Source of the DNA: Candidatus Daviesbacteria bacterium GW2011_GWA1_41_61
GTDB taxonomy: Bacteria > Patescibacteriota > Microgenomatia > Daviesbacterales > UBA10151
Direction of reading: 5' to 3'
Assembly (NCBI GenBank): GCA_000997385.1
Contig: LCBT01000002.1
Span: forward strand, 70,315-119,423
DNA: 49,109 nucleotides
Below the pieces are notes generated by a model. That model was not told where the DNA came from. It did not search any database and worked only from the letters and a program-made list of their open reading frames with translations. Position 1 is the stretch's first letter, and each line of letters begins with the position of its first letter. The translations under genes were made by a program, and so were the position numbers. This document shows, in pieces, positions 1 to 49,109 of the stretch.

Positions 1-451
1 TATCTATAATACTTCCGTTGCCTTGCCAAACTACTGCTTCCCAATCAGCTAGATATGGTTTTTCGGCATTAGAAGTAAAAACAATTTTTTTGTCTTTTGT
101 CCCTTGGGCGATTAATTTCCGTAGGACAAAAAGGCTAGCATGAGTAGTGGTGTAACTTTTAAGTCTGGTCGGATCATTGTCATTGAAGCCATCTTTCTCT
201 ACCTCGTCTCCCTGTCTGCGGTCATCGCCAACTACAAACTTCACAACAGACCCGGGCAAAACAGTTAAGTTTCCCAAAATCTCCGTATCTCCGGTGATGA
301 TAATTTCTCCACCCCAGATTTGATTGCCAAAATATCTACCGCTTATTTTTGCATTTACAATTTTAGTAGTTGAAAAAAAATTGAAGATTATAAACCCCAC
401 GGCTATAAATAGAAGGATACAAATAGCTATGGCGATTCTTTTTTTACTCAC
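1..451 (-). CDS. Membrane-anchored secreted protein, beta-helix-like (C-terminus beyond window)
   Basis: Open frame on minus strand from GTG at 451 to the window edge: VSKKRIAIAICILLFIAVGFIIFNFFSTTKIVNAKISGRYFGNQIWGGEIIITGDTEILGNLTVLPGS...; N-terminal TM then repetitive beta-rich sequence. Confidence 0.6.
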   Translation of the reverse strand, partial: MSKKRIAIAICILLFIAVGFIIFNFFSTTKIVNAKISGRYFGNQIWGGEIIITGDTEILGNLTVLPGSVVKFVVGDDRRQGDEVEKDGFNDNDPTRLKSYTTTHASLFVLRKLIAQGTKDKKIVFTSNAEKPYLADWEAVVWQGNGSIID

Positions 452-728
452 TATTCTATTCTACCAAAAAAGCTTGGAGAATTTTCTCCAGCCCAAGTTC
501 TAAATCATTCCCCCTGTGGGGCCAATTTAGAGATTATTCGAACTTTAAGAAAAGCTTGATATTAAGGGGCAAACAGAGCATTTACATGGTCAGCGTCCTA
601 TTTAGCTCCGTATTCCTAGTCTTAATCGAACTAACTGTTTTGATTGTATTATAACTTACTTCTTTAAGTTACAAGATAGGAGGATATAAAAAGTTTCAAA
701 TTGATCACATATCAATTCTTATTAGCGC

Positions 729-1550
729 TTATTTCCACTTATCATGACCAGTTTTAGGCGAAAATCTATCATTTCCTACCATCGCCTCGTTAAAGTCGAA
801 GTCTTTTATAGCTTTAGCTACGGCTAATAAATTCCTATTAGAATTATCTTCATTCTCGCAGCTTGCCCAAATGAAAGTTATGAGTAATGAAAGTTGCCAT
901 GCTACATCAGGCTTTTGATTATTCCTGAACAATTTATAATAGAAAGGGGCTTTTGCTGATTTATCAAAATTTCTATCATCATCCAGGTGAAGAAAAAGTC
1001 CGTGGTCATAAAAGAAAAAACAGTTTGGCCAAAGAGCACTTACTTCACTGGCATAATTTGCTATTTCTTTATCTTGAAACCACTCGCCTAACTTTTCATT
1101 AGGTAGTGTTTTATTTGAAAAGAACCCTAAAATTCCTGCGTAAATGTGACCATAGTATCCTAAAGCCTTATGTTTAACCCTTTTAATAGAAACTATATTT
1201 GCGAAGGAGTCCCTAAACTCCTCTTTCCTTAGTCTTGTTTTAATCTCCAGGGCCGCGACAACTGACTCCGGCCGAACAATAACAAAATCACCCTCTTGAA
1301 AGTAATAGGTAAACGGGTTGTTCTCATCTATAACAAGAATGTCAATTTGTTTGCTAACCGTATTTTCGTCTAAATATACGTAGCCTGTTTTTACAGAATA
1401 TCGTCGGGATAAAAAATTCCTTAGAGCATTACGAACTACCTCTTCATGATATTCTCCACTTTTAAGATTAGACTTTTTAACTAAAAAGTGTATTCTGTAA
1501 AGTTTTGCTTCTATTTCTTTGGCAAATGATTCAATAAAATCTATCTTCAT
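729..1550 (-). CDS. DUF6602-like / PD-(D/E)xK nuclease-like protein
   Basis: ORF with GEYHEEVVRNALRNFL...KQIDILVID...VVAALEIKTRL, resembling restriction-endonuclease-fold DUF6602 proteins. Confidence 0.6.
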   Translation of the reverse strand: MKIDFIESFAKEIEAKLYRIHFLVKKSNLKSGEYHEEVVRNALRNFLSRRYSVKTGYVYLDENTVSKQIDILVIDENNPFTYYFQEGDFVIVRPESVVAALEIKTRLRKEEFRDSFANIVSIKRVKHKALGYYGHIYAGILGFFSNKTLPNEKLGEWFQDKEIANYASEVSALWPNCFFFYDHGLFLHLDDDRNFDKSAKAPFYYKLFRNNQKPDVAWQLSLLITFIWASCENEDNSNRNLLAVAKAIKDFDFNEAMVGNDRFSPKTGHDKWK

Positions 1551-1645
1551 GATTTTGAGTCTTTTTTACACACCAATTTGGTTCGATTAAGAAAATTAAG
1601 CTCCCTCATAGGTAAAACACTTAGAACGAATCATACCTAATCTTT

Positions 1646-2128
1646 TTACTGATTATTTTGTTCCTCTTTTGCATTTGATACGAGACCAACTCCTGGACCC
1701 TTATTTTTACCCATTTTTACTCTTTTTAATTCATCTGGGAACTCTAGGAGAAGTTGTTCTATATTTTTTTCAGTAAATTCTTTCTTTGCAGCCCATTCTT
1801 TACTAAGATGATGAATACTATGTCTTTTCTCTTTCTTTAAGTAATTAACTAGTATAGTTTTTCTTCGCCAAACTTGTATTTCCTTCCTTAATCTAGTTAA
1901 TGCAAAAATCCACAAAATAATAACTATTATGCTTATAAATAGTTCCCATGATTTCGGAAAAAGTTTAAACCATTGGGAAATAATATAAGGAATAAATATA
2001 AGGGATAAAAAAATTAATACCGATAATGGTTCTGTCTTTATTATCCTGGTGATTTCTTTAACATTATTCATATTTTTATCTGTATATCTATATCTGATGC
2101 TATGAGGATCGAAATTACTAAATTCCAA
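1646..2128 (-). CDS. Hypothetical membrane protein with two TM segments
   Basis: ORF 160 aa; PLSVLIFLSLIFIPYIISQWF and LFISIIVIILWIFAL hydrophobic segments. Confidence 0.5.
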   Translation of the reverse strand: MEFSNFDPHSIRYRYTDKNMNNVKEITRIIKTEPLSVLIFLSLIFIPYIISQWFKLFPKSWELFISIIVIILWIFALTRLRKEIQVWRRKTILVNYLKKEKRHSIHHLSKEWAAKKEFTEKNIEQLLLEFPDELKRVKMGKNKGPGVGLVSNAKEEQNNQ

Positions 2129-2140
2129 TCCATATCAAAA

Positions 2141-2166
2141 AATTGGGTCGATTAAGACCAATTCAG
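2141..2166 (-). terminator. Intrinsic terminator of tRNA-Asn
   Basis: Minus strand ATTGGTC-ttaatc-GACCCAAT followed by a T run. Confidence 0.6.
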
Positions 2167-2238
2167 CTCCCCCGCGTGGATTCGAACCACGAACCTTCTC
2201 GTTAACAGCGAGCCGCGCTACCATTGCGCCACAGGGGA
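2167..2238 (-). tRNA. tRNA-Asn(GTT)
   Basis: Cloverleaf TCCCCTGTGGCGCAATGGTAGCGCGGCTCGCTGTTAACGAGAAGGTTCGTGGTTCGAATCCACGCGGGGGAG; loop CTGTTAA; no encoded CCA. Confidence 0.95.
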
Positions 2239-2299
2239 TTGTTAAAGTACGCAAGAATTTTACCATCTAGGGAAGCTAAAATCTAGCCTGAAGTGGGGT

Positions 2300-3394
2300 T
2301 TATTCTAAGTAATCTTTCAGCTTTTTAGCTCTGGTGGGGTGTCGGAGTTTTCTAATAGCTTTGGCTTCAATTTGCCTGATCCTTTCCCTGGTGACTCCAA
2401 ACTCTTTACCTACCTCTTCCAGTGTTCTTTGTTTACCATCTTCCAAGCCAAACCGAAGCTGCAGAACCCTTTTTTCCCGGGGAGAAAGTGAATCTAAGAC
2501 CTCATCTAAATGTCCCCGAAGTAAAGCTCTGGTGGCCTGCTCATCAGGCATAAGCCCTGTGGCGGGAATAAAATCACCGAGCTCTGAATCTTCCTCATCC
2601 CCTACTTTGGTAGCCAGTGAGGTTGGTTCTTGAGACACTTTGATAATCTCTCTGGCTTTGGAAGAATCAATCCCCAGCTCCCTGGCAACTTCCTCAGGAG
2701 TAGGTTCCCGGCCTAAATCCTGCATCAGCTTTCTTTGAGTCCGGTTAAAGCGGTTGATTGTTTCCACCATATGGACCGGAATACGGATAGTCCTGGCCTG
2801 ATCAGCTAAAGCCCGGGTTATAGCCTGCCTGATCCACCAAGTAGCATAGGTGGAAAACTTAAAACCCCGTTTCCAATCATATTTTTCTACTGCCCGCATC
2901 AGACCCATATTCCCCTCCTCAATCAAATCCAGTAAACTCATCCCCCGGCCAACATACTTTTTAGCAATGGAGACAACTAATCTTAAATTAGCGCTAATTA
3001 GTTTATCTTTAGCTCTTTTTTCTCCTACCTCTGCCTTTTTTGCCAGCTCAATCTCTTCAGCAGCTGTTAAAAGTTGAACCCTGCCAATCTCCCGCAAGTA
3101 TTGTCTCACCGGATCGGTGACTGATCCTTCTTCCAAAGAAGCTAACATCTCCAGTTCTTTTTCTAAATCCGTGCTGACTTTTTCTGCTTCCGCCACTTCC
3201 TCAGCAGTGGTTTCAAAAACATCAATTCCTGCCTCCAGCAGTTGGATATAGAAATTATCTAAAGCAGTAATGTTCTCTTCCGGTTTGGGAAAAACTTGTA
3301 AGATTTCTTCCTGGGTAACAAAACCCCTCTCTTTACCAAGCTTGAGTAACTTTTTCTCATCCAGTTGAATGTTTTTTTGTTGTTTGGCCTTCAT
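2300..3394 (-). CDS. rpoD: RNA polymerase primary sigma factor (sigma-70)
   Basis: [106 protein letters not shown]. Confidence 0.97.
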
Positions 3395-3529
3395 GATAAA
3401 TTCATTGTACTACTAAAGCTAAAAAGGACAAAAAAAATCCCCATCCGTCAACCCTGCCTCAGCTATCATCTTACCCATTAAGTATAATCCTAAAAGGATT
3501 ATACACTATAAGTCTTATTAATACAATCC

Positions 3530-5302
3530 CTAAAGATTTTTCAGCTTTAGGGATAAATCTCTAAATCTTTTGTTCAAAACCTCTAACTGTTCTACTTTAC
3601 CAAAGGTTTGAGCGCTTTTAATTTCAGCCGATAATTTTTCTAACGATGCTTTAACCAAAGCTTTTTTCAGTTCAGAAATAACTGTGGTAACTTCTTCCTG
3701 CCAAGATTTAGAGCCTTCCAACTTCTCTTCTATTTCAGTCAGATATAGCCTGTCTACTAAAGGGACCATCTCTTGAGACACCCCCTTAATAAACTCAGCT
3801 ATTTCAAAGGCTTGAGCCTTAAAAGAGATGGCATCTAAATATAATACCAATAAAACATAAAGGGAACGATAATCTTCAGAAAAAAAAAGAGTTTCTGGAA
3901 AATTCGGCACAAAGGTCAGGCTTTTGGGGATATGGAAAAGCAAAGCCATTAAATATTCCTCTAAAATCTCTCTTCTGGGTTTAAAGTGGTCTTGGCTTTG
4001 TACAGGAAGTTGACGCAAAGCAGCTGCATAGCTTAAGGAAGAGACAGCTGCTTTTTTGACTTCTCTTCTTAACAGATCCTCCGGAACCGCAATTAAAGCT
4101 GCAAGCTTTTGCAAATAATGTTCTAAAGTTACGGAGTTAGAGATCTTAGCAAAGATAGGTAAGATCTCCCCGGCAATATTTTTCTTCCCTTCAGCTGTTT
4201 TAGGATCAAAACGCAAACTGACGGAACTCAAGTAATAATCATAGATGTCCTCCGCCTTTTCTACCGCCTCCTGCCACAACTTAGGATCTTTTAAAACCAG
4301 TTCCGCAGGATCTTTGCCATCAGGGATGAGGATAACTTTAATATTTAACCCCGCTTGATCTGCCATCCCAATACCCCGCCGGGAGGCGCTGTCCCCAGCC
4401 AAATCTTTATCAAAGCAAAGCAGGATGGTATCGGTGTGTCTTTTAATCAGCTCTATCTGGCCCAGAGTAAAGGCCGTCCCTTTACAAGCCACTACATTTT
4501 TGATCCCTCCCTGATATGATAAGATCATATCCATCTCCCCTTCGGTTAAAATAGCTTTATTTTTCGTCCTAATCTCTCCTTTGGCCAGATTTAAACCAAA
4601 AAGGAAGTTGCTTTTATCAAAAAGAGAAGTTTGGGGGGTATTGATATATTTTGGTTCCCCAACATCTAAAATCCTGCCAGCAAAACCAATGACTTGTTGT
4701 TTTAAATCAGTTAAGGGAAAGACCACCCGCCCCCTAAAACGGTCATAGCTGCCACTCTTAGAAGGAACTGTGAGTCCTGCCTCAATAAGCTCGCTATCTG
4801 AAAAACCTCTTTTAATTAAAAAATTCCGCAAAGAGTCCCAAGAGTTAGGAGCATAGCCCAGATTAAACTCCTCAATTGTCTTATCCTCAAGTCCCCTATT
4901 TTTAAGATATTCTAAAGCTTTTTCCCCCAAGTAGTGTTTAGTTAAAAGATAATGATAAAACTGAGCTGTCTTAAGGTTGGCTTCCAAAAGACGCCCTTTT
5001 TTATCTTTTTCTCCTCCAGCTTTCTTTTTTAAAGTAATTCCCGCTTTTTTAGCTAAAATTTCTAAGGCTTCAGTAAACTCCAGTCCCTCTTTTTCCATCA
5101 AAAATTTAAAGTGGTCACCCCCCCTTTGACACCCAAAACAGTGCCAGATACCCCTATCAGGGGAAACCATAAAGGAAGGGGTTTTTTCCTGGTGGAAAGG
5201 ACAGCTGGCTTTAAAATTAATACCTGATTTTTTTAAAGGAAGATATTCTTGGATTAAATCAACAATATTAATCTTTTGTTTAATGAGGTCTAAATCATCC
5301 AT
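3530..5302 (-). CDS. dnaG: DNA primase
   Basis: CHC2 zinc finger CPFHQEKTPSFMVSPDRGIWHCFGC; TOPRIM LTEGEMDMI / LCFDKDLAGD. Confidence 0.97.
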   Translation of the reverse strand: MDDLDLIKQKINIVDLIQEYLPLKKSGINFKASCPFHQEKTPSFMVSPDRGIWHCFGCQRGGDHFKFLMEKEGLEFTEALEILAKKAGITLKKKAGGEKDKKGRLLEANLKTAQFYHYLLTKHYLGEKALEYLKNRGLEDKTIEEFNLGYAPNSWDSLRNFLIKRGFSDSELIEAGLTVPSKSGSYDRFRGRVVFPLTDLKQQVIGFAGRILDVGEPKYINTPQTSLFDKSNFLFGLNLAKGEIRTKNKAILTEGEMDMILSYQGGIKNVVACKGTAFTLGQIELIKRHTDTILLCFDKDLAGDSASRRGIGMADQAGLNIKVILIPDGKDPAELVLKDPKLWQEAVEKAEDIYDYYLSSVSLRFDPKTAEGKKNIAGEILPIFAKISNSVTLEHYLQKLAALIAVPEDLLRREVKKAAVSSLSYAAALRQLPVQSQDHFKPRREILEEYLMALLFHIPKSLTFVPNFPETLFFSEDYRSLYVLLVLYLDAISFKAQAFEIAEFIKGVSQEMVPLVDRLYLTEIEEKLEGSKSWQEEVTTVISELKKALVKASLEKLSAEIKSAQTFGKVEQLEVLNKRFRDLSLKLKNL

Positions 5303-5419
5303 AGAGGTGGTCCGGTGATCCGTCTTTTAAAAGCCGCGTGAGCACTAGACAGTTTGGGCCGATTGTACACCTAATTTATCCCGAAAGCAAGAATTAGGCT
5401 GCCAATAACTAATAAAAAG

Positions 5420-5508
<89 letters not shown>

Positions 5509-5546
5509 TTAGTCGTTAATTATACCAAGCTTAGTGTCGATTGTAA

Positions 5547-6164
5547 TTACTCAGAAGAAGGCACAGTCAGGTAAAGCAGATACTCCTTATTTCCTCCTCC
5601 GCCTAAAATTGGAGATTCCATTACCTCTTCCACTTTAAATCCCAAGCTTTGGATTTTATCCAACACCCGATGTTGCACATTCTCTACCAATTCAAGGGGG
5701 ACTACCCCCTTCCTTAATTCTCCCTTCTCAGCTTCATAGTGAGGTTTAAGTAAAGCAATGATTATCCCTCCTAGTTTTAGGAATTTTTTAACTGCTGGCA
5801 GAACAAGTTCTAATTTGGTCCAGCCGGCATCAATGGTAATCAGATCCACTCCCTCCACCTCGGGGGAGTCAAAACCCACCCCCGAGGTGTTTCTAGCTGG
5901 AAGGTGGGTTAAGTGGAGAATATTAGTCCTCTCCATCACCACTACCCTGGGATCATTTCTTAACTTCCAAGCCAGCTCCCCATAAGCTGTATCTACAGAA
6001 TAAACTTTAGAGGCTCCATTTTGCAGCAAACAATCTACAAAACCCCCAGTTGATGAACCCACATCTAAAACCACCTTGCCAGAAACATCAACTTTAAATT
6101 GATCTAAGGCTGCCTGAAGTTTAATCCCACCCCGGGAAACATAATTTCTCATAATCTGTATCAT
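5547..6164 (-). CDS. TlyA/FtsJ-like rRNA methyltransferase lacking the N-terminal S4 domain
   Basis: YVSRGGIKLQAALDQFKVDVSGKVVLDVGSSTGGFVDCLLQNGASKVYSVDTAYGELAWKLR...DVSFIS-equivalent DLITIDAGWTKL. Confidence 0.85.
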   Translation of the reverse strand: MIQIMRNYVSRGGIKLQAALDQFKVDVSGKVVLDVGSSTGGFVDCLLQNGASKVYSVDTAYGELAWKLRNDPRVVVMERTNILHLTHLPARNTSGVGFDSPEVEGVDLITIDAGWTKLELVLPAVKKFLKLGGIIIALLKPHYEAEKGELRKGVVPLELVENVQHRVLDKIQSLGFKVEEVMESPILGGGGNKEYLLYLTVPSSE

Positions 6165-6595
6165 TTATTAATACATTCTAAGGCTTTCTTTAATAAAATC
6201 TTATCTGGAGAAAAACTTAAAATCTTGAGAGCTTCTTCTGGAGAAAACCAATCAGCTTCAGAAACCTCCCAATCATGATCTTTTGGATCCCCGGAAAGAT
6301 ACTTCATCAAGTAAACTGTCACCATTTTAAAAATCTTTTCTTTATTTTCAGGATGAGTGTAAAAATACTTGGAGTCTCCCACTTTTTCTATAATTTCTGC
6401 TTCCACTCCTCCTTCTTCTCTCACTTCCCTGACTGCCACCTCCTTCATACTCTCCCCTTGAGAAGGAGTGCCTTTAGGAAAACCCCAATATTTGTTAGAA
6501 GAATTTTGAGTTAACAAGACTTCCCATTTATTCTTTAAAAATTTATCCTGAGCTTGCCGAAGGACAATCCCTCCAGCAGAAAATTCTCTTTTCAT
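6161..6595 (-). CDS. NUDIX hydrolase
   Basis: Nudix box GTPSQGESMKEVAVREVREEGGVEAE. Start taken at MKREFSAGG (6595), because the longer ORF runs into tRNA-Arg. Confidence 0.88.
   Translation of the reverse strand: MKREFSAGGIVLRQAQDKFLKNKWEVLLTQNSSNKYWGFPKGTPSQGESMKEVAVREVREEGGVEAEIIEKVGDSKYFYTHPENKEKIFKMVTVYLMKYLSGDPKDHDWEVSEADWFSPEEALKILSFSPDKILLKKALECINK
6546..6564. repeat. Candidate short dispersed palindromic-type element inserted in-frame in the NUDIX gene
   Basis: TCCTGAGCTTGCCGAAGGA, encoding RQAQD between beta-strands of the Nudix N-terminus. Confidence 0.45.
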
Positions 6596-6601
6596 ATAAA
6601 G

Positions 6602-6673
6602 CGCCCCCGGCGGGAATCGAACCCACATATCAGGATCCGGAATCCTGTGGTCTATCCATTAGCCTACGAGGGC
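6602..6673 (-). tRNA. tRNA-Arg(CCG)
   Basis: Cloverleaf GCCCTCGTAGGCTAATGGATAGACCACAGGATTCCGGATCCTGATATGTGGGTTCGATTCCCGCCGGGGGCG; loop TTCCGGA. Confidence 0.94.
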
Positions 6674-6702
6674 TCATGTACTCTAATGCAATACATTGAG
6701 TG

Positions 6703-6789
6703 CGGAGGAGAGAGGATTTGAACCTCTGTGAGCCTTACAGCTCGCTTGGTTTTCGAAACCAGCCGGATAAGCCACTCCCGCACTCCTCC
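6703..6789 (-). tRNA. tRNA-Ser(CGA)
   Basis: Class II tRNA; anticodon loop TTCGAAA; acceptor GGAGGAG/CTCCTCC. Confidence 0.93.
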
Positions 6790-6795
6790 AAAATG

Positions 6796-6867
6796 CGCCC
6801 CCGGCGGGAATCGAACCCACATTACAGGATCCGCAATCCTGAGGTTTGTCCATTAGCCTACGGAGGC
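6796..6867 (-). tRNA. tRNA-Arg(GCG)
   Basis: Cloverleaf GCCTCCGTAGGCTAATGGACAAACCTCAGGATTGCGGATCCTGTAATGTGGGTTCGATTCCCGCCGGGGGCG; loop TTGCGGA, anticodon GCG. Confidence 0.9.
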
Positions 6868-6923
6868 ATTTTGCAACAAGCTCAATTTTAGCACAAATAA
6901 GGAGTAAATTCTAAAATTGGAGA

Positions 6924-8381
6924 TTAAATGGCGAACTTATCGTTGATCAACTGAAGAAGATCAGTATTTCTGCCGTCATAGCCTAAAGCCCAAATACCCA
7001 GTCCTCTTAAATGTTTTTGGTTAATAAAATCATATTTTATTCCCAAGGAGCGGGAATTTTCAAAATGCACCATTCTGGTTTTACCAGTCTCCCGGTCAAT
7101 GTAGGAATACCAAGGAGTTTGGCTTTTTTCATCCCACTGAATTTTGGTGTTTTGAGTGGCTTCCATCAGTTGAGCGTAAGGGATAGCTTTTACATCCCCA
7201 CTGATAACTTTACCATTGGGGTCACTGGTCATCACCGGCCAATCGTAACCATAGTAACCCACGGCTAAAATCAGCTTTTCGGAAGCTACTTTTTCCAAAT
7301 AACTGCTCATAAAGCCCATCAGATTAATCCCGTATCCTTCCATCGGGGCAATTGGTCCGGCTTGAGGGGAAGAAGGAACTTTAAAGTCATAACCCATAAT
7401 CACTAAGGCATCAGAACTTTGGGCTAGCATCTCCACATCATGTAACCTGGTATTTGCAGCAGCATCAACAAATGTGCTGATGGTCAGCTTCGCTTTAGGA
7501 TATTGCCTTTTTAACTCCTTATTTAAGTTGGCCACCAGCAGTGAAAACCCATCAATAACTTTCTTGTCCGGGGTGCCAATATATTCAAAATCTAAATTAA
7601 TCCCGTCTAAAGATTTGGAGTTGACCAGATATAAAGCGTTGTTGATAAAGTTATAAGAAGCATCCGGAGATTGGACCAGTTGAGAGATATTATCAGCACT
7701 GAAGTTTTTTAATACCAGATGAACCCGTGTACGATTTTTCTTGGCTTTTTTGATAAAAGCCTCCAGTTTTTTATCATTATTCCAAATCGCCCAGGCGGAA
7801 AGAGCCTTTCCCTCTTGGTCAATTTTGACAATATTACCATTGCCGTCTACCTCCAGCCCGAAGTAAGCTACATCAGTTAAAAGCTTAATATTTAAATCAT
7901 CAGCTTTTTCCATCATCCAATACGGTAAAAAGCCAAAAACCTCTTTTTTCAACTGTCCGGTTAAAGTCAATTTTAAGCTGACGGGTTCAGCTTCAAAAAT
8001 CTTTTTAGGCTCTACCATAAATTGGCTGATAAAGAGGGGAGAACTGCTGTTTTCAGCCGCCAGTTTAGGTTGGGAAGCGGTATTTAAACCCTTAGTAGTA
8101 ACAACATAAGCGTTTTTACTGCCTCCGTCTTTTCTGCTAAGATATCCTGCCAAGTCAAACTTCCACACCACCACAGCAATAACTAAAAAGACCAACGCCC
8201 CCCACATCATAATACTCACTCCTAAATTAAACTCTAATAATCTTTCCACCAACTTTATCTCTTTTTCTTCCGGAGCCTGCATTTGGCTTAAAAGAATTGG
8301 GGGAGAAGGTTGGTTCAGTAAATTCTGGTCTTTAGGGAAAAATCTATTCCATAACTTACTAATAATTGGGATCTTGCGCAT
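6924..8381 (-). CDS. Membrane-anchored glycoside hydrolase family 18 protein (spore-germination-type GH18)
   Basis: EVFGFLPYWMMEKADDLNIKLLTDVAYFGLEVDGNG...SLDGINLDFEYIG (DxxxDxE active site); N-terminal TM. Confidence 0.88.
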   Translation of the reverse strand: MRKIPIISKLWNRFFPKDQNLLNQPSPPILLSQMQAPEEKEIKLVERLLEFNLGVSIMMWGALVFLVIAVVVWKFDLAGYLSRKDGGSKNAYVVTTKGLNTASQPKLAAENSSSPLFISQFMVEPKKIFEAEPVSLKLTLTGQLKKEVFGFLPYWMMEKADDLNIKLLTDVAYFGLEVDGNGNIVKIDQEGKALSAWAIWNNDKKLEAFIKKAKKNRTRVHLVLKNFSADNISQLVQSPDASYNFINNALYLVNSKSLDGINLDFEYIGTPDKKVIDGFSLLVANLNKELKRQYPKAKLTISTFVDAAANTRLHDVEMLAQSSDALVIMGYDFKVPSSPQAGPIAPMEGYGINLMGFMSSYLEKVASEKLILAVGYYGYDWPVMTSDPNGKVISGDVKAIPYAQLMEATQNTKIQWDEKSQTPWYSYIDRETGKTRMVHFENSRSLGIKYDFINQKHLRGLGIWALGYDGRNTDLLQLINDKFAI

Positions 8382-8487
8382 GGCGTACCTTAAACCGTCA
8401 GGTTACACTATTGTATAATCGTTTGCCTCAAGTTTACAACCCTTAGTCAACGAAAGTAGACAAAAGGTGTAATTACTATCGTAATTA

Positions 8488-9045
8488 TTAACGGTGAGGC
8501 GTTTCCAGGGGGAAATGTTTTTGCAGGCTTTCAGCCCATTTGTCAATCAAGCTTTTAGGAGCTATCTCTAAAAAAGGCAGATATTTGGCCAGGATATTTT
8601 TAATCTCCCCCTCGCTTTGATCTCCTAAAAGAAGTAGTAGTTGGCCTGGAAAATGCAGGTGGGTTAAAACATGAACAATATTATGTCCCTCTTTTGGGGA
8701 GAACCAAAAGCTGTCTAAATCCCCCCAAAAATAAAAATGGTCACCAATAGTGATGCCTTGAGTAGAAATTTTATACTCTACATCCTCAGGTGCAATAAAA
8801 GCGAGGACATAAACTACGAAAGTAAAAGCTAAAAGCACCCCCACTAAAATGACTTCCCGGGCTAGCAAAGAAATTAAAATTAATAGCATCACTATTATGG
8901 CGATGGTGGTGTAATAAGAACGGTCTTTTTTTCTAAACGGACGGGAGGGGGCAGTCCAGGAAAGGTGGGTTCTTACAGGATCAAGGTTTTTCTCCCCTTG
9001 AGGTTGACTATTAGGGTCAGTTTGTTTTTCAAAAAACTTGGGCAT
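8488..9045 (-). CDS. Hypothetical membrane protein with two TM helices
   Basis: ORF 185 aa with SYYTTIAIIVMLLILISLLAREVILVGVLLAFTFVVYVLAFIAPEDVEYKISTQGITIGDHFY. Confidence 0.7.
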   Translation of the reverse strand: MPKFFEKQTDPNSQPQGEKNLDPVRTHLSWTAPSRPFRKKDRSYYTTIAIIVMLLILISLLAREVILVGVLLAFTFVVYVLAFIAPEDVEYKISTQGITIGDHFYFWGDLDSFWFSPKEGHNIVHVLTHLHFPGQLLLLLGDQSEGEIKNILAKYLPFLEIAPKSLIDKWAESLQKHFPLETPHR

Positions 9046-9049
9046 GAGT

Positions 9050-9262
9050 CTACTTTTGTTTTTGTTGAAAAAACTTCAGGTATAAAATAGGCAAGATACC
9101 CACACTGCTGAGGATAAAAATAGCTACAAACCAATTCCTTTGGTTGTTTTTGATGGTATACCAAAGTCCTACAGCTTTCCAAAAAACATCCCACAACACC
9201 AATAAGCTGATTAACCAAGGAGGAACAAAAGTACTATTAGACAGCCCAGGAAAATTAAACAT
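9050..9262 (-). CDS. DUF5652-like small membrane protein
   Basis: PPWLISLLVLWDVFWKAVGLWYTIKNNQRNWFVAIFILSSVGILPILYLKFF. Confidence 0.75.
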   Translation of the reverse strand: MFNFPGLSNSTFVPPWLISLLVLWDVFWKAVGLWYTIKNNQRNWFVAIFILSSVGILPILYLKFFQQKQK

Positions 9263-9365
9263 CTCTAGAAAGATTGTATCCTCCTTTACCTAGGTTTTCA
9301 ATAGGAAGGAAAAATATTCCTTAAACTAGATTACCCTCATGGATTTTGGTACAATGAACCAGCCT

Positions 9366-9452
9366 GGAGGGTTGCCTGAGTGGTTAAAGGAACGGTTTGC
9401 TAAACCGTGACGGTGTCAAAGCCGTCCGTGGGTTCGAATCCCACACCCTCCG
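9366..9452 (+). tRNA. tRNA-Ser(GCT)
   Basis: GGAGGGTTGCCTGAGTGGTTAAAGGAACGGTTTGCTAAACCGTG...GTGGGTTCGAATCCCACACCCTCCG; loop TTGCTAA. Confidence 0.95.
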
Positions 9453-9457
9453 CCCAG

Positions 9458-9545
9458 GGTGGGGTGCTTGGAGAGGATTATCAGGTCGGTCTTGAAAACC
9501 GATGTGGGTGCAAGCCCACCGTGGGTTCGAATCCCACCCCCACCG
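9458..9545 (+). tRNA. tRNA-Ser(TGA)
   Basis: GGTGGGG...TCGGTCTTGAAAACCGA...GTGGGTTCGAATCCCACCCCCACCG; loop CTTGAAA; non-canonical D-arm. Confidence 0.9.
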
Positions 9546-9575
9546 CAAAGTGAGATTTTGGAAATAAGCTGATTT

Positions 9576-10001
9576 TTATTTCTCGATTAAATCTTCAGCT
9601 AATTTTAGACCTTGTTTTGTGTAGAAACTATCATAGGAAAATACACCTCTAACTTTTATCTTTTTAGCAACAGCCACCACAGAACAATCAACTAAAGTAT
9701 TCTTCTTACTTCCAGCTGGTTTAAAAATATTCGTAGCTTCTTTAAGCAGTTCATTGTCTATAGCATAGATTATTAAAAGATCTCTACTTATCATATCTGC
9801 CATCTTTATTGTTACTAAAGGCGTCGAGAGAACTCTTTGGAATAAAGACATGACTTCAAAAACAACTGAAGTAGGATAAATTAATTGAACGTGATTATTA
9901 TTCAACAATTGTAAAGTTTGAATTGCCTTGCTATGCAAAGGATCATTATGGTTATAAATTGCATATATAGCATCAGAATCTATAACCACTTTTTTAGTCA
10001 T
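9576..10001 (-). CDS. PIN-domain toxin (VapC-like)
   Basis: MTKKVVIDSDAIYAIYNHNDPLHSKA...VVFEVMSLF...NTLVDCSVVAVAKKIKVRGVFSYDSFYTKQGLKL: conserved PIN acidic residues. Confidence 0.85.
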   Translation of the reverse strand: MTKKVVIDSDAIYAIYNHNDPLHSKAIQTLQLLNNNHVQLIYPTSVVFEVMSLFQRVLSTPLVTIKMADMISRDLLIIYAIDNELLKEATNIFKPAGSKKNTLVDCSVVAVAKKIKVRGVFSYDSFYTKQGLKLAEDLIEK

Positions 10002-10281
10002 TCACTTTTCCATATAGAATATCATCTGCTATTTCCCGTAAATTTGCGGGTAGTCCTTTCAATTCTTCTTTATGTTCCTCCACAAAATCTAGTATTTCAG
10101 TAGTCCCTTGTTGTGCTTTAGTCTGTTGTAACTTTTCTAAATCCTCTAAGCTAATAATTGCAGCTTGGGGTTGATTATTAGTGGTTAAAACCACGGCTTT
10201 CTTATTAGCCTTAACTTCCTCAATTATGGATTTATAAGACTTTTGAAGATTTCTAGCTGGAATAACATTTATGTTGATCAT
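9994..10281 (-). CDS. Phd/YefM-like antitoxin
   Basis: MININVIPARNLQKSYKSIIEEVKANKKAVVLTTNNQPQAAIISLEDLEKL; overlaps the PIN toxin start. Confidence 0.82.
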   Translation of the reverse strand: MININVIPARNLQKSYKSIIEEVKANKKAVVLTTNNQPQAAIISLEDLEKLQQTKAQQGTTEILDFVEEHKEELKGLPANLREIADDILYGKVND

Positions 10282-10311
10282 AAATTAATTATATTCATTA
10301 TTATATCATAT

Positions 10312-10326
10312 GTCAATATCATTGAC
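10312..10326. promoter_or_regulatory. Candidate operator of the Phd/PIN pair
   Basis: Perfect inverted repeat GTCAAT-atc-ATTGAC ~30 bp upstream of the antitoxin start. Confidence 0.5.
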
Positions 10327-10463
10327 TGATATCAGATTGAAAGCTTGGTATAATGGTTTGTGAGGAAGCAAGGGATTGTGCGTAAAAAGTTCTAACGTCG
10401 TCTACTGCTTTCCGCAACACTCCTATTTTGTCTTTTATGACTTTGATTTGATATACTGATTTC

Positions 10464-10733
10464 ATGCAAAGTCCAACCTTGATTCATCCTGTCGGTTTTG
10501 CTGATTGCCCTTTACTAGAGAAATTAATTACCAGTCTAATTGCTAATCTACTAATATATCTACCTGCCATATTGGCAATTTTAGTTGCATTCTGGCTTAT
10601 TAAAAAAAACCATATAAGAAAGAGAAAGATTTACTATTTTTTAGCAGGACTTTTATTACTATCTGCTATCGCATACAGGTTGTGGTTAAATACCGAAGGT
10701 GCGCCTCTTGTCTATCTGACTGCCTGTATATAA
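10464..10733 (+). CDS. Hypothetical small membrane protein (2 TM)
   Basis: ORF 89 aa; LIANLLIYLPAILAILVAFWLIKKNHIRKRKIYYFLAGLLLLSAIAYRLWL; extended -10 TGGTATAAT upstream near 10350. Confidence 0.55.
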   Translation: MQSPTLIHPVGFADCPLLEKLITSLIANLLIYLPAILAILVAFWLIKKNHIRKRKIYYFLAGLLLLSAIAYRLWLNTEGAPLVYLTACI

Positions 10734-10776
10734 AAATCATCCCGCCAAAGTTATCGTCCAGACTTTTGGGATAACC

Positions 10777-11037
10777 CTACCGATTTACATATTTATGCAA
10801 GATAGAAGCAGCTAAGGTTTGATAAGGCATGCCCTCTTCAATAGCTTTAGATTTGAGTTTTAACAAGTCCCTCTCTGAAACTCTTAAATTGATATTTTTA
10901 TTCTTAGCCAGAGTGTTTCTGGCAGTCTCCATCGCCTCTTTTCTGGCTTTAGCAAAGTCTTTAACTGGCTTCCATTCTCCTCTATCAATTTCTTCCAGAA
11001 GTTGCTTTTCTTCCTCATCTAATTCGAAATATTTCAT
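10777..11037 (-). CDS. BrnA-like/CopG-type antitoxin
   Basis: ELDEEEKQLLEEIDRGEWKPVKDFAKARKEAMETARNTLAKNKNINLRVSERDLLKLKSKAIEEGMPYQTLAASILHKYV. Confidence 0.83.
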   Translation of the reverse strand: MKYFELDEEEKQLLEEIDRGEWKPVKDFAKARKEAMETARNTLAKNKNINLRVSERDLLKLKSKAIEEGMPYQTLAASILHKYVNR

Positions 11038-11324
11038 CTTTTTCTCCTTTCAATTAAATATCTCTTCGTCATTTTTCTACTCGGATAAATAGTTTTTAAA
11101 AAAAGTTTTTCTTCATCTTCCACAAACGGAACCAAATACACATAATCACCAATTTTAACCACATAAATTTTCTGATTGGGATATTTATCCGGTTTATGAT
11201 GATCTAGAACGTCTAATAAACCCCTCTCGTCTATTGCTGTTACTATATCTTCAAAACAAACTTCACGTCCACTTTTTAATTGAGCGTTTTTATCTTCATC
11301 CCAATCAAAGTATTTCACTTTCAT
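11034..11324 (-). CDS. BrnT family toxin (DUF497-like)
   Basis: KYFDWDEDKNAQLKSGREVCFEDIVTAIDERGLLDVLDHHKPDKYPNQKIYVVKIGDYVYLVPFVED; 4-bp overlap with the antitoxin. Confidence 0.83.
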   Translation of the reverse strand: MKVKYFDWDEDKNAQLKSGREVCFEDIVTAIDERGLLDVLDHHKPDKYPNQKIYVVKIGDYVYLVPFVEDEEKLFLKTIYPSRKMTKRYLIERRKR

Positions 11325-11369
11325 ATTCTATGACGTTTCATACTATATGTCAATATAAAGTATTACACT

Positions 11370-12101
11370 TTATCTGGCTAAAGTGATAGCCCAGACTTTT
11401 TGAGCTCCAGCTTTCTTTAGAACATAACAACACTCTTTTATAGTAGAACCTGTGGTCCAAACATCGTCTATCAATAGACAGTTGACGAGTTGTGTATAAT
11501 TTTTTGAACACAACTTGTCATCCTGATCCGGCAAAGACGGAGAAGGATCTATCTCAAAGGCATTTTTAAGGTTCTCCCTTCTTTCCTTACCCTTCAAACC
11601 TACCTGAGGCTTAGTATATTTAATCCTTTTTAAAACCTCCTGATAATCTAAACCTATCTTTTGAGCCAGCAACTTTCCTAACTGGGCTGACTGGTTAAAC
11701 CCCCTAAACCGCTGTCTTTTAGGATGAAGCGGGACTGGAATAACTACCCACCCTTCTCCCTGGTCTTTTTTCAGCTCCTCTAATAATTGCGGGGTAAATT
11801 TAACCCAATACTTTAAAGTTAAACTAATTAAAGTTTCCCCTACGTCTTTAACAAACTTATATTTTAATTTTTGAATTATTTTTCTTAAAGGATCTTGGTA
11901 GATCCCCAAACTCCACAGTCCATCCAAACCATACCTTCTTTTACAAAGAGGGTGGGTTAAACCACCCACAGAGAGCCTTTCACACTGGGGACAAACCAGA
12001 TCAGTTTGTTGGATATCCCAAAGACATTTGTTACAAAGATAAGTGCCCACTTTGCCACAACCGGCACAAAATTTAGGAAAAAGAAGGTCAACTAAAAACA
12101 T
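11370..12101 (-). CDS. comF: ComF family phosphoribosyltransferase-like protein
   Basis: CAGCGKVGTYLCNKC zinc finger; VIPVPLHPKRQRFRGFNQSAQL; CLLIDDVWTTGSTIKECCYVLKKAGA PRPP loop. Confidence 0.92.
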   Translation of the reverse strand: MFLVDLLFPKFCAGCGKVGTYLCNKCLWDIQQTDLVCPQCERLSVGGLTHPLCKRRYGLDGLWSLGIYQDPLRKIIQKLKYKFVKDVGETLISLTLKYWVKFTPQLLEELKKDQGEGWVVIPVPLHPKRQRFRGFNQSAQLGKLLAQKIGLDYQEVLKRIKYTKPQVGLKGKERRENLKNAFEIDPSPSLPDQDDKLCSKNYTQLVNCLLIDDVWTTGSTIKECCYVLKKAGAQKVWAITLAR

Positions 12102-12119
12102 GTCATTAAAGAAATTTTT

Positions 12120-12501
12120 TGGTGGAGACGAGGGGAGTGACCCCTGTGCGAACTGTCAAATCAACAACTTCTACAAGCTTAGCTGATATATTTGTAAGTG
12201 GTGAATGTAACCTACCAGCAGGAAATTCAACACTTGCTTCAGTTTTCTTTAGTTAGTTTAATTGAAACTGATCAAAATAACTGCAACCAGGCTGTGTACT
12301 TACCTTAAGGACTGCGCCTTGTAGACATTACCTTAAGATACCCTTATTAGGCGTATGCTACCCGTTGAGGGGCAAACATCTGCCCAAGGGAAACACCAAA
12401 GTTTTTGGCGTTTAAATTTTGAAACCATATGTTAACGCTGTAAGGTTTCTTAAGCGACTTGCTGTTGTTAAAGTGCTAGAACGTCGAATCTGTACGTCCC
12501 C
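12120..12501 (-). ncRNA. ssrA: tmRNA (ssrA)
   Basis: 5' GGGGACGTACAGATTCGACGTT... and 3' ...CAGTTCGCACAGGGGTCACTCCCCTCGTCTCCACCA; acceptor GGGGACG/CGTCTCC pairs; CCA encoded; directly downstream of smpB. Confidence 0.92.
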
Positions 12502-12549
12502 GTAGGATATATTTTAACAAAATTAATCCCTAGAAGCAAATTTCAAACT

Positions 12550-12990
12550 TTATTCCTTCCCTCTTAGTTCCTGCTCTATCCTTCTTTGATGGTCCCTTTC
12601 TTTTAAAACCTTTCTTTTGTCAAACTCTTTTTTGGATTTAGCCAAACCTAATTGCAGCTTAATTAAGTTATGTTTTTCATAAAGGGCAACCGGCACTAAA
12701 GTAGCCCCCTTTTGAGATAGCTTTCCAATCAATCTTTGAATTTGATCTTTATGAAGGAGCAGCTTCCTGCTTCTTTGAGGATCATAACTTTTGTCCCCAG
12801 CGTTTTGGTACCTGGGAATATTGGCATTGATCAGATAAATCTCCCCGCCAATAATTTTGGCAAAGGATTGGCCTAAATCCACCCTCCCCAATCTGATGGA
12901 TTTGACCTCGGAACCTAAAAGCCTAATTCCAACTTCTAATGATTCTAAAATATGATAATCGTGTAATGCCCGTTTGTTAACAATACGCAT
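12550..12990 (-). CDS. smpB: SsrA-binding protein
   Basis: NKRALHDYHILESLEVGIRLLGSEVKSIRLGRVDLGQSFAKI...NIPRYQNAGDKSYDPQRSRKLLLHKDQI. Confidence 0.97.
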   Translation of the reverse strand: MRIVNKRALHDYHILESLEVGIRLLGSEVKSIRLGRVDLGQSFAKIIGGEIYLINANIPRYQNAGDKSYDPQRSRKLLLHKDQIQRLIGKLSQKGATLVPVALYEKHNLIKLQLGLAKSKKEFDKRKVLKERDHQRRIEQELRGKE

Positions 12991-13000
12991 CTACTAAATT

Positions 13001-14875
13001 TTACTTCAACTCTATCTGAAATATCTTATTATCCCCCAGAAGATAGATCTTTTTACTTTTTTCATCAACTACTAAATCATCAAAGGTGGCAAATTTGTCC
13101 CCTGAGTATTGGGTTCGGTAAGCTCCCTTTTTATCTACTACTATCAATCTACTGTTTCCTTTATCTAAAAAATAGATGTTCTCTGTCTGATCAGAAGCAA
13201 AAAAGCTGTGGACATCTTTTAAGGGCTTATCTAAATTAGAGAGGGAAAAATAGTCTAAAGATCCGGCCGTATACTTTAAAATTTCCTCCTCTCCCTTAAA
13301 CAGCCAAATAGAGCCATCGATATGCATCCTTTTAACCTCCGAAAAATCAGCCTTGACTCCTTCTTTTAAATAACTTCTTTTTTCCGTATAGCCTGTTTCT
13401 ACAGGTAAGTATTTAAGAATCTGCCCGCCAGATCTGTTTGCAGAGCCAGCCGGCGGCTTATCCAAAAGATAGATATTGCCGGCGAAGCCATAGATATCAA
13501 CAATCTCTCCCCATTCTAAATCAGGTTTGGCAGCCAGGGTAGTTTTCCCGCTGATAGTATCGATACTAACAATGCCCTTATCTGGAGAAAACACCACTGC
13601 CTGATCCCCATTTAAAGAGGCTAAAGCGGCTTGGCCCAATTTTTCCTCTCCGGCTAGAATTTGCGGAGCCTTAGTAGCCAAATCAACCTTCACTAAAATC
13701 TTTTTTTGGGGATCTAAAAACAGGATTTTTCCATGAGATAACGAGAGCCGATAGGAAGTGAAATCCTTTTTAATCAAGTTTAAATCCATCCAAACTGAAA
13801 AATCAGAGGGGCTAAAAACTTTTAAAATTAAAGGGGAATTTTCCTCAATTTGTTTTTTAAGCTCTAAAGCCTCCCGGTCAGCCGGTTTAATTTGTAAGGC
13901 TTGAGCCAACCAAATTTTAGCCTGATTTAAGCTTTGGGATGAGCTTGCCGAGTCTGAATCTTTTAAAGACCAGGCTTTTTGGTACTCCAAAGTCGCTTTA
14001 ACAAAGTTATCTTCAAAGGAGGCCTTAACCTGGGCATCTTGGCGGCGTTTGGAATCAGTCAAAACCCCACCCCAGACAATCAGCAGGACTACTCCTACTA
14101 AAAAGATTGCCCCCTTCAAAGAGCGGGGCCTTTTCAACAAAGCTTTCCTTATCAGCAACTTAATATTTTCCCCATAGGTTAATAAGCTGGCCAAACTAAG
14201 GCTGGAGGCAACAGACAAAGGAGAAGAGATCAATTTTTCCAAAGGCACAATCTCCTCAACTGTCTGCCCTTCCTTTTCCAGCACCACCGCTGCCAGCTGA
14301 TAAGTTTGAGCTTGGGAAAGCCTAGCTTCTCCCTCCTCTACTATCTCTTCTAGCGGTTTATCAACTAATTCTTTAAAGTTTTGACCCCAAAGCTCTTCAA
14401 AATTAGAAGTGCTAAAAATAATCCGGTCTCCGCTTTTAATAATTCCCGAGACTAAATGACAGGAAGGGGCAAGTTGGAGTAAATCAGTCACCTTATCTTC
14501 CCTAAAAAGATAAGCTTTAACGGAAGACCCGAGATAATAAAGATAAAGATTGTCGGCAGATAAACTCTCCTCACTTAAGCCAGCGATGATCTCTAAATCC
14601 TCCGCTTGTTTTAAAAAATTTTGGATAGCTTCAAAAGTAGTCTGCAATCTCTCCTTTAAGGGTTGAGAAGAGGAAAAGAAAACATCCTCAGCTTGATAAA
14701 TAGCCCGACGGCTTTGAGAAAAAGCATCATCTAAACTGGCAGAGATCAAAAGATACAAACGCCAACAGTTATCCTCCTCTCCTTCCCGACGTTGAGGAGA
14801 AGAGATGTAAGATAAAGCGGCATCGGTATCTGAATTTAACCCAATAACCTTAGCAACTTTTAGCATATCATCCAA
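13001..14875 (-). CDS. Membrane protein: degenerate PP2C-like N-domain, TM helix, C-terminal beta-propeller-like domain
   Basis: N-terminal ~240 aa resembles a PP2C fold without clear metal ligands; TM SLKGAIFLVGVVLLIVWGGVL; repeated IYLLDK/IWLFKG/IYFLDKGNSRLIVVD strands. Confidence 0.55.
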   Translation of the reverse strand: MDDMLKVAKVIGLNSDTDAALSYISSPQRREGEEDNCWRLYLLISASLDDAFSQSRRAIYQAEDVFFSSSQPLKERLQTTFEAIQNFLKQAEDLEIIAGLSEESLSADNLYLYYLGSSVKAYLFREDKVTDLLQLAPSCHLVSGIIKSGDRIIFSTSNFEELWGQNFKELVDKPLEEIVEEGEARLSQAQTYQLAAVVLEKEGQTVEEIVPLEKLISSPLSVASSLSLASLLTYGENIKLLIRKALLKRPRSLKGAIFLVGVVLLIVWGGVLTDSKRRQDAQVKASFEDNFVKATLEYQKAWSLKDSDSASSSQSLNQAKIWLAQALQIKPADREALELKKQIEENSPLILKVFSPSDFSVWMDLNLIKKDFTSYRLSLSHGKILFLDPQKKILVKVDLATKAPQILAGEEKLGQAALASLNGDQAVVFSPDKGIVSIDTISGKTTLAAKPDLEWGEIVDIYGFAGNIYLLDKPPAGSANRSGGQILKYLPVETGYTEKRSYLKEGVKADFSEVKRMHIDGSIWLFKGEEEILKYTAGSLDYFSLSNLDKPLKDVHSFFASDQTENIYFLDKGNSRLIVVDKKGAYRTQYSGDKFATFDDLVVDEKSKKIYLLGDNKIFQIELK

Positions 14876-15115
14876 ACAAAAAGCCGATAAACAAAACAGT
14901 TGCTCCTAAAGCTACCCCGGCATGCAGAATGGATAATGCCCTAAGTATCGGTCCAGCTTCGGTGATGACGGTTTCGGTCATCATATTAACCTGGCGGACT
15001 ACTATTAAGCTGAAGAAAAAGTAAGCCACAGACAAGGAAAGGATCCCGGTTTTAAATACCGCCAAAACAGATTCAAAAGTAAAAATAGCGCTGGTAAATT
15101 GACTTTCTACTGACA
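14868..15115 (-). CDS. Small hypothetical membrane protein (2 TM)
   Basis: Start taken at MSVESQFTSAIFTFESVLAVFKTGIL. The listed longer ORF overlaps the upstream PH-domain gene. Confidence 0.6.
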
Positions 15116-15117
15116 TC

Positions 15118-15666
15118 TTAACCTTCCTGTATATCCTGAATCCTCTCCTTGACCAGATCCGGTTTAGGAACTTTAGTAAACTCAATATGTTGTCTTTCGG
15201 CGGCGGTTTCAATAATTAAATTACCAAAATTAAACAACTGTCCAGTTACTCCTAACACCTGGGATTTAACACTTTGAACATCCTCAATCCTCACTTCCAC
15301 AAAATCCCGGTTCAATAAATTATGGAAGTTAATATCTACCAAGTGAGAATTGGTAACAATATAAATATTAAAATACCAGTGTAAAAAACTTTCGATGACA
15401 TAGACTAAAACCAGCATCAACCAGAAAATAAACAGAGATAAGGAAAGGTTTTCAGGCAGAGACTCAAGGGAAACAAACTCCCATATTTGATTGAGTCTTA
15501 AAAGGACAAAAGGCAAAGCTAAAGCCAAAAGAGTAGTAAAAATCCAAGGAATATTGGTTACCCAGTGCTGTCTTAGAAACAGCTCGATATGTTCATCTGC
15601 TTCCTGATCAACAAACCTAATCTTGGGGGGGCGGTCAAAAAGAGCTGGGAAGAAACCAAGGTGCAT
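15118..15666 (-). CDS. Bacterial PH-domain (DUF304/YdbS-like) membrane protein
   Basis: Two TM segments, then YIVTNSHLVDINFHNLLNRDFVEVRIEDVQSVKSQVLGVTGQLFNFGNLIIETAA. Confidence 0.75.
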   Translation of the reverse strand: MHLGFFPALFDRPPKIRFVDQEADEHIELFLRQHWVTNIPWIFTTLLALALPFVLLRLNQIWEFVSLESLPENLSLSLFIFWLMLVLVYVIESFLHWYFNIYIVTNSHLVDINFHNLLNRDFVEVRIEDVQSVKSQVLGVTGQLFNFGNLIIETAAERQHIEFTKVPKPDLVKERIQDIQEG

Positions 15667-15698
15667 TAAGCAGATGATAGCACAAACGAGCCATCAGT

Positions 15699-17441
15699 TC
15701 ATTTTTTCTCGATATTGAAAAAGGCGAAACCGCTTTGGGGGATGGACAACCTTCCCGGAGCCCGGATATTAAAGGCGGTCTTAAAATCAGAGCCGGAAAG
15801 TTTTATCTCCCCTTTGTCGGTTTGAAAAATTAACTCATTAGTTGCCCCGTTCCCCTGCACCACTGTGACCGAAGTTACGGTGGAAGGACCGTTAGCTTTT
15901 TCCCTAAGCTCAGCATGAGAGTAAGGATTGCCTCCCCAACAGGAGGTGGTCACCGGTGTCACCCGATCATCCCGGTATTTAGCAGCGTTGATAATATCGG
16001 CCAACTCCTCGCCGGAAAGCCAAGGATTAGACCTACCGCAACTATCACCACCGGCTGTGTAACCTTGCCTGTACCAAGCTTTATAGACCCAGGGTGACCC
16101 GCCTGCTTTGTCATATGATTTGTCAACAAAATTTGACCCTCCGGAACCATCTGTGGTATCCCAACCAATCGGGGAAGCAAATCCTCCATGAGTCGAAGCA
16201 AAATACGCTTTAATGGATTGACCTCCTGAGATCATAACCTTTCCTGTAGTAGAGTTGACTGCGTTTTCCCAATTGCCGCCCTTTGGTTGAGTTTTAAAAA
16301 CTTGACAACCTTCCGTGGCGCAAATAGAACTAGCTCCGTTATTGGTAACTGCCAAAGCATAAGTACGAGCCGCTATTGCTTGAGCTTGTAATGTAGCTTC
16401 AGGCCAATTAGCTGGTACTTCATAAATTCTTTTTACATAATCTTCTAAGCTTCCTGTCCAGATAACACTTCCGCAATCCACACAATTTCCATTGTTAACT
16501 TTAATAGCAATACCACTCCTATCCTCATAGTTATCAAAACTATAATATGCTTTTAAAATCTGATCATATGTTTGACCCGCGTTAGCTCTGCCTCTGGCTC
16601 CATACTGACTCATTCCTTTTCTATGAGTGTGAGCTCCAAAAGAAAAGACTGCAAAAGAACCGGCCGGAGCTGCTTCCCGGAAGCCTTTAATGGAGGCATT
16701 ATAATCATCTGCCAGTTCGCTATCTCCAATAGAGGCGGTAAATTGACCGGACCTGGCTGCCAAAATAGCTTGTTGTTTGGCAGAAAGATCGGCAATCTTA
16801 GTGCTTAAATCAGCTTGATATTTTTTAGCTTTGCTGATCTCTCCATCTAAAAAGTCAGCGTTTTTATCCACTTCAACCTGCAAGGCAGCTAAAGAGATTT
16901 TATCTTTTTCTAACTTATCTTTTTGGGTGAGCAGATTCATCATTTCTTCTGTCACAAAGGAGATGACTCTTTGGTCTTCCCGAGTTGCAGCCTGGCGGTA
17001 AGCCAGTTCCCGGAAAACATCACCGGAACCGGACTGAGAGAGCAGCATCAAAAGTGGTGAGTCTAAATAGGAGTGGATATAGTAAGAACGAACCCGGGAA
17101 GAAAGCAGGGCTTGCTGCAGCACTAATTTATCTTCCCTGACTTTAAGGTCTTTTTCTTTTTGGGCGATGGTATAAGTTAAAGTTTGCAGCTTGACTTTAA
17201 TTTGTTGCAGTTGTCTTTCTAAAGAGTCCAGCTGGCCTTCCAAAGGCTTGGTAGCAGCCACAGACATCTCCCGGGCTTTATTTAAAACATCAATCTCTCT
17301 TTGCAGATCCTCTATCTCATCAGCAAAAGTAGTTGGTAGTAAGTAGTAAGTAGTAAGTAGTAAGGTAAAGAGAGTCAAAAGTATTTTGGCAAGTTTAGAA
17401 GGGGATAACCATTTAGGCAATAACCTTTTGGGGGAAAACAT
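15699..17441 (-). CDS. Secreted coiled-coil (PcsB-like) plus SpoIID/LytB-domain cell-wall protein
   Basis: Signal peptide, long coiled coil EIEDLQREIDVLNKAREM...; SpoIID signature FSFGAHTHRKGMSQYGARGRANAGQTYDQILKAYYSF...LEDYVKRIYEVPANWPEATLQAQAIAARTYAL. Confidence 0.88.
   Translation of the reverse strand: MFSPKRLLPKWLSPSKLAKILLTLFTLLLTTYYLLPTTFADEIEDLQREIDVLNKAREMSVAATKPLEGQLDSLERQLQQIKVKLQTLTYTIAQKEKDLKVREDKLVLQQALLSSRVRSYYIHSYLDSPLLMLLSQSGSGDVFRELAYRQAATREDQRVISFVTEEMMNLLTQKDKLEKDKISLAALQVEVDKNADFLDGEISKAKKYQADLSTKIADLSAKQQAILAARSGQFTASIGDSELADDYNASIKGFREAAPAGSFAVFSFGAHTHRKGMSQYGARGRANAGQTYDQILKAYYSFDNYEDRSGIAIKVNNGNCVDCGSVIWTGSLEDYVKRIYEVPANWPEATLQAQAIAARTYALAVTNNGASSICATEGCQVFKTQPKGGNWENAVNSTTGKVMISGGQSIKAYFASTHGGFASPIGWDTTDGSGGSNFVDKSYDKAGGSPWVYKAWYRQGYTAGGDSCGRSNPWLSGEELADIINAAKYRDDRVTPVTTSCWGGNPYSHAELREKANGPSTVTSVTVVQGNGATNELIFQTDKGEIKLSGSDFKTAFNIRAPGRLSIPQSGFAFFNIEKK
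17339..17366. repeat. Heptanucleotide tandem repeat, ~4 x TTACTAC (minus strand)
   Basis: Plus strand gtagtaagtagtaagtagtaagtagtaag, within the signal-peptide codons LLLTTYYLLPTT. Confidence 0.85.
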
Positions 17442-17489
17442 GGCCTAAAAATTGTAACATTTTTATTGGCTTTATGCTAAAATTAACCC

Positions 17490-17930
17490 ATGAAACTTAG
17501 TCCCAGGGAAATTAAAAAAATCAGAGATTACTTTGCCAGACAGAAAGATGTTATATTAGTCTACTTATACGGCTCCTTTGCCAAGGAGAAAACTCATAAA
17601 CAAAGCGATCTTGACTTCGGTATTTTGTTTGACCCCCCCATCAAAACTTATTACCGCTTAGGAGAAATTGCCAATGATCTTTCTGATCTAAAACTTCCTG
17701 CTGAGCCAGATGTAAGAAATATTAGTTTAAAGGAATCACCAACCTATTTAATGAACGTTATCCAAGGAAAGGTGCTTTATTCAAAAGATGAAGGTAGAAG
17801 GATAGGTTTTGAAGTAATAGTGATGAATACCTATCGGGATACTGAATATTTGAGAAAATTGTCTTATCAGTACATGAGTAAAAGGCTTAAGGAAGGTAAG
17901 TATGGCTTTAGAGAAAAATTTGTTATTTAA
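17490..17930 (+). CDS. MntA-like nucleotidyltransferase antitoxin
   Basis: GSX10DXD motif GSFAKEKTHKQSDLDFG of minimal nucleotidyltransferases; overlaps HepT. Confidence 0.88.
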   Translation: MKLSPREIKKIRDYFARQKDVILVYLYGSFAKEKTHKQSDLDFGILFDPPIKTYYRLGEIANDLSDLKLPAEPDVRNISLKESPTYLMNVIQGKVLYSKDEGRRIGFEVIVMNTYRDTEYLRKLSYQYMSKRLKEGKYGFREKFVI

Positions 17931-18330
17931 ACTACTAGATTATCTAGAAAATTTAATTAGCCAGGTAGAGAGTAAAGAAGTTACACTTAATAAGCTTGAA
18001 GAAGGTATGGATTTTATGTTTGCTGTTGAGCGGAGAATGCAGCTCATGATTGAGACCACAATAAATATAGCCGAACATATCGTCGCTGGCTTAAACCTAG
18101 CACACCCGGAAACTGCAAAGGATGTTTTCTTGGTTTTAGGGAAAGAAGGGATTATCACCCAGGAACTGGCTCAAAAACTGGCAAATGCGGCAGGATTTAG
18201 GAATATCCTAGTCCATGATTACCTGGACGTTGACTTAAAAATAGTGGCCGAAGCATCCACCACAGGCTTAGATGATTTGCGGCAATTTGCTACTTGTATC
18301 CGGCAATTTATAGAAAAACAGCATAATTAA
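17902..18330 (+). CDS. HepT-like (DUF86) ribonuclease toxin
   Basis: RX4HXY motif RNILVHDY; four-helix HEPN pattern. Confidence 0.88.
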   Translation: MALEKNLLFKLLDYLENLISQVESKEVTLNKLEEGMDFMFAVERRMQLMIETTINIAEHIVAGLNLAHPETAKDVFLVLGKEGIITQELAQKLANAAGFRNILVHDYLDVDLKIVAEASTTGLDDLRQFATCIRQFIEKQHN

Positions 18331-18461
18331 ATCCCAATTTTCCAATCCCGGTTTGTCTTGGTTTTTGATTCCTGATTTTTTTAACTAAGTCCTAAGTCTA
18401 ACTCAGTACTCAACTCAACGCTTACTTGCAAAGAAACTTGACTTTCAGTAAGCTAAAAGTA

Positions 18462-20150
18462 ATGGTTAAGAAAGGATTTCTACTCCTATTTAGTCTATTG
18501 TCAATATTTGTAGTATTAGCAATTATTGCACAAAGCGCCGAAGCTGCCACAAATCAGTGTAACGGAAGTGGAATCTTAGTAGGGCCTGTGTACTTAAATA
18601 CCATAAATGTTTCAGATCCGGATTACTACAGTTTAGGAGGTTTTAAGATTGCGGTTCGGGTAGAACAAATAACTCCTACTGCTGGGGTTGAGCCTGGGTA
18701 TTTTTTTGCAAATAGTACTGATAGCTGTGGAACTGGTTGTATACGAGCACCAGCATTTTGTGTAAGCATCATAAACAGCCAGGGAAAAAGCTTAGCTGAT
18801 TCCACAAACAGAGTAAGAGTTGTCCTCCCCTCAGAAACACTCATAGACGGGACCTATTTCAAGGGCTTATTAAGGACTAATACTACCGACCCAGGCGGAA
18901 CTATCACTCTCCGAGAATCATCTGAATATATAAAAACTGTTGAAGCAGACCTTAATAAGCCCAGCACTGAGTTAGGGGAGATTCACTACTCTTGGAACCC
19001 ACCCTCAAATCTAATAAGTAACCCAACTTTAACAGCTAATCCTACTGTAGTATTAGTAAATGAACCTAAAGATGTTTATCTTACTATGAATTTAGGTTCA
19101 CGGCTTACTAATAGATACGATTTTGTCATACAAAATCCTAGTGCTAGCTTTAAAGGTGTAGGACAGATTGTCTGCCAAGCACCCCAGAACAGATTAAATC
19201 CTCAATGTGTAATTCGAACTGACAGAAGTCCTCCGGAATGGTTTAAAAATATCTCAATAAACACCACCACTGACGCACTAACCGGACAATCTTCGACGGT
19301 TGCTATCTTAGTTATACAAAACGCCAACACCCTGCCAGAAGAAACCTACCGACCAGAACTAACTCCAGTTGGATTACCGCAAGTTTCAACCTCTTTTGAA
19401 GTGACCTCCAAAGTAAGCACTTTGAATGATGTAAAGCCAGTGCTGGTGCCCTCGACTCTTGATACTAAGGCGACATCTAACGCAAAGATTGAAATTCATT
19501 TAGAAAATGGGACGAGTGACTTTTATTATGCTTACCCAAAACCTGAATTTAAGTGGCAAATACAACTGAGTCCACCAGAATACAGCGCCTTTAGATATAT
19601 AACACTCCCAAATACTGTTGATACAAAAAACAGCGCAACCTTTCAATTGACTCCTCAAGGGTTATTACCCAACCCCTCCGATTCTCAAGGTTATAAAATA
19701 GAGGTTAAAGACACTAGTGGAAACCTTAGAGGAGTAGCCTATCTAAAGGTAACAGGCACTAGGGATTCACCTCCACCTAGAAACACAGGTGGTGATCCTG
19801 TAAAGTGTAAAACCGGGGATCCAAAATGTACCTCAGCTGCTGGGATACCATGCACTAACGGAATTTTAACTGCTATTGGCTGTGTGCCGACAGATCCTGC
19901 TGAACTTGTTAAAGGATTGATGAAGCTTTTTGCCGGAGCCGGAGGGGCGATAGCCTTACTGCTGATGGCTTTTGGGGCCATTCAGATGATCACCTCTCAA
20001 GGCAGCCCGGAGGGGATTAAAGCCGGACAAGAAAGGTTTACTTCTGCTGCTTTAGGACTGCTGTTTATTATCTTCTCTGTCTTGTTGTTGGAGATTATCG
20101 GCGTTAATATATTAGGACTAGATCAATTTGGAATAGGGTTTAATCGATGA
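18462..20150 (+). CDS. Secreted protein with C-terminal T4SS pilin-like domain
   Basis: Signal peptide MVKKGFLLLFSLLSIFVVLAIIAQSAEA; C-term LFAGAGGAIALLLMAFGAIQMITSQGSPEGIKAGQERFTSAALGLLFIIFSVLLLEIIGVNIL. Alternative TTG start at 18426. Confidence 0.7.
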   Translation: MVKKGFLLLFSLLSIFVVLAIIAQSAEAATNQCNGSGILVGPVYLNTINVSDPDYYSLGGFKIAVRVEQITPTAGVEPGYFFANSTDSCGTGCIRAPAFCVSIINSQGKSLADSTNRVRVVLPSETLIDGTYFKGLLRTNTTDPGGTITLRESSEYIKTVEADLNKPSTELGEIHYSWNPPSNLISNPTLTANPTVVLVNEPKDVYLTMNLGSRLTNRYDFVIQNPSASFKGVGQIVCQAPQNRLNPQCVIRTDRSPPEWFKNISINTTTDALTGQSSTVAILVIQNANTLPEETYRPELTPVGLPQVSTSFEVTSKVSTLNDVKPVLVPSTLDTKATSNAKIEIHLENGTSDFYYAYPKPEFKWQIQLSPPEYSAFRYITLPNTVDTKNSATFQLTPQGLLPNPSDSQGYKIEVKDTSGNLRGVAYLKVTGTRDSPPPRNTGGDPVKCKTGDPKCTSAAGIPCTNGILTAIGCVPTDPAELVKGLMKLFAGAGGAIALLLMAFGAIQMITSQGSPEGIKAGQERFTSAALGLLFIIFSVLLLEIIGVNILGLDQFGIGFNR

Positions 20151-20455
20151 AACAGTTAGCCTTACAACTTGGCGGTTATGATGTTGGTAAGTTTCCAGGG
20201 CTAAATGACAACTTAAGAAATGCTACCCTGGGTTCAGCTCTATCCCAGGTTTTAAATATTGTTTTTGTTGTAGCGGGCTTTTTAATGTTCTTTTGGGCTT
20301 TTTGGGGAGTTTTTGAATATATCTTTGCCGGAGGCAATAAAGAAGGTTTGGGCAAAGCCCGGGCCAAAATCACCTGGGCCATTGTGGGTTTTATTATTTT
20401 ATCTTTAGCTTTTGCCATCAGCCAATATATTGAACAGCTCTTTCCGGCTAAGTAA
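20147..20455 (+). CDS. T4SS pilin-like (TrbC/VirB2-type) membrane protein 1
   Basis: Two TM; EYIFAGGNKEGLGKARAKITWAIVGFIILSLAF. Confidence 0.75.
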   Translation: MKQLALQLGGYDVGKFPGLNDNLRNATLGSALSQVLNIVFVVAGFLMFFWAFWGVFEYIFAGGNKEGLGKARAKITWAIVGFIILSLAFAISQYIEQLFPAK

Positions 20456-20457
20456 CA

Positions 20458-20778
20458 ATGTTTAATTTAATCCAACCGGTTTATGCTCAAGGGTCAGTGT
20501 CTTTAAAAACTACCTACGGCTTTGGGTGGATTGGCAGCCTTTCTGAGGCTTTAGGCAGGCTTACAGGCCCAGCTTTTGCCATTGCTGCTGTGGCAGTAGC
20601 TTTTTATTTTTTAATTGGAGCTATTAAATATCTCACTTCCGCCGGAGATAAAAACGCCGTGGCTTCCGGGCGGGATATGATCACTCATGCTATCATTGGT
20701 TTTATGTTGTTAATCTTTTTGTTTTTGATTTTGCAATATTTGCCCGGGGCCATAGGAGTAGGCAATCCCTTATTTTAA
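20458..20778 (+). CDS. T4SS pilin-like membrane protein 2
   Basis: KYLTSAGDKNAVASGRDMITHAIIGFMLLIFLFLILQYL. Confidence 0.75.
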   Translation: MFNLIQPVYAQGSVSLKTTYGFGWIGSLSEALGRLTGPAFAIAAVAVAFYFLIGAIKYLTSAGDKNAVASGRDMITHAIIGFMLLIFLFLILQYLPGAIGVGNPLF

Positions 20779-20779
20779 G

Positions 20780-21187
20780 ATGAGAAATATTTTTAAACCT
20801 TTATTTTTAATCACAGTCATCTTTCTTTTGTTAACATGGGGATCATCCCCGGCTTTAGCTCTCCCGGCAGATGTTGACTCAGTCCTAGGAAAAATTATTC
20901 CCCCGCCTCAAGTCAGCGGTTTAGGTGTTGGAGCCGCCGGCATCAGCCGGGTTTTAAGCAATATTATCATCATTATCTTTGTAGTGGCCTCCATCCTTTT
21001 TGTCTTTATGGTAGTTATCAGCGCTCTGCAGTGGATTGTCTCAGGGGGAGACAAGGAAGCTGTAGCTAAAGCCCGGTCCAGGTTAACTTATGCCATTATT
21101 GGCATTGTTCTACTCGCCCTGTCTTTTCTAATCTTAAGAGTAATCGGCCAAATCACCGGCTTTTCCTTCTTTAAAGGTAGTGCTTGA
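20780..21187 (+). CDS. T4SS pilin-like membrane protein 3
   Basis: Signal peptide; QWIVSGGDKEAVAKARSRLTYAIIGIVLLALSFLILRVI. Confidence 0.78.
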   Translation: MRNIFKPLFLITVIFLLLTWGSSPALALPADVDSVLGKIIPPPQVSGLGVGAAGISRVLSNIIIIIFVVASILFVFMVVISALQWIVSGGDKEAVAKARSRLTYAIIGIVLLALSFLILRVIGQITGFSFFKGSA

Positions 21188-21222
21188 CAAGTGGGTTTTA
21201 ATATCTCTAATATTAACTTAGT

Positions 21223-21720
21223 ATGAAAAAAGCAGTGGCTACTTTAGGCAGTTTAGGATTTTTAGCTTTTTCTTCTGTCGCTTTAGCCGAAACTCCTATT
21301 GATATCAACATCAATATCCCTTCTCAAGGAGTTAACCCCTTTATTTCAATTGGCACTCTTATTTCCAACGCTTTAATCATTGTTTTTGTTGTTGCCGCCA
21401 TCTTAGTCCTTTTCTACTTAGTCATTGGAGCTTTCCAATGGATTACCTCCGGGGGAGAGAAGGAAGCTGTTGGTCATGCCCGTTCCAGGATCACCCATGC
21501 CTTAATTGGCTTGGCTATTTTAGCCTTAGCTTTCTTAATTACCAGAGTCGCCGGACAGATTGTGGGCATTGATATTTTAAACATTCAAAGAATCCCAACC
21601 TTAAGTCAACCTTGCCCTGCTGGCACCGTTTTTGATCCTACTTCCAGCCAACAAACAGGTCAAACTGTTTGTATCCCTGAGGCCCAACCTCCAGCAGGAA
21701 CTTCTGGTATCACCCGTTAA
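21223..21720 (+). CDS. T4SS pilin-like membrane protein 4
   Basis: QWITSGGEKEAVGHARSRITHALIGLAILALAFLITRVAGQIVGIDIL. Confidence 0.78.
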   Translation: MKKAVATLGSLGFLAFSSVALAETPIDININIPSQGVNPFISIGTLISNALIIVFVVAAILVLFYLVIGAFQWITSGGEKEAVGHARSRITHALIGLAILALAFLITRVAGQIVGIDILNIQRIPTLSQPCPAGTVFDPTSSQQTGQTVCIPEAQPPAGTSGITR

Positions 21721-21761
21721 AAGTGTTGCTAAATCCATCATCAATATAGTATCTTTGATAT

Positions 21762-22070
21762 ATGAATGCTCCGGGAATCCTCCAACTGCAAAAACTGTTG
21801 CAACAGTTGATTGGCATGATAGTGCCTTTGGCTTTTATAGCTTTAACCGTCATGCTGGTGTGGGGAGGGATTAAATATATTACCTCGGGAGGAGATTCTA
21901 AAGCCCTCTCTTCCGCTAACGCCACTGTTACCTGGGCTCTTTTAGGAATCCTTTTTTTAGTCATTGCCTGGCTGGTTTTAAGATTAATTGAGGCCTTTAC
22001 CGGAGTCCAGGTTACCCAATTTTGCTTAGGTTTTCCCGGAGCAGAGACTTTTTGCGGAAGCACAGAATAG
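21762..22070 (+). CDS. T4SS pilin-like membrane protein 5
   Basis: KYITSGGDSKALSSANATVTWALLGILFLVIAWLVLRLI. Confidence 0.75.
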   Translation: MNAPGILQLQKLLQQLIGMIVPLAFIALTVMLVWGGIKYITSGGDSKALSSANATVTWALLGILFLVIAWLVLRLIEAFTGVQVTQFCLGFPGAETFCGSTE

Positions 22071-22080
22071 AATTCTAATA

Positions 22081-23532
22081 ATGAGCATACTGCCTGCCCT
22101 TTGGAAAAAAAATCAGCCCTTAAGCATCCTATTTCTGTGTCTTGTGGTAGCAATGCTGCTTTTTTTTAATCCTTCCACTAAAGCTTATGTCGATCCCGGG
22201 ACAGGCTCTGAACCGTCCCCTACCCCCATCCCTTGCCAATCAACATACACCCGTTATTGTGACGGTAACTCGGTTTGGGAAAAAGACAGCTGTAATGGAG
22301 CTTATAAAATACAAGACTGTGATGTGGGGAATGATCAAAGATGTACCCAAGGCCCGGGGTTTACCAATGGCCGCTGTGTCAAATATTATCACACTGCAAT
22401 GTCCATCAACCCCAATCCTCCCGAGCTGGGGAATAATGATGTTAAAGTCATTATCCAAGGGACTAAATCCTGTAATGCCTCCGGCTTTACCTTCTACCCT
22501 GATTTAGGACTGGGGACCCTCAGTGATTTTAAAAACACCTTATGCCAGGCCCAAGACATTAAGCCTTTAGGCTGCTCGGGGACAGGAGATCAGGCTTGTA
22601 CCTGGTCGGGAACTTGTGTAGCCCGGATGATGAAAACTTCCATTACTGATCCCAACTTTTATAACAGCTATTTTCAAGCTACTTTTAATTCTAATGCCAG
22701 CTTGGCTGGAGACAGGATTGGTGACTGCAGCTCTAGCACCCAATATTATGTTGATCCCTTGCCTTGTGATCAGGTACGCACTCCTATTTTTGACACCATT
22801 GTCTCCAAACTATTTCCTTCTGCCAGTAATAGTGGTCAGATAGTTTCCGCTACCATGGAAGATGACCGCCGGGAGGTAAAATTTTTAAGCCAAGTTGAAC
22901 TCCCCAAAGAAGCTACTTTTACTCCCACTCCTAAAGTACCTACACCTCCCCCTGCCGACCCCTTATCACTCTTCCATCAAACAGGTTTACAAACGGGCTT
23001 TTTTGGTTATATTCAAAGGCTGTTTTGCAGCAATCCCTTATTAAAACTAACTGGATTTTTTATCTGCCCCGCTGATGTTAATTTAGCTGTCTCTTTAGGG
23101 ACAGAGCAACCGGCCGCTGAGGAATCAAAAAACTTGGTGACTTTATCCCAAGTTTTAAGAAACAGCAAGGTAGCCCCGGAAATTGTCCCTTCTCCGGCCC
23201 CTAAAGGGTGCTATATCCAAGACATTTTAGTTTTAGGGGAGATGACAGAGGGGGATAAAGATTTAGACAAAATCAGCGGCAGCTTGTCCGGCTCAGATTA
23301 TACCGGTTATTATCTGGAGAACATCCCCAAACTGGAAGGGATCAAGATTGCTACCAAATCTGACGGTTTAAGCTACAATGGAACAGAAGTGCCGGGAGAA
23401 GAGCGTTCCCGCTATTTAAACTGCGGACAAGAGGTCCAAAATCAGGCTCTTTTCCCTCCTATACCCGATCTTCATCCAGGACTGGACTTAACTGTCCAAA
23501 AAAACAGATGCCTGCCCACCCTAACCCCCTAG
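22081..23532 (+). CDS. Secreted Cys-rich protein of the T4SS-like locus
   Basis: Signal sequence; CQSTYTRYCDGNSVWEKDSCNGAYKIQDCDVGNDQRCTQGPG...; co-directional with flanking T4SS genes. Confidence 0.65.
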   Translation: MSILPALWKKNQPLSILFLCLVVAMLLFFNPSTKAYVDPGTGSEPSPTPIPCQSTYTRYCDGNSVWEKDSCNGAYKIQDCDVGNDQRCTQGPGFTNGRCVKYYHTAMSINPNPPELGNNDVKVIIQGTKSCNASGFTFYPDLGLGTLSDFKNTLCQAQDIKPLGCSGTGDQACTWSGTCVARMMKTSITDPNFYNSYFQATFNSNASLAGDRIGDCSSSTQYYVDPLPCDQVRTPIFDTIVSKLFPSASNSGQIVSATMEDDRREVKFLSQVELPKEATFTPTPKVPTPPPADPLSLFHQTGLQTGFFGYIQRLFCSNPLLKLTGFFICPADVNLAVSLGTEQPAAEESKNLVTLSQVLRNSKVAPEIVPSPAPKGCYIQDILVLGEMTEGDKDLDKISGSLSGSDYTGYYLENIPKLEGIKIATKSDGLSYNGTEVPGEERSRYLNCGQEVQNQALFPPIPDLHPGLDLTVQKNRCLPTLTP

Positions 23533-23567
23533 TTGCAAATTAGGGAAAAATTAGCTAGTCTAAAACT

Positions 23568-25103
23568 ATGTCTGCCCTAAAGCTAATTCTTAGTTGTTTA
23601 ATCTTTACTCTCACGCTCTTTCTATCCACTACTCCAACCCAAGCAGCTTTTACTGATGCCAACGCTGCCACTTGGAGACCGGAACAGCAGTCAGCTTACA
23701 CTACCGATAATTTAGTTTTTGGCTTTCTTTGCCAAATGGTCCGTATTCAAGGCTGCCCGGTCAAGATAGTTGATGAAGCTGGTAAAGTCAAAATCGCTCT
23801 TTATGATGGTCCCCCTGGAGGTGGGGCTCTAGCTGAGATTAGTGGTTTAACTGTTGCCTTATATAACCCCCCAATTTCTTCTGTGGAATATCTAGCTAAT
23901 CTAGGTGAAAGTATTGGTCTTTCTCCAAAACCAGCCTACGCCCAAGTAACAGGTTCCGGAGAAGGAATTATTAAACCAGTCTTTAAACTATGGGAGGCAG
24001 CTAGAAACTTAGCTCTTTTAGCCTTTATTATAGTCTTTTTGGTGGTAGGGATTATGATTATGTTCAGGCAAAAAATCAGCCCTCAGGCTGTTATCGGAGT
24101 CCAACAAGCTCTTCCTAGTTTAATAATTGGCTTAATTTTAGTAACTTTCAGTTATTTTATCACAGCATTACTAGTAGATGTTTCCTTTGTCGGTATTAGA
24201 GTTATCTCGGAACTTTTCATAAAGGCCGGGCCTAATGTCTTTAATGAAAATAATATTCGAGCTATAGCCCAAGATTCAAATATCCTCAATCTTTTTAGCT
24301 CGGCAGCAGGGATTACTTTGGAAAATATTGATGATGTTGGCCAATCTTTAACTAATACAACCCGCGATATTTGGGGCGGACTTCCTATCCTTATTCCCAT
24401 AGTAATTGGAACTCTTGTAGGGCTTTTGGCGGGACCATGGGGGGCAGCTTTTGGCTTTCTGGGGGGGCTTACTACAGGCTTAGTGGCACCCGATGCAGTA
24501 CCTAATCTTATCAGTCTTTTGATTTCTCTCATTTTAGTAGTTGCTTTGTTTATTCAAATGTTTAGGCTCTTTTTTGGGCTTCTAGGGGCCTATATCTCTA
24601 TTCTGGTAAGCACTATTGCCGGTCCGTTTTATATACTTTTTGGCTCTATCCCCGGAAGAGGAGGATCAATTAGCAGTTGGATTAAATCTATTGTGGCGAA
24701 TGCTTTAATCTTTCCCGCGGTTTTTGCCATGTTTTTATTCGCCGGAGCCATCCTTGGTAACACAAGCCCTGCTGATTGGAAGGTCTCTCCCCCGCTTTTC
24801 GGAGGTTTAACAGCTGAACTTTTAAGATTCCTTATTGCTTACGGCATACTGTTGAGTACCCCCGCCATTCCGGATATGGTCAGGAATGCTTTAGGTGTTA
24901 AAGGCCCGCAAGGAATTGGCCAAGCAGCTCTGGGTGGATTTATGGGTGGATTTGGAGTAGCCCAGGCAGGTTACAACAGGTGGACTGATCCATATAGACA
25001 AGTACAAAAAGCATGGGAGGAAAATCGAACAAAAGCTCGTGCCGGACTACCGGCAGCGCCTGTAACCCCACGACGACCTTATCGAGGCTTCCCCTGGTTT
25101 TAA
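23568..25103 (+). CDS. VirB6/TrbL-like polytopic membrane protein
   Basis: Signal peptide then about 7 TM segments, including LALLAFIIVFLVVGIMIMFRQKISPQAVIGVQQALPSLIIGLILVTFSYFITALLVD and LISLILVVALFIQMFRLFFGLLGAYISILVSTIAGPFYILFG. Confidence 0.75.
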   Translation: MSALKLILSCLIFTLTLFLSTTPTQAAFTDANAATWRPEQQSAYTTDNLVFGFLCQMVRIQGCPVKIVDEAGKVKIALYDGPPGGGALAEISGLTVALYNPPISSVEYLANLGESIGLSPKPAYAQVTGSGEGIIKPVFKLWEAARNLALLAFIIVFLVVGIMIMFRQKISPQAVIGVQQALPSLIIGLILVTFSYFITALLVDVSFVGIRVISELFIKAGPNVFNENNIRAIAQDSNILNLFSSAAGITLENIDDVGQSLTNTTRDIWGGLPILIPIVIGTLVGLLAGPWGAAFGFLGGLTTGLVAPDAVPNLISLLISLILVVALFIQMFRLFFGLLGAYISILVSTIAGPFYILFGSIPGRGGSISSWIKSIVANALIFPAVFAMFLFAGAILGNTSPADWKVSPPLFGGLTAELLRFLIAYGILLSTPAIPDMVRNALGVKGPQGIGQAALGGFMGGFGVAQAGYNRWTDPYRQVQKAWEENRTKARAGLPAAPVTPRRPYRGFPWF

Positions 25104-25123
25104 TGTAGGATATAAAAACAACA

Positions 25124-27121
25124 CTACTTTAGAGAAAATGCTTGTTTAAAGAATGCCTTAATCATTTCCCAGATAGCTCCGACATGATTTAAGCCGCTAG
25201 CACTAACTTTAAACCATTTTATCATATTGTTTAATACAGGAATCTTACTCAAAACACGATTTCTAACAATAACATTATTTTTCAAAATTTCTTCTTGTTC
25301 TTTGTTTATTAAATTACGATCTCGGCTTACACGAAGCCTATTATCAACGGCAAAACTGGATTGATTCTCATAATGAAACACTTTTTTAAGGTCATCCATG
25401 CTAAAAACAGCTAAATGTTCAATTAGATAGGCCATTTGTTCGTGTTGTTCCTCCGCCGGAAGGTAACTAAAGGCTTCTTTAAAATCTTTAAGAGACTGAT
25501 CAAAATTACTGATAGCTTCAGGGTTATACAAAAGTCTAGGCCCCTCCTCATTAAACATCTTTCTGACCTTATCTCCACCTTTAATCCTTAAAGAAGCAGC
25601 AAGCCTAAACCCAAAATCTCCACCCCAGCTCTTTAATTGCTCTTTTACAGACCCCCTCATAGAAAGAGTAATTAAGGGCAATACTCCAACATAAGTAGCT
25701 TTCTTTAAAGGCTCCGTTCCAGGCTCTCCTGGCTTTGATTCTTCAGTTCGCATATATCTTATTGGATTTTGTTGTCTCCCTTTAATTAAGAGTGGAGCCC
25801 TACCTTGTAAGGAGTTTTTAAAATCTATGTCATCCCAACGGTCCTGATAAAGTTGTCTCCAGGCTCTATCCCAAGCCATGCCTATTAAATACGGTTTTTC
25901 TTTGCGTACTTTCTCTAAAACCTTTCCTTGATCTGTGCTTGGGTTATGTACCTGCGGATCAGCCAAATTAATGGTATCCCGCCCATATTTAAGAATAACC
26001 CTGTCTAAAAATATAGGATTTCCAGCTTTGTCTACCAATCCATCTAGCTCTGCAGATTGTCCTGTCAAATTGTAAGCCACTTCACCTAAAGCGATATTAC
26101 GGCTTACCCGATCAACAATCTTTCTGGCAGCGATTTTTTTAGGATCATCATCTGGCAAAGCTAAAATACTGTCTATAAAAATTTTTTCAGCTAGGCTTAA
26201 ACTGGCATCTATTTTATCTCTATCCTCAGGTTTTAACTTATCTATTCCTACCAAAAAAAATTGATCAGCTTTACAAAGCGCCAACAATCTTTCAGGTCTA
26301 AATAAGGCATCCGGTGTCCCAAACTTCTTGGCAAAACGCCTTCCTTCTGGATTATCACCAAAAATACCTCTAAGTAATTCTAATTTCTTTTCGGGGCTAA
26401 GTTGAGCGTCTTTGGTTCTCCAAAATGTGGCGTTATCTAAAGCATCAAGAGATTGATCCATCCCGCCAAGACTCAAAATTATCTCATGATCTTTGCCACC
26501 CATTCCTATGATAGTATCAGCATAAAGATCAACCGCTCCCTCTCCTAAAGCATATCCTAAGTTTTTATAGGTATAACGTGATCTTAACATGTCCCTCAAC
26601 GCCACCTGTAACTCCCCTCTGCCTGCTAACTCAGATGTTATTGCCTGAAGTAATTGGGAACCGACATTTTCATCAAATTTACCCGGTTCCCTCTCTTCAA
26701 CCCGAATTTGTTCTTCTAAAATCTCCCAGGCATTATCATCGCTAACATCTTTAGGGAAAAAATAACGAGGTAACTCTCTTGTCTTCTCAGCTCGTGCCTC
26801 AGCTGCTACTCTAGCGGCTCTTTCTCTCTCAGTTTCTTCTTTTGCTTCTCTGGCTACTCTTACTGCCTCTGCAGCCTGTGCTTTGGCAGCCACAATGTCT
26901 CTTCTCAACTCATCCATCTCTCCAGGATTTCCCCCCCCAGGAGCTGGTCTATCAGGAGTCTTATCACTATCCCCTCCACCAGAAGGGTTAGCGCCTTCGG
27001 GATTTAAAGGGTCTTTGTTTCCGCTATCCTTGCCTCCACCCGAGCCTTCTGTCCCGGTATTTGGAGCCTGGAAAACTTCCGGACTATATTGTGATCCATC
27101 AGTCATAAATTCTTTGGACAT
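25124..27121 (-). CDS. Large hypothetical protein with Gly/Pro-rich N-terminus and coiled coil, convergent to the VirB6-like gene
   Basis: Start MSKEFMTDGSQ preceded by AGGAGG; no recognised domain; ~665 aa. Confidence 0.75.
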   Translation of the reverse strand: MSKEFMTDGSQYSPEVFQAPNTGTEGSGGGKDSGNKDPLNPEGANPSGGGDSDKTPDRPAPGGGNPGEMDELRRDIVAAKAQAAEAVRVAREAKEETERERAARVAAEARAEKTRELPRYFFPKDVSDDNAWEILEEQIRVEEREPGKFDENVGSQLLQAITSELAGRGELQVALRDMLRSRYTYKNLGYALGEGAVDLYADTIIGMGGKDHEIILSLGGMDQSLDALDNATFWRTKDAQLSPEKKLELLRGIFGDNPEGRRFAKKFGTPDALFRPERLLALCKADQFFLVGIDKLKPEDRDKIDASLSLAEKIFIDSILALPDDDPKKIAARKIVDRVSRNIALGEVAYNLTGQSAELDGLVDKAGNPIFLDRVILKYGRDTINLADPQVHNPSTDQGKVLEKVRKEKPYLIGMAWDRAWRQLYQDRWDDIDFKNSLQGRAPLLIKGRQQNPIRYMRTEESKPGEPGTEPLKKATYVGVLPLITLSMRGSVKEQLKSWGGDFGFRLAASLRIKGGDKVRKMFNEEGPRLLYNPEAISNFDQSLKDFKEAFSYLPAEEQHEQMAYLIEHLAVFSMDDLKKVFHYENQSSFAVDNRLRVSRDRNLINKEQEEILKNNVIVRNRVLSKIPVLNNMIKWFKVSASGLNHVGAIWEMIKAFFKQAFSLK
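26931..26938. repeat. Poly-C tract (G8 on coding strand) in the N-terminal linker of the 25124..27121 ORF
   Basis: aggatttccccccccaggagc, coding PGGGNPG on minus strand. Confidence 0.85.
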
Positions 27122-27225
27122 AAACCCTCCTTTCCTAAAAAAGCCCATAATTATAGCACTTTGGGAGAGTTCTGTCAAGATTTAGTGTAAGCTTAAAACA
27201 AGACTAAAGTCAAATTTTTTAATGT

Positions 27226-28494
27226 TTAATTTATAGTAAATTGATGTACGTTGGTTATAAGTGAGTAGTAAGGAATAAAGTTAACTGTTGTCCCGCCAAT
27301 AGAGACCTTCTTCTCTTCTCCTAGATGAATAAAATAGCCATTTTTAGGCGTATATTTAGTTAAAAAGCTCCGGTAAGACCGGGTAATTGACGTCTTTTCA
27401 ATTGATGAATATTTTGCTTCAATAGGAGTGACATCTAAACCCCACACCAGCACAAAATCTACTTCAGCTTGATCACGTGTTCTCCAAAAATGGATTTGGG
27501 TTGGTGTTGACTCTAGTTGAGCTCTTAAAATATTAAAAATCATGTTTTCAAAGAGGTGTCCGCTTAAAGGAGAAGGAATTTGGGGTAAACCCAAAAGCCC
27601 CAACAACCAATTGCGAAGCCCTAGGTCTAGAAAATAATATATTGGAGCTTTGGTTATTTCTTTTCGGGTATTTTTATAATATGGAGTAACTTTTTTGATG
27701 ATAAATGTTTGCTCTAAGTAGGATAAATATATTTTGATTGTTTTCTCATCTAGGCCAAGAGTAGATGAAAGCTCGGTGATACTAACCAGGCTACCAATCT
27801 GGGCTGCCAGGATTTTTAAAAGGTTGGTCAAGGCATCTGGTTTCTCAAGACGTAAAAGGTCATGTATGTCTCTATCTATATAGCTTCTATAAATCTCCTG
27901 CATTTGGGATTGCTTCAAAGAAGCGGTCTGGGCTAAAACTACCCGTGGATATCCCCCAAAGACCAGATATTCAGAAAGTAACTGCTCTGTTTTCCTTTTT
28001 TCCAGAGCAAAAAAATTATCAAGTCTATCCTCATAGTGGTAATCAGTTTTAAAGTTGACAAACTCTTCAAAACTTACTGGATTAATGACAAACAACTGCT
28101 TCCTGCCTGCCATTGACTCAGGAATTTTAGCTTTCAACTCGAGGCTTCCTGATCCGGAAATAATAAATTTGTAAGGCAGGTTCATGTCATAAATTCCTTT
28201 TAAAAAAAGTCCAGCATTACTTTTACGTTGTATTTCATCAATAAACACAAAGGCTTTTTCCTTCCCTACCATAAGTTCAATATAGGAAAGTAAAGTGATT
28301 TGAGAGGTCAACTTGGCCGCATCTTCTTCACTATCTAAGTTCAACCAAATTGTTTTTTCTCCTCTATCCTCCAGTTTTTCTTTGAGTATCCGCATAAGAT
28401 AGGTTTTACCAACCTGCCTTGGGCCAATCAAAAACGTCATTTGATCCGAGAGAAGGTGTTCTTCTAGTTTAGCCAGTATTTTTCTTTTGATCAT
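27226..28494 (-). CDS. AAA_14/DUF4143 family ATPase
   Basis: Walker A FLIGPRQVGKTYLMRIL; Walker B KAFVFIDEIQRKSNAG; C-term ENMIFNILRAQL...FWRTRDQAEVDFVLVWG..PIEAKYS. Confidence 0.92.
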   Translation of the reverse strand: MIKRKILAKLEEHLLSDQMTFLIGPRQVGKTYLMRILKEKLEDRGEKTIWLNLDSEEDAAKLTSQITLLSYIELMVGKEKAFVFIDEIQRKSNAGLFLKGIYDMNLPYKFIISGSGSLELKAKIPESMAGRKQLFVINPVSFEEFVNFKTDYHYEDRLDNFFALEKRKTEQLLSEYLVFGGYPRVVLAQTASLKQSQMQEIYRSYIDRDIHDLLRLEKPDALTNLLKILAAQIGSLVSITELSSTLGLDEKTIKIYLSYLEQTFIIKKVTPYYKNTRKEITKAPIYYFLDLGLRNWLLGLLGLPQIPSPLSGHLFENMIFNILRAQLESTPTQIHFWRTRDQAEVDFVLVWGLDVTPIEAKYSSIEKTSITRSYRSFLTKYTPKNGYFIHLGEEKKVSIGGTTVNFIPYYSLITNVHQFTIN

Positions 28495-28519
28495 ATACTC
28501 CTATTTTAGTACCGAATTT

Positions 28520-28846
28520 TTAGGAGTCAAGTACTGAAATAGTGGCAATGGAACAACTACAGGCATAAACTCCACAAAAGTTGGGAAACATCTTTTTACC
28601 GCATTTTGGGCAAGAAGGATAGAATTTTTCTAAAAAGGCATAAAATCGTTGGGTTAAAAAAAGACTATGGTTTAAAAGGCCGGTAGAAAGATCATGAACT
28701 GCCTTATCTTTTTCTAAAGGCCGGACTTCATCCATCTTCCCAAGATCTTCCTCTGTCTCCAAGGGATGCTCTGACTCAGACTCATTCTGACCAGAATGTA
28801 TGGGGGAAGGAAATAATTCAAAGAGTACGTCTTTCATATCCTGCAA
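28520..28846 (-). CDS. Small Cys-rich, Zn-ribbon-like protein under a cobalamin riboswitch
   Basis: TTG start at 28846 with SD GGGGAG 6 nt upstream (ATG alternative at 28837); C-term CPKCGKKMFPNFCGVYACSC. Confidence 0.6.
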   Translation of the reverse strand: MQDMKDVLFELFPSPIHSGQNESESEHPLETEEDLGKMDEVRPLEKDKAVHDLSTGLLNHSLFLTQRFYAFLEKFYPSCPKCGKKMFPNFCGVYACSCSIATISVLDS

Positions 28847-28852
28847 CGGGAT

Positions 28853-28871
28853 CTCCCCGATCTAATCGGGG
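28853..28871 (-). promoter_or_regulatory. Expression-platform hairpin sequestering the SD of the downstream ORF
   Basis: CCCCGAT-TAG-ATCGGGG followed by AG; SD GGGGAG lies in the 3' strand and extension. Confidence 0.65.
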
Positions 28872-29009
28872 TGTGGTCGGTCTCCGGACTTATCTAGTTC
28901 ATCAGTAAACTAAAATCACCGTTGCGGCACAGTCTCCGAATTGCACGGAATTCCCTTTTTGTACCTTACCACATTCATGTAATAAACTGAATGTGGAAGT
29001 ACACCACAC
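28871..29009 (-). ncRNA. Cobalamin (B12) riboswitch aptamer
   Basis: Minus strand GTGTGGT...GGGAATTCCGTGCAATTCGGAGACTGTGCCGCAACGGT...AGTCCGGAGACCGACCACAC matches cobalamin core consensus; perfect 7-bp P1 GTGTGGT/ACCACAC; P2-region hairpin GTACTTCCACATTC/GAATGTGGTAAGGTAC. Confidence 0.9.
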
Positions 29010-29016
29010 GTCTTTA

Positions 29017-29045
29017 AAATTAACAGAAGAATTGGAAATGGTCAA
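29017..29045 (-). promoter_or_regulatory. Sigma-70-type promoter of the riboswitch transcript
   Basis: TTGACC - 17 nt - TAATTT, positioned so transcription would begin at about riboswitch P1. Confidence 0.7.
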
Positions 29046-29197
29046 CCTACTACATGTTGTGTAAAAACTGTCACCCCTGTTTGGTGGGGTGGTATTGTGT
29101 TTGAAACAATAAACATCATAAGGTAGAGGATTGTCCTTTTTTGATCCATTTTGAGGCCCTAGACAGTGCTTTTTTCACGCGATATGGTTTTGGTGGC

Positions 29198-30487
29198 ATG
29201 GAACAACACCCTATACCGCAAAACGTGACTGCTTTTGAATTCCATTTGGTAGGGGATATGACCCTAAAACAGTTTGGGTATTTAGCCGGAGGGCTGATTA
29301 TTGCTTATTTTACCTATGTTTTAATCTTCCCCCTAAGCGCCATTATTGCCAGCCCGATTATTGTTCTTTCTGCTTTAAGCGGAGCAGCTTTTGCCTTTTT
29401 ACCAATCTTAGACCGCCCCTTAGACCATTGGGTAGGAGCCTATTTTAAGGCTGTTTACTCAGCTTCAGGAGGAACCTGGAAAGACCCTTTTAACCCTAAA
29501 AAAAGGGTCGAGTCAAATGATCCTGGCTTTAAAAACAGGCTTAAAAATTACCTGGCCTATTTAACTCCGGCTTCTTTTGCGCCTCTTCAGGTACTGCCTC
29601 CAATCCAACCCACTTCCTTACCCATGCCAACCAGCTTCCCACTTCATCCCCTATTCCAACCTTCTTTACCTACCCCTAGCACACCGGTACCTAAAAAACT
29701 GGATCTTTCTAAAATTACTCCCCCTGCCGTTTCTTACAAACCAGTCCTGACCCAAGTACCCTCACCCTCTTTTCAAACTCCTTTCCCCTCTATCCCACCT
29801 GTCTTGGCCAAACCTCAAAATCCTCAACCCCTACCCCCTCCCCTCTCTTCCCACCTGCCCTCACCCCAAGAGCTCAATAAACTCATTGCTGTAGCCAAAC
29901 AGGCTCAACTGCTGCAAGCCCGGATTGTGGAAATTGAGAGGGAGTTAAGTTGGCTTAAAACCAGTCGGTTCCCACCGGCCTCTGCACCAACTGCCGCTCC
30001 TGTTGACGCGATAAAAATTGAGGCTCAAGAGAAAGCTCCCGCCAATAAATTCCAACAGATGGTAGGTAGCTTGCAAGGCCTAATCAAACAAACCGAGGAG
30101 TTACACCGTGAAAGTGAAGTTATCACTAAACACCTGCCCCACCCCCACAGTCAAAATGTGGTCATAGTTAAGCCTGAGCAACCCCCTACACCTCAACCAA
30201 CACTCACTACCACCCCCAATGTCATCAACGGTATTGTCACTGACAGTACCGGCAACTACTTAGAAGGGGCCATCGTCATCATTCATAACAAAGCTGATTT
30301 GCCAGTCCGGGCCTTAAAAACCAATAAATTAGGTCAATTTGCCGGAGCCACACCCTTATCTGATGGCACTTATAACCTTACCCTGGAAAAGGATAATTTA
30401 GAGTTTGATACCCTACAACTTGCTTTGGAGGGGAAAACCCTCCCCCCGCTTTTAATTCATGCTAAAAAAGGAGTAGTCAATGGCTAG
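29198..30487 (+). CDS. PrgI-family T4SS membrane protein with Pro-rich linker and C-terminal carboxypeptidase-regulatory-like domain
   Basis: MEQHPIPQNVTAFEFHLVGDMTLKQFGYLAGGLIIAYFTYVLIFP; C-term NVINGIVTDSTGNYLEGAIVIIHNKADLPVRALKTNKLGQFAGATPLSDGTYNLTLEKDN. Confidence 0.82.
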   Translation: MEQHPIPQNVTAFEFHLVGDMTLKQFGYLAGGLIIAYFTYVLIFPLSAIIASPIIVLSALSGAAFAFLPILDRPLDHWVGAYFKAVYSASGGTWKDPFNPKKRVESNDPGFKNRLKNYLAYLTPASFAPLQVLPPIQPTSLPMPTSFPLHPLFQPSLPTPSTPVPKKLDLSKITPPAVSYKPVLTQVPSPSFQTPFPSIPPVLAKPQNPQPLPPPLSSHLPSPQELNKLIAVAKQAQLLQARIVEIERELSWLKTSRFPPASAPTAAPVDAIKIEAQEKAPANKFQQMVGSLQGLIKQTEELHRESEVITKHLPHPHSQNVVIVKPEQPPTPQPTLTTTPNVINGIVTDSTGNYLEGAIVIIHNKADLPVRALKTNKLGQFAGATPLSDGTYNLTLEKDNLEFDTLQLALEGKTLPPLLIHAKKGVVNG

Positions 30488-31319
30488 CTCTCAGCAGTTT
30501 ATCCCCCTGGAAGAGATTAGAGATGATTTAGTTTTTTTAAAAAACGGCAGCGTTAGTTTAATCATCTCCACTTCAGCTGTTAATTTCAGCCTGCTTTTTG
30601 AAACTGAGCAGATCTCCATTATCCAATCTTTTGCCGGACTTTTAAATTCTCTCTCCTTTCCCATCCAAATTATTATCCGCTCTAAAAGGCTGGATATAAC
30701 TTCTTATATTGAAAGGTTAAAGATGGCAGCTCAAACCCAAACGAATCCCCTGCTGGCCCAAATGACCCAGCATTATTTTAACTTTGTGACCAGCATTATT
30801 AAAGAAAACAACGTTTTAGATAAACAGTTTTATGTTTGTTTAAATGTGAGTTCGATTGAGCTGGGAGTCTTTCACAAAGGAGGTGATGATTTAAGCAAAA
30901 AAGTTTTAACTATTTTAATCCCCAGGAGGGATCATTTACTGCGCCAATTATCTCAGCTAGGACTTAAAGCCCGGCAGCTGAAAAGTGAAGAATTAATTAA
31001 ATTATTTTATGATATCTACAACCCCTCCAATACTGAAGGTGCTGATACTCCCTACGAAACTCCATTAACTCCCAAAGCTCCCCCTCAACTAGCCGCCATC
31101 TCCCCCCAACCAGCAAATCCAACCGCCCCCTCAAGCAGCGGGCCGGTCCCCTCTACTCCAAGGCCGCCAACTATCCCCTTCCTCCCTTCCCCTAACAACC
31201 GTCCTCCCATGCCGCCTCTTAACCGAAGCCAACCCCAAGCCTCCTCCATCTCTGCCCCAGTTATCCGTTTAACTCCGCCTTTTGTTGTGGAAGAGTTAGC
31301 CGATGACAGCGGACCCTAA
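30480..31319 (+). CDS. VirB4/TraC N-terminal-domain-like protein with Pro-rich tail
   Basis: SSQQFIPLEEIRDDLVFLKNGSVSLIISTSAVNFSLLFETEQISIIQSFAGLLNSLSFPIQIIIRSKRLDITSYIERLK. Confidence 0.75.
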   Translation: MASSQQFIPLEEIRDDLVFLKNGSVSLIISTSAVNFSLLFETEQISIIQSFAGLLNSLSFPIQIIIRSKRLDITSYIERLKMAAQTQTNPLLAQMTQHYFNFVTSIIKENNVLDKQFYVCLNVSSIELGVFHKGGDDLSKKVLTILIPRRDHLLRQLSQLGLKARQLKSEELIKLFYDIYNPSNTEGADTPYETPLTPKAPPQLAAISPQPANPTAPSSSGPVPSTPRPPTIPFLPSPNNRPPMPPLNRSQPQASSISAPVIRLTPPFVVEELADDSGP

Positions 31320-33054
31320 TCAAACCATCCGGTTTAATTTGTCAGATATTTTAGCTCCATATCAGATGGAGATTGATTTTTCGCACCTGCGGTTAGACAG
31401 CAACCTTTTCCGTAGCTTTTTTGTCTCCGGTTACCCCAGGTATGTTGAGCCTGACTGGATGGAACCGTTAATTGATTTTGACAGCTCTTTAAGTATGGCG
31501 ATGTTTATTTATCCCACCAAATCAACCGGTATTTTAGACAACCTCAAAAGAAAGATCGCCGAAATGGAAGCCACCATCGAAACTGATTTAGAGAGGGGAA
31601 GGGTCATTGACCCATCCGTCCAGGTAGCTTTAGATGATGCTCGGGAGCTTCAGGAACAGTTGGCCAAAGGAGCGGAAAGGTTTTTTCAGTACAGTTTATA
31701 TATCACCGTCCCGGCCAAAAATAAAGAAAGCCTGAGTAACACCTCCCAGCTGGTAGAATCAACCTTAGGCAGTATCTCCATTACCGCCAGGCCTACCACC
31801 TTACAAATGTATGAAGGTTTTGTTTCCACCATGCCTTTAGGCCAAGACCCCCTCTATTTAAACCATAATATGGATACCACATCTTTGGCCACCACTTTTC
31901 CTTTTGTTTCCTCCGAGCTGACTGCTTCCGAAGGGATTATTTATGGCATTAATGAGCACAACGATTCTTTAATCATCTTTGACCGATTTAGCCAGGAAAA
32001 CGCTAACTGTGTAGTTTTTGCCACCTCCGGCGCCGGAAAATCATACTTTGTTAAACTAGAAGCCTTGCGTTCCTTAATGTTTGGGACCGAGGTGATTATC
32101 ATTGACCCAGAAAGGGAATATCTTAGCTTAGCCCAAGCGGTGGGAGGGGATTATATTAACTTTTCCACCACCTCTCCGGTCAAGATCAACCCTTTTGACC
32201 TGCCAGAGGTAGCTGATAGAGGGGAGGATGAGCTGGGGAGAAAAATTCTTTCTTTGACCGGATTTTTAAAGCTGGTCTTGGGAGAGCTAAACCCCACTGA
32301 GGCAGCAGTTTTAGACCGGGCCATTAACGCCACTTACCGCCTGAAAGGTATTACCACCTCCACTCCTAAAGAACAGTTAGGAAAAATCCAACCTCCTTTA
32401 ATGGAAGACCTCTACAAAGCGATGATTGGCATGGAAGATCCTATTGCTAACTCTTTGGCTGTCAGGTTGGAGCGGTTTATCAAAGGGTCGCTGGCGGGGA
32501 TCTTTTCCACCCAATCTAATATCCAGATTCAAAACCAACTAACGGTTTTTTCAGTGAGGGATTTGCCCGATCAACTGCGCCCTTTGGCCATGTATTTAAT
32601 CTTAGATTATATCTGGACGAAGATTAGGCACAGCTTAAAAAAAAGGCTGCTGATAGTTGATGAGGCCTGGTACATGATGAGATACCCTGATTCGGCAGCC
32701 TTTTTAATTGAGATGGTCAAACGGGCGAGAAAATATTACCTGGGGGTTACCACCATCAACCAGGATGTAGAGGATTTTTTAGGTAAGGACCAAGGCAAGA
32801 TGATTATCTCCAACTCTTCGATGCAGGTTCTTTTAAAACAGGCTCCTGCCTCAATTGAAAAATTGGGTCAAACCTTCAACCTTTCTCAAGGAGAAAAAAG
32901 GCTGCTGCTCACTGCCGGGGTAGGCAGGGGATTATTTTTTGCCGGCAACAACCATGTGGCTATTCGAATTGTCGCCTCTGAGGAAGAACATAAGTTAATT
33001 ACAACTAATCCTAAAGAGATCATAGAAAAGCAGCAGGAGTCACCAGCACAGTAA
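31303..33054 (+). CDS. VirB4-like T4SS ATPase
   Basis: Walker A FATSGAGKSYFVKLEALRSLMFGTEVIIIDPEREYLSLAQAVGGDYINF; Walker B KRLLIVDEAWYMMRYPDSAAFLIEMVKRARKYYLGVTTINQDVEDFL. Confidence 0.95.
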   Translation: MTADPNQTIRFNLSDILAPYQMEIDFSHLRLDSNLFRSFFVSGYPRYVEPDWMEPLIDFDSSLSMAMFIYPTKSTGILDNLKRKIAEMEATIETDLERGRVIDPSVQVALDDARELQEQLAKGAERFFQYSLYITVPAKNKESLSNTSQLVESTLGSISITARPTTLQMYEGFVSTMPLGQDPLYLNHNMDTTSLATTFPFVSSELTASEGIIYGINEHNDSLIIFDRFSQENANCVVFATSGAGKSYFVKLEALRSLMFGTEVIIIDPEREYLSLAQAVGGDYINFSTTSPVKINPFDLPEVADRGEDELGRKILSLTGFLKLVLGELNPTEAAVLDRAINATYRLKGITTSTPKEQLGKIQPPLMEDLYKAMIGMEDPIANSLAVRLERFIKGSLAGIFSTQSNIQIQNQLTVFSVRDLPDQLRPLAMYLILDYIWTKIRHSLKKRLLIVDEAWYMMRYPDSAAFLIEMVKRARKYYLGVTTINQDVEDFLGKDQGKMIISNSSMQVLLKQAPASIEKLGQTFNLSQGEKRLLLTAGVGRGLFFAGNNHVAIRIVASEEEHKLITTNPKEIIEKQQESPAQ

Positions 33055-33064
33055 AGGGGCGAAA

Positions 33065-34696
33065 ATGGCTGTTCCAGATACATTATTTTTTTTAAACCTT
33101 TTTAAAGCTATTAGGGATTTTAATAAGGATCCAGAGAAAATCCGTACCACTATTGGGGATAAAGTTTATTTTAAAAAAGATGTTGTCAAACTTTTAAAAA
33201 GGCTGCCTCATTTTAAAACTTATTGGAACATCAGCAACGAAGAGGATCTCATTAGAAAGGTTTATACGGATTTTTGGGTGGAGCGGGACAAAAATTTAGC
33301 TTTTTTAATCAGCCGGCCAGAGCCCATCCTGCCCCCCGAAGTTCATACTGAAACCAAGACTGAACCCCAAACCCAACCTGCCCTATCAGCTAAAACCATC
33401 CCTCCGATAAATCCCTTAAGTCTTATCCCTCAACCACCAGAGGTTTTAAAACAAGCTGCTGCCAACACTACTGTTTCAGCTCAAATTAAAACTAAGAAAT
33501 TAATTTCCAGAATTAAGATTGGTTCCTTGTTTTCTTATCTGGGCAAGGCTGTCTTTGGAGAAGGGACAGCCTCCGCTGCCCCCACGCCCCCTTCTACTTC
33601 TCTTGCCCCCTCTGTCTCCCCCACCTTCCCAACTCCCCTTCCTCAAAGAAGTCAGGAGAAAGCCTACCCCATTGGCACCCCAGCCTACAAAAAGTTTGAA
33701 GTCCCCTCTTTTTTGAAAAATATTGCCAGCAGCTTACAAATTAAGGCCGGAAGGGCTATCTCCCGTTATGGAAGGCTAAAATTTATCACCTCCTTAGTCT
33801 TTGGAGGAGCAGGGGGAGGACTGGCTGCCTTATCAGGGGTTTCCCCAATGGGAGTTTTGGCTTCTTCAGCTTTAGGGTTTGGCTTCCCTAACTTTATTAC
33901 CAGTAGAGTTGGAGGAACGCTGCTTAGGGGTGGAGGAGGCTTAGCTTTTAAGGCTGGTAGTAAAGCCGCCTTGACAGCTGCCGGGCCGGTAGGCTGGGGA
34001 ATAGCTATTGCCAGCTCAGGGACACTCAGAAAAATAGTTAAATGGGTAGCAGTAGGAATAGGAGTGTTTATTTTGTTCTTTCTAATCCAAAACCCTTTCG
34101 GGCTTTCCAAAGGTACGGGGTTACTGCTACTGCCAGAACTCGGCGAAGCCGCTCCTATAGGAGATTACCCTCCTCAAGGACCTCCCCCAACTAACAGCTC
34201 TTTATTTTCTTGTCCTGTTGCAGGGGGAGCTATTACCTGTGGTAGTATCTATACACCCTCTAATAGTTGCGGTCATTGTGACAGCTCTTACATTTCACAG
34301 CCTTATTATGCTAATCTATGTAGCCAATATCCTTATAATGCCTTGGCTATTGACGTTGGAGGAGCTGCAGGTTCTCCAGTCTATCTGCCTTATATAGGAC
34401 AAGATTCTGTCGACTGGTACTATATTCGACCTGAGCCTAAAAGTAGCGGTGAGATGATTAAGGGGTTTACAGCCACTGTGGGAACAACAAAATATTATCT
34501 TCAGTTACACCATCTAAAAAATGATGGTAGCCAAGTAAATCTAAGCGTCCCAATTAAATCCGGGCAAGTAGCCGGACAGATATGCACAAATAGCGATTGT
34601 GATCATACCCATATCCAATTGGCAAATGGGTCTGCTTTATGGCAAATCAATACCTGGCTTGATGCGGGTAAATATTTTGAGTGTCGAATTATATAA
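33065..34696 (+). CDS. T4SS-locus membrane protein with C-terminal M23-like (degenerate) peptidase domain
   Basis: C-term ALAIDVGGAAGSPVYLP...DCDHTHIQLANG resembles LytM/M23 with HxH but no first His; central Gly-rich membrane region; Pro-rich linkers. Confidence 0.65.
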   Translation: MAVPDTLFFLNLFKAIRDFNKDPEKIRTTIGDKVYFKKDVVKLLKRLPHFKTYWNISNEEDLIRKVYTDFWVERDKNLAFLISRPEPILPPEVHTETKTEPQTQPALSAKTIPPINPLSLIPQPPEVLKQAAANTTVSAQIKTKKLISRIKIGSLFSYLGKAVFGEGTASAAPTPPSTSLAPSVSPTFPTPLPQRSQEKAYPIGTPAYKKFEVPSFLKNIASSLQIKAGRAISRYGRLKFITSLVFGGAGGGLAALSGVSPMGVLASSALGFGFPNFITSRVGGTLLRGGGGLAFKAGSKAALTAAGPVGWGIAIASSGTLRKIVKWVAVGIGVFILFFLIQNPFGLSKGTGLLLLPELGEAAPIGDYPPQGPPPTNSSLFSCPVAGGAITCGSIYTPSNSCGHCDSSYISQPYYANLCSQYPYNALAIDVGGAAGSPVYLPYIGQDSVDWYYIRPEPKSSGEMIKGFTATVGTTKYYLQLHHLKNDGSQVNLSVPIKSGQVAGQICTNSDCDHTHIQLANGSALWQINTWLDAGKYFECRII

Positions 34697-34713
34697 GGTA
34701 AAATAGAATTGGT

Positions 34714-35178
34714 ATGCATAAAACTAAATTTTTAGTTATCGGGTTATTTATATTACTAGTCATTTTAGTTGTACTCGCTATCAGGAGTAGCTTAAAAAAT
34801 GAAAATAATATTCCTATAACACCCTCACCCACCAAAGCCCAGCTCCCAAAATTTAACCTATTAGAAATAAAACCTAAGGAGGACACTTCTCAATCCTATC
34901 TCCCTATCACTCAGATAGAGTTTTCTTTTAATGCCAAAGTAAACCCTCAAAAATTCTATTATCAGGTTTCCCCCGAAGTAAAAACTAAGGTCGATATTAA
35001 ACCAGAAACGGATAATATCCTAATTCTTTCTCCAGAAATTATCTGGCAACCAGGTATTACAACCATTACTGTTCTTCCTCATACCACCTCCAATGACGGC
35101 AAAGCTTTAGGTCAATCTTTTACCTATCAAATAAATACAGCCTTTCCCAAAACACCCGATATCGATGTACACTATTAA
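34714..35178 (+). CDS. Lipid/membrane-anchored protein with Big_5/SbsA Ig-like domain
   Basis: N-terminal TM; ITQIEFSFNAKVNPQKFYYQVSPEVKTKVDIKPETDNILILSPEIIWQPGITTITVLP. Confidence 0.6.
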   Translation: MHKTKFLVIGLFILLVILVVLAIRSSLKNENNIPITPSPTKAQLPKFNLLEIKPKEDTSQSYLPITQIEFSFNAKVNPQKFYYQVSPEVKTKVDIKPETDNILILSPEIIWQPGITTITVLPHTTSNDGKALGQSFTYQINTAFPKTPDIDVHY

Positions 35179-35185
35179 ATAACCT

Positions 35186-35656
35186 ATGTCTAATCTGACC
35201 TTTAAACAAAAGATTATAGCTATTGTAACTACTGTGGGGATCATCTTAATCTTGATCTTCCAACAAGGTTTATATTCTAAAGAAGCTCCAGTTTTAGATA
35301 CCCAAACCTCACCCACTCCTACTATAGAAACTAGTGCTGAACCTAAGATCTTATCTACCAACCCCTCTCCTTTGGAGGAAGCAGTCTTTGTACCTACCCA
35401 AGAATTTATTGAAATCAATCTCAATCAATCTTTAGTTAACGGACCGGAGTTTAAGATTAAATTTGAGCCTCAGATAGAATATAAAACTGAGTTAACAAAC
35501 CAAAAGAAAACTGCTAAGATTATTTTTACTAAACCCCTTAAATTGGGACAAAGTTATACTTTGTTTATCTCACCAGACACTAAGTTTGAAGAAGGAAATA
35601 GGCTGTCGGGAGAGGTAGTTTACCATTTTAGGACTATTGAGTACCGGGGGATTTAA
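35186..35656 (+). CDS. Paralogous membrane-anchored Big_5-like domain protein
   Basis: N-terminal TM; EFIEINLNQSLVNGPEFKIKFEPQIEYKTELTNQKKTAKIIFTKPLKLGQSYTLFISPDTKFEEGNRLSG. Confidence 0.6.
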   Translation: MSNLTFKQKIIAIVTTVGIILILIFQQGLYSKEAPVLDTQTSPTPTIETSAEPKILSTNPSPLEEAVFVPTQEFIEINLNQSLVNGPEFKIKFEPQIEYKTELTNQKKTAKIIFTKPLKLGQSYTLFISPDTKFEEGNRLSGEVVYHFRTIEYRGI

Positions 35657-36753
35657 CTTAAATTAACCGGCATAATGATATATTGCAAGCCCTCTTCCCC
35701 CATTGGTTTAATGATTGCTGCTGATAGATTCCCCGAAAGTTCCAACATTACCTGAGAAGTATTAAAAGCTGATAGAGCCTCTTGTAAAAACTTGGTGTTA
35801 AAAGCAATCTGAATCTCCTCCCCTTCTGACTTTGCTTCCACATCCTTTTTTTGGCTCCCCAACTCTTTAGCCTCAGAGGTTAGGACCAACTTGGTGGGTA
35901 AATTTTTAACCTTTAAAATATTAGCTTCAGTTTTAGCAAAGACTGAAGCAAGTTTTACGGCTTTTAAAAACTCGCCTCTCTCTATAATTACCCTGGCTTT
36001 AGTCTCTGAGGGGATAATCTTCTCCCAAGCCGGGAATTGGCCTTCAATTAACCGGGAAGACAGTTGAGTATTACCGAAAGAGAAAATCATCTGATTTTGA
36101 TCATCAGAGATAGAAATTTTAATACCATCAACATTTTCTTCTGAGATCAACCTCATCACCTCTTCAAAAGTCCGCCGAGGGATTAAAGCCTTAAAATTGG
36201 TATCTTCTTGAGTATTAACAACCTTGTGAGCCAGTCTATAGCCGTCAGTGGCCACCAGTTGTAGTTTTTTCTCTTTGATCTCAGTCAAAATCCCCGTTAA
36301 AACCGGCCGGCCGTCATCGATGGCTGCTGAAAAGGTCACTTGAGGTAAAGATTTCAAAAGAACCTGAGGATCCACCACTACCGCTTCTTTGCCGGTTAAA
36401 GGAATAGCGGGGAACTCTGAAGCCGGAATACCGTTAATCTGTGAAGAGAAGGTGGTGGTGGATATTTGCAGCTGGTCCAAAGAGGAAGTAAAATCTATTT
36501 TTTCTCCCACTAAATTAGACACTACCTCAACTAATATTTTGGCCGGCACAGTTACCTCTCCCTCTTCTTCAATTTCAGCTTTAATAAATTTAACTACCCC
36601 TATTTCTAAATTAGTAGCTGCCAATTTCAGTTTCCCTGCTTCAGTTTGCAGTAAGATATTACCTAAAACCGGCAGTTGGGATCTAACTCCACAACAGCGG
36701 GAGACAGCAGATAAAGCCGGTATTAAATCTTGTTGTAGTATTGTAAATTTCAT
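35653..36753 (-). CDS. dnaN: DNA polymerase III beta sliding clamp
   Basis: MKFTILQQDLIPALSAVSRCCGVRSQLPVLGNILLQTEAGKLKLAATNLEIGV...QLVATDGYRLAHK...YIIMPVNL. Confidence 0.96.
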   Translation of the reverse strand: MKFTILQQDLIPALSAVSRCCGVRSQLPVLGNILLQTEAGKLKLAATNLEIGVVKFIKAEIEEEGEVTVPAKILVEVVSNLVGEKIDFTSSLDQLQISTTTFSSQINGIPASEFPAIPLTGKEAVVVDPQVLLKSLPQVTFSAAIDDGRPVLTGILTEIKEKKLQLVATDGYRLAHKVVNTQEDTNFKALIPRRTFEEVMRLISEENVDGIKISISDDQNQMIFSFGNTQLSSRLIEGQFPAWEKIIPSETKARVIIERGEFLKAVKLASVFAKTEANILKVKNLPTKLVLTSEAKELGSQKKDVEAKSEGEEIQIAFNTKFLQEALSAFNTSQVMLELSGNLSAAIIKPMGEEGLQYIIMPVNLS

Positions 36754-36764
36754 AATTAATTCAG

Positions 36765-37220
36765 CTAATCCCTCCCGGTGTTGGCAGAAACCAATCGGTG
36801 GACTTCTTCTTCAGTGACTCTAATTAGCCTAAAATGGACTCGGCCCGCTGCTATGAGGTTTTTAATGTGTTTTTCCTCATCTGTCAAGATAGCAAGTTTA
36901 CCGGATTTAACTTCTATAAAATCAATCCGCTCGTTATTTTTAACACCAATAAAATCAATCGGCCAACCCAAAGGAATGATCCGGTCATAATCATATCTAA
37001 GTTCGGCATAAGTTAAAAGTTCAGCCATTTTTCCTTTTTGGGGATTAATTGATCCTTGAATAGTTTGTAAAACTCTTAAGGGTAAATCTTGAACTTGCCG
37101 ATAAAGATCTATTAAATCAGTCGGGATATCACCCTGAGGTTTAGAATGAAGCCGGCCAAAAAGATAAACTATAAATAACACTAAAATTCCGACAATAATA
37201 TAAATCCAATTAAAATCCAT
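36765..37220 (-). CDS. Endonuc_Holl-like (Holliday junction resolvase-related) membrane-anchored nuclease
   Basis: N-term TM; QGSINPQKGKMAELLTYAELRYDYDRIIPLGWPIDFIGVKNNERIDFIEVKSGKLAILTDEEKHIKNLI. Confidence 0.78.
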   Translation of the reverse strand: MDFNWIYIIVGILVLFIVYLFGRLHSKPQGDIPTDLIDLYRQVQDLPLRVLQTIQGSINPQKGKMAELLTYAELRYDYDRIIPLGWPIDFIGVKNNERIDFIEVKSGKLAILTDEEKHIKNLIAAGRVHFRLIRVTEEEVHRLVSANTGRD

Positions 37221-37490
37221 AGATTATTTTACTTATCCACCTTTATTTTAGATAAATTCTTAATATATTTATACAGTAGTAAGTATTTATAGGGTCTGTT
37301 TATAAGTGGATATTTAGCTTCCAGTTGTGGTTTCATTGATGGTGGATAATTTAAAAAAACCTTCTTAATCTCATAAAAGTGATTTTAAAACATTGGCGAC
37401 CCTTTAAATTTCGCCTTTATTTGGTGTGTAAAAAGTATAACATAATGTGGATATCTTTGGGGATAAGTTAAGTAGTAGTGTGGATAAATA
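37221..37490. other. Candidate oriC (dnaA-downstream intergenic region)
   Basis: DnaA-box-like motifs: TTATCCACC 37233, AGTGGATAT 37305, GGTGGATAA 37341, TGTGGATAT 37446, TGGGGATAA 37458, perfect TGTGGATAA 37479; very AT-rich. Confidence 0.75.
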
Positions 37491-38849
37491 TTATTGGAGG
37501 GCTTGTTTTATCTCAATTAACATCCTTTGAATCTCTCTATCCCTACTGACAGCCTCAGTGATTTTTTCCACACCATGCATAATAGTGGTGTGATCCCTTC
37601 CACCCAATAAATCTCCAATTCTTTCATAAGGCAGCTTACACTCCTTATAAAGTAGGTACATGGCCATCTGTCTGGGTAGCACTAGTCCCTTTTTTCTTCT
37701 GGGGCCAGTTATATCGGCCATCTTAATATCAAAGTATTGGTTAATCTCAGCCAAAACCTTTTTATATTCCAGTTTCTGTCCATTGGTTGAAAGTGAGGGT
37801 TGGCCTAAAAACTTTCGGACCGTCTCTTCAGTTAAAACCTGCCCCATCAGTTTAGTGTTTTGAATAATTTGCAGTAGTTTTCCTTCCAACTCCCGGGCAT
37901 TAGTGGGCATACTTTCAGCAATTAAGGTTAAGATCTCCCCAGGAATAAGATCTCCTTTTTCCGCACACCTGGCTTTTAAAATAGCTACCCGGGTATCAAA
38001 ATCCGGTTGTTGGATATCTACCATCAGTCCTCCTTGGAAACGGGAAGCGAGCCGGGATTCCAGTTTTTGGATCTCGTTGGGAGGGCGGTCTGAGGTTAAC
38101 ACTATCTGGGAGTTTTTAGCTTGCAGTTCATTGAAGGTATGGAAAAATTCTTCCTGGGTAGAATCCCGACCGCTGATAAATTGGATATCATCAACTAACA
38201 ACAGATCACAGGCTCGATATTTAGCCCTAAATTCCCCGGTTCTTTTAGTTTGGATGCCCTGTACTAGATCATTCATAAATTTTTCTGAGGAACAATAAAT
38301 TATTTTAAAATAAGGGTTTTTATTAAGAAGTGCTTGGCCAATGGCGTGCATTAGGTGAGTTTTCCCTACTCCGGTACCTCCATAAATAAATAAGGGGTTA
38401 TAGCTTATTCCAGGGTTTTGGACTACTGCTTGGGCTGCAGCATAAGCCAGATTATTAGACAGTCCCACCACAAAACTGGCTAAGGTATATTTAGGGTTTA
38501 AACTACTATGGGAAAAAGAGGGAATATTAGGAGTAAACTGCAACTCTGCTTCCTCTTTTGGGGGGTTAGAGGCGGTTAAGCTGGAATCAACCTTAAAATC
38601 TAACGGCATGGAAGATCCAAAAACTTTTTCTACTGAAGATTGGATAACTGTGAGAAACCTTTTTTCCAAACTCTCTTTAATAAAAGCATGACGGACTTTA
38701 ATAGTAAGCGTCCCCTCGCTGTTGATCTGTCCAGAAGTCTGAGCGAACCAAGTACGGAAGTTAGCTGGATTGATCTGATCTTTGATATTATCTAAAACTT
38801 GGGTCCATTGTTTATCCACACTGCAAATCTTAGTGCAAAAGTTATCCAC
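37491..38849 (-). CDS. dnaA: Chromosomal replication initiator protein
   Basis: NPLFIYGGTGVGKTHLMHAIG; LLLVDDIQFISGRDSTQEEFFHTFNEL; GGRDHTTIMHGVEKI signature. GTG start. Confidence 0.98.
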   Translation of the reverse strand: MDNFCTKICSVDKQWTQVLDNIKDQINPANFRTWFAQTSGQINSEGTLTIKVRHAFIKESLEKRFLTVIQSSVEKVFGSSMPLDFKVDSSLTASNPPKEEAELQFTPNIPSFSHSSLNPKYTLASFVVGLSNNLAYAAAQAVVQNPGISYNPLFIYGGTGVGKTHLMHAIGQALLNKNPYFKIIYCSSEKFMNDLVQGIQTKRTGEFRAKYRACDLLLVDDIQFISGRDSTQEEFFHTFNELQAKNSQIVLTSDRPPNEIQKLESRLASRFQGGLMVDIQQPDFDTRVAILKARCAEKGDLIPGEILTLIAESMPTNARELEGKLLQIIQNTKLMGQVLTEETVRKFLGQPSLSTNGQKLEYKKVLAEINQYFDIKMADITGPRRKKGLVLPRQMAMYLLYKECKLPYERIGDLLGGRDHTTIMHGVEKITEAVSRDREIQRMLIEIKQALQ

Positions 38850-38850
38850 A
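38812..38850. promoter_or_regulatory. Two perfect DnaA boxes overlapping the dnaA start
   Basis: TTATCCACA at 38812-38820 and 38842-38850; the second contains the dnaA GTG start codon. Confidence 0.8.
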
Positions 38851-38933
38851 GAAAAGATAGAGGAAATATAAATTAGTAGATCAGTTGCACAAAATTTCCA
38901 TTTATCTTAAAATACATTTAAGGAGTAAAGAAT

Positions 38934-39071
38934 ATGCCTAAAAGAACTTGGCAACCCAAAAAGTTGAAAAGAGCGAGGAAACATGGCTTTTTAGCCAGAA
39001 TGCTGACTGCTGACGGAAGGAATGTCTTAAAAAGAAGAAGAGCTAAGGGTAGGGTAAGGTTAGTTGTTTAA
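38934..39071 (+). CDS. rpmH: 50S ribosomal protein L34
   Basis: [52 protein letters not shown]. Not in the supplied ORF list. Confidence 0.97.
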
Positions 39072-39412
39072 TGTTATCCAAAGATAAAAGGCTAAATTTA
39101 AAAAGGGATTTTCAGTGGGTGGCCTCTGGGGAAAAGATCAGCTCTGAGATTGTCAAACTTTTTTATCGGTATGGGGAAAATAATCAAGCCCAAGTAGGGA
39201 TAGCTGTTTCTTCCTCTGTTTTTAAAAAAGCAGTCCAAAGAAATAGAGCCAGAAGGTTGGTTTCAACAGCTTTTGAAGCTTTATACCCTAATCTTTCTCA
39301 ACAGGTAAAGATTATAGCAATCCCTAGGCAGGGTGTTTTAAAATTAAATCCTGCAAAGATTTTAAATTATTTAAAATCTTTGCTTAAAAAAAGGAATTTA
39401 CTAAAAAAATGA
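39071..39412 (+). CDS. rnpA: Ribonuclease P protein component
   Basis: [26 protein letters not shown]...VFKKAVQRNRARRLVSTAF; TAATG overlap with rpmH. Confidence 0.9.
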   Translation: MLSKDKRLNLKRDFQWVASGEKISSEIVKLFYRYGENNQAQVGIAVSSSVFKKAVQRNRARRLVSTAFEALYPNLSQQVKIIAIPRQGVLKLNPAKILNYLKSLLKKRNLLKK

Positions 39413-39612
39413 TTAAACAAATAGTGTTACTGCTGATTGATTTTTATAGAAATTACTTATCCTTTGATAAGGGGTTGTTGTCAGTCCTGGCTCCTGGAGG
39501 GGCTTGTAAGTACTCCCCAACCTGCTCTTTATATACTAGACAAATGGTTATAAAATATGGAATGATCAAAGGACTACTTTTAGGAGGTAAAAGAATTTTA
39601 TCATGTCGATAA
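39409..39612 (+). CDS. yidD: YidD membrane protein insertion efficiency factor (short)
   Basis: LLIDFYRNYLSFDKGLLSVLAPGGACKYSPTCSLYTRQMVIKYGMIKGLLLGGKRILSC. Confidence 0.9.
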   Translation: MIKQIVLLLIDFYRNYLSFDKGLLSVLAPGGACKYSPTCSLYTRQMVIKYGMIKGLLLGGKRILSCR

Positions 39613-40418
39613 TTACTGATTTATTTAACACCTTTTTCTTTCAACCAATTATTAATTTGTTGGTGCTGATATTTAAGGTATTGGAATCTGTAGGCCTACC
39701 AGGGGCTTTAGGCTTTGCTATAATTTTATTAACCATTATTATCAGGCTTTTAGTTTGGCCCTTTATGGCTGTTCAGCTTAAAAGTGCTAAAAAGATGGCT
39801 GACTTAAAACCCAAACTGGATGAACTTAAGACAAAACATGGTAGTGACCGCCAAGCTTTGGCAGCCGCCCAGATGAGCCTTTATAAAGAGCATGGGGTTA
39901 ACCCTGCCGGAGGATGCCTGCCTACCTTAATCCAATTTCCGGTGCTAATTGCCCTTTATCAGACCATTTTAGCCTTTTTTGAAGGTAATGGCGGTTTGGA
40001 AAAGATTAACAGCAACCTTTATTCGACAGTTTTACATTTAAGCAACATTCCCAGCCCTATCTTTTTTGGTTTGAATTTAGCTGACAAACCCAGCCCGGGG
40101 CCGCTGCTTTTGGTGCCAATAATTACCGCTGCTTTGACCTTCCTGCAGTCTAAGATGATGACTCCATCGCCAGTCAAGCAGTACCCTTCTGATTCCCCTA
40201 AAGAGAAGAAAGAAAAGGAAGGTGTGGGGGACTCGATGTCCGCTGTCCAATCCCAGATGATGTATATGATGCCGGTGTTGATTGGATTTTTTGCTTTCCA
40301 ATTCCCGATTGGGCTGGCTCTTTATTGGAACGTTTTAACTTTAGTCAGTATCTACCAGCAACACCGCATCTCCGGATGGGGAGGATTAGATAGTTGGGTA
40401 AAGGTAATTAAAAGATAG
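39603..40418 (+). CDS. yidC: YidC/Oxa1 membrane insertase
   Basis: GLPGALGFAIILLTIIIRLLVWPFMAVQLKSAKKMADLKPKLDELKTKHG...FQFPIGLALYWNVLTLVSIYQQ. Confidence 0.95.
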   Translation: MSIITDLFNTFFFQPIINLLVLIFKVLESVGLPGALGFAIILLTIIIRLLVWPFMAVQLKSAKKMADLKPKLDELKTKHGSDRQALAAAQMSLYKEHGVNPAGGCLPTLIQFPVLIALYQTILAFFEGNGGLEKINSNLYSTVLHLSNIPSPIFFGLNLADKPSPGPLLLVPIITAALTFLQSKMMTPSPVKQYPSDSPKEKKEKEGVGDSMSAVQSQMMYMMPVLIGFFAFQFPIGLALYWNVLTLVSIYQQHRISGWGGLDSWVKVIKR

Positions 40419-40470
40419 CTCTACCTAAACCATTGACGCAAGATTACTCGTTCGATATACTTACTCCACC

Positions 40471-40998
40471 ATGGAAGCAAAAGTATCGGAAATACTAGAA
40501 AACATATTGGGACTGATGGCCCTGGAGGGCAGCTTTGAGGTGGTGGAGGGGCCAGAGGAGGTCATGGTCACCATTGAAGCCTCAGACCCTGGGAGGTTAA
40601 TTGGTTTTAGGGGAGAAACCCTTGATTCACTGCAGCTTTTGGTAAACCTTATTTTAAGTAAACAATTGGGTGAGGAGGAAAAGTTTAAAAGGGTAGTTAT
40701 TGATGTGGGAGGTTGGAGAAAAAATAAAGAGGCTGATTTGGAAAGAAGAGCCAGGAATTGGGCTTCAGAGGTCAAAGAATCTGGTGAGGAGATTGAGCTG
40801 GAACCAATGCCCTCTTGGCAAAGAAGGATTGTCCATATGATTGTCTCGGAAGTAGAAGGAGTATCCTCAGAAAGTATTGGTGAAGGAAAAGAAAGGCATC
40901 TGGTTATCAAGCCAACTGTTGTAAAATCTAAAAGAGCCAGCAAAAAAAAATCTAACCAAGAGACTGAAGATGTTAGCCAAGTTCCATCTGAAGAATAA
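40471..40998 (+). CDS. jag: Jag-like KH/R3H RNA-binding protein
   Basis: VSIEASDPGRLIGFRGETLDSLQLLVNLI KH; MPSWQRRIVHMIVSEVEGVSSESIGEGKERHLVI R3H. Confidence 0.9.
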   Translation: MEAKVSEILENILGLMALEGSFEVVEGPEEVMVTIEASDPGRLIGFRGETLDSLQLLVNLILSKQLGEEEKFKRVVIDVGGWRKNKEADLERRARNWASEVKESGEEIELEPMPSWQRRIVHMIVSEVEGVSSESIGEGKERHLVIKPTVVKSKRASKKKSNQETEDVSQVPSEE

Positions 40999-41057
40999 CT
41001 CCCCGACAACACCTGCTTTACTTGTGAGTCAACCTATTTTAAGTTAGACTTTTTCAA

Positions 41058-42332
41058 GTGAAGACATTATTTGTGAAACAAAAAAGCTCTGCTTTATTTC
41101 AAGTTTCCCAGCAGACCTTCTGGCAGCTTTTAGGCAAAGCTATTACTTCCCTAGCCACTTTCATAATATTAGGCATGGTTACCAGAGCTTACGGTGAAGC
41201 TCAAACCGGAGTTTTCACCTTAGCTTTAACTTATTTAGCTTTTTTTTATTTAATCTCTGATTTTGGGATTAATGCCCATATTGTCCCCCATCTGCTGCAC
41301 GGTCCTATCTCTGCCCAGTGGCGAAGACTGTTAGGTTTAAGAATAACTCTATCGTTGATCTTATTTACCATAGCCGCCACTGGAGTTTTAATTTGGCCGG
41401 TGGATAACCTCTTCCGCCAAGCAGTGCTGTGGGGCAGTTTAGCTATTTTTGGCTCCTCTGTCTATACTACGGCAGCAGCGATCTTCCAAAGTAAACTCCG
41501 TTATGACTTATCTACCCTGGCAGTTTTAGTAGGTACCTTAGTGCCTTTACCCTTGTTTTATCTTTTTATAGCCAGCCACCAAGGCATTCCCTATTTAATG
41601 CTGGTCCACCTGTTGGGTTGGTTGCTTTTAGGAGCCACTGCCTTAATCTCAGTTAAAAGATATATCAGCAGCCTGCTGCCTGTTTTTGATTTCAGCTATA
41701 TAAAAAAAATTATCCTTGAAGTTTGGCCGATTACCGCCACTTTAATTTTAAACACCATCTATTTCCGTTTAGACGCCTTTATCCTGAGCTCATTAAAGAG
41801 TTTTTCTGAAGTCGGGGTGTATAATCTTTCTTTCTCCATCTTTCAATCCTTACTCGTAGTTCCCACTTTTATCATGAACGGTTATTACCCGGTAATGATA
41901 AAAAATTTTTCCCAAGACAAGCAAAAGTTTGTGGCTAACTTAAAAAAAGCGGCTGTTTTAATGTTGGCTGTTGCTGCTTTGGGGACAGTTTTTACCTTGC
42001 TGCTTTCTCCTTTAGTTGTTAATGTGCTTACTGGCGGTCAAGGTTTTATGGGGGCAGAAATCTCTTTACAAATTCTTTCCTTGTCCTTCCCGGCTTTTTT
42101 TGTCTCTTCCATTTTAATGTGGACTTTGGTGACTATAAAAAAATATAAAACCATGATGATTATTTATTTTTTAGGTTTAATATTTAACCTTGTTTTAAAT
42201 CTGGTCTTTATTCCAAAATATTCATTCTATGCTGCCTCAGCAGTAACAGTAATGGGTGAGTATCTGATTGTCTTACTGCAAGTAGTGGTATTGATCCGGG
42301 TACTGGCAAAGCAGAGGACTTCATTTTTTTAG
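41058..42332 (+). CDS. Polysaccharide flippase (Wzx/MurJ-like MVF superfamily)
   Basis: ~12 TM; FWQLLGKAITSLATFIILGMVTRAYGEAQTGVFTLALTYLAFFYLISDFGINAH. Confidence 0.82.
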   Translation: MKTLFVKQKSSALFQVSQQTFWQLLGKAITSLATFIILGMVTRAYGEAQTGVFTLALTYLAFFYLISDFGINAHIVPHLLHGPISAQWRRLLGLRITLSLILFTIAATGVLIWPVDNLFRQAVLWGSLAIFGSSVYTTAAAIFQSKLRYDLSTLAVLVGTLVPLPLFYLFIASHQGIPYLMLVHLLGWLLLGATALISVKRYISSLLPVFDFSYIKKIILEVWPITATLILNTIYFRLDAFILSSLKSFSEVGVYNLSFSIFQSLLVVPTFIMNGYYPVMIKNFSQDKQKFVANLKKAAVLMLAVAALGTVFTLLLSPLVVNVLTGGQGFMGAEISLQILSLSFPAFFVSSILMWTLVTIKKYKTMMIIYFLGLIFNLVLNLVFIPKYSFYAASAVTVMGEYLIVLLQVVVLIRVLAKQRTSFF

Positions 42333-42354
42333 TAAAAAATCTTACACTACAAAA

Positions 42355-42768
42355 GTGAAAAAATTTGTTATTTTTACCGATGGAGCCTCTCGGGGTAACC
42401 CCGGCCAGGCCGCTTCAGGTTATATTATTAAAACAAATGAGGGAGTAGTGTGGGTAGAGGAGGCGGTTCGTTTAGGGGTAGCTACTAATAACGAAGCAGA
42501 ATACACTGCTGTCAAACTGGCTTTACAAAGATTAGCGCATGACTTTTCTTCAGACCTTCCTTCAGTTGTGGAGATTAAAACTGATTCCCAATTAGTTGCC
42601 AGGCAGCTGGCGGGAATTTACAAGATTAAAAATCCTAAATTAAAAGTGTTGTTTGAGGAAATCAAAAAACTTCAAGGAGACATCGGGAAAATTGTTTATA
42701 CCCATATACCGCGCCAGGAAAATTATTTAACCGATCGGTTAGTCAACCAAGCCTTGGATACTCAATAA
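42355..42768 (+). CDS. rnhA: Ribonuclease HI family protein
   Basis: FVIFTDGASRGNPGQAASGYIIKT...TNNEAEYTAVKLALQRL...IKTDSQLVARQL; GTG start. Confidence 0.9.
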   Translation: MKKFVIFTDGASRGNPGQAASGYIIKTNEGVVWVEEAVRLGVATNNEAEYTAVKLALQRLAHDFSSDLPSVVEIKTDSQLVARQLAGIYKIKNPKLKVLFEEIKKLQGDIGKIVYTHIPRQENYLTDRLVNQALDTQ

Positions 42769-42840
42769 ACTTCAAATAAACTAATATTGGTAAATGCAGG
42801 CAGACGTGTGAAATACTATAATTAATGTAGCAATATTGAT

Positions 42841-45072
42841 ATGATGATGCTTTCGCGAAACAAACCTGTCACATACCTCGTGGGAGTTGCCGGTTTTTTA
42901 GGATCACATCTGGCTGAAAAATTACTGGCCAAAAATATCCAGGTAATTGGTGTGGATAACTTATCTACCGGCAGGAAAGAATATTTAGAACATTCCTCCA
43001 AGGACAAAAACTTCCATTTTTTAAACCAATCAGCTTCTTTCGAGTTGACCTTTGATTTTCCGAGACTGGATTATGCTTTTTTTATTATTTCTGAAAATCT
43101 AGATGAAGAGGAATATAAAAAAAGTCTAGAAAATTTTATTAATTTAGCAAAAAAGTTTAAGCCCAAAGTTGTTTATGTTTCTTCCCTTGGCCTTTATGAT
43201 TCTCACGATGAGAAATACCCAAATCTTAAGGAAGCCGAAAAAAAGTTAGCCCAGCTTTCCTTGGAGCATCAGCTCAACACTCGGATTATCCGTTTGGCAG
43301 CAGTTTATGGTCCGAGGATGCATTTTAGGGAGGAAGATCCGATCTGCCGTTTAATTTATGCCGCTTCCTGCGGGGAGATCCAAAAAGAGAACACGACTTT
43401 AGACTTTACCACCCGGGGTCTTTATATCGATGATGCGGTCGACCTGCTAATTAAAGCGGTGATGCATGGGGCGACGGCCCAAAAACTATATGATGGAGCT
43501 TTGCTTTACCCTCTAAAAGTGATGGAGATAAAGCAGCTTTTACTTGATCCGTTGTGGTATGAAAGCCGGGGTTTTGTTCCTACCCAGCTGCCTCCCTGGC
43601 CGACCCCTAATATTTTAAAAACCCAAAAAGAGCTGTCCTGGGCTAGTCAGGCAAGTTTAACAGCTGCTTTAAAACAAACCCTTCATTTTTTTCAACAGTT
43701 TCCCCATTATTTACCTAAATCCAAATTACCTGAAGCTGAAAAAGTTGAACATCCTAAAGAAATTTCTGAGGATAAACTGCCCTTACCGGAGGAGAAAAAA
43801 CAACAGATTAAGGAACTGTTTGGGGATGGTCCTGAAAATAATAAACCGGAGGTAAGGAAAGGGGGGGGAGTAAGGTGGCAAAAGATCCGGGGGTATTTAG
43901 GCCTGATTTGTCTTTTGGGGTTGCTGTTTTATGCTACAGTTTATCCTTTAACCTTGGTGGTCTTAAGTGGCTTAAATGTTAAAGATAGGCTTTCCCAAAG
44001 CTACCAAGACTCAAAGGCAGGGGATTACCAGCAGGCTAAAAGAGAAACTTATCAGGCACAACTGGCAGTGGGGGAGTTAAAGAGTAATTTGTCAGCCTTG
44101 AAGTTGTTCCGGGCTGTAGGATTATTTACCACCACCATTCAAGCTACCAGCCAGCTGACAGAAATTTTAGAAAAAACCATTGACGGAGTCCAGGCACAGT
44201 CAGTGGGTCAAGCTGCTTTAGTGGAATCTTTAAAGGTAATCTCCGGTGGTAAGGAGGGGGATTTAAATAAGCTTTACCTGGAAGCTGAGGCTAGTTTTAA
44301 TCAGGCAGAGGAAAGTTTGGGTTTAGTCCAGGGAAGGTTATCTGATCCAGTCTTTATAAGCTCAACAATTGAAGTTTGGCCCTTCTTTAAAGATATTCTG
44401 CAAGCAAACCTGATGGGTTTGGGAAAGAGAATGGCAGAAACGGGACAATCCTTACAAAGAGAGAAGTTGTTGTCGCAGGTTTTACCGGGGCTAATTCCGC
44501 CTTCCGGAAAGAGGAGCTATTTGATTTTACTGGCTGACAGCTCCATATCTAGGCCCCGCGGGGGAGTGATCAACTCTTATGGAGAGATAATTTTTGAAGA
44601 TGGCAGGCTGCAAAAGATTAATATTGAGGATATCGCTAAAATTGAAGAAGACTCAGATAAGTTGGCAGAACCTCCCAAAGAGGCAAAAGAGTTGATTATG
44701 GCATCTTTAAAAGATTCTAACTTTGAGGCGGATTTTCCTACTGCCGCCAGGAATGCTGCCTGGGGATACCAGCGTCAATCAGGACAGCCAGTTTCCGGGG
44801 TGATATTGATAGATGAAAAGGGTCTGGCAGGAGTTTCCCCGATCTTAGGGGAGGGCTTAAAAGAGGTTTTAAATAACTTATTCTTTTCTCCTCAGTTAAA
44901 CTACAGCAATTTGGGCAGCCTGTTAAACCAGATGCTGGAGGAAAAACATTTAGTCGTTTACGTATCTGATCCTGTCATTTATGGTTATTTAGATGCCCAG
45001 GGTTTTACTGGTAGTTTGCCTAGACAATCTAAAGAGAAGGTAGGGGAGAGGCAGGATTTTAGCTCTTTTTGA
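42841..45072 (+). CDS. Fusion protein: NAD-dependent epimerase/dehydratase (SDR) plus TM plus DUF4012-like domain
   Basis: GVAGFLGSHLAEKLLAKNIQVIGVDNLSTGRKEYL; TM LICLLGLLFYATVYPLTLVVL; SYLILLADSSISRPRGGVINSYGEIIFEDGRL...DFPTAARNAAWGYQRQSG. Confidence 0.82.
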   Translation: MMMLSRNKPVTYLVGVAGFLGSHLAEKLLAKNIQVIGVDNLSTGRKEYLEHSSKDKNFHFLNQSASFELTFDFPRLDYAFFIISENLDEEEYKKSLENFINLAKKFKPKVVYVSSLGLYDSHDEKYPNLKEAEKKLAQLSLEHQLNTRIIRLAAVYGPRMHFREEDPICRLIYAASCGEIQKENTTLDFTTRGLYIDDAVDLLIKAVMHGATAQKLYDGALLYPLKVMEIKQLLLDPLWYESRGFVPTQLPPWPTPNILKTQKELSWASQASLTAALKQTLHFFQQFPHYLPKSKLPEAEKVEHPKEISEDKLPLPEEKKQQIKELFGDGPENNKPEVRKGGGVRWQKIRGYLGLICLLGLLFYATVYPLTLVVLSGLNVKDRLSQSYQDSKAGDYQQAKRETYQAQLAVGELKSNLSALKLFRAVGLFTTTIQATSQLTEILEKTIDGVQAQSVGQAALVESLKVISGGKEGDLNKLYLEAEASFNQAEESLGLVQGRLSDPVFISSTIEVWPFFKDILQANLMGLGKRMAETGQSLQREKLLSQVLPGLIPPSGKRSYLILLADSSISRPRGGVINSYGEIIFEDGRLQKINIEDIAKIEEDSDKLAEPPKEAKELIMASLKDSNFEADFPTAARNAAWGYQRQSGQPVSGVILIDEKGLAGVSPILGEGLKEVLNNLFFSPQLNYSNLGSLLNQMLEEKHLVVYVSDPVIYGYLDAQGFTGSLPRQSKEKVGERQDFSSF
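43861..43868. repeat. Poly-G tract (G8) at the junction of the epimerase and TM/DUF4012 halves
   Basis: aaaggggggggagtaagg, coding KGGGV. Confidence 0.9.
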
Positions 45073-45203
45073 GACTGAGGCAAACAGACAAAGATTAAAT
45101 TACCCCGCTCATAATGGGGGAGCCAAACACAAACTGGAACCTCAGATAAAAACCTGATTTTAGAGTTGCTTATCTAGTTTGAATATGGTAAATTACTCAG
45201 GTT

Positions 45204-45923
45204 ATGGACAGATTGTCTTTAAAGGCCCAGGAAAGAGAAATTTTAGGAAAACAGGTTAAAAAACTACGCCGGGATGGTTTTATCCCCGCTCATGTTTTTG
45301 GCAAAAAGATCCCCACGGAGCATCTTTCAGTCAAAGCTCATGATTTTTCCCGGATTTTCTCTCAGGCGGGAGAGACCGGCTTGATTGATTTAAAAATAGG
45401 CGACAGTAAGATTAGGCCGGTGTTGGTTCGTGATATTCAAGTTGATCCAGTGCGGGGAGCCATCCTACATATTGATTTTTATCAGGTTAATTTAACAGAA
45501 AAAGTCAAAGTTTCTGTGCCAATTAGGATAGTAGGGGAGGAGCCTGAGGCGGTTCAAATGGGGGAGGCGGTAGTTATTCAACCGCTAGGTGAGGTCGAGG
45601 TTGAGGCATTACCCACCGAGCTTCCTGACCATTTAGAAGTTGATATCAGTAGTTTACAACAAATTAATGATGCGATCTCAGTTTCCCAGATGTTAGTCCC
45701 TGTTGGTGTGGAGGTAATGACTGACCTAGAAGCAGTGGTGGTAAAACTGGATACGGCAGTCTCTGAGGAAGCTCAACAGCTGATGGAAGAACAAGCTGCA
45801 GAGTCTGCGGCAGCGGCAGAGGCAGCTGCCCCAGAGGAAGCACCAGTTGAAGGTGAAGCTGAGGAAGCAGAAGGAGAAGCTACTGAAGGCGAGGGAAAAC
45901 CCACTCCTCCTGATGCTGCTTAA
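45204..45923 (+). CDS. rplY: 50S ribosomal protein L25/CTC form
   Basis: MDRLSLKAQEREILGKQVKKLRRDGFIPAHVFGKKIPTEHLSVKAHDFSRIFSQAGETGLIDL; acidic Ala/Glu tail. Confidence 0.95.
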   Translation: MDRLSLKAQEREILGKQVKKLRRDGFIPAHVFGKKIPTEHLSVKAHDFSRIFSQAGETGLIDLKIGDSKIRPVLVRDIQVDPVRGAILHIDFYQVNLTEKVKVSVPIRIVGEEPEAVQMGEAVVIQPLGEVEVEALPTELPDHLEVDISSLQQINDAISVSQMLVPVGVEVMTDLEAVVVKLDTAVSEEAQQLMEEQAAESAAAAEAAAPEEAPVEGEAEEAEGEATEGEGKPTPPDAA

Positions 45924-45946
45924 GCAACCTTGCGGTTTATTTGCGC

Positions 45947-48094
45947 TTATTTTGCGGTAATTTTACCCTCAGGCCACTTTGTTACCATGATAGATTTGCC
46001 TTCATGGGGTAATTTTTGCCACAACTCTTCAGTGATGAATGGCATAAAGGGATGAAGGAGCTCCAAGGAGGTTTTAAAAACATATTCTAAGCAAGGTTGA
46101 GTTTCACCCCGTCTTTTTTTGGACCATTCAATATAGCTGTCAGCAAATTTATGCCAGATAAAATCATAAAGATCTTCTATAGCCAGATGAAGCTTATAGC
46201 TTTCTAAATTTTTAGTTACTGAGTCAATTAGCCCATTTAGCCATTGGATGATTTCTGTGTCTTCCGGATGGGAAAAATCAGAGGAGGCGGTAACATCTTC
46301 TGGTTTGAGCTCAAAAATAAACCGATGCAAATTCCTCAGTTTAGTGCCAAAGTTCCTAAAATTTTTACACCTTTCATCCATAAGCTGCCTGGAAGTTCGG
46401 GCATCTCTACCGGGAGCGGCATAGGTATAAAGGGCCATTCTGGTAGCATCAACTCCCCATTGCTCTACTAGCTCATAAGGGTTAATCCCATTACCTAAGG
46501 ATTTAGAAAATTTTCGTCCCTGAGAGTCGCGAAGAGTTCCATGAAAGAACATGTTTTTAAAAGGAATTTGATTTTTAAGCCATAAACTGAGCATAATTTG
46601 ACGAGCTATCCAAAGATATTTAATCTCCGGAGCAGTTAGTTCAAAGTCCCAAGGGTAATATTTTTTAAGCTCTTTGGTTGCATCTGGCCAGCCTAAGGTA
46701 GCTAAGGGCCAAAGACCGGAAGAAAACCAAGTATCCAGAACTTGCTCATCTTGGATCCAGCCAGAGGTTTGGCAAACAGGACACTTTTGGGTTGGTTTTT
46801 CTAAAGAGATGGCCATACCTTTATCTTTTCCTACCTCTCGAGCAGGATTACATTTTTGGCAGTACCAAACCGGAATACGATGCCCCCACCACAGGGATCT
46901 GGAGATGGACCAATCATGAATTTTTTTATACCAGTCGGATAGAATTTTTCTATAGTTTTTAGGTAAGAAGTTGATTTCGTCCAGGTGTTTTAGGGCTTTT
47001 TCAGCTAGTGGCTTCATCTTGATAAACCACTCTTCAGAGACAAGAGGTTCAATAGTAGTTTTACACCGTTCACAAACCGGAACTGAGTGAGTATAGTCTT
47101 CACTCTTCTCAATAGCTCTCATATTTTCCAGTTTTTCAGCAGCCTTTTGTTTGGCTTCCTCAATTTTAAGTTCTGCTAAATCTTTAGCCAGCTCTGTCAT
47201 CCGGCCTGTTTTATCAACAGCGTGGAGGATGGGTAAGTTATGGTCTTTACCAATAGCAAAGTCTAAAGGATCATGACCGGGGGTGATTTTCAAAGCCCCA
47301 GTTCCAAAGTTCTTTTCTACCCGAGAATCTTCAAAAATGGGTATTTTATTGCCGGTTAAAGGATTAATGGCATTTTTGCCAACATAGCTGCGAAATTTTG
47401 GGTGTTGGAGATAAACAGCGATTCCAGTATCAGCAAAGATGGTTTCCGGGCGGGCAGTAGCAATAGTAATGAATTCATTGGATCCGTCGATTTGATATTT
47501 AACAAAGTACAGCTTTTCCGTTCTCTCTTGATATTCCATTTCCAAGTCCTCAATGGCTGTACCACACTTAGGACACCACTGAATAATGTAGGCTCCTTTA
47601 TAAAGTAAATCTTGCTCCCAGAAAGTCTTAAACTCCTCAAAAGTTGCCTTGGCAACTTTGGGCTCCAGGGTAAAAACCTCTCGGGACCAGTCTGCCGAAA
47701 TTCCCAAGAAAGTCCAGGTTTTATGGAAGGAGTTATAAATCTCTTCTTTAAACTGCCAAGCTCTTTTCATCCAAGCCTCATAGCCTAATTTTTGTTTAGA
47801 AAGTCCTTCTTTGGAGAGCTCTTTATTGAATGTGGATTCAAAGATAATGCCAGCGTGATCAACCCCAGGCAAGAGTAAAACGTCAAATCCTTGCATCCTT
47901 TTAAAGCGGGCTAAAGTATCCAAGATGGATTGTTGCATAGCATGACCCAAGTGCAGCTCTCCATTAACATTAGGTGGAGGCATGAGCAAGGAGTAGGGTT
48001 TTTTAGGCGAGTTAGGATCAGCTTTAAAAAAGCCAGAACCTTCCCAAAACTGATACCACCCTATGTCAGTTTTTGCTTGACTATTTTTACCCAT
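45947..48094 (-). CDS. valS: Valyl-tRNA synthetase
   Basis: PPPNVNGELHLGHAMQQSILDTLARFKRMQGFDVLLLPGVDHAGI; GRKFSKSLGNGINP (KMSKS); editing-domain sequence. Confidence 0.95.
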   Translation of the reverse strand: MGKNSQAKTDIGWYQFWEGSGFFKADPNSPKKPYSLLMPPPNVNGELHLGHAMQQSILDTLARFKRMQGFDVLLLPGVDHAGIIFESTFNKELSKEGLSKQKLGYEAWMKRAWQFKEEIYNSFHKTWTFLGISADWSREVFTLEPKVAKATFEEFKTFWEQDLLYKGAYIIQWCPKCGTAIEDLEMEYQERTEKLYFVKYQIDGSNEFITIATARPETIFADTGIAVYLQHPKFRSYVGKNAINPLTGNKIPIFEDSRVEKNFGTGALKITPGHDPLDFAIGKDHNLPILHAVDKTGRMTELAKDLAELKIEEAKQKAAEKLENMRAIEKSEDYTHSVPVCERCKTTIEPLVSEEWFIKMKPLAEKALKHLDEINFLPKNYRKILSDWYKKIHDWSISRSLWWGHRIPVWYCQKCNPAREVGKDKGMAISLEKPTQKCPVCQTSGWIQDEQVLDTWFSSGLWPLATLGWPDATKELKKYYPWDFELTAPEIKYLWIARQIMLSLWLKNQIPFKNMFFHGTLRDSQGRKFSKSLGNGINPYELVEQWGVDATRMALYTYAAPGRDARTSRQLMDERCKNFRNFGTKLRNLHRFIFELKPEDVTASSDFSHPEDTEIIQWLNGLIDSVTKNLESYKLHLAIEDLYDFIWHKFADSYIEWSKKRRGETQPCLEYVFKTSLELLHPFMPFITEELWQKLPHEGKSIMVTKWPEGKITAK

Positions 48095-48141
48095 AAAAAA
48101 ACCTCATCCCTATCTATCTTAACAGATAGACAAGGGCGAGG
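48095..48141 (-). terminator. T-box-controlled intrinsic terminator abutting the valS AUG
   Basis: CCTCgCCCTTGTCTATCT-gtta-AGATAGAtaGGGatGAGG-TTTTTTT-ATG. Confidence 0.85.
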
Positions 48142-48288
48142 TCTCTCGCGGTACCACCTTGTTTCAGCCGAAATCTCGACCCTTAATTTACAGCTTTAAC
48201 GGGCTTACCCGGAAGATTATACTAAGTCGAAATCTAGACTGTTCTTTCTTCAACTCTTTAGGCGACGTAACCTAAATCAAGCGTTTGT
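48095..48288 (-). promoter_or_regulatory. T-box leader (tRNA-sensing riboswitch) of valS
   Basis: T-box AAGGTGGTACCGCG; antiterminator ACAAGG-TGGTACC-GCGAG-agac-CTCGC-CCTTGT; overlapping terminator; CCGGGTAAGCCCGTTA Stem III-like hairpin. Confidence 0.88.
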
Positions 48289-48294
48289 AATGGT

Positions 48295-48323
48295 AATATA
48301 CACCTTTTAGAGATTTGGTTCAA
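48295..48323 (-). promoter_or_regulatory. Promoter of the valS T-box leader
   Basis: TTGAAC - 17 nt - TATATT on minus strand. Confidence 0.7.
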
Positions 48324-48389
48324 GTAAATGAACCTGAGGTTTTTTAGGGTGGGTTGATTTATTTTACTTTTTGGGACAACATAGATTAT

Positions 48390-49109
48390 ATGGAAGATAA
48401 AAAATCTAAAAGTGGTGATATCTCCCATTTAGACCGCTTAAGAAGGAGTATTCGCCTCACCCTTCTTAGTTTTTTACTCTCCTCTTTCTTATGGGTTAAT
48501 TTGCTCCCCCTCCCTTTTGCAAATAAAACACTGCTTAATATTGTTCTTACGGGTTTTTCCTTGTATTTTGTAATTTACAACTTTTTTTCTCCACGATTCC
48601 TACGTAGTATTCCCTCTGTTTATTTAGGAGCAACGTCTTTAGCCTTAATTTTTGCTATTTTTATCTATCTAACAGGAGGAAACGAGAGTATCTTTATCGG
48701 CTACCTCTATTTATTTATTACCGTCATTGGCCTATCTTTGGGATTTGTGTCTTTGTTTTTCATGTCTTTAACTATGGAAGCTATTTTTATCTTTTTCTTT
48801 TTTTCTTCCGCTGCAGGCTTTTCCTCCTCGCCTGCTTTTGCCTTTTTGGTTCGCAACACAATTTTAAATTTAGTTACCTTTGCTGGAGGGTACTTGATAA
48901 TGAAAGAGTTTGTGCTCCGAGGTAGGCAGTATGCCCAGATGGAGGCACTAAGCAGAGAGCAAAAACTAATTAATAAGGAGAAGGATGAAATTATTGCCGT
49001 GGTTTCCCATGAATTTCGTACCCCCCTCTCAGCCATCAAGGGATACCTTGACTTATTGGTCAAGGAGACCATACGCCTGCTTTCTGAAGAGCAAAGAGGC
49101 TATTTAAAG
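48390..49109 (+). CDS. Membrane sensor histidine kinase (C-terminus beyond window)
   Basis: MEDKKSKSGDISHLDRLRRSIRLTLLSFLLSSFLW...; 6 TM-like segments, then HisKA IIAVVSHEFRTPLSAIKGYLDLLVKE; open to window edge. Confidence 0.9.
   Translation, partial: MEDKKSKSGDISHLDRLRRSIRLTLLSFLLSSFLWVNLLPLPFANKTLLNIVLTGFSLYFVIYNFFSPRFLRSIPSVYLGATSLALIFAIFIYLTGGNESIFIGYLYLFITVIGLSLGFVSLFFMSLTMEAIFIFFFFSSAAGFSSSPAFAFLVRNTILNLVTFAGGYLIMKEFVLRGRQYAQMEALSREQKLINKEKDEIIAVVSHEFRTPLSAIKGYLDLLVKETIRLLSEEQRGYLK

Follow-up and report, generated by a model that had tools for sequence, protein, structure and literature searches.

What does a cobalamin riboswitch control when the first gene behind it is a short cysteine-rich ORF of no recognised B12 family, set inside a T4SS locus? 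The question arises from positions 28520-29045 (minus strand) of a 49,109-nucleotide stretch of Candidatus Daviesbacteria bacterium GW2011_GWA1_41_61, which we call the window. Patescibacteria, to which this organism belongs, are reduced and mostly host-dependent bacteria. The answer we favour, with confidence slightly better than even, is that the segment works as an OFF switch that responds to cobalamin and acts mainly on translation, and that the gene behind it, here called X, is made in B12 starvation and serves corrinoid supply or economy. The aptamer, a conserved P13 hairpin, the conserved pairing of the switch with X, and B12-gene neighbourhoods in relatives were all found by computation (relatives carry G numbers as genomes and L numbers as loci below).

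An earlier reading, made from the sequence alone, had proposed a complete cobalamin riboswitch and a covariance-model check of the minus strand with RF00174. That search gave a match of 57.4 bits over the full model (1-189, cmscan) against a gathering score of 31.5 bits, with E-values of 1e-11 in the window and 9.2e-14 in a local search, which bears out the claim. On its sequence, the aptamer is certainly a member of the RF00174 family. It is the only copy in the 1,055,662-base (1.06-Mb) genome; RF01689 (AdoCbl-II) found no match there, and RF00174 is the best clan member at the locus. The B12 box, a closed P1, P3-P6, L5, and the L13/P13 kissing-loop elements can all be recognised (Table 1), the perfect 7-bp P1 as previously described, and L5 is of the CUGUGCCGCAAC type in nearly all relatives. 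The leader fold is more stable than every one of 200 dinucleotide shuffles (z = -3.9). The ligand is presumably adenosylcobalamin or a related corrinoid.

Table 1. Features of the riboswitch-X locus and its surroundings, in window positions
Feature	Position	Strand	Basis
Gene X, riboswitch-controlled, minimal family member	28520..28837	-	G013 homologue, shared ATG, synonymous bias
C-terminal zinc-ribbon-like motif CPKCGKKMFPNFCGVYACSC (CPKCG...CSC)	28553..28612	-	sequence
P13/L13 hairpin AUCC-CGUUGCA-GGAU	28838..28852	-	shared with relatives
Linker hairpin CCCCGAT-TAG-ATCGGGG	28855..28871	-	real; not conserved in relatives
Cobalamin riboswitch aptamer (RF00174)	28858..29023	-	cmscan
P1, perfect 7-bp helix	GUGUGGU 29009-29003 with ACCACAC 28877-28871	-	sequence
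B12 box	about 28891-28875	-	sequence
L5 region GUGCCGCAAC, L13 partner	28921..28930, UGCCG 28929-28925	-	relatives; PMC10653944
Putative promoter TTGACC (29045-29040)-17 nt-TAATTT (29022-29017)	29017..29045	-	sequence
PrgI-domain T4SS protein, divergent riboswitch neighbour	29141..30487	+	Pfam PF12666, 31 bits
Split VirB4/TraC-type T4SS ATPase genes	30480..33054	+	Pfam TraC_F_IV, P-loop_TraG
AAA_14/DUF4143 ATPase, inserted between X and next conserved gene	27226..28494	-	Pfam
Large orphan ORF (MSKEFM... start region)	25124..27178	-	homologue after X in G007
T4SS pilin-like protein	21762..22070	+	PF18895, 31.7 bits, cut-off 26.6

The sequence-only reading placed the expression platform in the CCCCGAT hairpin, which was taken to hide a GGGGAG Shine-Dalgarno sequence and to be followed by a TTG start at 28846. 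The hairpin is indeed present, overlapping P1 at C28871; the spacing from GGGGAG to TTG would be acceptable, and the reading frame stays open from TTG 28846, which is in frame with ATG 28837. However, in most relatives the hairpin is absent or different, swapped for unrelated hairpins or a few bases, while P13, its Shine-Dalgarno sequence and the ATG are kept, and TTG 28846 itself sits in the L13 loop. Neither the GGGGAG element nor the TTG start was confirmed, and we regard initiation in this manner as improbable. The CCCCGAT hairpin is more likely a variable linker and the conserved P13/L13 element the platform. The start is probably ATG 28837, supported by the ATG position common to G007 and G013, giving a product of 105 aa (108 aa if counted from the TTG).

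In most relatives, UCCCG-N(1-2)-GCAGGA(gcaat)AUG stands directly 5' of the start. Here the Shine-Dalgarno sequence AGGA (28842-28839) lies within the 3' arm of P13 and the ATG comes next, after a single nucleotide, a very short gap that counts against our preferred explanation. A search no more than 130 nt from the aptamer end for CG-N(1-3)-CA closed by a stem of 3 bp or longer succeeded in 44 of the 53 homologous loci, where dinucleotide shuffles would give 1.5, a contrast somewhat flattered by a motif definition made after inspection of the loci. The CG-n-GCA of L13 is pairable with the UGCCG of L5, leaving a bulge of 1-2 nt; covariation is uninformative on this pairing because each side is almost invariant. 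For riboswitches of this class, a kissing loop between L5 and L13 that acts in sequestering the RBS or in termination is established (PMC10653944). The full complementarity of L5 and the P13 loop seen in the MFE fold (GCAACGG/CCGUUGC) is confined to a few genomes and was set aside as a general mechanism. With the Shine-Dalgarno sequence in the 3' arm of a conserved P13, the B12 OFF switch proposed earlier is very likely, and repression likely passes through P13.

The promoter that the earlier reading had pointed out is present as letters, with five of six consensus bases in the -35 box, and only three of six in the -10 box; a consensus promoter scan did not list it, the -10 being too weak. A TTGAC box lies upstream of 18 of the 31 aptamers of the organism's own family, against 2.2 expected.

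Whether the same switch-ORF pair recurs in relatives was the refutation test that the sequence-only reading had set for itself, and the pairing proved to be conserved. RF00174 was found at E<=0.001 in 53 of 95 relatives (38 over the cut-off), and a phylum-wide draw yielded it in 34 of 153 genomes; no genome of either set had a second copy. Of the 31 own-family loci, 28 have PrgI divergently upstream of the riboswitch, as the window does. The switch-plus-P13 pattern also matches many Candidatus Daviesbacteria MAGs and MAGs of the window's GTDB family; it was not found in viral contigs.

Eight family members have X near PrgI and no reported RF00174. RF01689 (AdoCbl-II) occupies the same PrgI-X gap in G006 and G030, where it exceeds the gathering score, and in G010 and G018, where it falls below it; AdoCbl-II-like leader motifs are visible by eye in G014, and in G023 an RF00174 match stays below the threshold at 21 bits, its core and P13 intact. 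In G016 and G021, X lies at PrgI and no complete aptamer was seen. Rfam detects no riboswitch at the PrgI-adjacent X of G014, G016 or G021, which counts against our preferred explanation. In two further genomes, G011 and G031, X is missing beside PrgI and is found elsewhere, behind an AdoCbl-II-like element. In G006 and G030 (L146, L148), the aptamer type is swapped and the regulated gene unchanged.

The AdoCbl-II-like leaders of G006, G010, G014, G018 and G030 show P13 and then a terminator hairpin with a T-run; in G006, G018 and G030 this takes the form of P13 (e.g., CUCUUCGAG...) followed by CCCUCGAAGAGGG and the T-run. In these three, the ligand should favour termination because the 5' side of P13 could pair with the 5' side of the terminator, and the AdoCbl-II-like leaders with a terminator would be transcriptional OFF switches. 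Since P13-Shine-Dalgarno and P13-terminator leaders each predict repression by B12, the ligand would switch off expression in both designs, and OFF upon binding is the direction that we infer for this genome.

The gene behind the switch was described earlier as a Cys-rich protein outside recognised families, and searches of Pfam, NCBIfam and PHROGs with X agree in giving no family match, including none to a recognised B12-related family (synthesis, transport, isozymes). It is not the free-standing new small protein that had been supposed, but rather the minimal form of a fast-evolving family whose members are usually 290-500 aa long and consist of a body and a C-terminal zinc ribbon. Minimal forms occur in our genome (105 aa), G007 (92 aa) and G013 (84 aa), and their N-termini are unrelated. 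The G013 protein, encoded at the same locus position, matches X at 51% over 39 aa (E=6e-9), in the Cys region only; 16 of the 28 base differences in the Cys motif fall at third codon positions and, because the changes are mostly of this kind, X would be a translated gene. Of the 59 X proteins, 50 carry a C-terminal Cys cluster, defined as one or more CxxC and three or more Cys in the last 75 residues, compared with 23 of 443 neighbouring ORFs.

A single blastp cluster takes in 36 of the 59 X proteins. Two body types, one of about 300 aa (type A) and one of about 430-500 aa (type B), prove related in an hhalign profile comparison (E=1.2e-4). The protein of G043 (L093) joins a type B body to a tail recognised by the type A profile (234-307, E=7e-9; compare G035, L111), and by these matches X bodies and C-terminal ribbons evidently recombine, the ribbon being exchangeable between bodies that look unrelated. 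The 105-aa X of the window consists of a short lead and the ribbon and has no conserved central body of type A or B: the A1 profile found no match in our genome, and blastp did not join X to the large family. What assigns it to the family is not its body but its position, its riboswitch and its Cys motif: it comes straight after a cobalamin riboswitch, lies beside PrgI and has the C-terminal Cys cluster.

The AlphaFold2 model of type A (pLDDT 72) gave no fold in Foldseek searches of the PDB and viral models (best E 0.12), and the type B model (pLDDT 58) was too poor for a fold search. The A1 profile found no match in viral contigs, nor did X in plasmids and phages. To judge from these absent fold and family matches, X appears to be a family undescribed to date. 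HypA, matched weakly among solved structures by the type A/B profiles (E=0.008) over the Cys region, was rejected as a relative, and a match of our ORF in G052 (E=9e-4) lies away from the riboswitch of that genome and was treated as chance.

That the locus belongs to a T4SS, as the sequence-only reading had said, is upheld by the pilin, PrgI and VirB4/TraC genes of the window, which also holds large membrane-like ORFs. X lies within this cluster in an inverted island that it shares with the large orphan ORF. Part of the family has this ORF as the conserved gene that follows X, and genes of 570-1760 aa take a similar position elsewhere. Between X and the next large gene, relatives have AAA_14 ATPases, toxin-antitoxin-like pairs or nothing (slot at L042, L046, L052 and L039), and because the content of this slot varies, the AAA_14/DUF4143 gene of the window appears to be an insertion; its proposed place in a B12 regulon is therefore not supported. 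The toxin-antitoxin-like pairs look by eye like an antitoxin and a PIN-like partner. Elsewhere in the window, at 9458-9546, Rfam reports tRNA-Sec (53.1 bits, gathering 47), which ARAGORN reads as tRNA-Ser(UGA), and it is probably no selenocysteine tRNA.

Gene neighbourhoods in relatives give evidence for a link to B12 beyond the switch itself. In eleven class members of other families, the switch and its next gene lie just downstream of nrdJ, frequently in the order nrdR-nrdJ-adenosyltransferase-switch-X. In G083, where Pfam identifies ATP-cone/Zn_ribbon_NrdR and Cob_adeno_trans (183 bits), DUF4430 and DUF6580 genes come behind X, and in G061, G113, G141, G186, G195 and G213 the switch stands directly before DUF4430 genes, several of them followed by DUF6580. 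DUF4430 is found at the transcobalamin C-terminus (PMC4350170), and in Lacticaseibacillus it adjoins a B12-dependent RNR gene; the same source also names a "putative cobalamin ECF transporter" lipoprotein there (PMC9963975). Both G031 and G033 have nrdJ and an AdoCbl-II element ahead of X, and in G011, a member of the own family, the switch is followed by cobQ (TIGR00313, 449.6 bits against a cut-off of 309.9), then by a 269-aa gene and finally by X. This cobyric acid synthase gene, located behind an AdoCbl-II-like element at about 154732-158300 of G011:C2 (L156/L174) with DUF4430/DUF6580 nearby, is an unexpected corrinoid gene for Patescibacteria. These bacteria are not known to synthesise B12.

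The riboswitch occurs in 51 of 78 genomes with NrdJ and in 2 of 17 without it (Fisher p=7e-5, not phylogeny-corrected). NrdJ is present in our genome (653.8 bits), and a profile search found no Cob_adeno_trans (PF01923), DUF4430 or DUF6580 there at the thresholds used. Riboswitch and minimal X are both present in G007 (L038), which gives no NrdJ_Z match at 93% completeness; another B12 use, an assembly gap or a loss may lie behind this, and switch and X without NrdJ are a point against our explanation.

In the mechanism that we propose, adenosylcobalamin or a related corrinoid would bind the aptamer, whose L5 would kiss L13 and so stabilise P13. The stabilised hairpin would bury AGGA directly before the ATG and leave X untranslated. 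When B12 is scarce, X would be made and might aid corrinoid supply or economy through capture, import or handling of B12. The beneficiary would be a cell that has an AdoCbl-dependent RNR but none of the tested adenosyltransferase or transporter families. Taken by itself, this role of X in B12 supply or economy has in our view an about even chance. Several observations count against our explanation: X matches no known family, solved structure or fold, no corrinoid-binding motif was found in it, its link to the large family is not borne out by blastp, and its fixed neighbour in the own family is a T4SS and not a B12 gene.

The main rival starts from that neighbour. X might be a part or cargo of the adjacent T4SS, with low B12 serving only as a cue of host loss or starvation upon which X changes what the T4SS does in attachment, in the transfer of DNA or effectors, or in DNA uptake. 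The divergent PrgI of the 28 loci fits this, as do the pilin, VirB4 and PrgI of the window, the coupling-protein-like ATPase that other families have downstream of X, and the swapping of C-terminal modules between X bodies, a pattern also of secreted proteins; a patescibacterial T4SS is, moreover, essential in S. epibionticum (PMC11665869). Yet X lies on the strand opposite PrgI-VirB4 and has no secretion-related domain, and in other families, as in G011, G031 and G033, it accompanies nrdJ or cobQ away from the T4SS cluster. We consider this role unlikely, and somewhat less probable still a bolder version, in which B12 starvation directly gates the function of the patescibacterial T4SS locus through X to obtain corrinoids, or DNA precursors irreducible without AdoCbl, from a neighbour or host cell.

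The small size of X (84-105 aa in our genome, G007 and G013) and the unrelated N-termini could also mean decay to a leader-like ORF, the switch being vestigial or governing the ATPase and the large orphan ORF through translational coupling or mRNA stability. The intact aptamer and P13, the conserved Cys motif with its third-position bias and the non-conserved insertion of the AAA_14 gene make this a poor prospect. Least probable of all is a stand-alone, NrdJb-like redox or assembly helper for class II RNR made when AdoCbl is short: the C-terminal Cys cluster often ends in Cys, nrdJ adjoins X in other families and NrdJa+b enzymes provide the precedent of a split CRD gene (PMC5704485), but our NrdJ already has a six-cysteine tail (CPDCG...CKKCHSCGYSMC), X bodies are dissimilar to NrdJ, and Cys spacing in X varies widely, differs by eye from the CRD array CxxC-x10-CxxC-x2-C-x4-C and gives no CRD family match.

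The corrinoid-responsive switch that we favour shares its aptamer fold, B12 box, L5-L13 kissing loop and P13-based OFF platform with class I riboswitches of the btuB/metE type (RF00174; PMC10653944), and differs from these in its target, an orphan zinc-ribbon family, and in occurring as one copy per genome in Patescibacteria. AdoCbl-II elements (RF01689) fill the same intergenic place in G006 and G030, whereas our locus is of the RF00174 type. The ppe2 B12 riboswitch of Mycobacterium tuberculosis is likewise a translational OFF switch with a target of uncertain function (PMC11260477), but it heads a PPE2-cobQU operon, controls an unrelated protein and uses a uORF mechanism. The putative cobalamin uptake genes DUF4430/DUF6580 stand at this position behind the riboswitch in other parts of the phylum and once, in G083, share a gene string with X; they are absent from our genome, and X has no sequence similarity to them. 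With the NrdJ cysteine-rich domain and NrdJb, X has in common the C-terminal Cys cluster and, in relatives, the B12-RNR neighbourhood, but no detectable homology, and our NrdJ has its own CRD.

In the literature searched, whose coverage left out most subscription papers, no published account of the B12 switch-X pairing was found. No more than one switch per genome, two aptamer types and two output mechanisms attached to the same orphan family in one lineage mark X as having a B12-related function. The pairing offers a direct handle for testing X and a hint at B12 management in Patescibacteria. The pattern from B12 box to P13 (window 28839-28884) also occurs in Actinobacteria, for example Propionibacterium and Rhodococcus (L084-L109), and in others. 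At other patescibacterial loci (L158, L165 and more), a single cobalamin riboswitch precedes genes of 600-850 aa, often with another large gene behind them.
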